From Prevotella communis (GTDB lineage Bacteria; Bacteroidota; Bacteroidia; Bacteroidales; Bacteroidaceae): 64,000 nt of DNA. Every line of letters starts with the position of its first letter. Position 1 is the stretch's first letter. The notes beneath the pieces were generated by a model. It was not told where the DNA came from. It worked only from the letters and a program-made list of their open reading frames with translations, and made no database searches. A program made the position numbers and the translations under genes. Shown here one piece after another: positions 1 through 64,000 of the stretch. The DNA lies in NCBI RefSeq assembly GCF_022024175.1, contig NZ_CP091794.1, positions 744,001 to 808,000 on the forward strand. Reading direction: 5' to 3'.

Positions 1-22
1 TTGAAAATTAAAATACGATACT

Positions 23-2482
23 ATGACATATACAATTGAAAAGGTGGCAACCCTGATAGGGGCGCGTCGCTATGGTGAAAAGGATGCAACCATAGGTTGG
101 TTGCTTACTGACAGTCGCTCTCTGTGTTTTCCTGAGCAGACTTTGTTTTTCGCCTTGCGCACTAAACGCAATGACGGTCATAAATATATATCCGAACTCT
201 ACCGCCGTGGGGTTCGGTCGTTTGTAGTAGAACAGGTGCCAGAGGATTATCAGGCACAGTTCGCTGATGCTAATTTTCTGAAGGTTCCATCGCCACTGGC
301 TGCCTTGCAGCGCCTGGCCGAGCGTCACCGTGATGAGTTTGATATCCCTGTGGTGGGTATCACGGGCTCTAACGGTAAGACCTGGGTGAAAGAGTGGCTG
401 TATCAGATTTTGTCGCCCTCCATGAAGGTGACTCGTTCACCAAAGAGCTATAACTCACAGATTGGCGTTCCTTTGTCAGTCTGGCTGTTGAACGAGCAGA
501 CAAAGGTGGCTTTGCTGGAGGCAGGTATCAGTGAGCCAGGTGAGATGCTGGCACTCCATGATATCATCCAGCCCACGATAGGTGTGCTGACTTCCCTGGG
601 TAGCGCGCATCAGGAGAACTTCCGTAATATGGATGAGAAATGTATGGAGAAGCTCCAGCTCTTCCGCAATACGGAGACCATGATTTATCCTTCTGATGAT
701 GACACGGTGAGCCGTTGCGTGCGTCGTTCGCAGTATCAGGGCGACCGTATCGGATGGTCCCGTTTCAACGATAAGGCTCCGATGTATGTCAAGACGGAGG
801 GTAGTCATGTGTCATATGTATATAAAGGTATAGAGGGCAGCTATGATATCCCGTTTATCGATGAGGCCAGTATCGAGAACTCCATCACTTGTGCTACGGT
901 GGCGCTGACGCTGGGGCTGACACCCGAGGAACTGGCCGAACGTATGCCAAAGCTGGAGCCTATCGCCATGCGACTGGAAGTGAAGGAGGGACAGCGCGGA
1001 CTGACGTTGATTAATGATTCGTATAACAGTGACGTGAACTCCCTGGATATTGCACTGGACTTCATGAACCGTCGTCCGGAACAGGAAGGGAAACGTAAGA
1101 CGTTGATTCTGAGTGATATCTATCAGACGGGTGAGTCGTCGGCTGAGTTGTATCGTGAGGTGTCGGAACTGATAGCCAAGCGTGGTATCGACCGGTTCGT
1201 AGGTATCGGACCGGAGATTTCCAGTCAGGCTGCGCAGATAGAGATTGGTCAGAAGTGGTTCTTTGCCAATGTGGATGATTTTGTGCAGAGTAGTGTCTTT
1301 AAGTCGATGCGTGATGAGATCGTGTTGCTGAAGGGCGCCCGCCCGTTTGGTTTTGAACGCATCAGCGACCTGTTGGAACAGAAGGTGCACGAGACGATTC
1401 TTGAGGTGGATCTGAATGCGGTGGTGGACAACCTGAACTATTACCGTTCATTCCTGAAGCCCGAGACCAAGATGGTGTGCATGATCAAGGCTGATGCCTA
1501 TGGCGCCGGTGCCGTGGAGATTGCCAAGACGCTGCAAGACCACCGCGTGGACTATCTGGCAGTGGCAGTGGCCGATGAGGGCGTGACGCTGCGAAAGGCT
1601 GGTATCACCCAGAATATCATCGTGATGAACCCGGAGATGTCGTCGTTTAAGACGCTCTTTGACTATGACCTGGAACCAGAGGTGTATTCTTTCCGATTGA
1701 TGAATGCGCTGGTGAAGGCTGCTCGTCATGAGGGTATCACAGGATGGCCTGTGCATATCAAACTGGATACCGGCATGCACCGCCTGGGCTTTGATCCCAA
1801 GAAGGATGTCGATGAACTGATTGATTTGCTGAAACATCAGTCGGCCATCATTCCCCGTTCTGTATTCTCGCATTTCGTGGGCTCAGACAGTGACGACTTC
1901 GATAACTTCTCGGCAACGCAGTTCCGTGTGTTTGATGAGGCCAGTCAGAAGATCCAGGGTGCCTTCTCGCACAAGATTCTCCGTCATATAGATAACTCGG
2001 CAGGTATAGAGCACTTCCCTGAGCGACAGTTGGATATGTGTCGTCTGGGACTTGGCCTCTATGGCGTTGACCCACGTACCAATAATATCCTGTCAACGGT
2101 GTCAACATTGAAGACCACGATTCTGCAGTTGCGCCGTGTGCCCAAGGAGGAGACGGTGGGCTACAGCCGCAAGGGAAAACTGGAGCGCGACAGTGTGATT
2201 GCAGCTATTCCTATTGGCTATGCCGACGGACTGAACCGTAAGTTGGGTAATCGTCATTGCTATTGTCTGGTGAACGGACAAAAGGCAGAATACGTAGGCA
2301 ATATCTGTATGGATGTGGCGCTGATTGACGTGACAGACATTTCTTGCGAGGAAGGTGACAGCGTGGAAATCTTTGGTAAGAACCTGCCTGTAACGGTGCT
2401 GAGTGATGTGCTGGAGACCATCCCTTATGAGGTGCTTACCAGTGTCAGCAACCGCGTGAAGCGTGTCTATTTCCAGGATTAA
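23..2482 (+). CDS. murF-alr: Bifunctional MurF ligase / alanine racemase
   Basis: The 819-residue protein joins two cytoplasmic peptidoglycan-precursor enzymes. The N-terminal half (about 1-450) is MurF, which ligates D-Ala-D-Ala to UDP-MurNAc-tripeptide. Its ATP-binding loop GITGSNGKT is present, with Lys119. The C-terminal half (about 455-819) is a fold-type III PLP alanine racemase supplying D-Ala. The PLP lysine motif KADAYG (Lys489) and the catalytic-tyrosine motif GYSRKG (Tyr714) are both seen. Such fusions are known in Bacteroides and relatives, and the length fits two full domains. ATG at 23 follows an AT-rich stretch and no good Shine-Dalgarno is seen. The gene upstream lies outside the window. 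Confidence 0.96.
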   Translation: MTYTIEKVATLIGARRYGEKDATIGWLLTDSRSLCFPEQTLFFALRTKRNDGHKYISELYRRGVRSFVVEQVPEDYQAQFADANFLKVPSPLAALQRLAERHRDEFDIPVVGITGSNGKTWVKEWLYQILSPSMKVTRSPKSYNSQIGVPLSVWLLNEQTKVALLEAGISEPGEMLALHDIIQPTIGVLTSLGSAHQENFRNMDEKCMEKLQLFRNTETMIYPSDDDTVSRCVRRSQYQGDRIGWSRFNDKAPMYVKTEGSHVSYVYKGIEGSYDIPFIDEASIENSITCATVALTLGLTPEELAERMPKLEPIAMRLEVKEGQRGLTLINDSYNSDVNSLDIALDFMNRRPEQEGKRKTLILSDIYQTGESSAELYREVSELIAKRGIDRFVGIGPEISSQAAQIEIGQKWFFANVDDFVQSSVFKSMRDEIVLLKGARPFGFERISDLLEQKVHETILEVDLNAVVDNLNYYRSFLKPETKMVCMIKADAYGAGAVEIAKTLQDHRVDYLAVAVADEGVTLRKAGITQNIIVMNPEMSSFKTLFDYDLEPEVYSFRLMNALVKAARHEGITGWPVHIKLDTGMHRLGFDPKKDVDELIDLLKHQSAIIPRSVFSHFVGSDSDDFDNFSATQFRVFDEASQKIQGAFSHKILRHIDNSAGIEHFPERQLDMCRLGLGLYGVDPRTNNILSTVSTLKTTILQLRRVPKEETVGYSRKGKLERDSVIAAIPIGYADGLNRKLGNRHCYCLVNGQKAEYVGNICMDVALIDVTDISCEEGDSVEIFGKNLPVTVLSDVLETIPYEVLTSVSNRVKRVYFQD

Positions 2483-2528
2483 TTGCAAATAATTGATAAT
2501 GGATAATGGGAAATTGATAATTATTTTG

Positions 2529-2536
2529 TAATTTTG
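2529..2536 (+). promoter_or_regulatory. Bacteroidota -7 element before the GatC-like gene
   Basis: TAATTTTG matches the TAnnTTTG -7 consensus and lies 37 bp before the start codon. No well-spaced TTTG -33 box is visible. The leader just upstream consists of AATTGATAATGG-type AT repeats. Confidence 0.45.
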
Positions 2537-2572
2537 CGCCCAATCTACGCTAAAACAAACAAAGTATAAGAA

Positions 2573-4009
2573 ATGGAACAAGTTTTCAGTTACATCATTC
2601 AGTTAGGAGCGTCGGTCATGATGCCGATCCTCTTCACTATCATCGGCTTGTGCATCGGCATGAAGTTCGGCAAGTCGCTCAAGAGTGGTCTTTATGTGGG
2701 TGTCGGTTTTGTTGGACTGGGCATCGTGACGGCTCTGTTGACAACCAATTTCAATACCCCGCTGGATGCCATCTCCAAGATCTTCAACCTGGACTTGAAG
2801 GTTTTTGACATGGGATGGCCTGCTGCTGCCGCTGTGGCTTACAATACAGCGGTGGGTGCACTGATTATCCCCATTTGCCTGGGTATCAATTTCCTGTTGC
2901 TGGTAACGAAATGTACCCGCACGGTGAATATCGACTTGTGGAACTACTGGCATTTTGCCTTCATTGGTGCCGTGGCTTATTTCGTGATGGACGAGAGCTT
3001 GCTTTGGGGCTATTTCGCTGCCATCAGCTGCTATATCGTCACGTTGGTGATGGCTGACCTGACAGCCGATCGGTTCCAGGGCTACTACGAGAATATGGAG
3101 GGCATCTCTATTCCTCAGCCTTTCTGTCAGAGTTTTACCCCGTTTGCCATCGCCATCAACTGGTTGCTCGACCGTATCCCGGGTTTCTCAAAACTGGATA
3201 TCGATGCAGAGGGACTGAAGAAAAAGTTCGGTGTGCTGGGTGAACCGCTGGTGCTTGGTGTCATTGTGGGCGCCCTGATAGGTGCAGCTGCGCATTTCGA
3301 CCACTTTACCAATTTTGAGGAGTATGCTGCAGGTTTTGCTTCTACGTCAGATGCCGTGATGAGCATCGTGAAGTCTGTGCTTTTCCTTGGTGTGACGATG
3401 GGTGCCGTGATGGAGCTAATTCCGCGTATCACACGTCTGTTTATCGATGGCCTGATGCCTATCTCTGAGAAGACTCAGGAAGTGGTGAAAAAGAAGTTTA
3501 AGGGTAAGAAAGTTTATATCGGTATGTCACCGGCACTGGTGATAGGTCATCCCACAACGCTTGTCGTGTCGTTGTTGCTGATTCCTGTGACACTGATTCT
3601 GGCTATTGCCTTGTCAAAGGCAGACAACCAGTTCTTGCCGTTGGCATCGCTGGCTGGCATGTTCTATGTCTTCGTGATGGTATTGCCTTTTACTAAGGGT
3701 AATGTGGTAAAGACCTTTATCGTTGGCCTGGTGGCTGTAACCATCGGTCTCTATTTCGTGACGGATATGGCTCCTGCCTTTACGCTGGCTGCCAATACTG
3801 TATATGAGGCTACACAGGATAAGGCTGCTCAGATTCCTGAAGGTTTCCAGGCTGGTGCCATGGACTTCGCTTCTTCGCTCTTTGGTTATGTTGTCTATGC
3901 TTGTGTGAAATACCTGCAGTGGATTGGCATGGGCGTGCTGACAATCATTACAGTTGCCATGGTGGCGTGGAACCGCCTGCGCATCGTTCGTGAGGAAAAG
4001 AACAATTAA
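2573..4009 (+). CDS. GatC-like (PTS galactitol IIC family) permease without EIIA/EIIB
   Basis: A 478-residue membrane protein with about ten hydrophobic segments. It matches the galactitol-type IIC permease family, with the N-terminal region MMPILFTIIGLCIGMKFGKS and an EPLVLGVIVGALIGA loop. In classical systems this subunit moves a sugar while EIIB phosphorylates it. No EIIA, EIIB, HPr or EI gene is in the window, and Bacteroidota usually lack a sugar PTS. It may therefore work as a PTS-independent carrier (inference). It is followed at 26 bp by kduI and then by an ExuT-like carrier, which suggests a uronate or related sugar acid as substrate. The substrate cannot be read from the sequence. 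Confidence 0.8.
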   Translation: MEQVFSYIIQLGASVMMPILFTIIGLCIGMKFGKSLKSGLYVGVGFVGLGIVTALLTTNFNTPLDAISKIFNLDLKVFDMGWPAAAAVAYNTAVGALIIPICLGINFLLLVTKCTRTVNIDLWNYWHFAFIGAVAYFVMDESLLWGYFAAISCYIVTLVMADLTADRFQGYYENMEGISIPQPFCQSFTPFAIAINWLLDRIPGFSKLDIDAEGLKKKFGVLGEPLVLGVIVGALIGAAAHFDHFTNFEEYAAGFASTSDAVMSIVKSVLFLGVTMGAVMELIPRITRLFIDGLMPISEKTQEVVKKKFKGKKVYIGMSPALVIGHPTTLVVSLLLIPVTLILAIALSKADNQFLPLASLAGMFYVFVMVLPFTKGNVVKTFIVGLVAVTIGLYFVTDMAPAFTLAANTVYEATQDKAAQIPEGFQAGAMDFASSLFGYVVYACVKYLQWIGMGVLTIITVAMVAWNRLRIVREEKNN

Positions 4010-4035
4010 ATGACAAATACAAAAATTATTGAGAT

Positions 4036-5040
4036 ATGAAAAAAGCATTTCTTTCAATTGCAGGGGCTATTGCTCTTTCTCTTTCTGCTGCCAATGCACA
4101 GGAAGCTGACAGATTTGTTGGCGCACAGCATGTGAAGTTCCAGACGGCTTGCCATCCTGAGGATGTGAAGCACTATGACACGAAGATGCTTCGTGAGCGT
4201 TTCGTGATGGAGAAGGTGATGGAGGCTGACTCTATCCTGTTGACCTATTCACACTACGACCGCTTTATCTTTGGTGGTGCCATGCCTGTGACAAAGACCT
4301 TGAAGCTGGAGAACTTCTGGGAACTGGGTCTTGATGTGGATAATAACATCAAGGAGAAATATTTCCTCTACAACCGTGAGATTGGTATTGTGAACTGTGG
4401 CGAGGGCGATGGCTTCGTTATCGTTGACGGCAAGGAATATGCACTCTCTCCCAAAGAAGCCCTTTACATTGGCCGAGGTCATATCGGCAAGGGTAAGGAT
4501 GTGAACAAAGAGGTGCTCTTCCGTTCGAAGGATGCCAAGAAGCCTGCCAAGTTCTACCTGAACTCAGCTACGGCTCATCAGCACTACAAGACACAATGGA
4601 TTACGCTTGACGGACGTAAGGGATCGCTGAAGGCTGCCGTATGGGGACCTGTAGGTTCTCTGGAGGAGTGCAACAACCGTACTGTTTATAAGTTGATTGT
4701 GAATGATGTGCTGGAGGAAGGTCCCTGTCAGCTGCAGTTGGGACTGACACAGTTGAACCCCGGTGCTGCCTGGAACACGATGCCTCCTCATACTCACGGA
4801 CGCCGTATTGAGGCTTACTATTACTTCAACCTGCCTCAGGAGCAGACCATCGCTCATATCATGGGCCAGCCAGAGGAGAGTCGTGTGGTATGGTTGCACA
4901 ACGATCAGGCTATCATGAGTCCGGAGTGGTCAATGCATGCTGCTGCAGGTACCTATTACTATACCTTTATCTGGGGTATGGCTGGCGAGAACCTGTATTA
5001 TAATGATAAGGACAATATTCCCGTTATCGATATCCGATAA
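4036..5040 (+). CDS. kduI: KduI-type 5-keto-4-deoxyuronate isomerase with a signal peptide
   Basis: The protein is a cupin isomerase that converts 4-deoxy-L-threo-5-hexosulose uronate, formed from unsaturated galacturonate, to 3-deoxy-D-glycero-2,5-hexodiulosonate in pectin breakdown. The metal-ligand motif HTHGRRIE gives His252, His254 and Glu259, and His301 lies in EWSMHAAAG, matching the zinc site of E. coli KduI. At 334 residues it is about 55 longer than usual. The extra length includes an N-terminal [21 protein letters not shown], a textbook signal peptide ending in an AxA-type site, so the enzyme looks exported to the periplasm. No earlier in-frame start or internal ATG before the mature part changes this. 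It sits between two transporters. Confidence 0.9.
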
Positions 5041-5079
5041 TGGAATTTTGAAAGGGCTAAAAAACTAAATTATAAAAAA

Positions 5080-6531
5080 ATGAGCGCTTTAACAAAAACA
5101 AAAATGTCCAACTTCCGTTGGGTTATTTGTGGCTTGTTGTTTCTTGCAACAACCGTAAACTACATGGACCGTCAGGTTCTCTCCCTGACGTGGAAAGACT
5201 TTATCTCGCCTGAGTTCCACTGGACTGATTCCAACTATGGTAATATCACGGCGGCTTTCTCAATCTTCTATGCCATTGCAAATCTCTTTGCAGGCAAGTT
5301 TATTGACTGGATGGGTACCAAGAAGGGTTACCTTATTGCCATCTTCGTGTGGTCACTGGGTGCCTGCCTGCATGCCGGATGTGGCTGGGCTGCCATGAAA
5401 TGGGGTGGCTATACGTCTATTGCAGAACTGGGTCAGCTGACCGGTGATGCTGCTGTGATGCTGGCAACCATCTCCATGTATATGTTCCTGGCCTGTCGTA
5501 TGGTGCTGGCGCTGGGTGAGGCTGGTAACTTCCCCGCAGCTATCAAGGTGACGGCAGAGTATTTCCCCAAGAAAGACCGTGCTTTCTCTACCTCTATCTT
5601 TAATAGTGGTGCCTCTGTAGGTGCACTGGCTGCACCAGCCACGATTCCCTTGCTGGCTCGTGCCTGGGGTTGGGAGATGGCCTTTATCATTATCGGTGTG
5701 CTGGGCTTCGTGTGGATGGGCCTCTGGATGTGGCTCTATGAGAAGCCTCACAAGAGTAAGTATGTGAATCAGGCTGAGCTCAACTATATCGAGCAGGATA
5801 ATGATATTGCCGAGGTGCAGAATAAGCATGAGGCAAAAGAGGAGAAGACAATCTCGTTCTGGAAGTGTTTCACCTTCAAGCAGACATGGTCATTTATCGT
5901 TGGTAAGCTGATGACAGATGGTGTGTGGTGGTTCTTCCTGTTCTGGGCTCCCGCCTATTTCTCTGACCAGTATGGCTATACCTCAGACTCATTGATGGGT
6001 ATCCTGCTTATCCTGACACTTTACGCTATCGTGACGGTGGTATCTATCGGTGGTGGTTATCTGCCTACCTATTTCGTTGAGAAGCGTGGTATGAATCCTT
6101 ATCTGGGCCGTATGCGTGCCATGTTGATTTTCGCCTGCTTCCCCGTGTTGGGACTGCTTGCACAGCCTCTCGGTGCTTATAGCGCCTGGTGGCCTGCTAT
6201 CCTGATTGGTATCCTTGGCGCTGGTCACCAGGCTTGGTCGGCCAACCTCTTCTCTACCATCGGTGATATGTTCCCCAAGTCAACTATCGGTACTATCACA
6301 GGTATCGGTTCAATGGCTGGTGGTCTTGGCTCTTTCGCTATCAATAAGGGTTCTGGTGAATTCTTCGACTGGGCTTCAAGTCAGGGTAGTGCGTTCACCG
6401 TGATGGGCTTTGAGGGCAAACCTGCTGCCTATATGGTGGTGTTCAGCATCTGTGCTGTGGCTTACCTCATCGGCTGGTTCATCATGAAGAGCCTTGTACC
6501 TAAGTACAAGCCTATCGTAGTTGAGGATTAA
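5080..6531 (+). CDS. ExuT-like hexuronate/anion MFS transporter
   Basis: A 483-residue MFS carrier of the anion:cation symporter family, which includes the hexuronate transporter ExuT. The TM1 motif NYMDRQ, the long hydrophobic segments and the central cytoplasmic loop (about 225-260, charged) fit a 12-TM inner-membrane protein. It follows kduI by 39 bp and ends at a strong shared terminator, so GatC-like, kduI and this gene probably form one transcription unit. The likely job is uptake of galacturonate or of unsaturated-uronate derivatives made in the periplasm; substrate is inferred from family and context. Start at ATG 5080 is assumed; an internal ATG at codon 9 is also possible. Confidence 0.88.
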   Translation: MSALTKTKMSNFRWVICGLLFLATTVNYMDRQVLSLTWKDFISPEFHWTDSNYGNITAAFSIFYAIANLFAGKFIDWMGTKKGYLIAIFVWSLGACLHAGCGWAAMKWGGYTSIAELGQLTGDAAVMLATISMYMFLACRMVLALGEAGNFPAAIKVTAEYFPKKDRAFSTSIFNSGASVGALAAPATIPLLARAWGWEMAFIIIGVLGFVWMGLWMWLYEKPHKSKYVNQAELNYIEQDNDIAEVQNKHEAKEEKTISFWKCFTFKQTWSFIVGKLMTDGVWWFFLFWAPAYFSDQYGYTSDSLMGILLILTLYAIVTVVSIGGGYLPTYFVEKRGMNPYLGRMRAMLIFACFPVLGLLAQPLGAYSAWWPAILIGILGAGHQAWSANLFSTIGDMFPKSTIGTITGIGSMAGGLGSFAINKGSGEFFDWASSQGSAFTVMGFEGKPAAYMVVFSICAVAYLIGWFIMKSLVPKYKPIVVED

Positions 6532-6545
6532 GAATCGATTCATAT

Positions 6546-6584
6546 AAAAAATTAGGGCGCTTCAATTAGAAGTGCCCTAATTTT
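6546..6584. terminator. Bidirectional terminator
   Basis: ATTAGGGC and GCCCTAAT form an inverted repeat flanked by A-run and T-run, so it can end transcription from both sides. The stop codon of the convergent nitroreductase (6566-6568) lies in its loop. Confidence 0.85.
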
Positions 6585-7330
6585 ATGGAGGGAGGAAGGA
6601 ATCCCTGACGGATAAGGGCGTCAACGAGTCCTCTCGACATCGCTTCATTATCTTTGCGGGTATAACGGATGTCAGTAAAGATCTGTGCGAGTGTTTCTTT
6701 GTGGTTTATCTCCACGAAATGCTGGTTTTCAGGCAAAGCCTCCTTCGCAGCATAGTATCTGTCAATATCCATAGCCAGATAATCGTTGTAGGTCTCCTGG
6801 TGAATGAAACTCTCTAGTGGCAGACGGTCGGAGAGGGGAGGCTCTTCGGCTGGCCAGCCAACAGTGATGGTGGCTACTGGCATGACGAGTTGGGGAAGAC
6901 GCAGAACGTCGATAATCTGTTGCGGCTGATAGACGGTGGTGCCCAGGTAGCAATAGCCCAGTCCCTCTTCATCAAAGAGGTTGCAGAGTGTCTGCGTGTA
7001 GAGCAGTGCATCAGTGGCAGCATTGATAAACGACAGGAAGTTGTCGTAGCCAGGATTGGCATTACGACAGCGTGCCCAGGTGGAAGTGCGGTTGAAATCA
7101 GCACAAATGGTGAGTACGACAGGTGCCTCGGTCACCATAGGCTGGTTGAAATGGGCTGGCGCCAACTTCGCCTTCATCTCGTTGGAGCGGGTGATGACTA
7201 CACTGTAGAGCTGCAGGTTGCCCATGGTCTGTGTGCGTGCAGCCTCATTCATTAATCGGTTCAGCAGTTCCTCGCTGACCTCTTTCTCGCTGTATTTGCG
7301 GATACTGCGTCGTGTGAGTAAGTTTTTCAT
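6566..7330 (-). CDS. Nitroreductase family NAD(P)H:flavin oxidoreductase (NfsA-like)
   Basis: A 254-residue FMN-dependent nitroreductase-family protein, cytoplasmic, using NAD(P)H to reduce nitro compounds, quinones or flavins. The N-terminal LLTRRSIRKYSEKEV is the usual FMN-phosphate-binding start, and the middle GLGYCYLGTTVYQPQQIIDV with the following P-V-A-T-I-T-V-G-W-P stretch is typical of the NfsA/FRP subgroup. Its size fits that group. The physiological substrate is unknown. It lies head-to-tail behind the symporter gene with only 15 bp between, so the two may be co-transcribed. Confidence 0.88.
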   Translation of the reverse strand: MKNLLTRRSIRKYSEKEVSEELLNRLMNEAARTQTMGNLQLYSVVITRSNEMKAKLAPAHFNQPMVTEAPVVLTICADFNRTSTWARCRNANPGYDNFLSFINAATDALLYTQTLCNLFDEEGLGYCYLGTTVYQPQQIIDVLRLPQLVMPVATITVGWPAEEPPLSDRLPLESFIHQETYNDYLAMDIDRYYAAKEALPENQHFVEINHKETLAQIFTDIRYTRKDNEAMSRGLVDALIRQGFLPPSIKLGHF

Positions 7331-7345
7331 ATCGATATCTTTTAT

Positions 7346-8788
7346 TTATGATTCCCAGCAATCAAGTTCTTTTTCCAGTTCAGGTAGTAATTCCCTGTGG
7401 AATACAGGCTCTTTAATACCCTGGCGCTTCTGGTTGCGATAGTCGTCGAGCAGGCGGAAGGCATAGCGTCCCAGGAGCACGATGGCTATGAGGTTGCAGG
7501 CCGTGAGGAAGGCCATGAAGAAGTCAACGATATTCCATACCAGTTCAAAACTGGCCAAAGCACCGAATATGACCATCACGCCTGCAGAGAAAATACGGTA
7601 TGTTGTCATCACTTTCGTGTTAGGGGTGATGAAACGGATATTGGCCTCACCGTAATAGTAGTTGCCAATGATACTTGAAAAGGCAAACAGGAAGATGGCA
7701 ATGGCTACAAAGACGGGACCGGCGCTTCCCACCTCTGATTGTAGGGCCGACTGGGTGAGCGCTATGCCGTTAAGTTCTGGTACATGATATAGTCCGCTGA
7801 TCAGGATGATAAATGCCGTGCATGAGCATACCAATAGTGTATCCGTGAAGACGCCCAATGCCTGGATGAGGCCTTGTTTGACGGGATGTGATACCGTTGC
7901 GGTAGCAGCCACGTTGGGAGCACTGCCCTCACCAGCCTCGTTGGAGAAAAGACCGCGCTTGACTCCATTCATGATGGTTGCGCCAATACCACCGCCAGCA
8001 ATCTGTTCAATGCCAAAGGCATCAAGTACGATAACCTTGAAGACGTGGGGAATCAGGTTGATATTCATGGCGATGACAACAATCGCCAATACCACATAGC
8101 CAATAGCCATCACGGGTACCAGTACCGCACTGACATGTGCAATACGCTGGATACCGCCAAAGACAATGAATAGGCCGAGTCCAGCTAGTATGACTCCTAC
8201 CCATGCTGGCGTCCAGCCGAAAGCTTCTTGCATGGCGCCGCAGATGGTGTTGGCCTGTATGGAGTTGTTGGATAGTCCGAACTGCAGTGTGATGAGTATG
8301 GCAAACAGCACAGCCATCCATCGCTGGTGCAGGCCCCGCTGGATATAGTATGCCGGTCCGCCAATGAACGAGTCTTTGTGTTTCTGCTTGAACAGCTGGG
8401 CCAAGGTTGATTCTACGAAGGCGGTGGCAGAACCTACCAAGGCAATAATCCACATCCAGAAGACGGCGCCTGGTCCTCCAATGGCGATGGCTGTAGCTAC
8501 GCCTGCCAGGTTGCCAGTGCCTACACGGGTGGCTACAGAAACGGCAAAGGCCTGGAATGAGGAGATATGCTTCCGCTTGCCTGACTCTCCGTCTTTCTTT
8601 CCTCGTGTCTGATCCTCGACGGTATCTACTGCCGAGTCTGCCAGCAGGCGTATCATCTCGCCCACCATGCGGAATTGTACAAAGCGCGTGCGCCATGTAA
8701 ACCATATTCCACATCCTACAAGTGCGAAGATTAATACATAGCCCCATACGGCATCATTTATGGAGGTAATCAGTTCGTTTAGTTCCAT
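7346..8788 (-). CDS. Sodium:alanine/glycine symporter (AGCS family)
   Basis: An integral membrane amino-acid/Na+ symporter of about 480 residues. The family signature region GVATAIAIGGPGAVFWMWII and the following FVESTLAQLFK stretch are present, as are later conserved segments such as RGLFSNEAGEGSAPNVAATA. Start chosen at 8788 (MELNELITS) because a well-formed promoter lies at 8829-8859. The longer open frame to 8944 would run through that promoter and the neighbouring divergent one. Its substrate is probably alanine or glycine by family. It is unrelated to the pectin genes downstream. Confidence 0.92.
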   Translation of the reverse strand: MELNELITSINDAVWGYVLIFALVGCGIWFTWRTRFVQFRMVGEMIRLLADSAVDTVEDQTRGKKDGESGKRKHISSFQAFAVSVATRVGTGNLAGVATAIAIGGPGAVFWMWIIALVGSATAFVESTLAQLFKQKHKDSFIGGPAYYIQRGLHQRWMAVLFAILITLQFGLSNNSIQANTICGAMQEAFGWTPAWVGVILAGLGLFIVFGGIQRIAHVSAVLVPVMAIGYVVLAIVVIAMNINLIPHVFKVIVLDAFGIEQIAGGGIGATIMNGVKRGLFSNEAGEGSAPNVAATATVSHPVKQGLIQALGVFTDTLLVCSCTAFIILISGLYHVPELNGIALTQSALQSEVGSAGPVFVAIAIFLFAFSSIIGNYYYGEANIRFITPNTKVMTTYRIFSAGVMVIFGALASFELVWNIVDFFMAFLTACNLIAIVLLGRYAFRLLDDYRNQKRQGIKEPVFHRELLPELEKELDCWES

Positions 8789-8828
8789 CGTTGTCTGTTC
8801 CAAGTCTTTTTGGTGCTTAATTTGGATG

Positions 8829-8859
8829 CAAAAGTACGAAAAAACGGACGCAAAACAAA
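8829..8859 (-). promoter_or_regulatory. Promoter of the AGCS symporter
   Basis: On the minus strand TTTG (8859-8856), a 19-bp spacer and TACTTTTG (8836-8829) match the Bacteroidota -33/-7 consensus. It sits back to back with the promoter at 8877-8907. Confidence 0.75.
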
Positions 8860-8876
8860 AATTAGGTTTATTTTTC

Positions 8877-8907
8877 TTTGTTTTGTGTCCACTAAATAGT
8901 AACTTTG
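8877..8907 (+). promoter_or_regulatory. Promoter of the NrdJ-C-like gene and folB
   Basis: TTTG (8877-8880), a 19-bp spacer and TAACTTTG (8900-8907) match the Bacteroidota consensus. It is placed 38 bp before ATG 8946. Confidence 0.8.
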
Positions 8908-8945
8908 CAGCAATAAAAATGTCAAGATATAGATAAAGCAACAAA

Positions 8946-9626
8946 ATGGATACACAGAAAAATACGTCGAGCGACGCAATACTTCAGGCGTTGGTAGCTG
9001 CCTATGGTGGCGAGGAACGTCTGGTTAGTGAACTGCTGAAACGTGAACAAGGCTGTAAGAAACCCGTTACGGAGGAACAGATGAAACGCTTGGGAGAGCA
9101 TTTCCGTGATATACAACCTGTTGGAAATCTGAGTGCTTGCCTGGGCCCTCAGGTTACTGAGGTTCGTCCTATGGCACTGGAATGTGACGTGGTGCGTTTC
9201 CAGAACAACAAGGAGAAATGGGTGGCTCTGGTTGGTCTGCTCGACGGATACCCATACGAAATCTTCACAGGATTGCAGGATGATGACGAAGGTATCGTGC
9301 TGCCTAAGTCTGTGACTAAGGGTAAGATTGTCAAGCAGACAAATCCTGATGGCACTAAACGTTATGACTTCCAGTTTGAGAATACACGTGGCTATAAGAT
9401 TACGGTAGAGGGTTTGTCGGAGAAATTCAATCCTGAATACTGGAATTATGCCAAACTGATCAGTGGCGTGCTGCGTTACAGGATGCCTATAGAGCATGTG
9501 ATTAAGCTGGTTGGCTCGCTGCAGTTGCAGTCAGAGAGTATCAATACCTGGAAAAACGGCGTGGAGCGTGCCTTGAAGAAGTATGCACCGGGCAGTAGCG
9601 ATGTTGATGATACGCAAGACGAATGA
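8946..9626 (+). CDS. Stand-alone protein like the C-terminal part of B12-dependent ribonucleotide reductase
   Basis: The 226 residues resemble, from memory of the family, the C-terminal region of Bacteroidota adenosylcobalamin-dependent ribonucleotide reductase (NrdJ). The recognisable stretches are VVRFQNNKEKWVALVGLLDG, YDFQFENTRGYKITVEGLS and EYWNYAKLISGVLR with INTWKNGVERALKKY. No radical-site or nucleotide-binding part is present, and there are only three cysteines with no CxxC pair, so it cannot be a reductase by itself. A good promoter lies 38 bp upstream and the gene overlaps folB by four bases (ATGA), so it looks like an expressed gene and not decay. It could be a regulatory or accessory subunit, or a retained remnant. 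Function unknown. Confidence 0.6.
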   Translation: MDTQKNTSSDAILQALVAAYGGEERLVSELLKREQGCKKPVTEEQMKRLGEHFRDIQPVGNLSACLGPQVTEVRPMALECDVVRFQNNKEKWVALVGLLDGYPYEIFTGLQDDDEGIVLPKSVTKGKIVKQTNPDGTKRYDFQFENTRGYKITVEGLSEKFNPEYWNYAKLISGVLRYRMPIEHVIKLVGSLQLQSESINTWKNGVERALKKYAPGSSDVDDTQDE

Positions 9627-10003
9627 AACTGTCGGCGAGTAGTATATTCCTGAATGATGTACGCCTCTATGCCTATCATGGCGTATTGGAACAGGAGCGT
9701 AGGGTGGGAGGCGAGTATTCCGTCTCCTTGCGCGTACATTATAATATATATAAGGCGATGGAGTCTGATGACGTTTCAGACACGTTGAACTATGCCCTGC
9801 TGCTTGAACTCGTGAAACGGGAGATGGCTTGTTCTTCAAGCTTATTGGAACATGTGGTGGGCCGTATAGGAAAGGCTGTCTTCAAGGAATTTCCCCTGGC
9901 TGAGTCTGTAGACTTGACATTAACGAAACTGAATCCACCCATGGGGGCTGACTCTGCAGGAGCTGGAGTCAGTGTACATTTAATAAATGATAAAACTCTG
10001 TAA
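9623..10003 (+). CDS. folB: Dihydroneopterin aldolase
   Basis: A 126-residue cytoplasmic enzyme of folate synthesis that splits 7,8-dihydroneopterin into 6-hydroxymethyl-dihydropterin and glycolaldehyde. The start IFLNDVRLYAYHGVLEQER is the typical FolB beginning, with the conserved Tyr/His/Gly and Glu of the active site. NYALLLELVKREM and the K-L-N-P-P end also fit, and the length is normal. ATG overlaps the stop of the upstream gene by four bases, implying translational coupling. Confidence 0.93.
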   Translation: MKLSASSIFLNDVRLYAYHGVLEQERRVGGEYSVSLRVHYNIYKAMESDDVSDTLNYALLLELVKREMACSSSLLEHVVGRIGKAVFKEFPLAESVDLTLTKLNPPMGADSAGAGVSVHLINDKTL

Positions 10004-10058
10004 TGATTGTCGGGTTTTTCGCAAAAAAGCCGTAATTTTGCAGTTGATTCTATAAAGT

Positions 10059-11339
10059 ATGAGTAGAAAATTTTATGTTTTTCTATTGTTGATATGCTGT
10101 TTCGCCGTGACTTCATTTGCGGCGAAACGTCCATTTACGCTGGTGATTGATGCCGGCCACGGAGGTAAGGATGCAGGTGCTCCTGGAAAATACTCGTATG
10201 AGAAGAACATCAACCTGAAGGTGGCATTGGCTTTTGGACGTTATGTGGAGAAGAACTGTCCTGACGTGAAGGTCATCTATACACGTAAGACGGATGTGTT
10301 TATCCCTTTGCATGAGCGTGCCGCTATTGCCAACAGGAATAAGGCTGACGTGTTTATCAGTATACATACCAACTCTGTAGCCAGCAAGAAACCTATCTCG
10401 GGTCTGGAGACCTATACCATGGGTATGCGTCGCTCAGGCGAGAAACTCAGTGCTGCTATGCGTGAGAATGATGTGATCCTGATTGAGGATAATTATCAGC
10501 AGCATTATTCCGGTTTCGATCCCCGTTCACCTGAAAGCTATATCATGTTTGAGGTGCTCAACGATAAGAACATGCTGGAGAGTGTTGAACTGGCAAAGGG
10601 AATCCAGAAGAATGTCTGCCGCACGGCTAATCGTCCCAATAAGGGCGTGAAGCAGGATGCCTTCCTTGTGTTACGTGAGACATCAATGCCTGCCTGCCTG
10701 ATAGAATTGGGTTATATTACGACACCATCGGAAGAGGCTTATCTGAATGCTCCAAGTAATCAGGAGGCCATGGGACGCGGTATCTATCAGGCTTTCGTGG
10801 AATACAAGGCCAGGGCTACCCATCAGCCTATGCCGGTAAAGGTGGAGGAGCCTGAAGTTCCTGAACAAAGCGTGAAGGAAGAAGCACCCGTCAAGCAGGA
10901 GGTCCAGGAAGCACCTGTTGTGCCAGCAGAAACACCGGAGGTTGCTGTGAAACAGGATGCACCAGCCAAGCAGGAGGCTCCAGTCAAACAGGAACAGCCT
11001 GTACAAAAAAAGACGTCTGTAAAGCCGGCACAGCCTGCAAAAGCTGATACCGTCAAGACGGTAGCCGTTGCTGCGCCTGTCTTCAAGGTTCAGTTCCTGG
11101 CAAGCAATACCAGGATTAAGGCGGGAGATGCCCGTTTCAAGGGATTGGATGGCGTAGACAGTTACCAGGAGGGTGGACTCTGGAAATATACTGTGGGCTC
11201 TACGGAGAGTTATGCGGAAGTCAGACAGCTCCGTGCACAAGTGGTAAAGGTGTTCCCTCAGGCATTTATAGTGGCTTTCAAGAATGGTGAGAAGATGGAT
11301 ACCCAGAAGGCCATCAGAGAGTCACAACAAAAGAAGTAA
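10059..11339 (+). CDS. N-acetylmuramoyl-L-alanine amidase (Amidase_3) with SPOR-like C-terminus
   Basis: A secreted cell-wall hydrolase of the AmiC type that cuts the bond between MurNAc and the peptide stem, as in daughter-cell separation. A signal peptide (FYVFLLLICCFAVTSFAAK) precedes the zinc amidase domain (about 25-250). Its ligands are visible as VIDAGHGGKD (His34), SIHTNS (His103) and CLIELGYI (Glu216). Residues about 265-340 are a low-complexity linker of VKQEAPVKQE-like units rich in Pro, Glu, Lys and Val. The last 85 residues, starting FKVQFLAS, look like a SPOR peptidoglycan-binding domain. TAATTTTG at 10033-10040 is a likely -7 box. Confidence 0.92.
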   Translation: MSRKFYVFLLLICCFAVTSFAAKRPFTLVIDAGHGGKDAGAPGKYSYEKNINLKVALAFGRYVEKNCPDVKVIYTRKTDVFIPLHERAAIANRNKADVFISIHTNSVASKKPISGLETYTMGMRRSGEKLSAAMRENDVILIEDNYQQHYSGFDPRSPESYIMFEVLNDKNMLESVELAKGIQKNVCRTANRPNKGVKQDAFLVLRETSMPACLIELGYITTPSEEAYLNAPSNQEAMGRGIYQAFVEYKARATHQPMPVKVEEPEVPEQSVKEEAPVKQEVQEAPVVPAETPEVAVKQDAPAKQEAPVKQEQPVQKKTSVKPAQPAKADTVKTVAVAAPVFKVQFLASNTRIKAGDARFKGLDGVDSYQEGGLWKYTVGSTESYAEVRQLRAQVVKVFPQAFIVAFKNGEKMDTQKAIRESQQKK

Positions 11340-11362
11340 GAAATCTAATAAAATATTCGGCT

Positions 11363-12265
11363 ATGAAATTTTTGACAAATGAGGTAAAAATAGCATTGGC
11401 TGCTATCGTAGGTATTGTCATTCTGTTTGCTGGCATGCAGTTTTTGAAGGGACTCAATATATTCTCTTCTGCAGATAAGTATTATGTACGTTTCACTGAT
11501 ATCAGTGGCTTGTCGGCCTCAAGTCCTGTTTATGCCAACGGATATAAGGTGGGCGTCGTAGAGAAAGTTCTGTACGACTATTCTCAGCCTAACAATATCG
11601 TTGCCGTGATGGGACTTGATAAGAATCTGATGTTGCCGAAAGGTACCAGAGCTGAGATATCAAGCGATCTGCTTGGAAATGTGAAATTGGAACTGAAGTT
11701 CGGCCCCAATCCTATTGACTTGGTGCAAAAAGGTGATACCATTGATGGTGGTATGGCCAGTGGATTGATGGATAAGGCTGCAGATATGATACCTCAGGTA
11801 GAAGTCATGTTGCCCAAGTTGGATTCTATTCTAGCCGCACTGAATACTTTGTTGCATGATTCTGCAATCACGCGTTCTGTCCATAACGTGGATCAGATTA
11901 CGACAAATCTTGGTTCTACTACCAATGAACTGAACCAGTTGTCTTCACAGTTGAACCATCAGATGCCCCAGATGCTGGCAAAGGTGGATGGTGTGCTTAC
12001 AAATACAGAGGGCGTGACCCGTCAGTTGAATGAGATGGATTTTGGAGCCACGATGCAGAAGGTAGACCGTGCTGTGGGTAACCTGGAGCAGACCACGGCT
12101 AAGTTGAACAGTAATGAAGGTACACTTGGATTGCTGATGCGTGATCCGGGTCTCTATAACAACATGAATGCTACGATGCGTAGTGCTGATTCATTGCTGA
12201 TGGATATGAGACTGCATCCAAAACGCTATGTACACTTCTCTATTTTTGGCAGAAAAGACAGGTAA
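11363..12265 (+). CDS. MCE/MlaD-family lipid-transport protein
   Basis: A 300-residue inner-membrane-anchored periplasmic protein. One N-terminal transmembrane helix (about 8-27) is followed by a single MCE domain (about 38-115) containing YYVRFTDISGLSASSPVYAN and the usual G-x-K-V-G motif. The last 150 residues are helical and rich in Gln, Asn and Leu, as in tube-forming MCE proteins. In other bacteria MlaD works with MlaE and MlaF to move phospholipids between membranes. Those genes are not adjacent here. It follows the amidase at 23 bp, so the pair is probably one envelope-maintenance operon, ended by a clear terminator. Confidence 0.88.
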   Translation: MKFLTNEVKIALAAIVGIVILFAGMQFLKGLNIFSSADKYYVRFTDISGLSASSPVYANGYKVGVVEKVLYDYSQPNNIVAVMGLDKNLMLPKGTRAEISSDLLGNVKLELKFGPNPIDLVQKGDTIDGGMASGLMDKAADMIPQVEVMLPKLDSILAALNTLLHDSAITRSVHNVDQITTNLGSTTNELNQLSSQLNHQMPQMLAKVDGVLTNTEGVTRQLNEMDFGATMQKVDRAVGNLEQTTAKLNSNEGTLGLLMRDPGLYNNMNATMRSADSLLMDMRLHPKRYVHFSIFGRKDR

Positions 12266-12279
12266 ATTTAATTTTGTCT

Positions 12280-12317
12280 AAATAGTAAAATGGGCGGAAA
12301 CGCCCATTTGCTATTTT
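12280..12317 (+). terminator. Terminator after the MCE gene
   Basis: AAATGGGCG and CGCCCATTT pair around a GAAA tetraloop, with further outer pairing (AAATAG/CTATTT) and T-rich ends. Confidence 0.9.
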
Positions 12318-12447
12318 GTAACTAGTTGAAAAATAGGTACTTTATATCCCACAAGGCCTTTTCTTGACGAAAAAGCGTGAAACACTATAATTACCCTAAA
12401 TATAGCTAGTTACGTTATTTGTACACACATTATCTGTTTTTTAACTA

Positions 12448-12479
12448 TTTGCAGGTTTCGATTTTTTTTGCGAACTTTG
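12448..12479 (+). promoter_or_regulatory. Promoter of dnaA
   Basis: TTTG (12448-12451), a 20-bp spacer and GAACTTTG (12472-12479) form a near-consensus Bacteroidota promoter 75 bp before the dnaA start. The rest of the 289-bp gap is AT-rich; no exact TTATNCACA DnaA box was seen in it. Confidence 0.6.
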
Positions 12480-12554
12480 CACTCGCAAGTCATAATCTTG
12501 CCATTAAGGAATAGCGAATTTAATAGTAAACAACTAAAAAATAATAACGCCTAG

Positions 12555-13964
12555 ATGCAAAATAGTCATAAGGCGCTTTGGGACAACTGCCTGCATCTCA
12601 TCAGCCAGAACGTCACGAAGCAGATCTTTAAAACGTGGTTCGAGCCAATCGTCTTCGAGTCTTACGACGAGGAAGAGAAGACCGTATTGGTGCAGGTTCC
12701 AAGTCCGTATATCTACGAATACTTGGAGCAGTACTACGTGCGTCTGATGGCGTGGGCACTTCAGAATAGTTTCAAGGCTAATGTGCGTCTGAAGTACCGT
12801 TTGGTTACCGACAAGGAGAATAAGAAGAATCAGGAGTGGGAGAGTGATGCACCCAGTGATATCGAGGCACCCCGTCCAACAACACGTGGCAATAAGTCGC
12901 CTACGGTTCTTGATGCAGCCGTGCCCCAGAACTTGAATCCTCAGCTGGATCCCAAGAAGACGTTTGATAATTATATTGAGGGAAACTCCAATAAACTGCC
13001 ACGCACGGTAGGTCTGTCTATCGCAGAGCATCCGGGTAAGTCGACCTTCAACCCATTCTTTATCTATGGTCCTTCCGGTTGCGGTAAGACCCATCTGATC
13101 AATGCCATTGGTGTGCAGTGCAAGCGTATGTATCCGCAGAAGCGTGTGCTTTATGTCTCTGCCCGTCTGTTCCAGGTACAGTTCACGGACTCTGTGCGTC
13201 AGAATACCACGAATGATTTCATTAACTTCTATCAGACCATTGACGTGCTGATTGTTGATGATATTCAGGAATGGGTTAATTCTCCCAAGACTTTGGATAC
13301 CTTCTTCCACATCTTCGATCATCTGTTCCGCCTTGGCAAGCAGATTATTCTGGCAAGTGACCGTCCCCCTGTGGACTTGGTTGGCGTGAAGGACCGTCTG
13401 CTCACCCGCTTCTCTTGTGGTCTGATTGCAGAGCTTGAGAAACCTAACGTGCAGCTTTGTGTGGATATACTGAATTCAAAGTGCCGTCGTGATGGCTTGA
13501 AGATTCCTGTGGATGTGATCCAGTTTGTTGCCCAGACAGCCAACGGTTCTGTACGTGACCTGGAGGGTGTGCTCAATTCCCTGATGGCCTACAGTATTGT
13601 CTATAACTCTAATATTGACATGCACCTGGCTGAGCGCGTTATCAAGCGTGCCGTGAAGGTGGACAATCATCCCCTTACCATTGATGATATTCTGGAGAAA
13701 GTCTGTCAGCACTTTGGCGTCTCTCAGCAGCATGTGCTCAGTAAGAGTCGGAAGCGCGATTACGTACAGGTGCGTCAGGTATCAATGTATCTGGCTCAGA
13801 AATACACGAAGATGCCAGCATCACGTATCGGTCAGCTGATTGGTGGCCGTGATCACTCTACAGTGATTCACAGTTGCTCAGCTATCGAGCAGCGCATGAA
13901 GTTGGACAAGGCTTTCGTGGAAGAGTTGAATAGTATTGAACATTCTTTTAAACTGAAATCATAA
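12555..13964 (+). CDS. dnaA: Chromosomal replication initiator DnaA
   Basis: A 469-residue cytoplasmic AAA+ protein that opens the replication origin. Domain I (about 1-85) has the LWDNCLHLISQNVTKQIFKTW start. A short polar linker follows at about 90-125. The ATPase domain has Walker A GPSGCGKTH (172-180, Lys178) and Walker B LIVDDIQ (about 233-239). The DNA-binding domain IV ends with GGRDHSTVIHS (about 429-439). Length and motifs are normal. As in many Bacteroidota, dnaN, recF and gyrB are not beside it, so the position of the origin cannot be inferred from this gene. Confidence 0.98.
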   Translation: MQNSHKALWDNCLHLISQNVTKQIFKTWFEPIVFESYDEEEKTVLVQVPSPYIYEYLEQYYVRLMAWALQNSFKANVRLKYRLVTDKENKKNQEWESDAPSDIEAPRPTTRGNKSPTVLDAAVPQNLNPQLDPKKTFDNYIEGNSNKLPRTVGLSIAEHPGKSTFNPFFIYGPSGCGKTHLINAIGVQCKRMYPQKRVLYVSARLFQVQFTDSVRQNTTNDFINFYQTIDVLIVDDIQEWVNSPKTLDTFFHIFDHLFRLGKQIILASDRPPVDLVGVKDRLLTRFSCGLIAELEKPNVQLCVDILNSKCRRDGLKIPVDVIQFVAQTANGSVRDLEGVLNSLMAYSIVYNSNIDMHLAERVIKRAVKVDNHPLTIDDILEKVCQHFGVSQQHVLSKSRKRDYVQVRQVSMYLAQKYTKMPASRIGQLIGGRDHSTVIHSCSAIEQRMKLDKAFVEELNSIEHSFKLKS

Positions 13965-13970
13965 AAATAG

Positions 13971-14002
13971 AAAAGGTTGGTTAAACGAAACCAGCCTTTT
14001 TT
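13971..14002 (+). terminator. Terminator after dnaA
   Basis: AAGGTTGGTT and AACCAGCCTT form a stem with one G-T pair, followed by a T-run. Confidence 0.8.
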
Positions 14003-14016
14003 CGTCATACATATAA

Positions 14017-16881
14017 ATGATGCGCACAATGACTAAATTACTACTCTCTATTCTGTTGCTCTCATTGACGGTTGTTAAGTCGTATGCAGGTGGCATTGAT
14101 GATATCCGTCAGGCATTGGAACAGTCGTCGGCTTCACAGGTACAGGAAAAGGTATTTGTTCATACGGATAACCAGTGCTATTTCGTTGGTGACACACTGT
14201 GGTATAAGGCTTATGTCGTGAGGGCAGATAATCTGCAGCCCACCGATATGAGCCGTATTTTGTATGTGGAACTGTTGTCGCCAGACGGATTAGTCGTGGA
14301 GCGCCAGAATATTATCATCAACTCCCAGGGCTATACCTGCGGACAGTTCACGTTGCGCGACTCGCTCTATTCCGGCTATTATGAGTTGCGTGCCTATACC
14401 CGTTGGATGCTGAACTTCAACGTGCGTCATCACCGTTATCGCAGGGATGAGACATGGTCGTTCTATAATAAGCAGATGGCTGCCGACTATTTCCGTGTGT
14501 GGGATGGCCTCTATTCGCGTGTGTTCCCCATTTACAGTAAGCCGGAGGAGGCTGGCGACTACGACGTGCGCAGTATGTACCAGCGTCCGAAGACCCGTAT
14601 CCCTAAGCAGAAGAAGGAAGACCTGATTGTGACATTCTACCCAGAGGGCGGCCATCTGATACAGGGCGTGGAAAACCGTGTGGCTTTCGAAGCCGTCAAT
14701 CAGCATGGAGAGGCAGCCAATATCACGGGTACACTTAGTGCCGATGGTATGCCGGATATGGAAATCAAGACGGAGTATATGGGACGTGGCTCCTTTACGG
14801 TGACACCGTCGGATAAGCGTATCAAGGCCCGTTTTACTTTCCATGATAAAGAGTATAGCTTCAGTCTGCCAAAGGCTGAAAAGGAGGGCGTTGCCATACA
14901 ACTGGAGGATAATCAGGTCACGATTCATATGCGCCAGCTGCTTCCTGAGTGTGAGTATGGCCTTTCTGTGCTGTGCAGGGGAAAGCTGAAGTATTTTACA
15001 GGTATCACAGGGTTTACTAGTACGACTAGTTCAACTAGTTTAACTAGTACAACCAGAATCACTCTTCCCATCGATTCCTTGTCTACTGGTGTGAATGACC
15101 TGACCATCTTTGACAGCAACGGTCAGATTCTGGCAGACCGCCTGTTCTTTGTTAATCGTCATGAGAATGATGGAAATATCGTCACAGCAGAGATCGATCC
15201 CACCCATACCTATCAGCCTTACGAGAAGGTTGACATCCCTGTGCAGTTGGCTTCAACGACAGAACCAACGGTATTCTCTCTTTCCATCTTTGATACCAAT
15301 ACGGATGAGCCAACCTATAATGATGGCAATATCATGACCGACCTGCTCCTTTCCAGTGAGCTGAAAGGTTTTATAGCTTACCCTGCCCATTATTTCGAGA
15401 GCGATGATGCTCTGCACCGCCGCCATCTGGACCTGCTGATGATGGTACAAGGCTGGCGTAAGTACAACTGGGCGGAACTGAGTGATACGGCTCGTCAGAT
15501 GCGCTATCAGCCGGAAAAAGGCATGACGATAGAAGGTTATGTCTATAAGATGCTAAGCTTGAATGAAGTTGAACCCGACGAAATACTCAACTGGCAGGAT
15601 GGCGTAGGTGTGCTGGGACGTAAGGCTGCAGAAGAACAAGACCCCGTTGATCCTTTTGGGGATAATACTGATAGTGAAGATGAACTGTTGTCATCTACGG
15701 ATGAGATTCCTGACATGGAAGATACTTGGACATCGGCCTCGACTTTTGAATATGGTTCTATTGGTAATGCCAATGATCATCTGGGCGTCAATCATGGCAA
15801 TCTGCGGCATGAGGTGCTGATAGAGGCTGAACTTTCTGTTGGTGGTGTCTTTGTTGGCGGTGTGCAGAAGACAGAGGGCGGTCATTTCCTTTTTGATGTG
15901 CCCCCATTCTATGGTAGCGCTTATCTGAATATGAAGGCCTATAAGGAGAATGACTCTATCAAGAAGAGTATGATGGCCAGGAAGGATTCGAAGGTCTTGG
16001 ACGAGGATGCCTTCCCTGATTTCTATGTGAAGCGTGAGTTGTTCTTCCCCATGTACACTCATGACTATACCTATTACGAGAAACATCAGCCTGAATATAC
16101 TGACGAGATGCTGATTGACACCGTGTCGGAATTCTCTATGGAGAATGATGTGCATCAGTTGCAGAATATTAATGTGAAAGGTCGTCGCCGTGGCCGCAGG
16201 GCTATTGACTGGAAAAAGCCTGCCTTTGTGATGGATGCCTATGACCTATATAATGAGATTACCGACAGAGGACTCTCGTTCGGTAAGCTTGATATGCGCC
16301 AGTTCCCCGTCCAGGTATGTAAGTATCTGTATGGAAATATGAACCGCTATGTGAAGTTCAATGTTGATGGACGTATTGACGGTTCAACTTATTATCGTAA
16401 CTATTCCCCTGTTACGAATGGCGCTTCAGATGCAGAGAAGGCCGGTATCTTCCGTGCTAATCGCACCTCACAGTCGCTCTACAAGAAGCTGAAGTTGAAG
16501 CGCCTGCAGAATATCCGTGTGTTCTCTGACTATGAACCCCGTACAGAAGACTCCACAATGGTAGTCAGCAGCCTGTTGGCTGACGCTACGGTGGAGATGG
16601 AAACAATTCCCAATGATGGCGTGCAACCATCGTTCCGTGACCGTCATATCGTATTCCGGGGCTTCAATATGGCTGAGGATTTCTATCAGCCCGACTATAG
16701 CAACCGTTCGCTTGATGAGAAGCCAGCAGACTATCGTCGCACCCTCTACTGGAATCCCAATGCCGTGACTGATGAACAGGGACGTTTCACTGCCACATTC
16801 TATAATAACGGTAAGGAGACCCGCATACGAATGACCGCCGCCGGGGTTACCAGCGACGGTCGGTTGATGCATTCGAAATAA
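14017..16881 (+). CDS. Large exported MG2-like/Bacteroidota surface protein
   Basis: A 954-residue exported protein with signal peptide (LLLSILLLSLTVVKSYA). The start of the mature part, EKVFVHTDNQCYFVGDTLWYK, is typical of the alpha-2-macroglobulin MG2-like Bacteroidota proteins often seen next to TonB-linked systems. Several beta-sandwich domains follow. A plug-like stretch around QLQNINVKGRRRG (about 710-730) and the ending YWNPNAVTDEQGRFTATFYN are also family features. Function is not known; a role in outer-membrane assembly or protease inhibition has been suggested for the wider family. An in-frame 9-bp DNA repeat at 15016-15048 encodes a Thr/Ser-rich patch (about residues 333-345). No catalytic site is recognised. 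Confidence 0.7.
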   Translation: MMRTMTKLLLSILLLSLTVVKSYAGGIDDIRQALEQSSASQVQEKVFVHTDNQCYFVGDTLWYKAYVVRADNLQPTDMSRILYVELLSPDGLVVERQNIIINSQGYTCGQFTLRDSLYSGYYELRAYTRWMLNFNVRHHRYRRDETWSFYNKQMAADYFRVWDGLYSRVFPIYSKPEEAGDYDVRSMYQRPKTRIPKQKKEDLIVTFYPEGGHLIQGVENRVAFEAVNQHGEAANITGTLSADGMPDMEIKTEYMGRGSFTVTPSDKRIKARFTFHDKEYSFSLPKAEKEGVAIQLEDNQVTIHMRQLLPECEYGLSVLCRGKLKYFTGITGFTSTTSSTSLTSTTRITLPIDSLSTGVNDLTIFDSNGQILADRLFFVNRHENDGNIVTAEIDPTHTYQPYEKVDIPVQLASTTEPTVFSLSIFDTNTDEPTYNDGNIMTDLLLSSELKGFIAYPAHYFESDDALHRRHLDLLMMVQGWRKYNWAELSDTARQMRYQPEKGMTIEGYVYKMLSLNEVEPDEILNWQDGVGVLGRKAAEEQDPVDPFGDNTDSEDELLSSTDEIPDMEDTWTSASTFEYGSIGNANDHLGVNHGNLRHEVLIEAELSVGGVFVGGVQKTEGGHFLFDVPPFYGSAYLNMKAYKENDSIKKSMMARKDSKVLDEDAFPDFYVKRELFFPMYTHDYTYYEKHQPEYTDEMLIDTVSEFSMENDVHQLQNINVKGRRRGRRAIDWKKPAFVMDAYDLYNEITDRGLSFGKLDMRQFPVQVCKYLYGNMNRYVKFNVDGRIDGSTYYRNYSPVTNGASDAEKAGIFRANRTSQSLYKKLKLKRLQNIRVFSDYEPRTEDSTMVVSSLLADATVEMETIPNDGVQPSFRDRHIVFRGFNMAEDFYQPDYSNRSLDEKPADYRRTLYWNPNAVTDEQGRFTATFYNNGKETRIRMTAAGVTSDGRLMHSK
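15016..15048. repeat. Four ACTAGT palindromes at exact 9-bp spacing inside a gene
   Basis: ACTAGT starts at 15016, 15025, 15034 and 15043, with variable trinucleotides between. The repeat stays in frame because its period is divisible by three, and it encodes a short T/S-rich run. Confidence 0.9.
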
Positions 16882-16901
16882 GTCTGTTCGAATTAAAACG
16901 T

Positions 16902-19319
16902 TTACGGTTTAACGAAAATCTTTTTAGCCCTATTGCCTTGGCGGATAATGTTGATGCCTGGCTTTAGGGCTTTTTGCTGTCGTCCCTGCAGGTCGTAATA
17001 CAAATCGTTGGATACAGGCTCGTTGTTCACCATCTTTATACCAGTGGTATTTACCGAGTGAATCGTAATCGTATCGGCTACGCTGCCACCGCCCAGTTGC
17101 GTTAAGCCTATGGCAATCTCATAGTCGCCAGCCTGGTCTGCGACACCCTTCAGCGTGTATATCTTGCTGTTGGAGTCAAAAGAGCGCGTCATGCCATCGG
17201 GCAGAAGGTATGATTTCTTGGTACCATCAGGCAGGGTGCTGGTCTTCAGCGTCACCGACTTGACGTAGCGGGTCTTGATGTTAAATTCAAATTCCTCACC
17301 CATGTTGACGGTAAACTCTTTCTCCAGGAACAGTGGCTGCATGGCATCAGGCAGGTAGTAGCCCAGGTGAGGCGGCTGGTTGTAAGCCGTATTCTGCCAG
17401 CAGATACCCATACGATAGGTATGGTCATGCATGAGGGTAGGCATGCGATAGTTGCTGGTAGTGACAGTGCTGTAGATGTTCAGCGTGGCATTGTCGGTGG
17501 TACTCCAGAGGATAACCTCCTCACGCCAGTCGCCGAAGATATCTGCCGACAGGCACGGTGTCGCCTTTGTGCCGTTGCATGATGACGGACTGCCGATATT
17601 GCCAATCGGTGTGGAACCGACGCCCAGTGTAGAACCACCATATTTCGAGATGGTGGTACCGTCAAGCAGTTCGTCCTGCAAGTCGCCATCCCAGTAGATA
17701 CGGAAGTTCATTGACGGCTTGCTGGTGCCCACCTGTGTTCCTGTGATGGCATTAAATGGGTTCTGGATGCGTGCACTGCTGTCAAATCCGCCATAAGCCG
17801 ACCAGAATTCCTGTCCTCTCTTATCTGCTACGATGTCAGCAGCGCAGCCGCGTCCATTATCCTGTCCGCTCTGTCCGCCCTTCCATATAATCTCTCCGGT
17901 AGCAGCATCGTGCATATCCCAGGCATACGTACCTTTCTCCTCATGTACATCAAACAGTTCCAAACCTGGACGGTCCGGGTCGAGGTCGGCCAGATGGATA
18001 GCATCGCCGTGACCGAAGCCTACCGCATAGAGCATCTTTCCGTCGTCATCACATGCTGCCGAACCCCAGATAATCTCATCCTTTCCGTCGCCGTCGACAT
18101 CAGCAACCGACATGTTGTGGTTGCCGTTGGCGTACATTGTGTAGCGTCCCAGTCCGGAGAAACACGTCTTTCCAGTATACGTCTTTGTGGTGCCACTGGC
18201 ATCCATCACCTTGTACTGCGTCTTTGTGTCGCTCATGTGGAGCCAGCGTGTCTTCAGCTGAGTACCATCGAAATCCACTGCCCAGACATAGGCGTAGGTA
18301 TAGTAGCCACGGCAGAAGATGCCGGAAGGATTGCTGTCGGGTCCGTCGAGATAGGCTGTGGCGGCGAGGTAGCGTTCGCCGCGGTTGCCATAGCTGGCCT
18401 TATCAGTCTTGCCCGAACGGTCATCCCAGTTGAACGAGCCCGTGGCCTCGCTCAGTTCGGCTTTCGCATTGCGGGTAGGGTAGTAGGCAATGGTGTGGAT
18501 GGCTTCTCCTGTAAGGCCGTTGAACACGGTCAGATATTCCTGTCCGCCGTCAATGCGGCCATCGCTGTTGCGCCAGTCTTTTGTGTTTGATGCCGCCTTT
18601 ATCTTCTCGTCGGTAGCCGCCTGATTCACGTAAAGCCCTTTACCGTCTTTTGATCCGGGTGCCGTCTTGCACATCAGCTCCGCCTTGCCGTCGCCGTCGT
18701 AGTCATATACCTGGAACTGCGTGTAGTGGGCACCGGCTCGGATATTTACCCCCAAGTCAATGCGCCACAGTTTGGTACCGTCAAGTTTGTAGCAGTCGAT
18801 ATAGACATTATCCGTCTTGCCGCCCTGGGAGTTATCTTTAGAGTTACTTGGGTCCCATTTCACGAATATCTCATATTGTCCGTCGCCATCGACATCACCC
18901 ACCGAACAGTCGTTGGGCGAGTAAGTACCGCCTAAGGCTCCTGTGGCGGGACGGTCTAACGTCAGTGGCAAGTAATTCTTCGCCCATGGCTTCACGATAC
19001 CAGACGTATCTATCGCCTCGCCGTTCACTTTCGTCACCACCTGATATTCAGAACTGGCGTTGCCACCCGTTGTCTCATAGCAAGTAGCATAGACATCCTT
19101 GGCGATAGCTGTGCCGTTGCGCAGGATGTCGAAACGCGTATCATCCTCATTATCTGTACCCAGCATACGCCACGAGATAAAATGTTTTGTGCTAGTCGAT
19201 GGGATGACCGTGAGACCGCGATCCAATTTCTCCATCTGGCTCGCAGGCGTGTGTTGTGCCTGGATGCTAAGTGCCGTCAAAGACAATAGGGTCAATGTTT
19301 GTAGTTTGATTCTTTTCAT
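16902..19319 (-). CDS. Rhamnogalacturonan lyase, family PL11
   Basis: An 805-residue secreted lyase that cuts the rhamnose-galacturonate backbone of RG-I by beta-elimination. A signal peptide (LQTLTLLSLTALSIQAQ) is followed by the eight-bladed propeller of PL11 (about 30-640), recognised by FISWRMLGTD, the calcium-type motifs DVDGDGQYE, DYDGDGKAE and DVDGDGKDE, and DIFGDWREEVILWS. A Fn3/Ig-like part follows, and the protein ends in a YDLQGR...KKIFVKP tail of the T9SS-like Prevotella type. It is divergent from the 576-residue gene and reads towards the MG2-like gene. The second PL11 at 28-32.6 kb shares the catalytic part but not the C-terminus. Confidence 0.93.
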   Translation of the reverse strand: MKRIKLQTLTLLSLTALSIQAQHTPASQMEKLDRGLTVIPSTSTKHFISWRMLGTDNEDDTRFDILRNGTAIAKDVYATCYETTGGNASSEYQVVTKVNGEAIDTSGIVKPWAKNYLPLTLDRPATGALGGTYSPNDCSVGDVDGDGQYEIFVKWDPSNSKDNSQGGKTDNVYIDCYKLDGTKLWRIDLGVNIRAGAHYTQFQVYDYDGDGKAELMCKTAPGSKDGKGLYVNQAATDEKIKAASNTKDWRNSDGRIDGGQEYLTVFNGLTGEAIHTIAYYPTRNAKAELSEATGSFNWDDRSGKTDKASYGNRGERYLAATAYLDGPDSNPSGIFCRGYYTYAYVWAVDFDGTQLKTRWLHMSDTKTQYKVMDASGTTKTYTGKTCFSGLGRYTMYANGNHNMSVADVDGDGKDEIIWGSAACDDDGKMLYAVGFGHGDAIHLADLDPDRPGLELFDVHEEKGTYAWDMHDAATGEIIWKGGQSGQDNGRGCAADIVADKRGQEFWSAYGGFDSSARIQNPFNAITGTQVGTSKPSMNFRIYWDGDLQDELLDGTTISKYGGSTLGVGSTPIGNIGSPSSCNGTKATPCLSADIFGDWREEVILWSTTDNATLNIYSTVTTSNYRMPTLMHDHTYRMGICWQNTAYNQPPHLGYYLPDAMQPLFLEKEFTVNMGEEFEFNIKTRYVKSVTLKTSTLPDGTKKSYLLPDGMTRSFDSNSKIYTLKGVADQAGDYEIAIGLTQLGGGSVADTITIHSVNTTGIKMVNNEPVSNDLYYDLQGRQQKALKPGINIIRQGNRAKKIFVKP

Positions 19320-19364
19320 ATTTATCGTTAGTTTTTAATGTAGTATTCCTGTCTCATATATTTG

Positions 19365-19372
19365 CAAAGGTA
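19365..19372 (-). promoter_or_regulatory. -7 element of the PL11 gene
   Basis: TACCTTTG on the minus strand, 46 bp before the start. A similar element faces the other way at 19458; the AT-rich 85 bp between them is probably the shared control region. No clear TTTG -33 box. Confidence 0.55.
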
Positions 19373-19457
19373 CACCTTTTATAATAAAGTTGAGATTGCA
19401 GAATGTTAAATCTTTTAAAATTTGAACTGTTTTATAAAAAGCTAATGGAAATTTATG

Positions 19458-19465
19458 TACCTTTG
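19458..19465 (+). promoter_or_regulatory. -7 element of the 576-residue secreted protein gene
   Basis: TACCTTTG matches TAnnTTTG and implies a leader of roughly 70 nt. The divergent partner is at 19372-19365. Confidence 0.55.
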
Positions 19466-19540
19466 CAACGCTTCTGTGGTGTACGCACACTGTGGATTCT
19501 ACCAAACTACGGATATATATCTAACTAAACATAAGTACTA

Positions 19541-21271
19541 ATGAGAAAAATTTCTACGCTTGCCTTTATGGCATTTTTCTGCTGCATGAGCGCTATGGCT
19601 CAGGTAGTGCTGGGCGACATTAAGTTTAGTGTCAAGGATGGTGCTAAGCTGAATCCCACAACAGGTAAGATTACTGTGACATTCCCTGAGGTTACAGGTG
19701 TTGAGGATCCCACAGCTACGAACTTCGTGCTGGCTGGTGCTTTCAATGACGTTGATTTCGATGAAGTTGAAGGTTCTTTCGCTTCTGGTGTAACATTCGA
19801 CCTTGGTGAATTTGAGTTGGAGCCAGGCACAGAATATACCCTGAAGATCACTTCAGTGAAGGTTGATGGTGCAGAACTCGCTGCTGAGGGTGGTTATAAA
19901 CTGAACTTCAAGACTCGTGGTGCTGAGCGTAAGATGTCATGGACGTTTACGATTGATGCAGAGTCTGCTGCTCAGATTGTTACTGAAGGTTCTGCCAATG
20001 TTGCAGGTGCAGAGAATGAAGATGCCACCAAGTATATGGACATTCAGAAGAATGGTGCCACCACTCACCGTTTCTATGTGCCCGCTCGCAATTATGAGGA
20101 GATCCTGTTGCCTGACGGAACGGCTCTGCCTATGACTGAAGATTTGATGTTCAAGTTTGGTAACAAGGCATTCTATGTGGGTGACACAGAGGGCTCATAC
20201 AAAGACCTTATTGCTTTCAATGGTAAGAACCAGTATATGATTATCCCCGATTGTAAGGCTGGTGATGTTATTACATTTAACGCAAACCGTGCTACGAAGG
20301 GTAGCGCCGATAAGCCAACAAATATTCAGGCTATGGATGGTGCTGCTATTGCTCCTGACGGTTTGGAATCTTCCAATGGCATTAAGGACTCCATCTGGTT
20401 GGGCTCATCTTATGCTAACTATAAGTTTGAGGTGCTGACAGATGGAGATGTTAAATTCTTCTTCAACAACTGTCTGATGAAGTCTATCACCATTGAAGAG
20501 GGTGTTGAGAAGAAGCCTTGCAAGTACAAGGTTGTGGCTGGTTACACAGAAGATGAAAAAACGACAATCCTGAAGGAACTCGTTGCTGAGACTGAGGGTA
20601 TCACCAGTTCTACTGTAAAGGCTTACTATTCTTACTGGCTCGCTGACGAACAGGGCAACGTTTATACCTATGGTACAAAGGGTAATCCTTTCGAGGCTTC
20701 TTTCGACCTGAAGGGTGACACCACTTTCGTTATCAACTATAAGAAGACCGCTTTCGAGGGTTGTGTATTCCTTTCTGAGGGTGAGGATCTTCCCAATGCA
20801 GCTCTCTGCACAAGTAGCAATGCCGCTATCCGTTCTTCTATGGGTAAGGCAGCTTATTTTACAGAGGATTTGAAACTCGTGACCCTGCAGCCTGGTACTT
20901 ACAAGGTACGCGCTATCACTGCTGACTATACCAGCAAGTCTGGTGGTTATGACTGCGTACTGACCAAGGGCGAGGGTGAAGAGAATGAGATTCACCTCGT
21001 TGCTACTGCTGATAACTGGAACGATATTGAGTCTGACCTCCTGACCATTACCGAGGCTACAGACATCACTCTGAAGGCCAGTGGTAATGAGAACCAGGGT
21101 ATCGACGTTATCATGATCTACGCTTCTACTGATGCTCCTGAGGATCCCGATGGTATCAACGAGGTGAAGGACGCTAAGAAGGTTGTGGCCCGCAAGGTGG
21201 CTAAGGATGGTCGCATCCTGATCCAGACTGCAGCTGGTACCTTCAACGCTGTTGGTGTACAGGTAAAGTAA
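19541..21271 (+). CDS. Secreted multidomain protein of unknown function
   Basis: I do not recognise this 576-residue protein. It has a signal peptide (STLAFMAFFCCMSAMAQ), an N-terminal Ig-like region (about 22-130) with the pattern LNPTTGKITVTFPEVTG seen in bacterial Ig/SbsA-type domains, and two further beta-rich regions (about 131-315 and 325-540). The last one includes a TLQPGTYKVRAITADY stretch like carbohydrate-binding beta-sandwiches. It ends GINEVKDAKKVVARKVAKDG...VQVK, similar in style to the tail of the 921-residue protein at 32.7 kb. Placement between PL11 and PL4 suggests a pectin-binding or lyase-helper role. No catalytic residues are evident. Confidence 0.6.
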   Translation: MRKISTLAFMAFFCCMSAMAQVVLGDIKFSVKDGAKLNPTTGKITVTFPEVTGVEDPTATNFVLAGAFNDVDFDEVEGSFASGVTFDLGEFELEPGTEYTLKITSVKVDGAELAAEGGYKLNFKTRGAERKMSWTFTIDAESAAQIVTEGSANVAGAENEDATKYMDIQKNGATTHRFYVPARNYEEILLPDGTALPMTEDLMFKFGNKAFYVGDTEGSYKDLIAFNGKNQYMIIPDCKAGDVITFNANRATKGSADKPTNIQAMDGAAIAPDGLESSNGIKDSIWLGSSYANYKFEVLTDGDVKFFFNNCLMKSITIEEGVEKKPCKYKVVAGYTEDEKTTILKELVAETEGITSSTVKAYYSYWLADEQGNVYTYGTKGNPFEASFDLKGDTTFVINYKKTAFEGCVFLSEGEDLPNAALCTSSNAAIRSSMGKAAYFTEDLKLVTLQPGTYKVRAITADYTSKSGGYDCVLTKGEGEENEIHLVATADNWNDIESDLLTITEATDITLKASGNENQGIDVIMIYASTDAPEDPDGINEVKDAKKVVARKVAKDGRILIQTAAGTFNAVGVQVK

Positions 21272-21289
21272 TTCAAATATAACAATACG

Positions 21290-21336
21290 GCCACGAATTT
21301 CGTTGGAAGAATACCCCGCGAAATTCGTGGCTTTTT
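21290..21336 (+). terminator. Perfect 13-bp hairpin with T-run between the 576-residue gene and PL4
   Basis: GCCACGAATTTCG (21290-21302) and its exact complement (21319-21331) are followed by TTTTT. It ends only 10 bp before the PL4 start codon and no new promoter fits between, so it could attenuate read-through. Confidence 0.85.
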
Positions 21337-21346
21337 ATTAAAACTT

Positions 21347-23206
21347 ATGACCAAACTACTACTATCATTATCTGTTTTTCTTTTTTCGTTGGGTGCTATG
21401 GCAGCCGATGGTGATGTGACGATGACAGTCAGCGGCATGACAACCAAGATGTCTGACGGCACTTGGAGTATTACCATTAACAGCAACGGACGTGTCAGTT
21501 CCCTGCAGCGCAAGGGAACGGAGTTCCTGTCGAGCAATGGCATCTATTTCGACTATACCACATCCGAAGGCAACAAAGGTCTCAGTCCCTCGAAGGTGAC
21601 TGTTATCAAGAATACTGCTGAACATTGTGAGGTGCTCTATAGCGCTACCTCCGGCAACACCATTTTTGAACAGGGATTTATCATGCGTAAAGGTGTGCCC
21701 GGCCTTTATTCGTATGTCATTGCTACGGGTACTGCAACTTCTGCTAACGAGCCAATCAAGGAGGCACGTGTCTGTGCCCGCCTGAGCGACAATATGCTCA
21801 ATGGCTACGTGGACTGGCGCATGAACGGACGTATCCCCTCGAATAGCGAGATGGCTACAGCCGAAAAGGAAGAGAATACGATTCAGGATGCTACCTATTA
21901 TCTGAGCGATGGTAGTGTCTATACAAAATATAACTGGGCTAACTATATTGAGCGCGATACCCTGCACGGCCTGCGTGACAATACCTACTATGGCCTCTAT
22001 AATATCCCCGTGAGCTACGAATGGATTAATGGCGGATGCGAGCGTCAGGAACTCACCGTCCATGCCACCAGTAAGTCACCCATCACCATCCAGATGTTGC
22101 AGGGTGAGCACTTCGGTGGACAGGCAATGGTGCTGAACGAGGGCGAGCAGAAACTCTATGGCCCGTTCCTTATCTGCACGACCTACAGTAAGAATCCTGT
22201 GACCAGTGCCCGCAACCAGTGGGCAAAGGAGGTTGAGACCTGGCCCTACCAGTGGTTTGAGAACGACCTCTATCCCCGTGAGCGCGGCACGGTGCGTGGT
22301 CATCTGAATGTTACCACGGGCCAGCGCAACGACAGCGTGCGTATTATCCTGGCTCAGGAGAAGGGAAAAGATCCCCTGACAATGATGCACGGCTATCAGT
22401 TCTGGACACTGACCGACGAGCATGGCGACTTTGAACTGAAGCATGTACGTCCTGGTGACTATAACCTCTTTGCCTATGCAAAGGCTGGCGAGGTGACCGA
22501 TATGCTGGAGCAGGATGATATCACCGTCAGCGCAGGCGACAATGACCTGGGCACTATCTCGTGGACACCCAAGAAATATAGTGAGATGCTGTGGATGATT
22601 GGTCAGAACGACCGTCGTAGCAGTGAGTTCTGTCTCAGTGATGCTCCTCGTCAGTATGGCCTTTGGGAACAGGTGCCTCAGACGCTGACCTATACCATAG
22701 GCGAGAGCAAGGAGAATACCGATTGGTATTATGCCCAGACCAAAGACGGCACATGGACGGTGAAGTTCAATGTGGAAGAGCGTCCCTCCGGGCGTGCTTA
22801 CCTCACGGCTTCTATCGCAGGATGTGCCAGCGAGAAAGCTACCGTTGCCGTGAAACTCAATGGCACGGTGAAGGCCACTTGGAAGCCTGGCTATAAGGAT
22901 GCCTCAGTCTATCGCAGTGCCGTGAACAGCGGCCGCCATTATCTCTATACCGTTGACTTCCCCTGCACCGATCTGAAGGTTGGTACTAACCTCATCACCT
23001 TCCAGACCAGCAATACTGGTGGCAAGAATGGTATCCTCTATGACTGCATCAAACTGGAGGCTGGCAGTCTTGTTACCTCTGGCGTGGAAGCCATCCGTGA
23101 GTCTGTGGCTGGCAGCAGCACCCCCTTTAAGCATATCGTCAACGGGCGTCTTGTGATAGAGCAGGCAGGTCACCGTTATTCACTGACAGGAACAATACTT
23201 CAATAG
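21347..23206 (+). CDS. Rhamnogalacturonan endolyase, family PL4
   Basis: A 619-residue secreted enzyme with signal peptide (LLLSLSVFLFSLGAMAA) and the three-domain PL4 layout: N-terminal beta-sandwich (about 22-330), Fn3-like domain (about 335-410, GTVRGHLNV to WTPKKYS) and C-terminal jelly-roll (about 412-585, starting LWMIGQNDRRSSEF). The probable catalytic pair is Lys194 in YTKYNW and His207 in TLHG. Their 13-residue spacing is like that in bacterial and plant PL4 (from memory). It cleaves the RG-I backbone. The C-terminus RLVIEQAGHRYSLTGTILQ looks like a worn T9SS-like tail. GH115 follows at 4 bp, so PL4, GH115 and the SGNH esterase form one unit. Confidence 0.88.
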   Translation: MTKLLLSLSVFLFSLGAMAADGDVTMTVSGMTTKMSDGTWSITINSNGRVSSLQRKGTEFLSSNGIYFDYTTSEGNKGLSPSKVTVIKNTAEHCEVLYSATSGNTIFEQGFIMRKGVPGLYSYVIATGTATSANEPIKEARVCARLSDNMLNGYVDWRMNGRIPSNSEMATAEKEENTIQDATYYLSDGSVYTKYNWANYIERDTLHGLRDNTYYGLYNIPVSYEWINGGCERQELTVHATSKSPITIQMLQGEHFGGQAMVLNEGEQKLYGPFLICTTYSKNPVTSARNQWAKEVETWPYQWFENDLYPRERGTVRGHLNVTTGQRNDSVRIILAQEKGKDPLTMMHGYQFWTLTDEHGDFELKHVRPGDYNLFAYAKAGEVTDMLEQDDITVSAGDNDLGTISWTPKKYSEMLWMIGQNDRRSSEFCLSDAPRQYGLWEQVPQTLTYTIGESKENTDWYYAQTKDGTWTVKFNVEERPSGRAYLTASIAGCASEKATVAVKLNGTVKATWKPGYKDASVYRSAVNSGRHYLYTVDFPCTDLKVGTNLITFQTSNTGGKNGILYDCIKLEAGSLVTSGVEAIRESVAGSSTPFKHIVNGRLVIEQAGHRYSLTGTILQ

Positions 23207-23210
23207 TAAG

Positions 23211-25478
23211 ATGAGACACAGACTACTGATACTCCTTTTTCTTGGTGTATGCCTTTCTTCGATGGCCTCCAATGTGGTGTGGTTCGACGGACAGAATCCT
23301 GTCAGTTACCAACTGGCAGGCAGGGTGGACCCTGTTGTGAAGCAAGCCCTACGGATGTTTTGTGATGATATGCAACTGGTGACAGGCATGAAACCTGTTG
23401 CGTCTCGTGAGGCCGCCATCCGTATCATTCAGGGCAAGGGCAGTGATGATGGCTTCCGCCTGAGTGTGCAGAAAGGTCAACTCGTTGTCGAGGGACATAA
23501 TGCCCGTGGCACGGCCTATGGGCTGTTGGAGCTATCGCGTATGGCTGGTGTCTCTCCTTGGGTGTGGTGGGGTGATGTGCGTCCCTATTCCCGATCTACT
23601 CCAATCTCTGTGGCCGACACCTTCTGTATAGAGCATACACCTTCTGTGGCTTATCGAGGCATCTTCATTAATGATGAGGACTGGAGCCTGCGTCAGTGGT
23701 CCAAGGATAAGATGGGACCGCAGACCTATCGTCGGCTCTTTGAACTGATGTTGCGTCTGCGTGCCAATACCCTTTGGCCTGCTATGCACGAGGGTACGCC
23801 AGGCTTCTTTACCGTACCTGGTAATCGTGAGATGGCAGACTCGTTTGGTATTGTTGTAGGTTCTTCCCATTGCGAACCTTTGCTCAGAAACAATGTGGCA
23901 GAGTGGAACCGTGATACCCGTGGACCGTATAACTATATCACCAATCGCCAGCAGGTACAACGGTATTGGATAGAACGCCTGAAGGAGGTGAAAGGTTCAG
24001 AGAAACTCTTCACCATTGGCATGCGTGGCATCCACGATGGGGCGATGGAAGGTGTGAAGACCAAACAGGAACAGCTTGCAGCACTTCAACAGGTGATAGA
24101 CGATCAGCGCCAACTTATCCGGCAATACTACAGTAAGAATGTGGAGCAGGTGCCTCAGGTCTTTATTCCTTATAAGGAGGTGCTCGAGATTATGGAGAGC
24201 GGACTGCGTGTGCCCGATGATGTCACGCTGATGTGGTGCGACGATAACTATGGTTACTTGACACGCCTGCCCGATGCAGAGCAGCAGAAGCGCAGGGGTG
24301 GGGGAGGCGTCTATTATCATCTCTCTTATTGGGGACGTCCCCATGATTACTTGTGGCTGACTACCACCCAGCCCGGACTTATCTATCACGAGATGCGTAC
24401 GGCCTATGACCATAACTGCCGCAAGCTTTGGATTGCCAATGTGCACGACCCGAAGGTGGCGGCGTATGATTTGGAGCTGTTTCTGGATTTGGCATGGGAT
24501 ATTAATAGCGCTCCACTCGAGCAGCATTTGCAGCGTTGGCTTTGTACGCAGTTTGGAGCACAGATTGGTAATGCTGTCTTTCCTGCCATGAAGGAATACT
24601 ATCATCTCAATGCTATCCGTAAACCTGAGTTTATGGGCTGGACCCAGGTGGAACTCGATAAGAAGAAGTATCCAGGAGGAAAGTCGGTACCTGGTTATAC
24701 GGAGTTTTCCTTGCAGGAAGGCTATGAGCGCATGGAAGCCTTTGCCCGTATTGAGGCTATCGTTGATACCTGGCGCCCGTTGGTGGATGTGGGACGTCAG
24801 GATGCCTACTTCGCCCATGTGCTCTATCCCGTTCATGCTGCTGCGGCAATGACCCGGAAGATGTTGGCTGATGAGCCCGCCAGTTTGCAAGCTTACGAGG
24901 AAATACAACAGTTGACAGAGCGCTATAATGCGATGAATGGTGGGAAGTGGCGTGGCCTGATGTCGGCAGCCCCTCGCGACCTGCCCGTTTTTGGAAAAGT
25001 TCATACCAAGTTCCCGCAGCATCCTTCCATAGGACGCCTGATAGCCCGCAATGCCTGCGACTACCAGACAGCCTCAAATGGCGTGTCTGTAGTCTCCATG
25101 CTGGGACACTCGATGAATGCCGTAGCTCTACCAAAAGATGCTGCACTTATGTACGATTTCGATAGCCCATCCGAGGGCGAGGCCGTTCTCTATACCGCGA
25201 TGATACCTACCCAGCCCAGCAATCGTGGCGACCTGCGTTATCAGGTGACGATTGATGACCAGGAGCCTGTCGTCATCTCGCTGAAGACGCCTTATCGCTC
25301 GGAGCGCTGGAAACAGAGTGTCTTGCGGGGACAGTCGTTGAATAAGACACCTGTTCATCTGACCAAGGGTCCGCATACGTTGAAGATAAAAGCCCTCGAT
25401 GAGCACATCATCGTTGACCAGTGGATGATAGACTTCTGTCCCAATCGACAGTTTTATGTAATTCCTGTAAATAAATAA
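23211..25478 (+). CDS. Glycoside hydrolase family 115 (alpha-1,2-glucuronidase type)
   Basis: A 755-residue secreted enzyme with signal peptide (LLILLFLGVCLSSMAS). The GH115 core is recognised by YGLLELSRMAGVSPWVWWGD, YRGIFINDEDW, MLRLRANTLWPAMHEG, MWCDDNYGYLTRLP and YHLSYWGRPHDYLWL. The family removes alpha-1,2-linked (4-O-methyl)glucuronic acid from xylan, and some members act on arabinogalactan-type chains. Here it is 4 bp behind a PL4 lyase and 10 bp before an esterase, so the target is more likely an acidic side chain of RG-I than xylan (inference). The length is somewhat short for the family, with a small C-terminal beta domain from about 640. Confidence 0.88.
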   Translation: MRHRLLILLFLGVCLSSMASNVVWFDGQNPVSYQLAGRVDPVVKQALRMFCDDMQLVTGMKPVASREAAIRIIQGKGSDDGFRLSVQKGQLVVEGHNARGTAYGLLELSRMAGVSPWVWWGDVRPYSRSTPISVADTFCIEHTPSVAYRGIFINDEDWSLRQWSKDKMGPQTYRRLFELMLRLRANTLWPAMHEGTPGFFTVPGNREMADSFGIVVGSSHCEPLLRNNVAEWNRDTRGPYNYITNRQQVQRYWIERLKEVKGSEKLFTIGMRGIHDGAMEGVKTKQEQLAALQQVIDDQRQLIRQYYSKNVEQVPQVFIPYKEVLEIMESGLRVPDDVTLMWCDDNYGYLTRLPDAEQQKRRGGGGVYYHLSYWGRPHDYLWLTTTQPGLIYHEMRTAYDHNCRKLWIANVHDPKVAAYDLELFLDLAWDINSAPLEQHLQRWLCTQFGAQIGNAVFPAMKEYYHLNAIRKPEFMGWTQVELDKKKYPGGKSVPGYTEFSLQEGYERMEAFARIEAIVDTWRPLVDVGRQDAYFAHVLYPVHAAAAMTRKMLADEPASLQAYEEIQQLTERYNAMNGGKWRGLMSAAPRDLPVFGKVHTKFPQHPSIGRLIARNACDYQTASNGVSVVSMLGHSMNAVALPKDAALMYDFDSPSEGEAVLYTAMIPTQPSNRGDLRYQVTIDDQEPVVISLKTPYRSERWKQSVLRGQSLNKTPVHLTKGPHTLKIKALDEHIIVDQWMIDFCPNRQFYVIPVNK

Positions 25479-25488
25479 TGAATAAGAT

Positions 25489-26304
25489 ATGAAACGTTTA
25501 CTGATTAGTTCTTTATTTGTCATTTGTCAACTGTCATTAGGCTTTGCCCAGCCCAGTACCATCGTGCAGCACCCTTGGCAGGGTAAGCGTGTGGCTTATT
25601 TTGGTGATTCTATTACCGACCCCAATAATAAGGCGTCGAAGAAGAAATTCTGGGGCTTGCTCTCTGACTGGCTCGGTATCGAGGCCTACGTCTATGGCGT
25701 GAGTGGACGCCAGTGGAACGATATCCCCCGTCAGACGGATAAGCTGCTCCGTGAACATGGGCAGGATGTGGATGCCATCATTGTCTTCATGGGTACCAAC
25801 GACTATAATAATGGTGTGCCAGTTGGTAAGTGGTGGGACGAGCACGAGGCACAGGTAGAGTACGGACACGGACAGCCTAAGAAGATGGTGACACGCCGTC
25901 AGCGCACCCCGTCAATGGATCCCAATACCTATTGCGGACGTATCAATATCGCTATGGACTCCCTGAAGCGTACCTTCCCCACGAAGCAGATAGTGCTCTT
26001 GACGCCTATCCATCGTGCCGACTTCCATGCCAACGAGAAAAACTGGCAGTGCGACGAGTCGTATACCAACCAGTGTGGCGAGTATCTGGATGTCTATGTT
26101 GAGGCTGTGAAGCAGGCAGGCAATATCTGGGCAGTCCCCGTTATTGACTGGAATGCCCTGGGTGGACTCTTCCCCTTGATGGACCAGTACGCTTCCTATT
26201 TCAACAATGCAGACACTGATCGCCTGCATCCCAATGATAAAGGGCACGAGCGCTTGGCCCGTACCCTCTATTACCAGTTGCTTGCCCTGCCTTGCGTATT
26301 CTGA
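25489..26304 (+). CDS. SGNH-family esterase (probable pectin/RG acetylesterase)
   Basis: A 271-residue secreted serine esterase with signal peptide (LLISSLFVICQLSLGFAQ). Block I is FGDSIT with Ser41. The GTND block is at about 103-106, and DRLHPND supplies Asp244 and His247. This is a complete SGNH catalytic set. It is the last gene of the PL4-GH115 unit. The probable role is removing acetyl groups that block lyases on RG-I. Family alone does not prove the substrate. It is separate from the larger two-domain esterase at 53.7 kb, whose SGNH domain has Asn in place of the block I Asp. Confidence 0.85.
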   Translation: MKRLLISSLFVICQLSLGFAQPSTIVQHPWQGKRVAYFGDSITDPNNKASKKKFWGLLSDWLGIEAYVYGVSGRQWNDIPRQTDKLLREHGQDVDAIIVFMGTNDYNNGVPVGKWWDEHEAQVEYGHGQPKKMVTRRQRTPSMDPNTYCGRINIAMDSLKRTFPTKQIVLLTPIHRADFHANEKNWQCDESYTNQCGEYLDVYVEAVKQAGNIWAVPVIDWNALGGLFPLMDQYASYFNNADTDRLHPNDKGHERLARTLYYQLLALPCVF

Positions 26305-26357
26305 TAGTCCCAGACTACGCCTGATTGTCGAGCAAATAGACCTTAGAACTCTTACAG

Positions 26358-26390
26358 CCCTCGCTTCTGATTCCGGAGCGAGGGTTTTCT
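26358..26390 (+). terminator. Terminator after the SGNH esterase
   Basis: CCCTCGCT and AGCGAGGG form an 8-bp stem followed by TTTTCTT. It closes the PL4-GH115-SGNH unit. Confidence 0.85.
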
Positions 26391-26414
26391 TATCCCACGT
26401 CGTGGAAATAAGAA
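26387..26414. repeat. Inverted repeat TTCTTATcccacg/cgtggaaATAAGAA
   Basis: The arms pair over about 13 bp with two mismatches and a very short loop. It lies right after the terminator and about 40 bp before the duplicated promoter module. It may be an operator or a second hairpin. Confidence 0.5.
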
Positions 26415-26453
26415 TAATGTTGCAGATAAAACCTTTCTCTTAACGTGTTAGTT

Positions 26454-26541
26454 CAAAAAGTATAGGTAAAAGGCAAATTTTAGGTAGCGCTTTTCTTGCT
26501 TTAAGTCAATAAATGCACTATCTTTGCACCCAACAACTACG
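26454..26541 (+). promoter_or_regulatory. Promoter module A (GH28-PL11 unit), duplicated at 32616-32703
   Basis: The 88 bp are identical to the second copy at 77 positions. The module contains TAGG at two sites 18 bp apart, then TTG (26496-26498), a 20-bp spacer and TATCTTTG (26519-26526). Conservation extends well upstream of the -33 box, as expected for a shared activator site. Confidence 0.8.
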
Positions 26542-26544
26542 TCT

Positions 26545-27993
26545 ATGAAACAACTACTGATACAACTATTCTTTCTTTTGTGCTGTGGCGCAGTTTCTGC
26601 CACAGGCGTTTACAACGTGCGTGATTTTGGTGCTAAAGGTGACGGACAGACACTGGATTCACCTGCGATTAATGCAGCCATCGAGGCTGCTGTTCGCGAT
26701 GGAGGAGGGCAGGTGTTACTGCCTGCGGGCACATATCTTTGTGGTAGTATTCATCTGAAGTCCAATATCGACCTGCATCTTTCGGCTGGCTGCACCATCT
26801 TGGCAGCACCTGCAAAGATGAATGCCTACGACGCATCAGAGCCGTTCGATTTCCCAGAGTATCAGGATGGCGGACATACCTATTTCCATAATTCGCTGAT
26901 CTGGGCTGAAGGCGAGAAAAACGTCAGCATCACTGGTCACGGCATGATTGACGGTAAGGGACTCACGCACAAGGATACAGAGAATAGCGGTAATATCCAG
27001 GGTGGCTCTATCGGCACAGGCGACAAAGCTATCGCTCTGAAACTATGTCGCCAGGTGACAATTCGCGACATCACCATCTATCGTGGAGGTCACTTTGGCA
27101 TTATCATGACAGGATGCGACCTCTCAACCATTGATAATGTAACTATCGACACGAATCGCGACGGCTTCGATATCGACTGTTGTAAATATATGACCATTAC
27201 TAACTGCCGCATCAACACACCGCGTGACGATGCACTGGTGCTCAAGTCCTCGTATGCCCTGAAGAAACCTGTGCTCTGTGAGCATATCGCTATCAGCAAC
27301 TGTAATATCACAGGCTATAAATGTGGCACGTTGCTTGACGGCACCTATATCCCTGAACCTGTCAACTGGGTGTGCGGACGCTTTAAGTTGGGCACGGAGA
27401 GCAATGGCGGCTATCGCAATATCTCACTTACCAACTGCACCTTTATGTATAGTAGCGGACTGGCTTTCGAGGAGGTGGATCAGGGCAGGATGGAGAATAT
27501 CGTGGTGTCGAACATCACGATGAGTCACGTACATCATTATCCTATTTATATTACTACGGGCTGTCGTAATCGTGGTCCCAAGGAGGTGACGACACCTTCT
27601 ACGGCTCGCGATATCCAGATATCCAATGTCATAGCCGATGACTGCGACTCGCTTTGCAGCATCATCGTTACAGGTATGCCTGGCGTACCTGTGAAGAATG
27701 TGTGGTTGTCAAACATCCGTCTTTACTTTAAAGGCGGTGGTACAAAGGACTTGGCAGATAAGAACTATCGTGAACAAGGCACGAACTATCCTGAGCCGAA
27801 ATTCGCTGGATGGACGCCTGCCTATGGACTCTATGCCCGTCATGTAGATGGGTTGTATATGAATGATGTGACTTTCCGCTATGAACGTCCTGACTATCGG
27901 CCTGCCGTGCTGCTTGATGACGTGAAGAATGACGTGATACGACATCTGGATGCGCCGACGGAAGAGGGCGTTGAACAGGTGATAAGAAAGTAA
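26545..27993 (+). CDS. Glycoside hydrolase family 28 (polygalacturonase/rhamnogalacturonase)
   Basis: A 482-residue secreted beta-helix enzyme. The start used is ATG 26545, because a TTG further up at 26524 lies inside the -7 box. A signal peptide (LLIQLFFLLCCGAVSA) precedes YNVRDFGAKGDGQTLDSPAI, the usual GH28 N-terminus. The acid cluster is seen as NRDGFDID (Asp206, Asp209) and PRDDAL (Asp228, Asp229). GRFKLGTE (Arg279-Lys281) takes the place of the usual RIK motif, and no GHG motif was seen. It hydrolyses galacturonan-type or rhamnogalacturonan linkages; the exact linkage cannot be told. It is the first gene of a unit with the large PL11. Confidence 0.88.
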   Translation: MKQLLIQLFFLLCCGAVSATGVYNVRDFGAKGDGQTLDSPAINAAIEAAVRDGGGQVLLPAGTYLCGSIHLKSNIDLHLSAGCTILAAPAKMNAYDASEPFDFPEYQDGGHTYFHNSLIWAEGEKNVSITGHGMIDGKGLTHKDTENSGNIQGGSIGTGDKAIALKLCRQVTIRDITIYRGGHFGIIMTGCDLSTIDNVTIDTNRDGFDIDCCKYMTITNCRINTPRDDALVLKSSYALKKPVLCEHIAISNCNITGYKCGTLLDGTYIPEPVNWVCGRFKLGTESNGGYRNISLTNCTFMYSSGLAFEEVDQGRMENIVVSNITMSHVHHYPIYITTGCRNRGPKEVTTPSTARDIQISNVIADDCDSLCSIIVTGMPGVPVKNVWLSNIRLYFKGGGTKDLADKNYREQGTNYPEPKFAGWTPAYGLYARHVDGLYMNDVTFRYERPDYRPAVLLDDVKNDVIRHLDAPTEEGVEQVIRK

Positions 27994-28027
27994 ACTGAGA
28001 AAACAAACAAATCAAAAATAGAAAGAT

Positions 28028-31000
28028 ATGAAGAAGGTGTTATTGGGACTTTTTATGGCTGTGGTAGCTGTGAATGCTCATGCACAGCGCATTGCCGATA
28101 ATCTGTCACGTGGCCTTGTGGCTATTCCTCAGGGTGACAAGACAGGCCAGGATGATCGCTATGGCGTGTCTGGAACTGGTATTTTCGTCAGTTGGCGTAT
28201 CCTGCCTACTGAATACTACGACACGAAATATAATCTGTATCGTGGCACAGAGAAGATTGCCAGCAACCTGACGGTATCAAACTATCAGGACAATAGTGGT
28301 ACGAAGACATCCGTCTATAAGGTGGTGCCTGTGATTAGGGGAACGGAACGTACTGACCTGGCTGCTTCATGCACGCCTTGGGATCACCAGTATTGGGAAA
28401 TTCCTGTGGCGGCGGTGACTAATCGTAATGGCGATGATGTGACTTCTGGCTATACGCTGAACGACTGTTCGGTGGCCGATGTCGATGGCGACGGACAGAT
28501 GGAGTTCGTGGTGAAGCGTCGTAACGACTCTGGTAATCTGCGTGAGTCAACCAACAAGACCGACTTCAACCGTCATGAGTGCTATAAGATGGACGGCACG
28601 TTGCTCTGGTCCATAGATATGGGACCCAACCTGATGGCAGGACCTGATGAGCAGTTTGACCTGATTCTCTATGACTGGGATCAGGACGGCAAGGCCGAGG
28701 CCCTGATGCGTGGTGCCGATAATATGATTATCCATACGGCTACGAAGGGTGATATCCAGATTGGCAACATGAACTATTATGCGCCACGTGATGAATATAC
28801 CAAGGCTGGTGCAGAATACCTATTATATATGGATGGTGCTACGGGTGTGCCCTATGCTTGGGATGGTAATGCCAACTGGACGCCTGAGGCCTATCCACTA
28901 CCTCGTTTTGAGAGTGGCGAGAGCGACTATGCTGCGGTTTGGGGTGCTAACGATACAGGCCACCGTGCAACCAAGCATTACTTTGGTGCACCTTATCTGG
29001 ATGGTCGTAATGCCAGTATCTTCTTGGGACGTGGCTGTTATACGCGCCATAAGTTCTGTGCCCTTGATGTGAACAAGGAGACCCACGAGTTGACGCAGCG
29101 TTGGCGCTGGAATTGCTACGACGGCAATTCTCCTTGGTTTGGTAATGGTTTCCATAACTTCGCCATTGCTGATGTGGATATGGATGGACGCGATGAGATA
29201 GTATTCGGCTCCATGATGATCGACGATACGGGCTATGGACTCTCTACCACGGGCTTTGGTCATGGTGATGCTCAGCATTGCGGTGATTTGGATCCCTATC
29301 GTTGGGGATTGGAACAGTTTGTCTGTTTGGAGGGTTCTACGGTGCCAGGCATTGCCTATACCGATGCCACTACGTCAACCTTGCGCTATACCACAGGTGG
29401 CGGCAGTGACAATGGTCGTTGTATGGCAGGCAATTTCTATCATAATATTCCTGGTGCTATAGGTGTCTCTGGTGGGGCTGGCATCAGTCTCGTAGCTGAT
29501 AAGGCTTCTAATCACACAGGCTTCTCTGATGATCACGTCAATATGCGTGTCTATTGGGATGGCGATTTGCTCGACGAGTTCATGGATTCACCAGGTACAG
29601 AGAAATCACCATGTGTCTATAAGGCACCTGGTCAGAATGAGGTAGGGACAAACCGCAGTTATGCCAACAGCCGTTGTTGGATGGGACAGGGTAACCTGAA
29701 CAACTCTTCAAAGAACAATCCCTGTTTCTTGGGCGATATCCTTGGTGACTGGCGTGAGGAGATTGTTACCCGCACCAGCGATAAACTGATCATTCAGACT
29801 ACGAGTTATCCTTCCCCTTGGGGTATCACCACTTTGTGGGCCGACCATGAATATCGTAATGCCATGGCGTGGCAGTCGGTAGGCTATAACCAGCCGCCTC
29901 ACCCCAGTTTCTTCCTTGGTGAGATGGAGGGTATCACCAAAGAGCCTCCTGCTGTAGTGATGGAAGGACGTACGGAGGTATCGGGAACCATCCAGACTAC
30001 GGATGATCATCTGCTGATTTCGGGTTATGAGAACAAGTCTATCGCTGTAGCCGATGGTGCTTCACCTTATATATTAACGGTGAATGCACCCGCTTGGGTG
30101 AAGGGTAGTGGCGCACAGCAGGCTGTGGCAAGTACCCCTAAGCAACCTGCCCAGACTGTTGAGACCTATACCACAACGCTTACTGGTGGTGCCTTTAGTG
30201 GTGCTACGCGTATTATTAAACAAGGTGAAGGCATTCTCGTGTTGCCTAATGTCACAGAGAAGCATACTGGCGAGACGAATGTATGGCAGGGAACATTAAT
30301 GTTTGATGGTAAGATGGAGTCAAGTCCTGTGTGGCTGAATCGTCATACCACGCTGATTAGTAATGGCGGACAGTTTATGGGAGGCTTGAAGGCTGACTAT
30401 AACGCTACCATTTATCCTGGCGGAAAGGATAATGTGGGGGCTATTACTGCCTCTACGTTGGAACTGGGCTTTGGTTCACGCATCGTCATTGACGGTAGCA
30501 ACGGACAGCTGGATAAAATCAATGCCAATACGCTGACCGTCGAAGCCAAAACGGATGACGTCTGGAAAGAGTTCGGTCCACGCTATAAGACGCCTGTGAT
30601 TCAGCTTAACTATGCAGGCACACTGGAAGCTGGCACTTACGAGTTGGGTTCTATCGGTAGTGTTAATGGTGATGTGTCTGATCTGCTCATTGAGGGCGTA
30701 GACAATAGTCTCAAGGCTTCTCTGGCTTATCAGGATGGTAAACTGCTGCTTGTTGTTGAGGGCATGCGAGAGGCTGGACAGGTAACATGGAATGGAATCA
30801 GTGATAACAGCATCTGGCAACAGGCTGTCAGCGAGAACTTCCTTTATGACGGACGGGCCAGTTATATGGCTTCAGGTGATGATGTGGTGTTCGATGATAA
30901 CGCAGCTTCTACCAATGTCGTTATCAGTGGTGCCGTCAGTCCTAAGTCGGTGACTTTCAACAACGAGACAAAGCACTATACGCTTTCTGGTGATAGTATC

Positions 31001-32608
31001 GTAGGAATGGGATCCATCATCAAGAATGGTAATGGGAATGTCATTTTCAATAACTGGAATCATATCGGCTCTACAGTTGTCAATGGTGGTAAGCTGACGG
31101 TGGCTATGCTGGCTAATAATGCTGGTCAGGATTGGGGTTCACTGGGTAGTGCATCTTCACCAATCACACTGAATGATGGTACCACGTTGGTAACCAATGG
31201 TACAATCATCACAGACCAGACGCTGAATGTCAGTGGTGAAACAACGATAGAGGTGCCCAATGGCAAGAGTGTTATCTTCAACAAGGCCATCAAGGGCAGT
31301 GGTGCAATAGTCAATAAGACTGGTGCTGGTTCGCTGGAGTTGGGTACGGTGACGAATACCTTTGCCAAATTGGTTGTCAAGGCAGGAACTGTAACCAGCA
31401 ATTACAATTCGTCATACACTGAGACACTGCCAAAAACTGTAGAGTTCCAGGGTGGCACAATATGGGGTGCAAACAACGAGAGTACCAATGTCAACAACTC
31501 CACAAATTTTGTCGTACCACAAGGTAAGACGGGTTCTTTCTACAGCGGATTCCGTTCTACCTATACCGGCACACTCACAGGTGCTGGTACGTTCAATGTC
31601 TATACAGGTGGCGTGCGAGCCTACTTCAATGGTAACTGGAGTGCTTTCGAGGGTACTATTAATATAGGTAAGAACAACCGTCAGAACAAGAAAAGCTATG
31701 ATCCAGAGTTTCTGTTGGGTAATACCAACGGTATGCCAAAGGCTGTGGTTAATGTGAATGCCAATGCTCGCCTGCAGAATCAGGGCAAGAGCATCCGCGT
31801 GAAGAAGTTTGGTGGTACGGGTGCCTTGGTTGGTACGGGCACATGGATTGTGGACTGTGATGAGAACTTTACACTGACTACTGAGGTGGGTATCACCTCG
31901 GAACGTACTGATGACTATGGCAATACGATAGCTGTGAGCGCATCGCCTCTGACTAAACGTGGTACGGGTAAGATGACGATGACGGAAGGTAAGATGAATG
32001 GTGTGCTCACTATTGAGAATGGTACGGTGGCAGCTTATAAGTATAAGCCAGCCTCGTTGCTGAATGGTTCAAACAACACCATCGTGAAAGGCAGTGGACG
32101 TCTTGCTGGACAGATGCTGCTCAACAACCTGAGTGTGCAGAGTGGGGGAGAAGTGATTCCTTGCGCTTCGGCAGTCAATGAAACCTCACCTGGTACTATT
32201 ACTTGTAATAATACCATTACTGTTAACGATGGTGCCGTAGTCAACTTCCTGGTGAATGCGTCGAAAAACTCTACGCTTACCACGAAGAACCTCACCATAA
32301 ACGGAACAATTAAGGTGACATTTACTGCCAGTCGTGAACTGAATGTGGGTGATGAATTAAAGCTATGGACAGTCAGTGGCACGTTCAGTGGTACGCCTAA
32401 GTTCGAATTGCCAGAAACCTATACATGGGATACCAGTCGTATCAGCGAAGGCATCATCAGCGTAACGGCAATTAGTACAGGCATTCGTTCCTCTTTTATC
32501 GATGCTGATTCAAAGAATGTTTACGACCTGCAGGGGCGCAAGATAAATGGTCAGCAAACTAAGGCAGGAATCTACATTCGTGGTGGTAAAAAGGTCATTA
32601 TTAGGTAG
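28028..32608 (+). CDS. PL11 rhamnogalacturonan lyase fused to a long beta-solenoid
   Basis: A 1,526-residue secreted protein. After the signal peptide (LLGLFMAVVAVNAHAQ), residues about 20-640 are a full PL11 lyase, with FVSWRILPTEYYD, DVDGDGQMEFVVK, DWDQDGKAE, DVDMDGRDE and DILGDWREEIVTR. The next 850 residues are Asn/Thr/Gly/Ser-rich strands of the autotransporter-associated type, for example GSGAIVNKTGAGSLELGT and GEGILVLPNVTEKHTGETNV. This suggests a beta-solenoid stalk. The protein ends in YDLQGRKINGQQTKAGIYIR, a T9SS-like tail. PL11 enzymes are usually about 600-800 residues, so the extension is unusual. The solenoid could hold the enzyme away from the cell or bind pectin. It follows GH28 at 34 bp. 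Confidence 0.9.
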   Translation: MKKVLLGLFMAVVAVNAHAQRIADNLSRGLVAIPQGDKTGQDDRYGVSGTGIFVSWRILPTEYYDTKYNLYRGTEKIASNLTVSNYQDNSGTKTSVYKVVPVIRGTERTDLAASCTPWDHQYWEIPVAAVTNRNGDDVTSGYTLNDCSVADVDGDGQMEFVVKRRNDSGNLRESTNKTDFNRHECYKMDGTLLWSIDMGPNLMAGPDEQFDLILYDWDQDGKAEALMRGADNMIIHTATKGDIQIGNMNYYAPRDEYTKAGAEYLLYMDGATGVPYAWDGNANWTPEAYPLPRFESGESDYAAVWGANDTGHRATKHYFGAPYLDGRNASIFLGRGCYTRHKFCALDVNKETHELTQRWRWNCYDGNSPWFGNGFHNFAIADVDMDGRDEIVFGSMMIDDTGYGLSTTGFGHGDAQHCGDLDPYRWGLEQFVCLEGSTVPGIAYTDATTSTLRYTTGGGSDNGRCMAGNFYHNIPGAIGVSGGAGISLVADKASNHTGFSDDHVNMRVYWDGDLLDEFMDSPGTEKSPCVYKAPGQNEVGTNRSYANSRCWMGQGNLNNSSKNNPCFLGDILGDWREEIVTRTSDKLIIQTTSYPSPWGITTLWADHEYRNAMAWQSVGYNQPPHPSFFLGEMEGITKEPPAVVMEGRTEVSGTIQTTDDHLLISGYENKSIAVADGASPYILTVNAPAWVKGSGAQQAVASTPKQPAQTVETYTTTLTGGAFSGATRIIKQGEGILVLPNVTEKHTGETNVWQGTLMFDGKMESSPVWLNRHTTLISNGGQFMGGLKADYNATIYPGGKDNVGAITASTLELGFGSRIVIDGSNGQLDKINANTLTVEAKTDDVWKEFGPRYKTPVIQLNYAGTLEAGTYELGSIGSVNGDVSDLLIEGVDNSLKASLAYQDGKLLLVVEGMREAGQVTWNGISDNSIWQQAVSENFLYDGRASYMASGDDVVFDDNAASTNVVISGAVSPKSVTFNNETKHYTLSGDSIVGMGSIIKNGNGNVIFNNWNHIGSTVVNGGKLTVAMLANNAGQDWGSLGSASSPITLNDGTTLVTNGTIITDQTLNVSGETTIEVPNGKSVIFNKAIKGSGAIVNKTGAGSLELGTVTNTFAKLVVKAGTVTSNYNSSYTETLPKTVEFQGGTIWGANNESTNVNNSTNFVVPQGKTGSFYSGFRSTYTGTLTGAGTFNVYTGGVRAYFNGNWSAFEGTINIGKNNRQNKKSYDPEFLLGNTNGMPKAVVNVNANARLQNQGKSIRVKKFGGTGALVGTGTWIVDCDENFTLTTEVGITSERTDDYGNTIAVSASPLTKRGTGKMTMTEGKMNGVLTIENGTVAAYKYKPASLLNGSNNTIVKGSGRLAGQMLLNNLSVQSGGEVIPCASAVNETSPGTITCNNTITVNDGAVVNFLVNASKNSTLTTKNLTINGTIKVTFTASRELNVGDELKLWTVSGTFSGTPKFELPETYTWDTSRISEGIISVTAISTGIRSSFIDADSKNVYDLQGRKINGQQTKAGIYIRGGKKVIIR

Positions 32609-32615
32609 TAGAGTA

Positions 32616-32703
32616 CAAAAAGTATAGGAAAAAGTCAAATTTTAGGTAGTGGTTTTCTTGCGGTAAGTCAAGAAAAGCACTATCTTTGCAGCCGAAAACT
32701 ACG
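32616..32703 (+). promoter_or_regulatory. Promoter module B (921-residue gene), copy of 26454-26541
   Basis: The module has TTG (32658-32660), a 20-bp spacer and TATCTTTG (32681-32688). The same upstream region as module A is present, including paired TAGG sites 18 bp apart. It begins 8 bp after the PL11 stop codon. Confidence 0.8.
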
Positions 32704-32744
32704 AATATTATTCATATTTTAAATATCAACTAAAAACAAAACTT

Positions 32745-35510
32745 ATGAAAAAACGTTTACTTTTGGCCTTTATGGCAATGAGTGCAGCCGTTTCAGGTTA
32801 CGCACTTGAGCAGGGTGAGTTCGTCTATACCCCTCAAGGACGTTTCCAGATTACGGGTGCTAATGTGAATGCCAACAACGCATTCCAGGATTTGTCCGGT
32901 TGGACTGTAGTTTCAGCTTCTAATGAGAAGACTTTGACCGACAACTTCAATATTAATGCCAATGGCTATGCAGAGGGTATTAATTCTGTGGCAAGTCTCG
33001 ATGCAACTGCAGGTGAAGGTATGTACTTCAAGTTTGAACCTTCTGACGCTGGTGCAACTTATGTTGTTAGCTATAAGATGAAGGGAGCTGTAGCCGTTTC
33101 TATTCGTAAAATTACTACCGAGGTTTCTACAAACTTGGTTAAGGTAGAGGGAAACAGTGACAATACCTTTGGTGGTACCAATGATGTACTTGTAGCCAAT
33201 ACTGCAGAGGAATTGACTGAGGATTGGCAGACTTTCAACTATGCTATCGTGGGTGATGGTACTCCTCGTACCTATTTTATTTCATTCACTGGCATGGCTA
33301 CCAATATTGAGATTGCCGACGTTCAGATTGCTCCTGCTATGCAGTTTGCTGACCTGCGTAAGCGTGATGCTATGCTCGAAAAACTGAATGCTTATAAGAA
33401 TTGCTACAACTGGGATTCAGCTCTCCTTGCCGATCTGGGTTATGATGAGGCTATCGCAAATCTTCAGGCTGTAGGTGATGAGACTGGTCAGGCTGAGCTC
33501 GATGAGTTGCTGAGCACCTCTCAGGAAATCGTTTCTGATTTTGTCAAGGCCAATATGGATGACTATCTGGCAGGTAATACCGCCAACTATTTTGGTATCA
33601 AGGAATCTTCTGGTAACCTGCAGAAACAGAATAATATTGGTGATTGGACTGTCTTCCCCGGAGGCCGTGGCTTCTGGAGCAATGGTGCTTATCCTGATAT
33701 GGGTCACTACCAGCAGAGCAGTAAGTGGTGTGGCGGTAGCCCCGATAATCCTATGGGTGTTTCTCTGCAAAAGTCTCTGTCTGCTGGTTCTTATGTATTT
33801 GCTATTGAAGGCAATGCTGCTACTCGTGAGCCAAAGAAGCAGTGCTGGACACTTGATGAGGGTACAAAAACTGCATACGGTGTGGCTTATATCGTAAAGG
33901 TTAATGGTGAAGAAGTAGATACAATTGCGTCTGTGGTGAAAGACTTGCAGCCTATTGAGTATACACCGTTCTTCGTGACAGCAAAGATTACTGAGGATGC
34001 TACATACGAATTTGGTTTCAAGGCTTATTGTAAGGAGACTCACAAGAATCTGACAAACGGTTCTGTGGTATATGTAAAGGATGCCTCTATTTGGGGTAAA
34101 AACGAGAATATCTACAATCAGGCACAGTTAGGTTATGAGGCTGATGTACGTGAGCAGATTACTACTGGTCGTGATGCTCTGACAAAAGCTGCTGAATATT
34201 TGGCAAATGCTGATTATTTCTGGGGTAAGGCTGACCTTCAGGATAGTGTAACTGTAACAGAGCCAAAGATTGCTGCTTTTGAGGCAATGAGCCAGGATGA
34301 TATTATTGCGACATATGACGCAGATACATATGTAAAAGAAAATCGTACGAAGACTGCCGAGGAAGGCCTGTTGGTTTTCCGCGTTTACGACGAGGCTGTG
34401 AAAGGAATTCTTGCAGCAAACAAGAAGTTCTTGGCTATCAACGATACTCTGAACTCTTTGCAGACATCAATCGATGCTGCTGAGGCTGTGCTCGCTCTGC
34501 GTCTCTATGACGTAGCTACCGGTAAGGATGCTTTGAGAACTGCTATTGACAATGTGAAGGCTTTGCAGACTCAGATGAAGGCTGCTCAGTACAGCGAGGA
34601 GAATGCTGCTGCTATCAAGGCTGCTAATGAGGAGCTGGCTGCTGCCGTTGAACTCTTCAAGACCACTATTCCTGCAAGTGCTATCGCTACTGTTGTTGAC
34701 ATAGACTTCGAGCAGGCTGCTGTTCTGAATGAGGAGACTCAGAACTATAGCATTTCTGGTGCTGCTGGCGCAATGGAATTCACTCACTTCTCAACTGTTG
34801 CTCCCGAAGGTGAGGACGCTCCTTACCAGCAGGGTCACTGGGATAACGGTGAGCAAAAGTGGAAGGGCTATCTCCGCATTGGTAATGGTGATGGTACTGT
34901 AGCCTTCAACCCTGTTGCTGAGGGTAAGGAGGATATGGGTACAAGCATCCTGAAGGTTTCTTGTGACTTCTATATTCAGGGTCTTAGCGGCAGATCTGTA
35001 GGTTTCTTCTTGAAGAATGAGGCTGACTCAACGTTGGCTGCTCTCTATCGTAATTATTACCAACCCTCAGACACTGAGAATACCTTTGGTGCTGATATGA
35101 GCAAAGTATGGGCTAAGTCTGGTGGTTCTTACAACGATGCATCTCCTGCTGATGCTGAGGAGCCTACAACTACAGTTATTGAGAAGACCAACTTCGAGGT
35201 TATCATGGACTATGGCACACAGACCATGTACTGCAACATCAGCAGTCCTAACGGTTCTACAACTTCTGCACCTGTAGCATTCACAGGTATTCCTGCTAAG
35301 TTTGTGCTGTCATGCAACTATGACAACAAGTTCGCTACCCGTCGTTGCTGGTTCGACAACCTGAAGATTCAGCGTGTCCAGGCTGGTGAGGCTACTGGTA
35401 TCTCAGAGGTAAACGCCGCTGCTAAGGTGAAGGCTCCTACTAAGGTGCTGAAGAACGGTCGCATCATCATCAATGGCAAGTATGCTATCAATGGTATGCT
35501 GGTGAAGTAA
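32745..35510 (+). CDS. Large secreted protein of unknown function, likely carbohydrate-binding
   Basis: I do not recognise this 921-residue protein as an enzyme. A signal peptide (LLLAFMAMSAAVSGYA) is followed by a beta-sandwich (about 25-200) like carbohydrate-binding modules, with LSGWTVVSA and MYFKFEPSDAGATYVVSY. A second such region lies at about 270-455. A helical FIVAR-like stretch rich in Ala, Glu and Lys (about 460-640) is next, then a C-terminal laminin-G/concanavalin-like domain (about 645-885). It ends GISEVNAAAKVKAPTKVLKN...GMLVK, similar to the tail of the 576-residue protein. It shares promoter module sequence with GH28-PL11, so a pectin-binding role is likely but unproven. Confidence 0.6.
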   Translation: MKKRLLLAFMAMSAAVSGYALEQGEFVYTPQGRFQITGANVNANNAFQDLSGWTVVSASNEKTLTDNFNINANGYAEGINSVASLDATAGEGMYFKFEPSDAGATYVVSYKMKGAVAVSIRKITTEVSTNLVKVEGNSDNTFGGTNDVLVANTAEELTEDWQTFNYAIVGDGTPRTYFISFTGMATNIEIADVQIAPAMQFADLRKRDAMLEKLNAYKNCYNWDSALLADLGYDEAIANLQAVGDETGQAELDELLSTSQEIVSDFVKANMDDYLAGNTANYFGIKESSGNLQKQNNIGDWTVFPGGRGFWSNGAYPDMGHYQQSSKWCGGSPDNPMGVSLQKSLSAGSYVFAIEGNAATREPKKQCWTLDEGTKTAYGVAYIVKVNGEEVDTIASVVKDLQPIEYTPFFVTAKITEDATYEFGFKAYCKETHKNLTNGSVVYVKDASIWGKNENIYNQAQLGYEADVREQITTGRDALTKAAEYLANADYFWGKADLQDSVTVTEPKIAAFEAMSQDDIIATYDADTYVKENRTKTAEEGLLVFRVYDEAVKGILAANKKFLAINDTLNSLQTSIDAAEAVLALRLYDVATGKDALRTAIDNVKALQTQMKAAQYSEENAAAIKAANEELAAAVELFKTTIPASAIATVVDIDFEQAAVLNEETQNYSISGAAGAMEFTHFSTVAPEGEDAPYQQGHWDNGEQKWKGYLRIGNGDGTVAFNPVAEGKEDMGTSILKVSCDFYIQGLSGRSVGFFLKNEADSTLAALYRNYYQPSDTENTFGADMSKVWAKSGGSYNDASPADAEEPTTTVIEKTNFEVIMDYGTQTMYCNISSPNGSTTSAPVAFTGIPAKFVLSCNYDNKFATRRCWFDNLKIQRVQAGEATGISEVNAAAKVKAPTKVLKNGRIIINGKYAINGMLVK

Positions 35511-35534
35511 AAAACTTCCCCTAACATAATTCTC

Positions 35535-35567
35535 ACGGGAATGCTTTGACGGGCATTCCCGTTTTTC
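35535..35567 (+). terminator. Terminator after the 921-residue gene
   Basis: ACGGGAATGC and GCATTCCCGT pair around a short loop and are followed by TTTTT. Confidence 0.9.
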
Positions 35568-35664
35568 TTTTTATTATTCCTTTAGGAATAGTTCCTCCTT
35601 GGCTCTGTTTTTTGCGTCTAAAACTTTGAAAAATGCTTAATTCGCAAATTTGAAAGTTAAATTG

Positions 35665-35695
35665 TTGTAAGTTTCAATTATTTTTTGTTATTTTG
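35665..35695 (+). promoter_or_regulatory. Promoter of the FAS1-SusCD operon
   Basis: TTG (35665-35667), a 20-bp spacer and TTATTTTG (35688-35695) form a near-consensus promoter. A TTGAAA...TTTCAA inverted repeat overlaps the -33 side (about 35650-35676). The leader of about 90 nt holds a small hairpin, GTGCC-TTGAT-GGCAC, at 35709-35723. Confidence 0.6.
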
Positions 35696-35792
35696 CAAAC
35701 TGGTTATTGTGCCTTGATGGCACTTGAAACCTATGGCGATGTTAATACTAACAGACAAATCAACAAAATCACTATAACAAACAAACTTATTT

Positions 35793-38672
35793 ATGAAAAA
35801 ACTCTTTTTATACGCATCCCTTATGTGCTTAGGCCTAGGGTCCTGCTCAAAGGACTTCTTGGTACCTGAGGGAGAATTGCCATCATGGCTTGGCGAGAGT
35901 ATCTACAAAGAGCTTCAGCAGCCCAAGGAACTGCAGGGTACGTTTAAGACGTATTGCAAACTGATTGATGATCTGGGTTATGCCGATGTGCTGAGTAGAA
36001 CGGGTAGTAAGACTATCTTCCCTGCCAATGATGAGGCTTTCGCCAAATTCTTTGAAGGCGGTAACAACAAGTTTGGTGTCAGCAGCTACGAAGAGCTGAC
36101 ACATGCTCAAAAAGCTGAGTTGCTTTTCTCTACTATGCTCGACAATGCCATTCTGGTGGGTACACTTTCAAACAGCCAGAACAGCGCAGGCAATATGTTG
36201 CAGGGCCAGCTGGTGAAGCACGGCACCAACATGCGTCTGACTTATGCTGTGGCACCTTTCAAGGCCGAGCAGATGCCTGCAAACAACAAGTATTTTTCTC
36301 GTTTCCAGACGGCCGACCGCAATTCTATGCTTGCTGTATTCGACAATACCGTGGCTCCTATGGTGCACCTCACGGGCGAGTATATGCTGAACAACAATAT
36401 GACCATCGCAGGCAACGAGAGCGACTTCGAGGTGCTTACTGGTCATGCGTATAACGAGGGTGATGCTTATATCTTCAACCACAAGGTGATCAAGGGCGAC
36501 GTAGTCTGCCAAAACGGTTATATCCATCAGCTCGACGAGGTACTGGTGAATCCTGGTAACATGGCAGAGGTACTGCGTGCCGGCGATGATACGAAGTACA
36601 TCTCTCGTATGCTGGACTACTACAGCTTCCCCGATGCCGACATGACGCTGACGGAGCAGTACAACAGCGAATCAAACGCAGCCACACAGGACACCGTGTT
36701 TGCTATCCGCTATCTGAGTAAGAACTCTCAGCGTGCCAAGTTGGCCCAGCCCGTACGTGGTATGACGGTAGCCGACAACCAGTTGCTCAACTTCGACCCA
36801 GGTTGGAACAACTATAACCCCACGCTGAAAGGCGGCAGCAGCGACGATAATGCAGAGATTGCTGCCTTCCTGGCTCCTGACGACAAGGCTGTAGAGGAGT
36901 ATTTCCTGAAGGAGGCTGCTTATATTCTGAAAAACTTGGGTGTGCCTTCACTCGAGATTTCGGCAGCCAACCTAAATGCGCACCTCGATGCTGTTTACAA
37001 TAACGACCCTTCAATCTTTGCCAGCGTGCTGAACAATGTGATGAAGCCTTATCTCACAAAGACCGTGCCCAGCACGTTCTCTACTGTTCAGAACGATGCC
37101 TTCGAGTTTCTCGATGTGACAAAGGATGATATCAACAAGAAGAGCAACGGCAACTACGACGTGACGATTGCCAACAATGGTGTCATCTACAAGATGGGTA
37201 AGCTCTTCGGACCAAAGTTGTATAACTCTGTGCTCGGTCCTGCTTCTGTATATAAGGATATGCGCACGATGGGCGAGATGCTTAACGACCACCAGACTAC
37301 TGCTGGTACACCTTCTAAACTGGGTGCCGATATGTACTACTATCTGCTCTCAATGAAGGCCCGCTATGGCCTGTTTGTTCCTACAGATAATGAGACACGG
37401 TTCATTGTTATTGACCCCACCTCTGTGAAGGACGACGACGGACTGAAGGGCTTGCGCTTCCGCTTCGACCCCCAGGCCGACGGTTCTTTCCACGTGCTGG
37501 TGAAGAAATATATCTATCAGAGCGGTCCCTACAACGAACTCAGTTCGTATGTTGAGACTGCCGGTGCACAGGATATCAATATCGAGAGTGGTATCTTCAA
37601 CAGTCAGATTAAGGACATGCTGGACTACTGCACCATTGTGCTTGCCGACTCTACAGAGACTGGTAAGGGTAAGGCGCAGTATGGCCTCTATGGTAATAAG
37701 TATTATAAGACCAAGCATGGCGGTGCTGTCATCGTCAGCGGCAATAAGGTGGCAGGCGGTTTGCAGCAGAAGGATGCTTCACAGTGGTCAACCATCACTG
37801 AGACCTTTGATGCCAATAGTGCTGATGCCAAGATTGAGAACGGTACTGTTTATCGTCTGAACTATCCGCTCCAGCCTACTATCACCAGCGTGATGCAGAC
37901 CCTGTCGCGTTCCGAGTTCTACGACGAGGATGCCGACTATGACGCGGCTGCTCCTGAATACGACCACTTCCTGAACTTCTGTCTGCAGTTCAATAACGAA
38001 GACCTCTACACCTTCGCAGGTATCGTTAGCGACAGCGATAAGGATGCACAGAAAAAGACGAAGATGAAGGCTTACCGCGTCATCGATGACAACGATAATT
38101 GGGGTATGCTCAGTGCCTACAACTACACCGTTTATGCACCTACCTACGAGGCTATGGTGAAGGCACAGAAGGATATGGGTCTGCCCAAGTGGAAGGATGT
38201 GCTGGCTATCGTCAACGACTGGGAGAGCGTGAAAGACCAGTATGGCTTCGCTTCTCAGGAAGCTGCTGCTGCCTACGTGAAGGCTCAGTTGGATAAGATG
38301 TCACGCTTCGTGCGTTATCACACTCAGAATAGCTCGCTCTTTGCTGATCGCTATTTCAAGAATTACGATCCCAATACAGGACTCACCACGCCTGAGCCTT
38401 CGTTCTCTACCTTCTGCTCAAACGCTCTCGGTATCGCTCAGACACTGACCGTGACGGGTGGTAATGACAAACTCAACGTGAAGGATGCCTCTGGCAAGGT
38501 GGTGACTGTGAATGCCTCTTCAAACCTGGCTAACCTCATAGCACGTGATATCACGACAGTAGAGAAGACTAATGCTACGTATGGTAAGTACAAGGCTATC
38601 GAGACCTCTTCTTTTGTCACCGTTCACGGCATTGGTACACCTCTGTGCTATAACAGCAACGGGAAGTATTAA
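35793..38672 (+). CDS. FAS1 (fasciclin) domain lipoprotein, first of three
   Basis: A 959-residue lipoprotein with lipobox LGSC (Cys18), probably on the cell surface. Repeated fasciclin-like units are seen. The first has the H1-type motif TIFPANDEAFAKFF (about 75-88) and the H2-type NGYIHQLDEVL (about 245-255). Further H1-like motifs are YGLFVPTDNETRF (about 528) and YTVYAPTYEAM (about 778). FAS1 domains bind proteins or glycans. Placed directly before SusC and SusD, it occupies the position of a surface glycan-binding protein (SusE/F analogue). It is the first gene of the probable operon running to 53586. Ligand is unknown. Confidence 0.78.
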   Translation: MKKLFLYASLMCLGLGSCSKDFLVPEGELPSWLGESIYKELQQPKELQGTFKTYCKLIDDLGYADVLSRTGSKTIFPANDEAFAKFFEGGNNKFGVSSYEELTHAQKAELLFSTMLDNAILVGTLSNSQNSAGNMLQGQLVKHGTNMRLTYAVAPFKAEQMPANNKYFSRFQTADRNSMLAVFDNTVAPMVHLTGEYMLNNNMTIAGNESDFEVLTGHAYNEGDAYIFNHKVIKGDVVCQNGYIHQLDEVLVNPGNMAEVLRAGDDTKYISRMLDYYSFPDADMTLTEQYNSESNAATQDTVFAIRYLSKNSQRAKLAQPVRGMTVADNQLLNFDPGWNNYNPTLKGGSSDDNAEIAAFLAPDDKAVEEYFLKEAAYILKNLGVPSLEISAANLNAHLDAVYNNDPSIFASVLNNVMKPYLTKTVPSTFSTVQNDAFEFLDVTKDDINKKSNGNYDVTIANNGVIYKMGKLFGPKLYNSVLGPASVYKDMRTMGEMLNDHQTTAGTPSKLGADMYYYLLSMKARYGLFVPTDNETRFIVIDPTSVKDDDGLKGLRFRFDPQADGSFHVLVKKYIYQSGPYNELSSYVETAGAQDINIESGIFNSQIKDMLDYCTIVLADSTETGKGKAQYGLYGNKYYKTKHGGAVIVSGNKVAGGLQQKDASQWSTITETFDANSADAKIENGTVYRLNYPLQPTITSVMQTLSRSEFYDEDADYDAAAPEYDHFLNFCLQFNNEDLYTFAGIVSDSDKDAQKKTKMKAYRVIDDNDNWGMLSAYNYTVYAPTYEAMVKAQKDMGLPKWKDVLAIVNDWESVKDQYGFASQEAAAAYVKAQLDKMSRFVRYHTQNSSLFADRYFKNYDPNTGLTTPEPSFSTFCSNALGIAQTLTVTGGNDKLNVKDASGKVVTVNASSNLANLIARDITTVEKTNATYGKYKAIETSSFVTVHGIGTPLCYNSNGKY

Positions 38673-38705
38673 TAATTGAAAATTGATAATTGAAAATTGA
38701 TAATT
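38673..38705. repeat. AT-rich tandem repeat in front of susC, shared with the second susD
   Basis: Alternating AATTGAAA and AATTGATA units fill the whole gap between stop and ATG. A 27-bp stretch ending in the ATG is identical to that before the second SusD gene (51553-51579). Confidence 0.85.
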
Positions 38706-41700
38706 ATGTCAAAGTCAAAATTCCTATTGACAATCCTGTTTACCTTCATCGCTCAGGTGATGATGGCACAGAGTAGAGTCATATCAGGTACTGTGGAAGA
38801 TGCCATGGGTCCTATTATGATGGCCAATGTGGTGGAACGCGACGGTAACAACCGTATCATCAGTGCCACGCAGACTGATATGATGGGTAATTTCTCAATG
38901 GAGATTAAGAACCCGAAGAATAAGCTCGTCGTTTCCTATGTAGGTAGTAAGACGAAGATTCTCCCTATTGGTAACCAGAAGACCTTCAAGATTAAGTTGG
39001 AGGACGATAAGACCGTGCTCGGCGAGGTAAAGGTGGTAGGACGCCGTACCAATGCTGGTGGTCTGAATATCGATAAGCGCGAAGTCTCTGTATCACAGCA
39101 GACCATGAATATGGCTGAGGTGGAAGGTATGGCCTTTACCTCTGCCGATGAGGCCCTGCAGGGTGAGATCGCCGGTCTGGATATCGTTACCAACTCTGGT
39201 AACCTGGGTGCCGGTACTTCTATGCGTCTGCGTGGTGTCTCTACGCTGAGTGGTAGTGCAGAACCTCTGATTGTTGTCGATGACAAGATCTTTGAGTACG
39301 ATGCTGCTGACTTCGACCCTGAGAATATGGACGAGGAGAAGTTCTCTTCTATGTTGGCTGTCAGCGTGGACGATATTGCCAGCATCACCGTGTTGAAGGA
39401 TGCTGCTGCTACGGCTATCTGGGGTTCTCAGGGTGCTAATGGTGTTATCCAGATTACCACCAAGCGTGGTGCTCGCGGTAAACCCAAAGTGACACTGGGC
39501 TATAAGTTCACTGGCACTTGGATGCCTGCCGGCTACGACCTGCTGAATGGTGACAACTACACCATGATGCTGAAGGAGGAGTTCTATAACCCCACCCAGA
39601 GTTCATCGGCTACTTCTACTATCAACGAAATCAACTACGTGCCTGCTGAGTCTTGGGCCGAGGCAAACAACTGGAACAAGAACACCGACTGGGTGAGCGC
39701 TATCAAGCAGTTTGGTGAGCAGCACGAGGCTAACTTCAATATCTCTGGTGGTGGTCAGAAAGCTACTTTCCGTATCTCTGCCAGCTACAACCATCAGACG
39801 GGTACTGTTATCAAGCAGAAGATGGACCGTCTGACCACCCGTCTGGTGTTGGACTACAACGTGTCTGACCGTATCCGCTTCTCTACCAACTTTGCGTTGA
39901 CCTATACAGACAACCTGAAGAACTATACTTATGGTAGCAGTAAGAGCAGTGGCTCGCACAACAACCTGCTGGCTATGGCTCTGGCTATGGCTCCTAACGC
40001 CAGCATCTATCGCTACGACCGTTATAACAACAACACGGGCGAGTATTTCCTGATGAACCCCACCGTGACAGGTATGACACCTGACGATGGTAACTACACT
40101 TCTACACAGTTGGCCGATGTCGTGGCTATCGGTAACCCTGTGGCTTATGCTAACAGCTCTTGGCAGAAGGAACAGACCTATAGCATTGTGCCCGACTTCA
40201 ACCTGAAGTACGAACTGCTTGGAACAGGCACCGGACAGCACCGTCTGACATTCGATGGTCGCGTGTACTTTGATATCTATGCCTATTCTAAGCCAACCTA
40301 TATGCCTGGTAGCCTGTCAAACGGCAGTTATACGGATACCAACTATAACTACCTGACCAATACAGAGACTAACCAGTTCAAGATGGGTTCTCGTGTCACC
40401 CTGACCTATACGCCTGCATTCAAGAACGAGGATTTCTACCTGACGATGTTTGCACGCTATGAGGCTGGTACACAGAAGAATACCTATCAGTATATTGCGC
40501 AGAGCTCTATTCCCAACGGTATGGAGTCTGCTACGATTGATGCACGTCTGAACGACATGAACAACCAGCCCAGCGCTACGAAGTCGGCATGGCAGGACTT
40601 TGTCTATAATGCCCACTTCTCTTACAAGTCACGCTATAGCGTAGGCTTCTCACTGCGTGGTGATGGCAACTCTAAGTTCGGTCCAAAGAACCCCTGGTTC
40701 TATTCTCCTTCTGTCTCGCTGCGTTACAACCTCAGCGAGGAACCATTCTTCACTCCTCTGAAGAAATATGTGTCTATGTTTGGTATCCGCGGCTCATGGG
40801 GTATCACGGGTAGCTCAAGTGTCTCTGTGGACAACTACTTCAACCAGTACACCTCTCGTGCCGGACGCTATGGCACCAGCTACTTCACCACCATGAGTGG
40901 CATGAAGCTCGATGACCTGCGTCCTCAGAAGAAGATTGGTACAAACATTGGTCTTAACATCGGTTTCCTGGATGATAAGTTCGAGGTGGACCTGAACTTC
41001 TACAAGGAGAAGACCAAGGACCTGATTATGAAGGGTATACCCATTCCTACATCAGCAGCATGGAACACCTCTACAACGCTCTCTTACGGTAACGTGGGTG
41101 AGATGGAGAACAGAGGTTGGGAAATGTCTGTTTCTGCCAATAAGATTATCACGTACAAGAAGTTCTCGCTCTCTGCCAGCTTCAACATGGCTCAGAACAT
41201 CAACAAGTTGCTGGAGATGGATCAGCGCGTGCTGGATAACCTGAACTCTCAGCCCAGCTACAGTAAGCGTGGTTCTGCTTCAATCCTGAACCGTGTTGTG
41301 GTGGGCGATCCTCTCTGTTCTATCTATGGATTCAACAGCAAGGGTGTGTTCCAGTATTCTTACGACTACCTGCAGAACTATAACACCAAGCAGCAGCAGT
41401 TGCAGACTCAGGCCGCAGCGCGTGGCGAGTCTTACGACTGGAACTACGAGGCATGGATCAACCAGCAGTTGGCTGAAGGCAAGACCTTCCCTGTAGCTAC
41501 CGACGAAAACGGTAAGGTTATCATGACCAATACTGGTGTGCCCAAGCGTCTTACCTATTATTATGGTGATACGGAATATGAGTTCAAGGGTGGTGATGCC
41601 ATCTATGAGGATGTGAACCACGATGGTAATATCAACGAACTTGATATCAAGTATCTGGGTAACTCACTGCCTAAGATGCAGGGTGGTTTCAGCCTGACAC

Positions 41701-42158
41701 TGCAGTATGGCAACTGGAAACTTGTGTCACGTTTCAACTACCGTTGGGGCAACAAGATTATCAACACCGCACGTATGGGACTGGAGAGCATGTATGGCAC
41801 TCAGAACCAGTGCTCTTCTGTGACCTACCGTTGGCGTAAGGATGGTGACGTGACACCTATCCCACGTGCCCTCTATGGTACAGGTTACAACTACCAGGTG
41901 AGCTCACGCTTCGTAGAGAGCGGTTCGTTCCTGCGTCTGAACAATTTGCAGTTGTCTTACAGCGTGCCTAAGAGTGCTATCAAGAAATTTGGTTTGAATA
42001 ATCTCTCGGCCTACGTGACTATGAACAACCTCTTCTGCTGGACAAAGTATAGTGGTATTGATCCGGAAATTGGTGCCGGTACCTATTCACCAGCATCTGA
42101 CGGTGCTACTACACCAAGGTCTAAGTCTATCACTGCCAGCTTGAACTTTGGTTTCTAA
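38706..42158 (+). CDS. SusC/RagA-type TonB-dependent outer-membrane transporter, first copy
   Basis: A 1,150-residue outer-membrane importer. ATG 38706 is used because the frame upstream starts only with TTG in the repeat. After the signal peptide (LLTILFTFIAQVMMAQS) comes a carboxypeptidase-like beta-sandwich (about 25-105, ISGTVEDAMGP). The plug domain (about 110-250) contains GVSTLSGSAEPLIVVDD and TVLKDAAATAIWGSQGANG. A 22-strand barrel ends in SLNFGF with a terminal aromatic. There is no N-terminal STN domain, so it is not wired to an anti-sigma/ECF pair. It imports oligosaccharides together with the SusD that follows at 26 bp. Confidence 0.95.
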   Translation: MSKSKFLLTILFTFIAQVMMAQSRVISGTVEDAMGPIMMANVVERDGNNRIISATQTDMMGNFSMEIKNPKNKLVVSYVGSKTKILPIGNQKTFKIKLEDDKTVLGEVKVVGRRTNAGGLNIDKREVSVSQQTMNMAEVEGMAFTSADEALQGEIAGLDIVTNSGNLGAGTSMRLRGVSTLSGSAEPLIVVDDKIFEYDAADFDPENMDEEKFSSMLAVSVDDIASITVLKDAAATAIWGSQGANGVIQITTKRGARGKPKVTLGYKFTGTWMPAGYDLLNGDNYTMMLKEEFYNPTQSSSATSTINEINYVPAESWAEANNWNKNTDWVSAIKQFGEQHEANFNISGGGQKATFRISASYNHQTGTVIKQKMDRLTTRLVLDYNVSDRIRFSTNFALTYTDNLKNYTYGSSKSSGSHNNLLAMALAMAPNASIYRYDRYNNNTGEYFLMNPTVTGMTPDDGNYTSTQLADVVAIGNPVAYANSSWQKEQTYSIVPDFNLKYELLGTGTGQHRLTFDGRVYFDIYAYSKPTYMPGSLSNGSYTDTNYNYLTNTETNQFKMGSRVTLTYTPAFKNEDFYLTMFARYEAGTQKNTYQYIAQSSIPNGMESATIDARLNDMNNQPSATKSAWQDFVYNAHFSYKSRYSVGFSLRGDGNSKFGPKNPWFYSPSVSLRYNLSEEPFFTPLKKYVSMFGIRGSWGITGSSSVSVDNYFNQYTSRAGRYGTSYFTTMSGMKLDDLRPQKKIGTNIGLNIGFLDDKFEVDLNFYKEKTKDLIMKGIPIPTSAAWNTSTTLSYGNVGEMENRGWEMSVSANKIITYKKFSLSASFNMAQNINKLLEMDQRVLDNLNSQPSYSKRGSASILNRVVVGDPLCSIYGFNSKGVFQYSYDYLQNYNTKQQQLQTQAAARGESYDWNYEAWINQQLAEGKTFPVATDENGKVIMTNTGVPKRLTYYYGDTEYEFKGGDAIYEDVNHDGNINELDIKYLGNSLPKMQGGFSLTLQYGNWKLVSRFNYRWGNKIINTARMGLESMYGTQNQCSSVTYRWRKDGDVTPIPRALYGTGYNYQVSSRFVESGSFLRLNNLQLSYSVPKSAIKKFGLNNLSAYVTMNNLFCWTKYSGIDPEIGAGTYSPASDGATTPRSKSITASLNFGF

Positions 42159-42184
42159 GAGTATTGAACATTGAAAACTGAGAA

Positions 42185-43945
42185 ATGAAAATTATGAAAA
42201 AGATATTTTCTGTTATGCTGGCAAGTGTTGCGATGGTCTCTTGTGTTGACACAGTTATCCTGCCCGACAATAAGACTGTCGATGATGACTTCTGGCAGAA
42301 GAAGAGCGAGGTGGATGCCGTGGTGTCAACTGCCTATGCACAGTTGCGCGACGAGACTGCTATACGCAATATGATTGTTTGGGGCGACTTCCGCTCTGAC
42401 GAATTGAATATGACAACCGGACTGCCTACTGGTGCTGCCTATCGTACAGCCCTGCAGCAGATTTATTCTCTCAATATCGAGACTGAGAATGCATTTACCT
42501 CTTGGTATCCTTTCTACTCGGCAATTAACTATTGTAACTTGGTGTTGGAAAAGGCTGAGAACGTGATTGCCGTTGACCCTGACTATACTCGTGGTGACTA
42601 TGAGGCCAACAAGGCCCAGGCATTGGCGTTGAGAGCTTTCTGTTACTTCTATCTGACAAAGGTGTTCCACGATATCCCCGTGACACCGGGTGCTTATATG
42701 AACAGCAGTGCCGACCTCAATGCTCCTCAGGCTACGCCCGACTCTGTGCTCACAATGTGTATCCGCGATTTGGAAGAGGCTTCAAAGAATGCTATTCCTG
42801 GTAATACCTATGGCGACTGGCGCGATAAGGGCTACCTGAATAAGGATGGTATCAATGCTGTGCTGGCTGATATCTACCTGTGGCGTGCTTCTGTGAACCG
42901 CGATGCTGCCGACTATCAGAAGTGTGTGGACTATTGCGATGCCATTATCAAGGCTAAGAAGCAGGCTTACGAGGAGAGTGGACAGCGTCGTCGCTGGGGC
43001 GAGGATGATGTAGAGAAGGACTATTACCTGTCTGATTATGATGACATGTATAGCGACCTCTTCGGTCAGAATGGTCAGAATGCTGACGAGAGCATCTTTG
43101 AACTGCAGTTCCGCAATTCAAATGCTACCAACAAGGGACTGGACCAGATGTATTACCGTTACAACAATGCCAGCAGCAACAGCTATGGCTACCTGAAGGC
43201 AGCACCCCTCTACGGTACGGTGAAGTCCGACGGTTCTGGCATTTGGTTCAATAGTGTGGACCAGCGTCTCTACGAGTATCTTTACGATGCCACCAGCTCA
43301 AGTGTTGAGCAGTTTGGCGTACGTAAGTTCGTTGCTACCGTCTCTGCCGGTGTGAACAATGCTGCCGACAGTCATCGCGAGACACGTGCCAACGTGATGC
43401 AGAACTGGATTCTGTATCGTCTTACAGACGTGATGCTGATGAAGGCCGAGGCCCTTGTTCAGCTCTATGAGTTTGAGAAGCAGGCAGCACTGGCTGACAG
43501 CCGAGCAGCCGATGAGACATACAATCAGGCTGCCTTCGATATCTGTAAGTTTGTGAACGACCGTGCGCTGTCGGATGCCAACAAGTCGTCATACGCTATG
43601 AAGTATAGCACTTATAAGGATAAGATGGAGTCGTTGGTACTGGCTGAGCGTGCACGTGAACTGTGCTTTGAGGGTAAGCGTTGGTTCGACCTGATGCGTT
43701 ATAACTATCGTCACATGACAACCAAGGCTGATCTGACAAAGAAACTGTCTGACAAGGACTATGCGGTGGTGCCAAATAGTTCGGAATTCTTTGAACTGGC
43801 CCTGCGCAAGTATGCTGTTCCTTCTGCTATGAAGGCAAAGATGCGTGATGAGCGCTATCTCTATATGCCTATCAATCAGGACGAGGTAGAGTTGAACAAA
43901 AACCTCCAGCAGAACCCTGTCTACAAATCAGCTGCGAAATATTAG
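42185..43945 (+). CDS. SusD/RagB-type glycan-binding lipoprotein, first copy
   Basis: A 586-residue outer-membrane lipoprotein that closes the SusC barrel and binds oligosaccharide. The lipobox is MVSC (Cys20; Cys17 if the start is the second ATG at 42194). The TPR-like helical core is recognised by AQALALRAFCYFYLTKVFHDIP, abbreviated here, and by LVLAERARELCFEGKRW and FDLMRYNYRH, with the usual C-terminal Y-K-S-A-A end. It pairs with the SusC just upstream. The specificity cannot be read from the sequence; the neighbouring lyases suggest RG-I oligosaccharides. Confidence 0.94.
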   Translation: MKIMKKIFSVMLASVAMVSCVDTVILPDNKTVDDDFWQKKSEVDAVVSTAYAQLRDETAIRNMIVWGDFRSDELNMTTGLPTGAAYRTALQQIYSLNIETENAFTSWYPFYSAINYCNLVLEKAENVIAVDPDYTRGDYEANKAQALALRAFCYFYLTKVFHDIPVTPGAYMNSSADLNAPQATPDSVLTMCIRDLEEASKNAIPGNTYGDWRDKGYLNKDGINAVLADIYLWRASVNRDAADYQKCVDYCDAIIKAKKQAYEESGQRRRWGEDDVEKDYYLSDYDDMYSDLFGQNGQNADESIFELQFRNSNATNKGLDQMYYRYNNASSNSYGYLKAAPLYGTVKSDGSGIWFNSVDQRLYEYLYDATSSSVEQFGVRKFVATVSAGVNNAADSHRETRANVMQNWILYRLTDVMLMKAEALVQLYEFEKQAALADSRAADETYNQAAFDICKFVNDRALSDANKSSYAMKYSTYKDKMESLVLAERARELCFEGKRWFDLMRYNYRHMTTKADLTKKLSDKDYAVVPNSSEFFELALRKYAVPSAMKAKMRDERYLYMPINQDEVELNKNLQQNPVYKSAAKY

Positions 43946-44112
43946 ACCCACCCCCTGCCCCTCCCTGAATGGAGGGGAGTAGGCAGACGTGTAAAATGAA
44001 AACAAATAATTAAAGATTATGAAACAAATAATTATAAATAAAACAAAGGAGTTGCTTCGTTTTGTGGTCTATATACTCCTCCCTCTCACAGGGGGAGGCT
44101 GGGTGGGGGTCT
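43945..44112. repeat. Inverted pair of G-tract palindromes around a start codon, copy 1
   Basis: The left element (43945-43980, GACCCACCCCC plus the hairpin CCCCTCC/GGAGGGG) overlaps the SusD stop codon. The right element (44076-44112, hairpin CCTCCCTCT/AGGGGGAGG plus GGGTGGGGGTCT) lies inside the next gene and encodes its signal peptide. The two are inverted relatives. The start codon 44019 lies between them. Confidence 0.85.
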
Positions 44113-46304
44113 CCTCTTGTACTGAGGAACCCGATGGCTCAAACCTCTTCTCTACAGACGATAAGACTATTGCAGAGTTGCTGCGCGACAGAAGCGATCT
44201 GACTGCTTTCTACCGTATCCTTGAGAAGGGTGGCTTCGACAAGTATATGGCAACCTATGGTGAGTACACCTGTTTTGCTCCGTTGAATGATGGTGTGAAT
44301 GTTTATCTCGACAGTCTGTATAATGACGAGTCGTACCTCATTTCAAAGGCAAAGGTTAAACATAATGGTATTAAGGAGGATGGCAACTGGGATAACCTGG
44401 ATGTGATGTCAAAGGTAGATCTGATGTCCGACTCGCTTTGTGAGGACATTGCACGCTTCCACCTCTCTGGTGAAGAGCATCTGCAGGTTGACCTCGACGG
44501 TACTACGACGACATGGACCACGATGAAGACCGGTCGTAGCATCCGTGTGGGTGTGTTCTTGGACAACGAGTATAACAATACCCATTTCCCTGATTTCGTG
44601 GGACTCACCAGTCTGAACGATATCTCAGCTATCATTGACGGTGATATAGAGGCCATCAATGGTGTGCTTCATGTATGCTCGAATGTGATTCCTCGTTCAG
44701 ACCGTACAACAGACGACCAGTTGCGTGTAGAGGGTGAGAAGGACCTGAGCATCTTCTATGCTGCTCTTGAGGCTACTGGTTATACGGATACACTGCTGAT
44801 TGAGAAGAAGTATAATGCCGACGGCACGGTGAAGACCTATGACCTGGGTACCAACCATAATGACCGTGACGGCAACCCACTTTATTATCCTAAGGAGTGT
44901 ATGATTAAATGGACCGTTTTTGCTGAGACCGACGACGTGTTCCGTGCTGCAGGTATCAATAACTTTGACGACCTGAAGGCAAAGTGCGTGGAGTGGTATG
45001 GCAACTGTGGTGCTTGGTATGACTATATCAACGAGAAGAATATCACCATCAGCACGGGCGACGACTATACGAACCCCTTCAACGTGGTGAATATGTTTGT
45101 GGCTTACCACATCTTGCGTGCAGGTATGCCTATCGACCGTATTGTCTATGAGAAGAACAAGCAGACGGATGGCTCATGGAACTTCTGCTTCGGCTATGAA
45201 CCTCAGGAGTATTTTGAGACAATGTTGCCCAATACCTTGTTGAAGGTGTGGGAGACGAATCCTAAGAGCACCAAGAACCTGTGGCTGAACCGCTATTTGT
45301 CAAACAATACGCTGACAAAGAAACTGGGACTCTGTGCCCTGGGCGATGGTGACGAAGACCACCAGCTCATCTTCAAGGGCGTGCCCGTGGATCGTGATAA
45401 CAGCGTGGAGACACTGAATGGTTATATCCACCGTATCAAGGGTATCCTGAAGTACGACCAGAATGCCAAGGACGGCCTCCACGAGCGTCTGCGCCTGGAT
45501 TCTTCTACCTTCCTCTATGAGTTGATCAATAATGGTCTGCGTGGTGCAACAGCTGCCGAGGTTAGCTCAATGAATGGTGGTGGTGATGGTAACCGTGTGG
45601 CTTTCCATAACACCTATTTCGATAATATCGTATGCTATAACCCCGGCACACTGCTCCGTTTCAACGTGATGGGTGCTTGGCGTGCACACAACTCAGACCA
45701 GTTCCAGGGATGGGATGTGTATGACTTCGCCATCAAACTGCCTCACGTGCCGACAGGTGACTACGAGTTGCGTATCATCTATCCCCCAATGGCTCGTGGT
45801 GGTCTGATGCAGTTCTACCTGGGTAACTCACCCAAGCAGTCGGACATGGTGGCTGTAGGTATTCCTTTCGATGCTTGTGCTAATCCTTACGAGGATGCTA
45901 CCATCGGTTATGAGGATCTGATTAACCGCGCCGACGACGAGACTTCTGACTGTGGCGTAGAGAGCGACCAGCGTATGCATGTACGTGGCTATATGCGTGC
46001 TCCGGCATCTTTCTCTCGTGGTACATACAATTCTGTTACCGATCCTCTGAGTTATTCGCCAGACGATATCTATTCTGCAGCTAGTCAGATTATCGGTTCT
46101 ACCAGCTGTCGTTCAGAGACTGGTTATGGTACGATGATGCTGCGCCGCATTATCACTGCCCAGCGTTTTGAGCAGGGTAAGGACTACTGGTTGCGCATCA
46201 AGAACCTGGTGAACGATACCAACCTGGGTTGGTCGTTCGACTTCGTGGAACTGGTACCTCTGGATATCGTGAACAGTCAGTCTATGTCTGAGGACTGGTA
46301 TTAA
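44019..46304 (+). CDS. FAS1-domain lipoprotein with repeat-derived signal peptide, second of three
   Basis: A 761-residue lipoprotein. The N-terminus ends in VILLPLTGGGWVGVSSC-like sequence (lipobox VSSC, Cys34), and its hydrophobic core is encoded by a G-tract palindromic repeat. FAS1 units show YTCFAPLNDGVNVYL (about 82-96) with AINGVLHVCSNVI, and a later TLNGYIHRIKGIL (about 467). The last 270 residues form a beta-sandwich, for example GDYELRIIYPPMARGG, that resembles a carbohydrate-binding module. Placed between SusD and a third FAS1 protein, it probably acts as a surface glycan-binding protein. It shares its first 30 residues, but little after them, with the next protein. Confidence 0.78.
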   Translation: MKQIIINKTKELLRFVVYILLPLTGGGWVGVSSCTEEPDGSNLFSTDDKTIAELLRDRSDLTAFYRILEKGGFDKYMATYGEYTCFAPLNDGVNVYLDSLYNDESYLISKAKVKHNGIKEDGNWDNLDVMSKVDLMSDSLCEDIARFHLSGEEHLQVDLDGTTTTWTTMKTGRSIRVGVFLDNEYNNTHFPDFVGLTSLNDISAIIDGDIEAINGVLHVCSNVIPRSDRTTDDQLRVEGEKDLSIFYAALEATGYTDTLLIEKKYNADGTVKTYDLGTNHNDRDGNPLYYPKECMIKWTVFAETDDVFRAAGINNFDDLKAKCVEWYGNCGAWYDYINEKNITISTGDDYTNPFNVVNMFVAYHILRAGMPIDRIVYEKNKQTDGSWNFCFGYEPQEYFETMLPNTLLKVWETNPKSTKNLWLNRYLSNNTLTKKLGLCALGDGDEDHQLIFKGVPVDRDNSVETLNGYIHRIKGILKYDQNAKDGLHERLRLDSSTFLYELINNGLRGATAAEVSSMNGGGDGNRVAFHNTYFDNIVCYNPGTLLRFNVMGAWRAHNSDQFQGWDVYDFAIKLPHVPTGDYELRIIYPPMARGGLMQFYLGNSPKQSDMVAVGIPFDACANPYEDATIGYEDLINRADDETSDCGVESDQRMHVRGYMRAPASFSRGTYNSVTDPLSYSPDDIYSAASQIIGSTSCRSETGYGTMMLRRIITAQRFEQGKDYWLRIKNLVNDTNLGWSFDFVELVPLDIVNSQSMSEDWY

Positions 46305-46305
46305 A

Positions 46306-46472
46306 GACCCACCCCCGACCCCTCCCTGCAGGGAGGGGAGTGGTTAGACATTAAATTGAAAATTAAAAATATAATAATATGAAACATCTAATATGTAATA
46401 AAACAAAGGAGTTACTTCGTTTTATGGTCTATATACTCCTCCCCCTCACAGGGGGAGGCTGGGTGGGGGTCT
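46306..46472. repeat. Inverted pair of G-tract palindromes around a start codon, copy 2
   Basis: The left element includes the perfect 20-bp palindrome CCCCTCCCTGCAGGGAGGGG (46319-46338). The right element has a perfect 9-bp stem CCTCCCCCT-CAC-AGGGGGAGG (46438-46458) plus GGGTGGGGGTCT and encodes the signal peptide. Start codon 46379 lies between. The order, spacing and reading frame match copy 1. Confidence 0.88.
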
Positions 46473-48226
46473 CTTGCTCCGACTATGATGACTACAATAC
46501 GGTGCCTGGTGTGTTTGGTGGTGACCAGACTGGAGCCAACAACACGTTGTGGGAGAATATCTCCAACGATCAGCAGCTGACCCGTTTTGCTGATCTTGCC
46601 CGTAAATGCAGTTTCTCGGAGGTTCTCAACAGTCCTCGTTTCTACACCGTATGGGCACCCGTTAATGATGCTATCAGCGATGCAGAGTATAACCGACTCA
46701 TGGCCAGCGACAGTGCTACCGTGCTGAAGCAGTTTATGCAGCAGCATATCACGGAGTATAACTATCCTGTTTCTGCTGCGCTCGACAGCACCACTATTGT
46801 GTCGCTCAACATGAAGCACCATCCCTTCACTCAGACCTCATTCGACGGCTACAGCTATAACGCTGTCAATATCGCCTCGAATAATGGTGTGATGCACAAA
46901 CTCAACGGTATGTCTGAGTTCCATAATAACCTCTATGAGAATATTGACAACCTGCAGGGATGCGACTCCATCAAGAAGTATATCCAGAAATATGACGAGT
47001 ACTACCTCGATGTCAATGCCTCTGTCATTGGTCCGTTGCGCGATGGTAAGCAGACCTATCTGGACTCTGTGATGAAGAAGCGCAATAATGTGATTCGTAC
47101 CATTATGAAAGCCGACCTGGAAGATGAGGATAGCACATTCTGCATGCTGATTCCCAACGACAAGGCATGGAACGCTGCTTACTCAGCCATCAATCCCTGC
47201 TACAACTATATTGCCAAGTTGGACTACATGGATCTTTCAAAGAAGAGCACCGTTGCCTCTTCTATCAAGGCTACCGATGCCAAGGCCGACAAACCATCAG
47301 AGGCTACAAGTGCACTGCAGGACTCGCTGACCTGCCGCAATATTGTAGACAACCTGGTGTTCTCTGCCAGCTATCCTCAGAACGGTCCGCTGTTTGGTCA
47401 GGGCACACTGACAAGCAAGGACACGGTGGTTACTACGAACGGACGTTATTTGCGTCATGCCGATAGGGTGCTGGACCACACGCTTGCCATCAATGAGATG
47501 AGTAATGGTATCACACGTACTATCGACTCGCTGACTTTCGACTCATGGAACAGCTATAATCCGGTGATTAGAACTATGCGTCCTGACGCAACGATGAAGG
47601 TGAACAAGTTGACCACGCACAATATCCCTCTGGATAGTCTGGCAGGTCGCGACAGTCTCTTCTCGAAGGTGCCTGCGATGTTCCATCAGTGGCTCTTCCC
47701 CAAAACTTCTCGTTTCTTCTCATACGTGGCTGTGGATAGTGCCAATGTCGAGGGTACTACAGGTAAGCCAGAGTTCAACTTCGCCCTCGAAGGCGTTCGC
47801 TCTGCTACCTATCATATCTATGTTGTTACCGTTCCTGCTCAGGTGGAGGAACCTGCGGCTGATGTGAAGCCTTACTACCTGCGCTTCTACCTCAGTTGGA
47901 CGGATGCTGCCAACAAGCAGCAGCTCACTGTATTGCCTCAGGGAGCCGCTAAGGATCTGGAGATGACCACAGACAATGGTACGGATACTAAGAAACTGAC
48001 TTGCATCGGCGACCCCGGTCGTGTGAATGTCTTCGACCTGGGTGAGTTCACCTTCCCTGTGTGCTACTACGGCCTGGATGCTTATCCCAGTCTGATGATG
48101 ATGCACACCAAGAGCTATACCTCTTCTGCTAACCGTAAGAAGTACGACCAGCAGATGCGTGTGGCAGGTGTTTATCTCGTACCAAAGGAGTATAACGATT
48201 ACTGGACTAACGCTTCTAATGAATAA
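46379..48226 (+). CDS. FAS1-domain lipoprotein with repeat-derived signal peptide, third of three
   Basis: A 615-residue lipoprotein. Its start, NKTKELLRFMVYILLPLTGG, leads to Cys33 in GVSC and is encoded by the second copy of the palindromic repeat. FAS1 H1-type motifs are YTVWAPVNDAISDAEY (about 83) and CMLIPNDKAWNAAY (about 253), with the H2-type SNNGVMHKLNGM near 170. The C-terminal third is beta-rich (FNFALEGVRSATYHIYVV). The stop codon overlaps the next SusC start by one base (TAATG), so the two are translationally coupled. It is probably a surface glycan-binding partner of the second SusCD pair. Confidence 0.78.
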   Translation: MKHLICNKTKELLRFMVYILLPLTGGGWVGVSCSDYDDYNTVPGVFGGDQTGANNTLWENISNDQQLTRFADLARKCSFSEVLNSPRFYTVWAPVNDAISDAEYNRLMASDSATVLKQFMQQHITEYNYPVSAALDSTTIVSLNMKHHPFTQTSFDGYSYNAVNIASNNGVMHKLNGMSEFHNNLYENIDNLQGCDSIKKYIQKYDEYYLDVNASVIGPLRDGKQTYLDSVMKKRNNVIRTIMKADLEDEDSTFCMLIPNDKAWNAAYSAINPCYNYIAKLDYMDLSKKSTVASSIKATDAKADKPSEATSALQDSLTCRNIVDNLVFSASYPQNGPLFGQGTLTSKDTVVTTNGRYLRHADRVLDHTLAINEMSNGITRTIDSLTFDSWNSYNPVIRTMRPDATMKVNKLTTHNIPLDSLAGRDSLFSKVPAMFHQWLFPKTSRFFSYVAVDSANVEGTTGKPEFNFALEGVRSATYHIYVVTVPAQVEEPAADVKPYYLRFYLSWTDAANKQQLTVLPQGAAKDLEMTTDNGTDTKKLTCIGDPGRVNVFDLGEFTFPVCYYGLDAYPSLMMMHTKSYTSSANRKKYDQQMRVAGVYLVPKEYNDYWTNASNE

Positions 48227-51200
48227 TGACAACGATGAAAAGTATGATATATAACTACATACAGCGTCAGAGTCTCAGACTCTCACTCTGTGCCATTGCT
48301 TTGACAGCATGTTCGGTGGCTTATGCTCAGGACGACGTCGATGCCGAGGAGGAATCCACGGGTTTCAAAGCTCCTAAGCGCACACAGGTTGTTGACAATA
48401 ACCCCACCTGCAATGTGCAAGGTATTGTGTTTGACGACGCCACCAAACTGCCCTTGGCAGGTGTACGTATCCAGGCACTTAACGACAAGCGTTATGTAGC
48501 CATGACCGATGATGATGGTAGGTTTTTTATCAAGGTGCCAACCTTCACTACTGCCCTCTTCGTGCAGACACCTACCTACCTCTCTCAGCAGGTAAGCATC
48601 AAACCTGGTGACGAGCAGCAGCGCGTGAGCATCTACCTGTTGAGTGATGCCTTTGCCACGATGTATGCCGATGGTACTACCATCACCGCTCAGAACAGTT
48701 TTGTCTCTAACGGCAACGGCCTGTCTATCGACGAAGAGATGACAGCAAAATTGGGTGGCGACATCCGTATGAACATGCATTCGGGCAACTTGGAACAGGG
48801 AGCCGCCATGTTTATTCGTGGTATCGGTTCGCTCAACGGCAATGCCCAGCCCCTCGTGATCCTTGATGGCGTAGAGCTCGACATGCAGCAGAGCCGCAGT
48901 TCACTGCATCTGGGCGACGTGTTCAATATGCTGTCGACCATCTCGCCAGAGGATATCGACAAGGTGACGGTACTCAAGAATGCCACTGCCCTCTACGGTG
49001 CCCGTGGTGCCAATGGTGTCATCATCATCGATACCAAGCGCGGTCACTCTATGGCCACTCGTATCGATGCCAAACTGGGAGTAGGGTGGACCTTTACCCC
49101 AAGTTATCCTAAGATGATGAATGCCGCACAGTACCGTAACTATGCTGTGGAGCAGTTGGGTACTATCGCTGAGGTGCAGAACCGTATTGGTTCTTCAACG
49201 AACCCCTTGCAGTTCAATTTCCTCAACGATGCTAAGGACGGCTACTATTATAATACCTATCATAATGATACTGATTGGAGCAAGTATGTCTATCGCACTG
49301 CATTGACCCACAACTACAGTATCAATGTGCAGGGTGGTGATGATGTCGGTATGTACAACCTCTCTGTGGCTTACATCCAGACGATGAAGAATATCAAGTC
49401 AACCAGTTTTGACCGTATCAACGTACGTTTCAATACTGACATCCGTCTGCTGTGGAACCTCACCACGAAGTTCGACATGTCGTTCTCACGTACAAACACG
49501 AACCTCTTCGACGACGGTATCGCTGAAGACCTGAACTCAGGCGTGATCACCTCGCCTGCCTTCCTGTCGCTGATTAAGAGTCCGCTGCTCAATCCCTATC
49601 AGTACAACAAGAATATCAATGCCTTCACCTCGCTGCTGGCCGATGCCGATGATTTGTACAGCACTCTGAAGGAAGGCAACTATTCACAGGCCAACCCCTT
49701 GGCACTGATGAGAAATGGTAACGGTGAGCGTAAGAACCGCAACGAGAACACGTTCTTCAACGTGGCTATCGCTCCTACCTATGAGATTAACAGTGACTGG
49801 TCAGTGACCTCTCATTTCAGCTATTATCTGAATCGCAACTCACAGGCCTACTACCGTCCCAACATCGGTATGCCTTCGTTTGCCATTAAGAACCTGGGTA
49901 CTGTTTATTCTAAGACCGCCTCAATCTTCTCTAAGGAGATTAATGTGCTGAGTAATACGCATGTGGACTGGAAAAAGAAAATCGGTGCTCACACCATCGC
50001 TGCAACGGGTGGTTTCCGCTACACCTATTTCTCTTACGACAACAGCGACCTGTCAACACAGTACTCTACCAAGGGTGAGGATGATAAGAACCCCAAACTG
50101 GCTACAGGTAATGATGTCTATGATACTGTAGCTGGTGTTGATGATGTGTGGAAGAACATGCAGTGGTATGCTTCTGGCGACTATAACTACATGAACAAAT
50201 ACTTCGCTACTGTTTCTCTGCTTGCTGAGGCTAACAGCCGTTTTGGCTCTAATGCCAACGGCGGTGTGAAACTGGCTGGCGTGAAATGGGCCATCTTCCC
50301 CAGCGTGCAGTTGGGATGGGTGCTCTCTAACGAGGATTGGTTCCCCAAGAATGCTGGTATCAACTACCTGCGCTTGAATGCGGGCTTCGATATGAGTGGT
50401 AATGACGACATCAGCAACTATGCTGCACGCACTTCGTTCAATGCTGTTCGCTACAACTATCAGGAGATTGGTACACAGCTCACCAATGTAGGTAATGAGG
50501 AGATTAAGTGGGAGACAACGTCTAAGTTCAATATCGGTCTGCAGGCCAACTTCCTGCACAACCGTCTGGGCTTTAATGCCAACTACTTCATCCACAACAC
50601 CAAGGACCTGCTGACACTGAAGAGTTTTGAGAATCCTATCGGTGGTATCAATAACTACTGGACCAACGATGGCGAACTGCGCAACACTGGTTTCGAGGTT
50701 GGTATCAATGGTAAACCCATCTCACTGAAGGACTGGCACCTGGAGATCGGTGCTACCGTGGGCCACTACAAGAATGAGGTGAAGGCACTGGCCAATGGCA
50801 ACTACACCTCTTCTATCTATGGCACCGACAATATTCTGACCTCTGTAGGCAACCCCGTGGGCGTGTTCTATGGTTACAAGACCAAGGGCGTGTTCTCTAC
50901 TACTGCCGATGCACAGGCAGCAGCCCTCTATCTGGTTGACGAGACTGGTGCTCAGCAGTATTTCCAGGCTGGTGACGTGATTTTCGATGACCTGAACGAT
51001 GACCACCAGATTGACGAGCGCGACAAGACCATCATCGGCGATCCCAATCCCGATATCTACGGAAATATCTTCCTTAACCTCAACTGGAAGCGTTTCACGC
51101 TGGGCATGACCTTCAACTACAGTCTGGGTAATGATGTGTACAACTATCAGCGCTCTATCCTGAATAGTGGTTCTACGCTCTACAACCAGCAGGTGGCCGA

Positions 51201-51546
51201 GATTGCCCACTGGCGTTACGAGGGTCAGCAGACCTCTCTGCCTCGTCTGAACTATGGCGACCCCATGGGCAACAACCGCTTCTCTGACCGTTGGATTGAG
51301 GATGGCTCTTATCTGCGTATGAAGAGTGTGATGCTGACCTATCAGGTGCCTATGCCCGATTCATGGCAGTCATGGCTCCAGGGTATCTCTGTATGGGCCG
51401 AGGGACGTAACCTCTTCACTTTGACGAAGTATACGGGTAGCGATCCTGAGTTTGCCGCTGGCAACAACCAGCTCTACCAAGGCATCGACTGCGGCACCAT
51501 CGCCCAGGGACGCATCTTCTCTATGGGTGTGAAGATTAACTTATAA
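48226..51546 (+). CDS. SusC/RagA-type TonB-dependent outer-membrane transporter, second copy
   Basis: A 1,106-residue importer. A signal peptide around LRLSLCAIALTACSVAYAQ is followed by an acidic stretch (DDVDAEEE). Next come a carboxypeptidase-like domain (about 65-140, VQGIVFDDATKLPLAGVRI) and a plug (about 165-275) with MFIRGIGSLNGNAQPLVILD and TVLKNATALYGARGANGV. A TonB-dependent barrel ends FSMGVKINL. There is no STN domain. Sequence divergence from the first SusC is large, so the pairs probably bind different oligosaccharides and did not arise by a recent duplication. ATG 48226 overlaps the preceding stop; ATG 48235 is an alternative. Confidence 0.94.
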   Translation: MTTMKSMIYNYIQRQSLRLSLCAIALTACSVAYAQDDVDAEEESTGFKAPKRTQVVDNNPTCNVQGIVFDDATKLPLAGVRIQALNDKRYVAMTDDDGRFFIKVPTFTTALFVQTPTYLSQQVSIKPGDEQQRVSIYLLSDAFATMYADGTTITAQNSFVSNGNGLSIDEEMTAKLGGDIRMNMHSGNLEQGAAMFIRGIGSLNGNAQPLVILDGVELDMQQSRSSLHLGDVFNMLSTISPEDIDKVTVLKNATALYGARGANGVIIIDTKRGHSMATRIDAKLGVGWTFTPSYPKMMNAAQYRNYAVEQLGTIAEVQNRIGSSTNPLQFNFLNDAKDGYYYNTYHNDTDWSKYVYRTALTHNYSINVQGGDDVGMYNLSVAYIQTMKNIKSTSFDRINVRFNTDIRLLWNLTTKFDMSFSRTNTNLFDDGIAEDLNSGVITSPAFLSLIKSPLLNPYQYNKNINAFTSLLADADDLYSTLKEGNYSQANPLALMRNGNGERKNRNENTFFNVAIAPTYEINSDWSVTSHFSYYLNRNSQAYYRPNIGMPSFAIKNLGTVYSKTASIFSKEINVLSNTHVDWKKKIGAHTIAATGGFRYTYFSYDNSDLSTQYSTKGEDDKNPKLATGNDVYDTVAGVDDVWKNMQWYASGDYNYMNKYFATVSLLAEANSRFGSNANGGVKLAGVKWAIFPSVQLGWVLSNEDWFPKNAGINYLRLNAGFDMSGNDDISNYAARTSFNAVRYNYQEIGTQLTNVGNEEIKWETTSKFNIGLQANFLHNRLGFNANYFIHNTKDLLTLKSFENPIGGINNYWTNDGELRNTGFEVGINGKPISLKDWHLEIGATVGHYKNEVKALANGNYTSSIYGTDNILTSVGNPVGVFYGYKTKGVFSTTADAQAAALYLVDETGAQQYFQAGDVIFDDLNDDHQIDERDKTIIGDPNPDIYGNIFLNLNWKRFTLGMTFNYSLGNDVYNYQRSILNSGSTLYNQQVAEIAHWRYEGQQTSLPRLNYGDPMGNNRFSDRWIEDGSYLRMKSVMLTYQVPMPDSWQSWLQGISVWAEGRNLFTLTKYTGSDPEFAAGNNQLYQGIDCGTIAQGRIFSMGVKINL

Positions 51547-51576
51547 TGGACAATTGATAATTGAAAATTGATAATT
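51547..51576. repeat. AT-rich tandem repeat in front of the second susD
   Basis: AATTGATA/AATTGAAA units fill the gap and end at the ATG. A 27-bp block is identical to the one before the first susC. Confidence 0.85.
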
Positions 51577-53586
51577 ATGATTACCAAAGCAAAATATTTC
51601 ATCGGCGGCATCTGCATGATTTGTGGCTTGGCCTCTTGCTCAGATATGCTTGAGTCAGACAGCTCACGCCAGTTGTTCGACCCTGCCCTCGACCAGAAGA
51701 CAGACTCTGTATTCTATGCCTATGGCATCATGCAGGCCATGCAGGAACTGGCCGATCAGTATTACTATCAGAACGAGATGCGTGGTGATTTGGTGAGCCC
51801 CACTTCCAAGGCTACCACTCACCTGCGCAACCTGGCATCGTTTACGGCCGATGCCACGAATAAGTACGACAGTGTGTACCTTTATTATAAGGTAATCAAC
51901 AACTGTAACTATTATCTGGCTCATCGTGATACCACATTGGCCACAGGTGCCCGTAATGTGGTGTGCAACGAGTATGCCGCTGTGGCATCTTTCCGCGCTT
52001 GGACCTACCTGCAACTGACTCGTCAGTATGGTCAGGTGCCTTATGTCACCGACCCTGTCACCACCATCGGTCAGATCAATGCTAATACGCAGATGACCGA
52101 CTATCGCACTATCCTGACAGAAGAAGCTAAGATGATGGAGACCTTGAAAGCCCGCTATACCGACGAACAGTTGGCTGTGCCTACCTTCAACCAGAATTCA
52201 CGTTCTGCAGGTATGCTCAACTGGGGCGGAGGCGAGAAATTCTTCTCTCCAAAGAAGTGCTTCGTGCCCTTCAACGTGGTGCTGGGAGATATCTACCTGG
52301 AACTGGGTGAGTACGAGAAAGCAGCCACCTGCTACTATCAGTACCTGCGCTACGAGGGACAGTTGAATACTTCCAATATCTCTGTAAACTACAACAACTA
52401 TATGTCTCCCTCCTATAGTCGCTATAGTCCAATATTCAAGAACTTCACTGAGTGGCCAGCCGACTTTAACGACGGAAAGAATTCATCCATATTTAATAAT
52501 ACGCCTATTTGGGAAAACTCGTTTACACATGCGGCCTCACCTGGCGATGTTATCTCTTACATCCCCATGGCCGTGAACTACACCATGGGTAAGACGACTG
52601 ATATCCCTGCCTCTTACGGTTATAATTACTATGGTACCGAGAGAACATCTACGGTAGATGTGAACGATCCTATGGAGAGTATCTTTGATTGTCCCAAGAC
52701 CGAGGATATCCAGATTGTGCCCTCACAGGCCTACTGCGATTCAGCCCGTCGTGCCCAGTATTATTACTATACTGAGCAGGTAAAGGTGACGCCTTTCAAC
52801 TGGATTGTGAAGAATGTGGCTGTGGGTGATGCCCGTGCCCAGAGCATCTGTCAGGGTGTTGGTGCCGACTCCACCTTCGTCTATACCTACAAGCCCTCTA
52901 CGGCTTATGTCTATCTGTATCGTAACGCCACGGTGTGGCTCCACCTGGCCGAGGCTATCAACCGCATGGGCTATCCTGATGCTGCCTTCGCCGTGCTGAA
53001 GAACGGTCTGCACACCGAACTGCCCAACTATCGTTATCTGGAGGTTTATCTGAAGGATGCTGAGGGCAACGACTCTCTGGATGGCGACGGCAATAAGGTG
53101 CTCGATATGACCCAGTCGCACTTGGATGACAAGTATTACCTGACGCCTGAGTCTTACGAACTGCTGACCACGAAGTTGCCTTTCCTGGCTCAGGAAAACT
53201 CTGAGATTTTCAGAAACGGTGCGCAGAAATCGTTCGTGGGTATCCACATGCATGGCGCCGGTGCTGTGGAAGATCTCTATTCTACTTATCGCTATAGTAA
53301 TGTCCTCGCTGCTAAGTTGGCTGATATCAACAGTAAGTTCAGTCTCGGTCTGACTACTTATACCAAGGACGACTATATCAATGCGATGGAAGACCTGCTC
53401 TGCGATGAGTATGCCATGGAGTTTGCTTTTGAGGGCACTCGCTTCTCTGACTTGCGACGTCTGGCACTCCACAAGAACCAGTCGGGCATCTATGGCGGTA
53501 ACTTCGGTGACAAGTGGCTCAGCACTAAACTGCAGAACAATGCCCCTGGTATCACCACGCAGAACTGTTACCTGCCGTATAAATAA
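51577..53586 (+). CDS. SusD/RagB-type glycan-binding lipoprotein, second copy
   Basis: A 669-residue lipoprotein, with ATG 51577 chosen over a TTG in the upstream repeat. The lipobox is LASC (Cys21). The helical SusD core is seen in NVVCNEYAAVASFRAWTYLQ and, near the end, AMEFAFEGTRFSDLRRLALH with the final NCYLPYK. It is about 80 residues longer than the first SusD, mainly because of a long middle insertion around 250-400 rich in Tyr, Asn and Ser. It works with the SusC just upstream. It is the last gene of the operon and is followed by a terminator at 53642. Confidence 0.93.
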   Translation: MITKAKYFIGGICMICGLASCSDMLESDSSRQLFDPALDQKTDSVFYAYGIMQAMQELADQYYYQNEMRGDLVSPTSKATTHLRNLASFTADATNKYDSVYLYYKVINNCNYYLAHRDTTLATGARNVVCNEYAAVASFRAWTYLQLTRQYGQVPYVTDPVTTIGQINANTQMTDYRTILTEEAKMMETLKARYTDEQLAVPTFNQNSRSAGMLNWGGGEKFFSPKKCFVPFNVVLGDIYLELGEYEKAATCYYQYLRYEGQLNTSNISVNYNNYMSPSYSRYSPIFKNFTEWPADFNDGKNSSIFNNTPIWENSFTHAASPGDVISYIPMAVNYTMGKTTDIPASYGYNYYGTERTSTVDVNDPMESIFDCPKTEDIQIVPSQAYCDSARRAQYYYYTEQVKVTPFNWIVKNVAVGDARAQSICQGVGADSTFVYTYKPSTAYVYLYRNATVWLHLAEAINRMGYPDAAFAVLKNGLHTELPNYRYLEVYLKDAEGNDSLDGDGNKVLDMTQSHLDDKYYLTPESYELLTTKLPFLAQENSEIFRNGAQKSFVGIHMHGAGAVEDLYSTYRYSNVLAAKLADINSKFSLGLTTYTKDDYINAMEDLLCDEYAMEFAFEGTRFSDLRRLALHKNQSGIYGGNFGDKWLSTKLQNNAPGITTQNCYLPYK

Positions 53587-53641
53587 GATTCATATTTATA
53601 AAAGAATATTTGGTTTACAAGGTGTAACAGTGGTTACAAAC

Positions 53642-53676
53642 AAAGGCTCCTGAAGTGATTCGGGGGCCTTTTTTTT
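53642..53676 (+). terminator. Terminator after the SusCD operon
   Basis: AAAGGCTCC pairs with GGGGCCTTT (one T-G pair) and is followed by a run of eight T. The T-run overlaps the next promoter's -33 box. Confidence 0.85.
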
Positions 53677-53704
53677 GTGGTTCTACTTTTTTTTCGTACC
53701 TTTG
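53674..53704 (+). promoter_or_regulatory. Promoter of the two-domain esterase
   Basis: TTTG (53674-53677), a 19-bp spacer and TACCTTTG (53697-53704) are a consensus Bacteroidota promoter, 29 bp before the start codon. Confidence 0.85.
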
Positions 53705-53733
53705 CGACAGAAAAACTTAAAACGTAGACTAAG

Positions 53734-55176
53734 ATGCGAAAGATTGTTTCTTTTGGATTGTTGCTGCTGGCACTGACCCTCCAGGCACAGACAGCACGGA
53801 AAATCACAGTAAATATCACCCCCGACGGCAAGGCCAATATGGTGGGCTATCTGCCAGAGACACCTTCAGGACGCGCTATCGTAGACTGTCCTGGTGGCGG
53901 CTATAGCCACCTGGCTACCCAGCACGAGGGGCACGACTGGGCTGAGTATTTCAACCGTCAGGGCATCGCCTTCTTCGTGCTCACCTACCGCATGCCCAAT
54001 GGCGACCGCTCTATCCCTATGGGCGACGCCCAGCAGGCTATCCGCACCGTGAGGGACTCTGCCCAGGTGTGGGGCATCAATCCTGAGGATGTGGGTATCA
54101 TGGGCTTCTCGGCTGGTGGTCATCTGGCCTCTACCGTGTCTACGCATAGCGAGTACGACTGTCGTCCAAATTTCTCTATCCTCTTCTATCCTGTCATCTC
54201 GATGAACGAGCGCGAGAGTCATAAGGGCTCGTGTGTGAACTTCCTGGGCAAGGACGGACAGAAGGACGAGCGACTGGTACGCCTGTTCTCCAACCAGAAT
54301 GCGGTGGTACGCCATCTGACGCCTCCTGCCATTATTCTCACGGCCAACGACGACGGTGTGGTGCCGCCTGTGACCAATGGCGTGGCCTATTATTCGGCTA
54401 TGCGCCGCATGGGCAACGACTGTACGCTGCATGTCTATCCCAGTGGGGGCCACGGCTTCGGCTTCCGTTCTACCTGGCCTTTCCACGACCAGATGCTGAA
54501 TGACCTCACCGCCTGGCTCAACTGCCACAAGGCGCCTCGTCGTGATGCTGTGCGCGTGGCTTGTATCGGCAACAGTATCACCGATGGCCACGGCATCGAT
54601 ATGAGTGATGCAAAGGCATGGCCCGGACAGTTGCAGAAGCTGTTGGGCAGCGGCTATGTGGTGAAGAACTACGGACGCAGTGCCCGCACGCTCCTGAAGA
54701 AGGGCGACCAGCCTATCTGGAACGAACAGGCATGGCGCGATGCCGTGGCGTTCAAGGCTGATGTGGTGATTATCAAACTGGGTACCAACGACTCGAAACC
54801 AGAGAACTGGCAGCATGGCAATGAGTTCGAGAGTGATCTTCGCTCAATGATTGACCAGCTTAATCCTAAGGTGCCCGTGCTCAACAAGAAGGGCAAGCCC
54901 ACGAAGAAGATGCAGCGCTCTGCCAAGCCGCGCATCATCCTCTGCACGCCAATCCCTGCCTACAAACCTTCATGGAATATCAGCGATTCTGTCATCGTCA
55001 ATCAGATCATTCCTATCATCAACAAGGTGGCACAGGACGAGCATCTGGAGGTGATTGACCTGCACTCCATCTTTAATAATGCCGATGGTAAGGCCATGCA
55101 GGCCGACGGCATCCATCCCACCGAGGCTGGCGATGCGCAGATTGCGAAGACTGTTTTTGGAATCTTAAAAAACTAA
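53734..55176 (+). CDS. Two-domain esterase: alpha/beta hydrolase fused to SGNH hydrolase
   Basis: A 480-residue secreted protein with signal peptide (IVSFGLLLLALTLQAQT) and two full esterase domains. The first (about 22-265) is an alpha/beta hydrolase with the HGGG-like CPGGGYSHLA oxyanion loop, nucleophile elbow GFSAGGH (Ser126) and catalytic His in SGGHGFG. The second (about 272-480) is an SGNH hydrolase with IGNSITDG (Ser281), GTND and DGIHPTE (Asp458, His461). Its block I has Asn where Asp is usual. Both sets look intact. Such pairs act on acetylated plant polysaccharides; here acetylated pectin is the likely substrate (inference). It stands alone behind its own promoter. Confidence 0.87.
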   Translation: MRKIVSFGLLLLALTLQAQTARKITVNITPDGKANMVGYLPETPSGRAIVDCPGGGYSHLATQHEGHDWAEYFNRQGIAFFVLTYRMPNGDRSIPMGDAQQAIRTVRDSAQVWGINPEDVGIMGFSAGGHLASTVSTHSEYDCRPNFSILFYPVISMNERESHKGSCVNFLGKDGQKDERLVRLFSNQNAVVRHLTPPAIILTANDDGVVPPVTNGVAYYSAMRRMGNDCTLHVYPSGGHGFGFRSTWPFHDQMLNDLTAWLNCHKAPRRDAVRVACIGNSITDGHGIDMSDAKAWPGQLQKLLGSGYVVKNYGRSARTLLKKGDQPIWNEQAWRDAVAFKADVVIIKLGTNDSKPENWQHGNEFESDLRSMIDQLNPKVPVLNKKGKPTKKMQRSAKPRIILCTPIPAYKPSWNISDSVIVNQIIPIINKVAQDEHLEVIDLHSIFNNADGKAMQADGIHPTEAGDAQIAKTVFGILKN

Positions 55177-55238
55177 CGTCTTAACTCCTTCGCTCGGCGC
55201 TTGCGACGCTTTTACAAAGGTCGCAGACCGACTAAAAG

Positions 55239-55263
55239 AACTCCTTTTAACTCCTTTAACTCC
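55239..55263. repeat. AACTCCTTT short tandem repeat in the GH97 leader
   Basis: Three AACTCC units separated by T-runs lie 15 bp before the GH97 start codon. Immediately upstream is a GCGACGCTTTTACAAAGGTCGC inverted-repeat-like stretch (about 55203-55224). Confidence 0.7.
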
Positions 55264-55278
55264 AAAATAAGAAATAAA

Positions 55279-57402
55279 ATGAAGAAACAGAACACATTGA
55301 TGTTGGTAAGAAAGGCGGTAATGGGTGTTTTACCTTTTTACCTTTTTACTTTCTTACCTTTAACTGCTTCGGCTCGTGAGGATGCCATCTCCTCGCCCGA
55401 CGGGAAACTGGTGGTAACGGTGAGTGACGACGGCCCCTGTGCTACTTATGCCGTCAAGTACGACGGCCGACAGGTGTTGCTGCCCTCGCCACTGGGATTC
55501 AAGGCCGACTTCGGTGACTTCACCCAGAAGCTCCGAATCACTACGTCCAGGATGGGCGGTGCTGACCGTCTCTATCAGATGCATCAGGCCAAGCGTTCGT
55601 GGATGCACTACGTGGCTGCCCAGTTGTTTGTCAGTTTCAAGAATGCTGCCGGTCAGAAGATCACGGTGGAGTTCTCTGTGAGCAACAACGACGTGGCTTT
55701 CCGCTATCATATCCCTCGTCAGAAGGATGACAATCCCAAGAGTGCCGTGATTCAGCATGAGTCCACGGGCTTCGTCCTGCCCGATGGCACCACCACGTTC
55801 CTCACGCCTCAGAGCAAGGCGATGGTGGGATGGGAGCGTACCAAACCCAGTTACGAGGAGGAATACAAGGCCGACATGCCCATGACGGCCCGTTCGCAGT
55901 ATGGCGAGGGCTATACGTTCCCCTGCCTGTTTAAGTTGCCTGCCACGAAGTCGCAGGCCACAGAGCCGGGTGGCTGGGTGCTCATCTCTGAGACGGGCGT
56001 CAGCAGTCAGTATTGCGGCTCTCACCTCTCTGATTATCCTTACACCATTGCTTTCCCCATGGCTGGCGAGAACAATGGCATCGGCACCACCACGGCGGGT
56101 ATCGCCCTGCCTGGCAAGACGCCCTGGCGTACTATCACCGTGGGCAACACGCTGGCGCCTATCGTCGAGACTACCATCGCCTATGATGTGGTAGCACCCC
56201 GCTACTCCTTCGGCACCATGGAGAATCTGGAGGAGTTCCAGGAGAGTGCCGCCTGTGCCGCCTGTGCCCCTGGCGATACCAAAAGCGATTCTGTCGCAAA
56301 AACATCAGCCCTCAGCCCTCAGCCCTCATCCCTCATCCCTCAGCCCTCATACGGCCGCTACACCTGGTCATGGCTGATCTGGCAGGACAACTCCATCAAC
56401 TACGACGATCAGGTGAAGTTCATCGACCTGGCTTCTGAGATGGGCTATGAGTTCTGCCTGGTGGACAACTGGTGGGACCAGAACATCGGTCGTGAGCGCA
56501 TGGCTGAACTGTCTAAGTATGCGCAGTCAAAGGGTGTGTCGCTGATGCTGTGGTATAACTCCAACGGCTTCGAGAACGATGCGCCGCAGACGCCACGCGA
56601 CTGTCTGAACACCAGCATGGCACGTGAGCGCGAGATGGCCTGGCTCCAGAGCATCGGCGTGAAGGGTATCAAGGTCGATTTCTTCGGTGGCGACAAGCAG
56701 GAGACGATGAAGCTCTACGAGGATATCCTCTTCGATGCCAACCGCTACGGCATCCAGTGTATCTTCCATGGCTGCACCCTGCCTCGTGGCTGGGAGCGCA
56801 TGTATCCCAACTTCGTGGCCTCTGAGGCTGTGCTGGCCAGCGAGAATGTGTATTTCAACGAGGGTGCTGCCGTGCGTCAGCCCTTCGACCTCACCATGCA
56901 TCCTTTCTGCCGTAATGCGGTGGCCACGATGGACTGGGGTGGTGTCATCATGAATAAGTATATGTCGAAGGACAATAAGACGCGCCATACGCGTAAGACC
57001 ACCGATGCCTTCGAGATTGCCTCGGCCTTCACCAACCAGACGGCCATCCAGTGCATCGCCATGCAGCCCAATAACCTGCAGGAACTGCCTCAGGCCGAAC
57101 TGGATTTCCTCAAGGCTATCCCCACCACGTGGGACGAGACCCGCTATGTTGATGGCTATCCTGGCAAATATGTCGTGCTGGCCCGCCGTCATGGCGACCA
57201 GTGGTATGTGGCTGGTCTGAATGCCCTGAAGGAGCCCCTCACGCTGACCCTCGACCTCGACGACTTCGATGTCACCCGTCAGTTCTGTGACCAGGTCGAC
57301 AAGAAGGGCGCCGTCACCGGCATCGCCATCAGTCCCCTGAAACTGAAGAAGGGCAAGGCAAAGGTCACCATGCAGCCCAACGGCGGTTTTGTGGCCTACT
57401 AA
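55279..57402 (+). CDS. Glycoside hydrolase family 97, probably retaining (alpha-galactosidase-like)
   Basis: A 707-residue periplasmic or surface enzyme. ATG 55279 is used; the frame upstream starts with TTG inside repeat DNA. The N-terminal beta-sandwich starts at about 37 (SPDGKLVVTVSDDG), the TIM barrel at about 358 (YTWSWLIWQD), and a C-terminal beta domain closes the protein. Asp467 in KGIKVDFFGG and Glu522 in LASEN have the same 55-residue spacing as the nucleophile and acid of the retaining enzyme BT1871 (numbers from memory); inverting GH97 lacks that Asp. Odd features: the signal-peptide core is encoded by an 8-bp tandem repeat, and residues about 323-357 are a repeat-derived Ser/Pro/Gln linker. 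Confidence 0.88.
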   Translation: MKKQNTLMLVRKAVMGVLPFYLFTFLPLTASAREDAISSPDGKLVVTVSDDGPCATYAVKYDGRQVLLPSPLGFKADFGDFTQKLRITTSRMGGADRLYQMHQAKRSWMHYVAAQLFVSFKNAAGQKITVEFSVSNNDVAFRYHIPRQKDDNPKSAVIQHESTGFVLPDGTTTFLTPQSKAMVGWERTKPSYEEEYKADMPMTARSQYGEGYTFPCLFKLPATKSQATEPGGWVLISETGVSSQYCGSHLSDYPYTIAFPMAGENNGIGTTTAGIALPGKTPWRTITVGNTLAPIVETTIAYDVVAPRYSFGTMENLEEFQESAACAACAPGDTKSDSVAKTSALSPQPSSLIPQPSYGRYTWSWLIWQDNSINYDDQVKFIDLASEMGYEFCLVDNWWDQNIGRERMAELSKYAQSKGVSLMLWYNSNGFENDAPQTPRDCLNTSMAREREMAWLQSIGVKGIKVDFFGGDKQETMKLYEDILFDANRYGIQCIFHGCTLPRGWERMYPNFVASEAVLASENVYFNEGAAVRQPFDLTMHPFCRNAVATMDWGGVIMNKYMSKDNKTRHTRKTTDAFEIASAFTNQTAIQCIAMQPNNLQELPQAELDFLKAIPTTWDETRYVDGYPGKYVVLARRHGDQWYVAGLNALKEPLTLTLDLDDFDVTRQFCDQVDKKGAVTGIAISPLKLKKGKAKVTMQPNGGFVAY
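55328..55359. repeat. Four 8-bp TTTTACCT units encoding the GH97 signal-peptide core
   Basis: The units are TTTTACCT, TTTTACCT, TTTTACTT and TCTTACCT. They are read as LPFYLFTFLPL, the hydrophobic part of the signal peptide. Confidence 0.85.
56305..56350. repeat. Six 7-bp TCAGCCC/TCATCCC units inside the GH97 gene
   Basis: Three TCAGCCC, two TCATCCC and one TCAGCCC unit run without a break. Because 7 is not divisible by 3, all frames are used, giving the low-complexity linker SALSPQPSSLIPQPS. No stop arises. Confidence 0.9.
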
Positions 57403-57428
57403 CCCGGTTCTTTCCGACAAAACAATAA

Positions 57429-57466
57429 CGGCTCCCGAAGCATTCCGCTTCAGGAGCCGATTTTTT
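57429..57466 (+). terminator. Terminator after GH97
   Basis: CGGCTCC-C-GAAGC and GCTTC-A-GGAGCCG pair with one internal mismatch and are followed by TTTTTT. Confidence 0.9.
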
Positions 57467-57491
57467 AATGTTTCATGTTTCATGTCTCAGA

Positions 57492-57557
57492 GCGAAACGG
57501 CGTTTCTCTTGCAGCGAGCCGGCGTTTTGCTGTCAGCGATACGGCGTGTTGCTCATT
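57492..57557. repeat. Three 22-bp degenerate direct repeats
   Basis: Units begin at 57492, 57514 and 57536, each with GCGAnnCGGCGT followed by a T-rich part. They are in a 565-bp gap that has no other gene apart from the 49-codon one at its right end. Confidence 0.75.
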
Positions 57558-57636
57558 TTTGACAATGCGAAGGTACTACATTTCCATTGCGGTCTACGAA
57601 TACATATCCAAGATTATTTTGTCTATTTTTGTCTTG

Positions 57637-57794
57637 CGCGGTCATTTGGTCATTTGGTCATTTGGTCATTTGTCAAAATCGAAAACTGACTGTCAAAATC
57701 CGCCACTATAATATAAATATTTATATTTATATATAGTGAGCAATGACCGCGTTCCCGAAATTGATTTTGACCAAATGACCTTGACCAAATGACC
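57637..57794. repeat. Nested inverted-repeat block with GGTCATTT iterons
   Basis: Four perfect GGTCATTT units (57640-57671) face two inverted AAATGACC units (57773-57780, 57787-57794). Inside are CGCGGTCATT/AATGACCGCG arms (57637-57646, 57742-57751) and a central AT palindrome CACTATA...TATAGTG (57704-57738). No ORF crosses it. It could be a mobile-element relic, an attachment site or a protein-binding array. Confidence 0.75.
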
Positions 57795-57802
57795 ACAGTG
57801 GC

Positions 57803-57952
57803 TTATTCCAAGTCGTACCAAGTGTCTTCCGTTTCAGACTCGCCCTGGGCATGTCCCGAAAGCGTGTCTGGACCACTTGCGGTCAGGATTTGGCTCTGAT
57901 GCTGAAGCTGCACCACACACATTGTGGGCTTTTCGTATGCTTTTTTTCTCAT
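57803..57952 (-). CDS. 49-residue small protein, KPxxxVVxLQ type
   Basis: A complete small frame from ATG 57952 to TAA 57803. The start reads MRKKAYEKPTMCVVQLQHQS and the protein ends in an acidic tail (SETEDTWYDLE). The opening resembles a set of short Bacteroides/Prevotella proteins of unknown function that begin KKxYxKPxxxVVxLQ (from memory). AGGAG lies 12 bp before the ATG, unusually strong for this phylum. The ATG comes 15 bp after the stop of the 1,411-residue gene, so the two are probably one transcript. There is no signal peptide or transmembrane segment. Function unknown. Confidence 0.7.
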   Translation of the reverse strand: MRKKAYEKPTMCVVQLQHQSQILTASGPDTLSGHAQGESETEDTWYDLE

Positions 57953-57967
57953 TGCAGTGTTCTCCTT

Positions 57968-60900
57968 TTATTTGATTACCATCTTCTTTCCGTTATTGAT
58001 ATAGATGCCCTTGGCCGATGGCTTGCCGCTGAGTGGGGTGCCGTCGAGGGTGTACCAGTTGCCTAGGGTGACTTCGCCCGTCTGGGTGTCGAGGGTGCCG
58101 ATGGCTGTCTGCTGGCCGTCGCTGCCTATGAGTCGCACGTTGAGGGTCTTTGGCAGTTCGGTGGCTGTCGCGTCGCTGGCGGCGGCATGTCGGCGGGCGG
58201 CGTTGGCGATGCCGTTCTGATACTCTAAGTAGCAGCGCAGGGGCTTCACCCTGACGTAGGCGCCCACCTTGACGAACTGGCCCTGGCTGATGCCGGCATC
58301 TGCTACGGCCTGTGCCGAGAAGCCGTAGATGCCCGTGGGCTCGGTGGTCCACTTCACTTCCTCATAAGTACCCTTATAGGTCCAGTCGCCCACGGTCGTC
58401 GTGCCGGCGGTGTAGCTGCTGGCGATGGTGGGGCTGCCGTCGAAAGGTTCGAAGGTGACGCTGCCCGTCTGCTTGGGCATGAAGAGCAGGGGCGTGCCTG
58501 CGTCCGAAAGGTATGAATTCGTTTCCTCCATCGTCACCGTCCAGGGGCTGGTGGTCTTGTCCACTCCCTCGAAGGTGTAGAACGTGCCGTAGTTCGTGTA
58601 TGTCGCCGGATTTATCTTGAACGGCAGACAGATGGTGGAGGGCACGCCGCTGGTGAACGAGCGGGCGAAGCGTACGGGCACCGTCTCGCCCTGATGGCGG
58701 CTCGTGAGGTCGGCCATGCCGTCGCGCTCGTTGATAAAGTATCGTCGGTTCATTTGCACCTCCGAGCCGTCGGTGGTCCAGCAAATGTACTCGTGGGCTT
58801 CGTCGCTGATGAAGTTGGCCAGCGTGGCCTTGCCGTTGGCACCACTGGTGATGGCGTAATCGTTGGCACCGCCTACCCCGATGCGACTGTCACTGTCGAG
58901 TGCGCCGGTGAGGGTGATGACGCTACTACTAGCTAAGAACACGTTGCAGGCTGACGAATTTAGCGTGTTGCCCGTGACGGTCACTTTGCCCGCCAGGTTC
59001 AGCGTACCGTAATTTTCGATGCCGCCGTGGGTATTGTCCGTCACGCTGACGTCCGTCAGGGTGAGCGTGCCCGTGCCATGATTATAGATGGCGAGGCCGC
59101 CAAGGCCGCTGATGGCGACGTTCGTCAGGGTGAGCGTGCCACAGTTGTAGATGCCATCCAGGTTGCCTGCGATGTGGCCGGTGCTGCCAGTGCTGCGGAT
59201 GGTCAGCGCGGAGGTTTGGGTTCGCACCTCGATGACGGAATTATTGTCGCCCGTGCCGGTGGCGTTGTTGTGCGTCAGTGTGTGGCCGTTGAGGTCGATG
59301 GTGGCCGTCTTGCCGGCGCCCACGACGAGCATCTCGTCGCCGCTCTTGCTGCTGACGTCGTTGGTCAGCTCGATGGTACCGCCAGCGGTGAGTACTGCCT
59401 GTATGTCGGCCCAGTCCGTCTGGACTGTCGTGTTAGGCACCAGTTTTTGGCTGTTGATGTTGTTGACGCTCTCGCTGGTCCAGCGGGCCTTGGTGGTGGT
59501 GCCGTCGAGCAGGAAGTTCGAGGCCAGTGTCACCGTGCCCTTGCAGCAGGCGGTGCCGCTCACGCCCGGGCGCAGCATGATGTAGTCCGTGGCGTTGCGC
59601 CAGCCCAGGGTGATGGTGGCCGTGGCCGTTTTGGCTAGATAGCCGTAGCCGATGGCATGACCGCCATAGGAACCGCCGCTGACATCGACCTGTCCGCCGA
59701 GAATATTGATGGTACCGCCCTGGTAGCCATTTGCGCCGCCGATGCCCGCGCCCATGTGGTTGCCGCTGGTGGTGATGCGTCCGCCGTAGATGCTCACGGT
59801 GCCGCAGTTGTATTTGCCGCTGGCCCAGTCGCCGCCTATGCAGGCGTCACCGGTATGGTTGTTCACACCCGTCACGGTGAGTGCGCCCGTGCCGCCGCTC
59901 TGCGCCAGGATGGTGAGCGCGGCATTGTCGTTGGCTGTCACCGAGATGCCCTTCTGCGCCGTCAGCGTCTTGCCGTCGGTCAGGATGAGCGTCACGCTGT
60001 TCTTCACGGTGATGCGGCTGCTCTGCGTCAGGTCGGCATCCACTACCCACGTCGGGCAGACGTTGCCGTCGAGCGTGGTGTGGCCAGCCTCTAAGGCGAT
60101 GTACTGCGTGAATCCGCTCACCGTCTGCCCTTCGGTATTGATGTAACTGATGGCGCTGACAGTCTCCCACTCAGCGGTCAGCGTCAGGTTGGCGGTGACG
60201 GTGGCGGTGAAGTCGTAGGCTGTCGAGCCACTCTTCCACCCGGTGAAGCGGTAGCCCGTGCGCAGCGGATCGTCGGGTCGCGTGGCGGTGAAACCCTCGG
60301 GCAGCGTCTGTGTGGCCACGGTCGTCGCACCCTCGCCGGTGTCGAAGGTCACAGTGTAGGTCTGTGCGGTGTAGGGTGTCAGTCGCTTGCCGCCCAGCGA
60401 ACCGATGTTCTCGGCGGTGACGATGGTGGGCGTGCCGCTGTTGTCGTATTGGAACGGATGCTTGAAGGTGAAAGTGCCGTTGTAGCCGTCAGCCACGATG
60501 AAGTCGTTAGCAAAGTCGGTCCAGTCGAGGTTGACGTTACCCTTAATGTAGCCCGAGCGTTTGCTCTCCCCATTGTTGTTCACTGTAATCTGACCGCCGT
60601 TGATGTTCACGTTGTATGTGTGACTATCGTCGCACATGCCACCGCCGATAGCAGCAACATCAGGTCCTGTACTTGTGGAGGTAGCCGTCACGACGCAGCC
60701 GTTCAGCGTGATGGTACTGGTGCCTGTGTCCTGAGTGGCGTTAGCGCCATAGCATCCGCCACCGATGGCTGCGCCCAGGAAAGCTGCCGTGGCGTTGACG
60801 GTGCAGCCGCTGATGGTAATGTTGCCGGCTGAGTGGTTATTGTCGCCACCGATGCTGGCATTGTAACCGCTGGCGGTAGTGGTCAACATGCCCGTGCCGC

Positions 60901-62203
60901 AGATGGTCAGGCTGTTGCCCTCGTTCACACCGATGCCGCCCGTCACGGTCAGGCTACTGCCCGCGTCGAATATCAGCGTCACGTCGCCGTTGATGGTGAC
61001 ACGACTGTTGATGGTCACATTGCCTGCCACCTTGTATGTAGTGTTGGTCATCGTAGTGGTTTCGGAAGTGACGTGCAAGTCGTCGCCCACGGTGAAGTTG
61101 AACGTTTGCGAGCCGCTGTAGGGGCTGGTGCCCGTGATGATCAGCGTGTAGTCGCCCTTTTCCTGTACGGTGGCGGGACAGATGGTTTCGGTGTAGTGCG
61201 TGCCTTTGGTCAGAGCTGTGCCGTCTGCTGCCGTCACGGTGTAGTCGACGGCGATTTCGCTGCCCGTGTAGAGGTAAAAGCCGCTGATGCCGCTGACGGT
61301 GGCGGTCTTGAGGTTCTTGACATCTATGATGGGTACGACGCTGTTGCCTCTTACCTCCCAGATCGAGCCGAGGGCTGCGGCCAGCTCGGTATCGGTCATT
61401 GTGCCTACAGCCGTGCCCTGCACGTCGCCGTATGCCGTCTTGTAATAGCAATGATTGAGCGTTGACGAGCCGTTGCGGTTGAAGGTGGCGCTGCCGCTAT
61501 AGGTGCTCAGCGTCATCGTGCCCGCCATCAGGCAGTTGTTGAACGTCAGCGAGCCGTTGCGCCAGCCCACGAAGCCGCCGCAGTAGGTAGCTGCAGCGTC
61601 GGTGATGCTGCCGTCGAACAGGCAATTGGTAAACGTGACGCTGCCACTGGCTACGCCGATGAAACCTCCGTGGGTGGCATCCTTGTTGTCTTCTTTACTG
61701 CGGTCACTGCTGATGGCCACGCTGCTGCGGCAGGCCGTGATGTTCACCGTGCCTTCACTGCTGCCAATGAGACCTGTGGCATATTTCTGGTTGCCGCCAT
61801 TGACGGTACCCGCTGTGTGGAGGAACTTGATGGTTGCACCATAGACATAGCGGAAGGGAGCTGTGAACTCGCTGCCGTCGGTAGTCAGGTTGAGCGTCAG
61901 CGTCTTGCCATTACCGAGGAACGTGCCGCAGAACTTATGGTCGCTTGTGCCCACCATCGTAGTGACGGCACTGGCGCTGTTGTCCCATGTGTCGCTGAGC
62001 TTCACATAGACGTTGCTGCCCCAATAGGTAGCAGCGTTGCTCTCGTTAGCAAATGTTGCCCAGTCGCCGGCTGTGTTCAGCACATACGGGTCGTTGGGTG
62101 TGCCGTGGCCTGTAATCTCTGCCCACGCCCCAACGGTGGTGAACAAAGCCAAGAGCAGCGTCATCGTTGCCCTCGTCAGAATGAATTTGGTTCTTCTTTT
62201 CAT
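57968..62203 (-). CDS. Giant secreted repeat protein with GLUG-like and InlB-type repeats
   Basis: A 1,411-residue exported protein with signal peptide (MTLLLALFTTVGAWAE). Residues about 125-250 hold GLUG-like units (GGFIGVASGSVTFTNCLFDG, YCGGFVGWRNGS). Asn/Thr/Gly-rich beta-helix stretches follow (ISGCTVNATAAFLGAAIGGG and similar). An InlB/Listeria-Bacteroides repeat lies at about 615-685 (YTVTFDTGEGATTVAT to FTGWKSGSTAYDF), and more solenoid strands run to about 1,150. The C-terminus has YTLDGTPLSGKPSAKGIYIN ending in GKKMVIK, a T9SS-like tail. It is probably a surface adhesin or matrix protein. No enzyme motif is seen. The gene is visibly richer in G+C than the first 35 kb. Confidence 0.75.
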   Translation of the reverse strand: MKRRTKFILTRATMTLLLALFTTVGAWAEITGHGTPNDPYVLNTAGDWATFANESNAATYWGSNVYVKLSDTWDNSASAVTTMVGTSDHKFCGTFLGNGKTLTLNLTTDGSEFTAPFRYVYGATIKFLHTAGTVNGGNQKYATGLIGSSEGTVNITACRSSVAISSDRSKEDNKDATHGGFIGVASGSVTFTNCLFDGSITDAAATYCGGFVGWRNGSLTFNNCLMAGTMTLSTYSGSATFNRNGSSTLNHCYYKTAYGDVQGTAVGTMTDTELAAALGSIWEVRGNSVVPIIDVKNLKTATVSGISGFYLYTGSEIAVDYTVTAADGTALTKGTHYTETICPATVQEKGDYTLIITGTSPYSGSQTFNFTVGDDLHVTSETTTMTNTTYKVAGNVTINSRVTINGDVTLIFDAGSSLTVTGGIGVNEGNSLTICGTGMLTTTASGYNASIGGDNNHSAGNITISGCTVNATAAFLGAAIGGGCYGANATQDTGTSTITLNGCVVTATSTSTGPDVAAIGGGMCDDSHTYNVNINGGQITVNNNGESKRSGYIKGNVNLDWTDFANDFIVADGYNGTFTFKHPFQYDNSGTPTIVTAENIGSLGGKRLTPYTAQTYTVTFDTGEGATTVATQTLPEGFTATRPDDPLRTGYRFTGWKSGSTAYDFTATVTANLTLTAEWETVSAISYINTEGQTVSGFTQYIALEAGHTTLDGNVCPTWVVDADLTQSSRITVKNSVTLILTDGKTLTAQKGISVTANDNAALTILAQSGGTGALTVTGVNNHTGDACIGGDWASGKYNCGTVSIYGGRITTSGNHMGAGIGGANGYQGGTINILGGQVDVSGGSYGGHAIGYGYLAKTATATITLGWRNATDYIMLRPGVSGTACCKGTVTLASNFLLDGTTTKARWTSESVNNINSQKLVPNTTVQTDWADIQAVLTAGGTIELTNDVSSKSGDEMLVVGAGKTATIDLNGHTLTHNNATGTGDNNSVIEVRTQTSALTIRSTGSTGHIAGNLDGIYNCGTLTLTNVAISGLGGLAIYNHGTGTLTLTDVSVTDNTHGGIENYGTLNLAGKVTVTGNTLNSSACNVFLASSSVITLTGALDSDSRIGVGGANDYAITSGANGKATLANFISDEAHEYICWTTDGSEVQMNRRYFINERDGMADLTSRHQGETVPVRFARSFTSGVPSTICLPFKINPATYTNYGTFYTFEGVDKTTSPWTVTMEETNSYLSDAGTPLLFMPKQTGSVTFEPFDGSPTIASSYTAGTTTVGDWTYKGTYEEVKWTTEPTGIYGFSAQAVADAGISQGQFVKVGAYVRVKPLRCYLEYQNGIANAARRHAAASDATATELPKTLNVRLIGSDGQQTAIGTLDTQTGEVTLGNWYTLDGTPLSGKPSAKGIYINNGKKMVIK

Positions 62204-62249
62204 ATATAAAAAATTTTTAATGATTAGACATCTTGATTAATTTCGGGCG

Positions 62250-62257
62250 CGAAGGTA
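62250..62257 (-). promoter_or_regulatory. -7 element of the 1,411-residue gene
   Basis: TACCTTCG on the minus strand differs from TAnnTTTG at one base and lies 47 bp before the start. No clear -33 box. Confidence 0.4.
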
Positions 62258-62276
62258 CATATAATATGCGGAAGAA

Positions 62277-62346
62277 GGTGTTAGAAAAACACGTTTGGTG
62301 TTAAAAAAACATGATTCAGGTGTAAGAAAAGTGCGTTTTTCTTACA
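62277..62346. promoter_or_regulatory. Three direct repeats plus palindrome between divergent genes (likely operator)
   Basis: GGTGTTAGAAAAAC, GGTGTTAAAAAAAC and GGTGTAAGAAAAGT start at 62277, 62297 and 62319, about two helical turns apart. The third lies in the palindrome TGTAAGAAAA-gtgcg-TTTTTCTTACA (62321-62346). It sits between the 1,411-residue gene and the AraC-type regulator. Confidence 0.65.
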
Positions 62347-62385
62347 TTCTTTGCCCTGAATGGCGGCTATTTGATAAAAGATGAC

Positions 62386-62393
62386 TACCTTTG
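62386..62393 (+). promoter_or_regulatory. -7 element of the membrane AraC regulator
   Basis: TACCTTTG matches the consensus and ends 4 bp before ATG 62398. The transcript would therefore be nearly leaderless, or the true start is ATG 62416. Confidence 0.6.
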
Positions 62394-62397
62394 CAGC

Positions 62398-63531
62398 ATG
62401 ATAACGATAGAAGAAATGCAGTTTGGCGGATTGCTGACCATGGTGATGCTGACGCTGATGCTGGTATTGTGCGTACCCCGACGTGCTAAACATCATGCGG
62501 GGTTCGGTTGCGGACGATGGCTCATGGCTGCGGGCACATTGCTGGTGGCCGTGCAGTTTGCGCTGCAGCACATCGGCGGCTTCCGGCACATGGGGGTCAG
62601 TCAGGCTGTGCTGTGGAACCTGCTGTTCTTCTTGCCCGCCGGCGTACTCATCAATATTGCCGTGCTCTACATACAGCGGCGCGGCAACGTCAGCCGTAGA
62701 GGATGGCTGTGGGGTGGGGCTGCTTGTGGATTGAACACCCTGATTCTCGTCACCACACTGCTGGTTGATGGCATCCCAATGGCCGAAGAGTCAGCACCGC
62801 TGAGACGGGCTGAATATGCCAGTGCCGTGCTCTTCCTGGTGATACAATGCTATTATCTTCAGATGCATCTGAAGGAATACCGCCGACTGCAACAGGCCGT
62901 AGATGAATTCTATGACCATGAACGGCGCGACCTGCTGGGATGGATGGCGCGCAGCGTCATCCTGCTGGGCATGATGGCCCTCATGGTGCCCCTCGCCATC
63001 TTCTTCCAAGGTGTGCCGCTGAAAGTATTCTCCATGTTTTTCTTCTTCGTCATTGCCTACTGCGTTATCAGTTTCTACCGCTACGGCATCAGCGAGGACA
63101 TGGTGCGCGTAGAGGAAAGTGAGGATGCCGACGGTGAAGAGGTGACGACCAACTGCGAGAAGAAAAAAGAAGATGCCGACACGCTGGATGATGACGTGAA
63201 ACTGCATGTCGAGGAGGCTATGAAGCAGTGGAAGAAAAGCGGAGCCTATCGCGAGCACAACCTGACGCTGAGCAGCGTGGCGCACCAGATGAATATCCCG
63301 CAAAAGCAGCTGAGACTGTGGCTGCGCCAGTCGGCATACGGCAAACTGGCAACACTGGTCACCACACTGCGCATCGAAGAGGCCAAGAGCATGCTCGCCG
63401 GTCATCCCGAATGGACCATTGACTACGTGGCCGACCATTGCGGCTTCAACAGCCGCGAATATTTCCACCAGGTGTTCTTGGAAAAAACCGGCACCACACC
63501 CGCAAAATATCAGGCTGGTGCTGGAGACTAA
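62398..63531 (+). CDS. Membrane-bound AraC-family transcriptional regulator
   Basis: A 377-residue protein with an N-terminal membrane domain of about six or seven helices (first residues to about 220). A charged linker (DADGEEVTTNCEKKKEDAD) follows, then an AraC-type helix-turn-helix domain in the last 100 residues. The first recognition segment is LTLSSVAHQMNIPQKQLRLW and the second is IDYVADHCGFNSREYFHQVF, with the typical KxGxTPAKYQ end. ATG 62398 is used because a TTG frame upstream starts before the -7 box. It is divergent from the 1,411-residue gene and shares a region of direct repeats with it, so it probably controls that gene, itself, or both. The signal sensed is unknown. Confidence 0.85.
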   Translation: MITIEEMQFGGLLTMVMLTLMLVLCVPRRAKHHAGFGCGRWLMAAGTLLVAVQFALQHIGGFRHMGVSQAVLWNLLFFLPAGVLINIAVLYIQRRGNVSRRGWLWGGAACGLNTLILVTTLLVDGIPMAEESAPLRRAEYASAVLFLVIQCYYLQMHLKEYRRLQQAVDEFYDHERRDLLGWMARSVILLGMMALMVPLAIFFQGVPLKVFSMFFFFVIAYCVISFYRYGISEDMVRVEESEDADGEEVTTNCEKKKEDADTLDDDVKLHVEEAMKQWKKSGAYREHNLTLSSVAHQMNIPQKQLRLWLRQSAYGKLATLVTTLRIEEAKSMLAGHPEWTIDYVADHCGFNSREYFHQVFLEKTGTTPAKYQAGAGD

Positions 63532-63549
63532 CTTTTTATAAATATTTTT

Positions 63550-63582
63550 CCCGTTCTACCACAAATAGAGCGGGATTTTTTT
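63550..63582 (+). terminator. Terminator after the AraC regulator
   Basis: CCCGTTCT and AGAGCGGG form a stem with one G-T pair, followed by a run of seven T. Confidence 0.85.
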
Positions 63583-63583
63583 G

Positions 63584-63591
63584 TACCTTTG
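63584..63591 (+). promoter_or_regulatory. -7 element of the transposase gene
   Basis: TACCTTTG, nine bases before ATG 63600. The preceding T-run of the terminator leaves no clear TTTG at -33. Confidence 0.5.
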
Positions 63592-63599
63592 CAATTCGT

Positions 63600-64000
63600 A
63601 TGAATGACAAGGACTTTAGAAAGCCGACGGAGCATAGCATGAAGCGGCGCAGCCATTCTCATGATTATAGTCACAGCGGCTTATATCATATCACGATTAG
63701 TGCAGCGAAGGACCTGCATCAACCGTTGGGACATATGGCTGGCAGGCTGGATAAACCGGACGGTGACAGTGAAGCACCGCATGTGGAGCTATCGCCCCTT
63801 GGACGTATGGTAGAGCATGAGCTGACAGAGAGCATCCAGCGTTATTACCCGATGCTCAAAGTGCTGGATTATATCGTGATGCCTGAACATATCCATTTCC
63901 TGTTGGTGGCCTACAGGGACGTGGTATCAAGAAATGGCAAACCCACGCATCTGGGGCAGGTCATTGCGGGCTTCAAATACGGATGCAACAAGCGCTACTG
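63600..64000 (+). CDS. REP-associated/IS200-like tyrosine transposase (partial)
   Basis: The first 133 residues of a Y1-type (HUH) transposase, cut off by the window end. The beta-strand YHITISA (about 29-35) and the metal-binding HUH motif in VMPEHIHFLLVA (His97, His99) are clear. GQVIAGFKYGCNKRYW follows in the place of the FK.Y.NK.Y helix. The catalytic Tyr lies beyond the window. The charged N-terminus (MNDKDFRKPTEHSMKRRSHS) is typical of single-copy REP-associated (RAYT) members more than of IS200 itself. RAYTs are thought to move palindromic REP sequences. It follows the AraC gene terminator and has its own -7 box. Confidence 0.85.
   Translation, partial: MNDKDFRKPTEHSMKRRSHSHDYSHSGLYHITISAAKDLHQPLGHMAGRLDKPDGDSEAPHVELSPLGRMVEHELTESIQRYYPMLKVLDYIVMPEHIHFLLVAYRDVVSRNGKPTHLGQVIAGFKYGCNKRY

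Follow-up and report, generated by a model that had tools for sequence, protein, structure and literature searches.

Two segments within a 64,000-nt stretch of Prevotella communis DNA (the window) are very probably copies of a single leader-plus-signal peptide (SP) cassette framed by inverted GC-rich arms; each copy begins at the upstream gene's stop codon and extends as far as the lipobox cysteine encoded by the gene that follows (Table 1). Comparison with related genomes suggests that in rumen Prevotella this GC-rich palindromic repeat may have become an export tag for numerous surface lipoproteins, the block framed by its copies being passed between unrelated genes as one unit. The cassette would supply a ribosome-binding leader, the ATG and a positively charged n-region, and the translated right arm would supply the hydrophobic core of the lipoprotein SP.

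Table 1. Features of the SusD-FAS1 locus, in window positions
Feature	Position	Strand	Basis
SusD/RagB lipoprotein gene, upstream of cassette 1	42185..43945	+	Pfam SusD_RagB 1e-27
Left GC-rich arm, cassette 1	43944..43988	+	Model R1, 65 bits
AT-rich leader, cassette 1	43989..44018	+	Sequence
ATG (44019) and SP n-region, cassette 1 (MKQIIINKTKELLRFV)	44019..44066	+	Codon-position pattern, 38 gap-free cassettes
Right arm, cassette 1 (inverted copy); + strand translation is the putative SP core YILLPLTGGGWVGVS	44067..44112	-	R1, 61 bits; frozen Gly codons
Lipobox Cys codon, FAS1a (C34)	44118..44120	+	Sequence; Cys after right arm in collected cassettes
FAS1a lipoprotein gene, 761 aa	44019..46304	+	Fasciclin 1.2e-8
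Left arm, cassette 2, directly 3′ of FAS1a TAA stop	46305..46349	+	R1, 67 bits
AT-rich leader, cassette 2	46350..46378	+	Sequence
ATG (46379) and n-region, cassette 2 (MKHLICNKTKELLRFM)	46379..46426	+	Residues 1-32 88% identical to cassette 1
Right arm, cassette 2; + strand translation is YILLPLTGGGWVGVS	46427..46472	-	R1, 65 bits
Lipobox Cys codon, FAS1b (C33)	46475..46477	+	Sequence
FAS1b lipoprotein gene, 615 aa	46379..48226	+	Fasciclin 4.8e-9

FAS1a and FAS1b are the downstream neighbours of a SusC-SusD pair. In both of their cassettes an inverted pair of approximately 46-nt arms frames the leader, the ATG and 16 codons, and the lipobox cysteine comes after the right arm, which is translated as LLPLTGGGWVGVS. 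The TAG stop codon of the SusD gene (43943-43945) has its AG supplied by the left arm of cassette 1, where the closest relative (L154) possesses TAA. The two window copies share 86% identity over a 122-nt repeat that takes in the leader, ATG and right arm, and 73% over the left-arm stretch; from stop codon to cysteine the identity is 0.82, compared with 0.48 in each flank. Every part of the arrangement that the earlier note had described is present twice, at 43944-44112 and 46305-46472, and its leader of about 40 bp corresponds to 41 nt counted from GGAGGGG but to approximately 30 nt from the left arm to the ATG. Its observation of shared N-termini on differing mature proteins also holds: SP residues 1-32 are 88% identical, whereas the mature parts, both of which match Fasciclin, show only 29% identity over 55 aa (E = 0.002).

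The arms belong to a dispersed repeat family. Run against the 3.55-Mb genome, a covariance model built from the arm reports 56 matches at E<0.01; the true number may be higher, as 150 of the 1013 initial candidates were scored. CCCTCCC-N0-16-GGGAGGG occurs 15 times in the genome and its reversed control not once. Compensatory changes are found in the arm stem (11 covarying cells, versus 2.1 after shuffling), close inverted pairs have their GACCC ends outward in 18 of 18 cases, and many complete elements consist of arm, 11 nt and arm, or 103 nt. The earlier note envisaged the capture of an intergenic element; a dispersed repeat forming the SP core of lipoproteins is indeed what is found, but "intergenic" does not apply, since approximately 29 of the 39 arm clusters in this genome lie in frame within ORFs, with peptides like THPQPLPVRDGSGQTQ...LSTPLPHREGKGES. 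Conserved housekeeping proteins carrying arm inserts include GltB, UvrA and CbiJ-CbiD (cbiJD), among others; further arms lie at gene junctions, for instance 5′ of an OEP efflux lipoprotein and of an ABC ATPase. The earlier note proposed to seek the element elsewhere in the family; it recurs there as a repeat, with arms in 73 of 120 genomes examined within the genus and in 11 of the 30 genera sampled. Comparison with Rfam returned no family at its threshold (best 25.8 bits versus 200), and R1 matches below approximately 33 bits, such as that in a MutY-like protein (L114), are probably due to chance and were given no weight.

Several individual sites show what the arms may enclose or extend. 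In gltB (L095:7178-7383; G000:C1:3227178-3227383) two half-elements, a left and a right arm, frame approximately 30 native codons; relatives lack the gltB inserts, and some apparently have one side only. A second arm-framed segment is found in the N-terminal part of GltB in L265 and L267. The outer-membrane efflux lipoprotein at L110:3031-3163 has its SP n-region extended by a right arm (MKIKMNKILKKKASTPLHIGRSLGVGLLLSLMLTSC). At L094:2954-3083 the N-terminal residues of the ABC ATPase (LTTPLPRREGQEEGR) are arm-derived and the left arm begins at the upstream stop codon, which is the layout of the FAS1 cassettes, yet this protein is cytoplasmic. The arms at L111:3360-3438 and L113:3220-3295 carry an extra insert of approximately 30 nt, possibly a nested second repeat.

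Searching with the 34-residue N-terminus, as the earlier note had suggested for PLTGGGWVGV-type N-termini, revealed the cassette peptide in 37 of the 398 genomes searched within the genus, with up to seven copies per genome. Fifty-nine distinct cassettes were collected from 33 genomes; they stand before 12 mature-protein groups, with Pfam matches to SusD, FKBP_C, SusE, TIG, BACON, Peptidase_Mx1 and Fasciclin, so that the scope is many unrelated genes rather than two FAS1 lipoproteins. The recurring DNA order is stop codon, left arm, leader (mostly 15-40 nt), ATG, n-region, right arm and Cys, and almost every cassette collected has a strongly complementary left arm in front of it. This arm starts between 2 nt inside and 12 nt past the stop codon of the upstream ORF in 44 of the 50 cases measured; the six outliers (-27 to -97) look like pattern matches 5′ of the real arm, and nine further cassettes were unmeasurable. 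In L224 and L233 another GC palindrome, CCCCGCCTGACAGGCGGGG, takes the place of the left palindrome or occurs together with it. In total, approximately 90 lipoprotein genes with an arm-type SP core were collected, falling into three cassette lineages, of which the sister lineages employ other palindromes or frames (MSNIKYRN..LTSLPLGGLGWALTSC and MNI..ILAPLTLGGVGGGLLTSC). In genome G129, a near-identical n-region, MKRKSFQHKWSxL, precedes three or four unrelated proteins.

At orthologous loci, taken from 36 relatives that are mostly rumen MAGs, the leader and SP regions are highly variable. Between the window and L154, its closest relative, the flanks of the FAS1a block are 0.90 and 0.89 identical and the cassette 0.41, the SP of L154 being unrelated. 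For FAS1b, L162 carries lineage b while L161 and L185 possess an unrelated leader and SP, with flanks of 96-99% identity and a block at 0.37-0.38 (0.99/0.97 and 0.37 for L162 versus L185). Lineage b is also found in the FAS1b orthologs of L155 and L163, in the latter without a left arm, and lineage c in that of L157. Lineage c likewise precedes orthologs of the window SusD (VDTVILPD; L325, L342, L346), the SP of which is ordinary in the window. Replacement extends from the upstream stop codon to the Cys, and the modular spread advanced in the earlier note is borne out in that the cassette replaces the native leader and SP exactly.

Could ordinary paralogy account for the same data? FAS1a and FAS1b, together with the SusD genes, would then share an SP through gene duplication, the GC-rich repeats being incidental. 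The genes are adjacent, and homologous pairs from different genomes do exceed background in cassette similarity (0.674 versus 0.631). Nevertheless, this explanation is highly improbable: the flanks of the window genes are 48% identical against 82% for the cassette, unrelated SPs are found in orthologs whose flanks are 96-99% identical, near-identical cassettes stand before unrelated Pfam families, and a single orthologous position is occupied by three cassette lineages. As a complete explanation paralogy is refuted by the flank comparison. The mean similarity of cassettes before unrelated genes of the same genome is 0.673, compared with the 0.674 of different-genome homologous pairs, both values lying above the background of 0.631, and on these figures spread of the cassette and vertical descent are only partly separable. 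A permutation test of within-genome cassette similarity gave a weak result, which is not taken as proof; the extreme within-genome cases, namely the window and G129, argue for copying between genes.

Other FAS1 orthologs, those of L158, L166, L170, L175, L165 and L168, have SPs composed of short AT-rich tandem repeats (for instance TTACCTCTTACCTCTTACC, TTTTTACCCTTTTACC), located near position 6000 (FAS1a) or 8300 (FAS1b) of those loci. The tandem-repeat cassette IFNKVRKMAKGFLPFYLFTLLPLF belongs to FAS1a in L175 and to FAS1b in L170. The L175 leader carries the reverse complement and, among all of them, pairs best with its own SP.

The differences among 38 gap-free cassettes fall on codon positions 1/2/3 at 0.48/0.38/0.62 in the n-region and at 0.11/0.08/0.18 in the arm. 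This codon periodicity indicates that the n-region is translated. In the arm, the three Gly codons are GGG (53/54), GGA (54/54) and GGG (52/54), though GGG and GGA make up only 4.7% and 14% of the Gly codons in the mature parts; these frozen codons indicate nucleotide-level constancy of the stem, whereas different residues (Ala, Thr, Ile, Val, Leu) are specified by the loop codon that separates the stem halves, and the encoded loop remains mainly hydrophobic. Selection on the hairpin and recent homogenisation would explain the constancy of the stem equally well in these data. In charge and hydropathy the cassette SP is similar to native SPs; it has a net charge of approximately +3, a hydropathy window slightly lower than the native one (2.08 versus 2.43), Ser or Ala at -1 of the Cys in 83 of 91 cases and acidic residues past the Cys. 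By sequence, it thus presents the SPII features of charged n-region, hydrophobic core and cysteine.

The contrary reading, in which the palindromic segment is untranslated, the arm being 5′ UTR and the true start lying downstream, finds a precedent in misannotation, on account of which many REPs that are placed at the N-termini of ORFs may in truth lie outside genes (PMC3733652). It has next to no likelihood here. No other ATG occurs from 44019 to the FAS1a Cys, the SPs of the orthologs end at the same Cys, and the proteins would have no SP without the segment; the codon-position pattern of the n-region likewise favours a translated N-terminus, and the downstream start which would have undone the earlier note's proposal was not encountered.

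In each window cassette the predicted RNA fold pairs the arms into a single long stem (z = -4.2 and -5.4 versus dinucleotide shuffles). The earlier note suggested that such a hairpin might hide or present the start; the stem is predicted as described, but the effect on the start is not, the predicted accessibility being 0.58 for cassettes and 0.59 with the left region shuffled. Occlusion of the start codon by the left arm was rejected on this result. A regulatory hairpin, with the leader folded into a single stem by the inverted arms and lipoprotein translation thereby controlled or coordinated, is possible but unlikely. In its favour are the stability of the folds, the complementary left arm before nearly all cassettes, a start region predicted to be a little more accessible than that of FAS1 orthologs lacking the element (0.58 versus 0.51, p=0.001) and the co-inheritance of left and right arms, which match better within than across lineages (0/5000 permutations). 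Against it, besides the shuffling result, no left-right coevolution was found within one lineage (1754/5000 permutations equally good), the palindromic SP of L163 is kept without a left arm, and the same arms occur mid-ORF in housekeeping genes. Linked control of two FAS1 lipoproteins is not supported, given the unchanged accessibility, the lack of within-lineage coevolution and the many unrelated genes served by the cassette. A test of leader-SP complementarity over all FAS1 orthologs was significant (0/10000), and a general pairing rule was dropped because the strongest values come from the element cassettes.

Capture of the repeat as a secretion signal and its modular spread are thus supported by sequence comparison. 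The cassette would spread via recombination or copying between lipoprotein genes. Nearly any hydrophobic stretch works as a signal peptide, for which reason selection may retain only those junctions at which the upstream gene is properly terminated and the reading frame continues into the cysteine. We tentatively suggest, as a possibility of somewhat less than even likelihood, that a pair of arms is a mobile device able to frame any segment of 10-115 nt, be it gltB codons or leader, ATG and n-region, and that at a gene junction it becomes a transferable secretion module, a selfish palindromic repeat thereby acting as a natural SP shuffling system for Prevotella surface lipoproteins. It is also conceivable, albeit improbable, that the cassettes are REPINs with long spacers, mobilised by a RAYT (Y1 transposase). 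The palindromic units do occur in many copies and in inverted pairs with their GACCC ends outward (18/18), and one RAYT subclass of Bacteroidetes, 2.6, has atypical structures on its flanks (PMC6006769). However, no association of the Y1 transposase (PF01797) with arms is visible in a 24-genome sample, element-rich and element-free genomes having it alike; the PF01797 matches of the window's own genome are partial, and none is near an arm. Moreover, the arms are mostly intragenic, and the pairs framing native gltB codons are unexplained by simple REPIN insertion.

Intragenic palindromic repeats are usually seen as tolerated passengers. Here one arm, read in a chosen frame, would supply a presumed essential protein function in at least three versions, and the block that bears it appears to have been exchanged between genes and species with the mature proteins untouched; selfish-looking DNA would in this way supply and reshuffle protein secretion signals. 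The origin of new or replaced secretion signals becomes testable, and a reason is suggested for the leader and SP of Sus-type lipoproteins evolving much faster than the exported proteins. The cassettes might also find use in Bacteroidota as portable lipoprotein signals of natural origin. In the open-access literature no precedent was found for a palindrome-encoded, exchanged or transposon-derived signal peptide.

What is already known is the presence of intragenic palindromes at N-termini (PMC3733652, PMC10969869). The Rickettsia palindromic elements (RPEs) and other intragenic REPs are palindromic repeats lying in frame in many unrelated protein genes, sometimes N-terminally, where they add amino acids, and RPE-1-decorated N-termini are expressed in R. 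conorii (PMC3733652, PMC10969869). In-frame insertion into unrelated genes is equally seen with the Prevotella arms (gltB, uvrA, cbiJD and others). By features, the level at which the two were compared, as opposed to sequence, RPEs differ in being described as tolerated inserts and in the phylum of the host (PMC3733652, PMC10969869); the Prevotella arm, by comparison, would form a presumed essential part, SP core plus start codon, with the cysteine right after it and the block reused. With REPs, BIMEs and REPINs the arms share short many-copy palindromes, inverted head-to-head pairs, variable spacers and termini that may complete a TAG stop codon (PMC6006769, PMC3733652); they differ in being mostly intragenic, and no linked RAYT was found in the 24-genome sample. 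The arms resemble both RPEs and REPs but lack two defining features of the latter, namely the extragenic location and the GTAG/CGTC tag, neither tag being present at the ends of the arm consensus AGACCCACCCCC..GGGGAGTAGATAGnC. The terminal inverted repeats of MITEs are found in the arm pairs. The Coxiella QMITEs are small inverted-repeat elements that overlap ORFs and supply terminal residues (PMC5896051); a term search of that paper found no signal-peptide role, and QMITE ends carry direct repeats. The Bacteroidetes surface lipoprotein signal with LES similarly consists of an SPII signal, a cysteine and then S-D/E-rich residues (PMC5080379), whereas the hydrophobic core in Prevotella appears to be a translated palindromic repeat that has been exchanged between genes.
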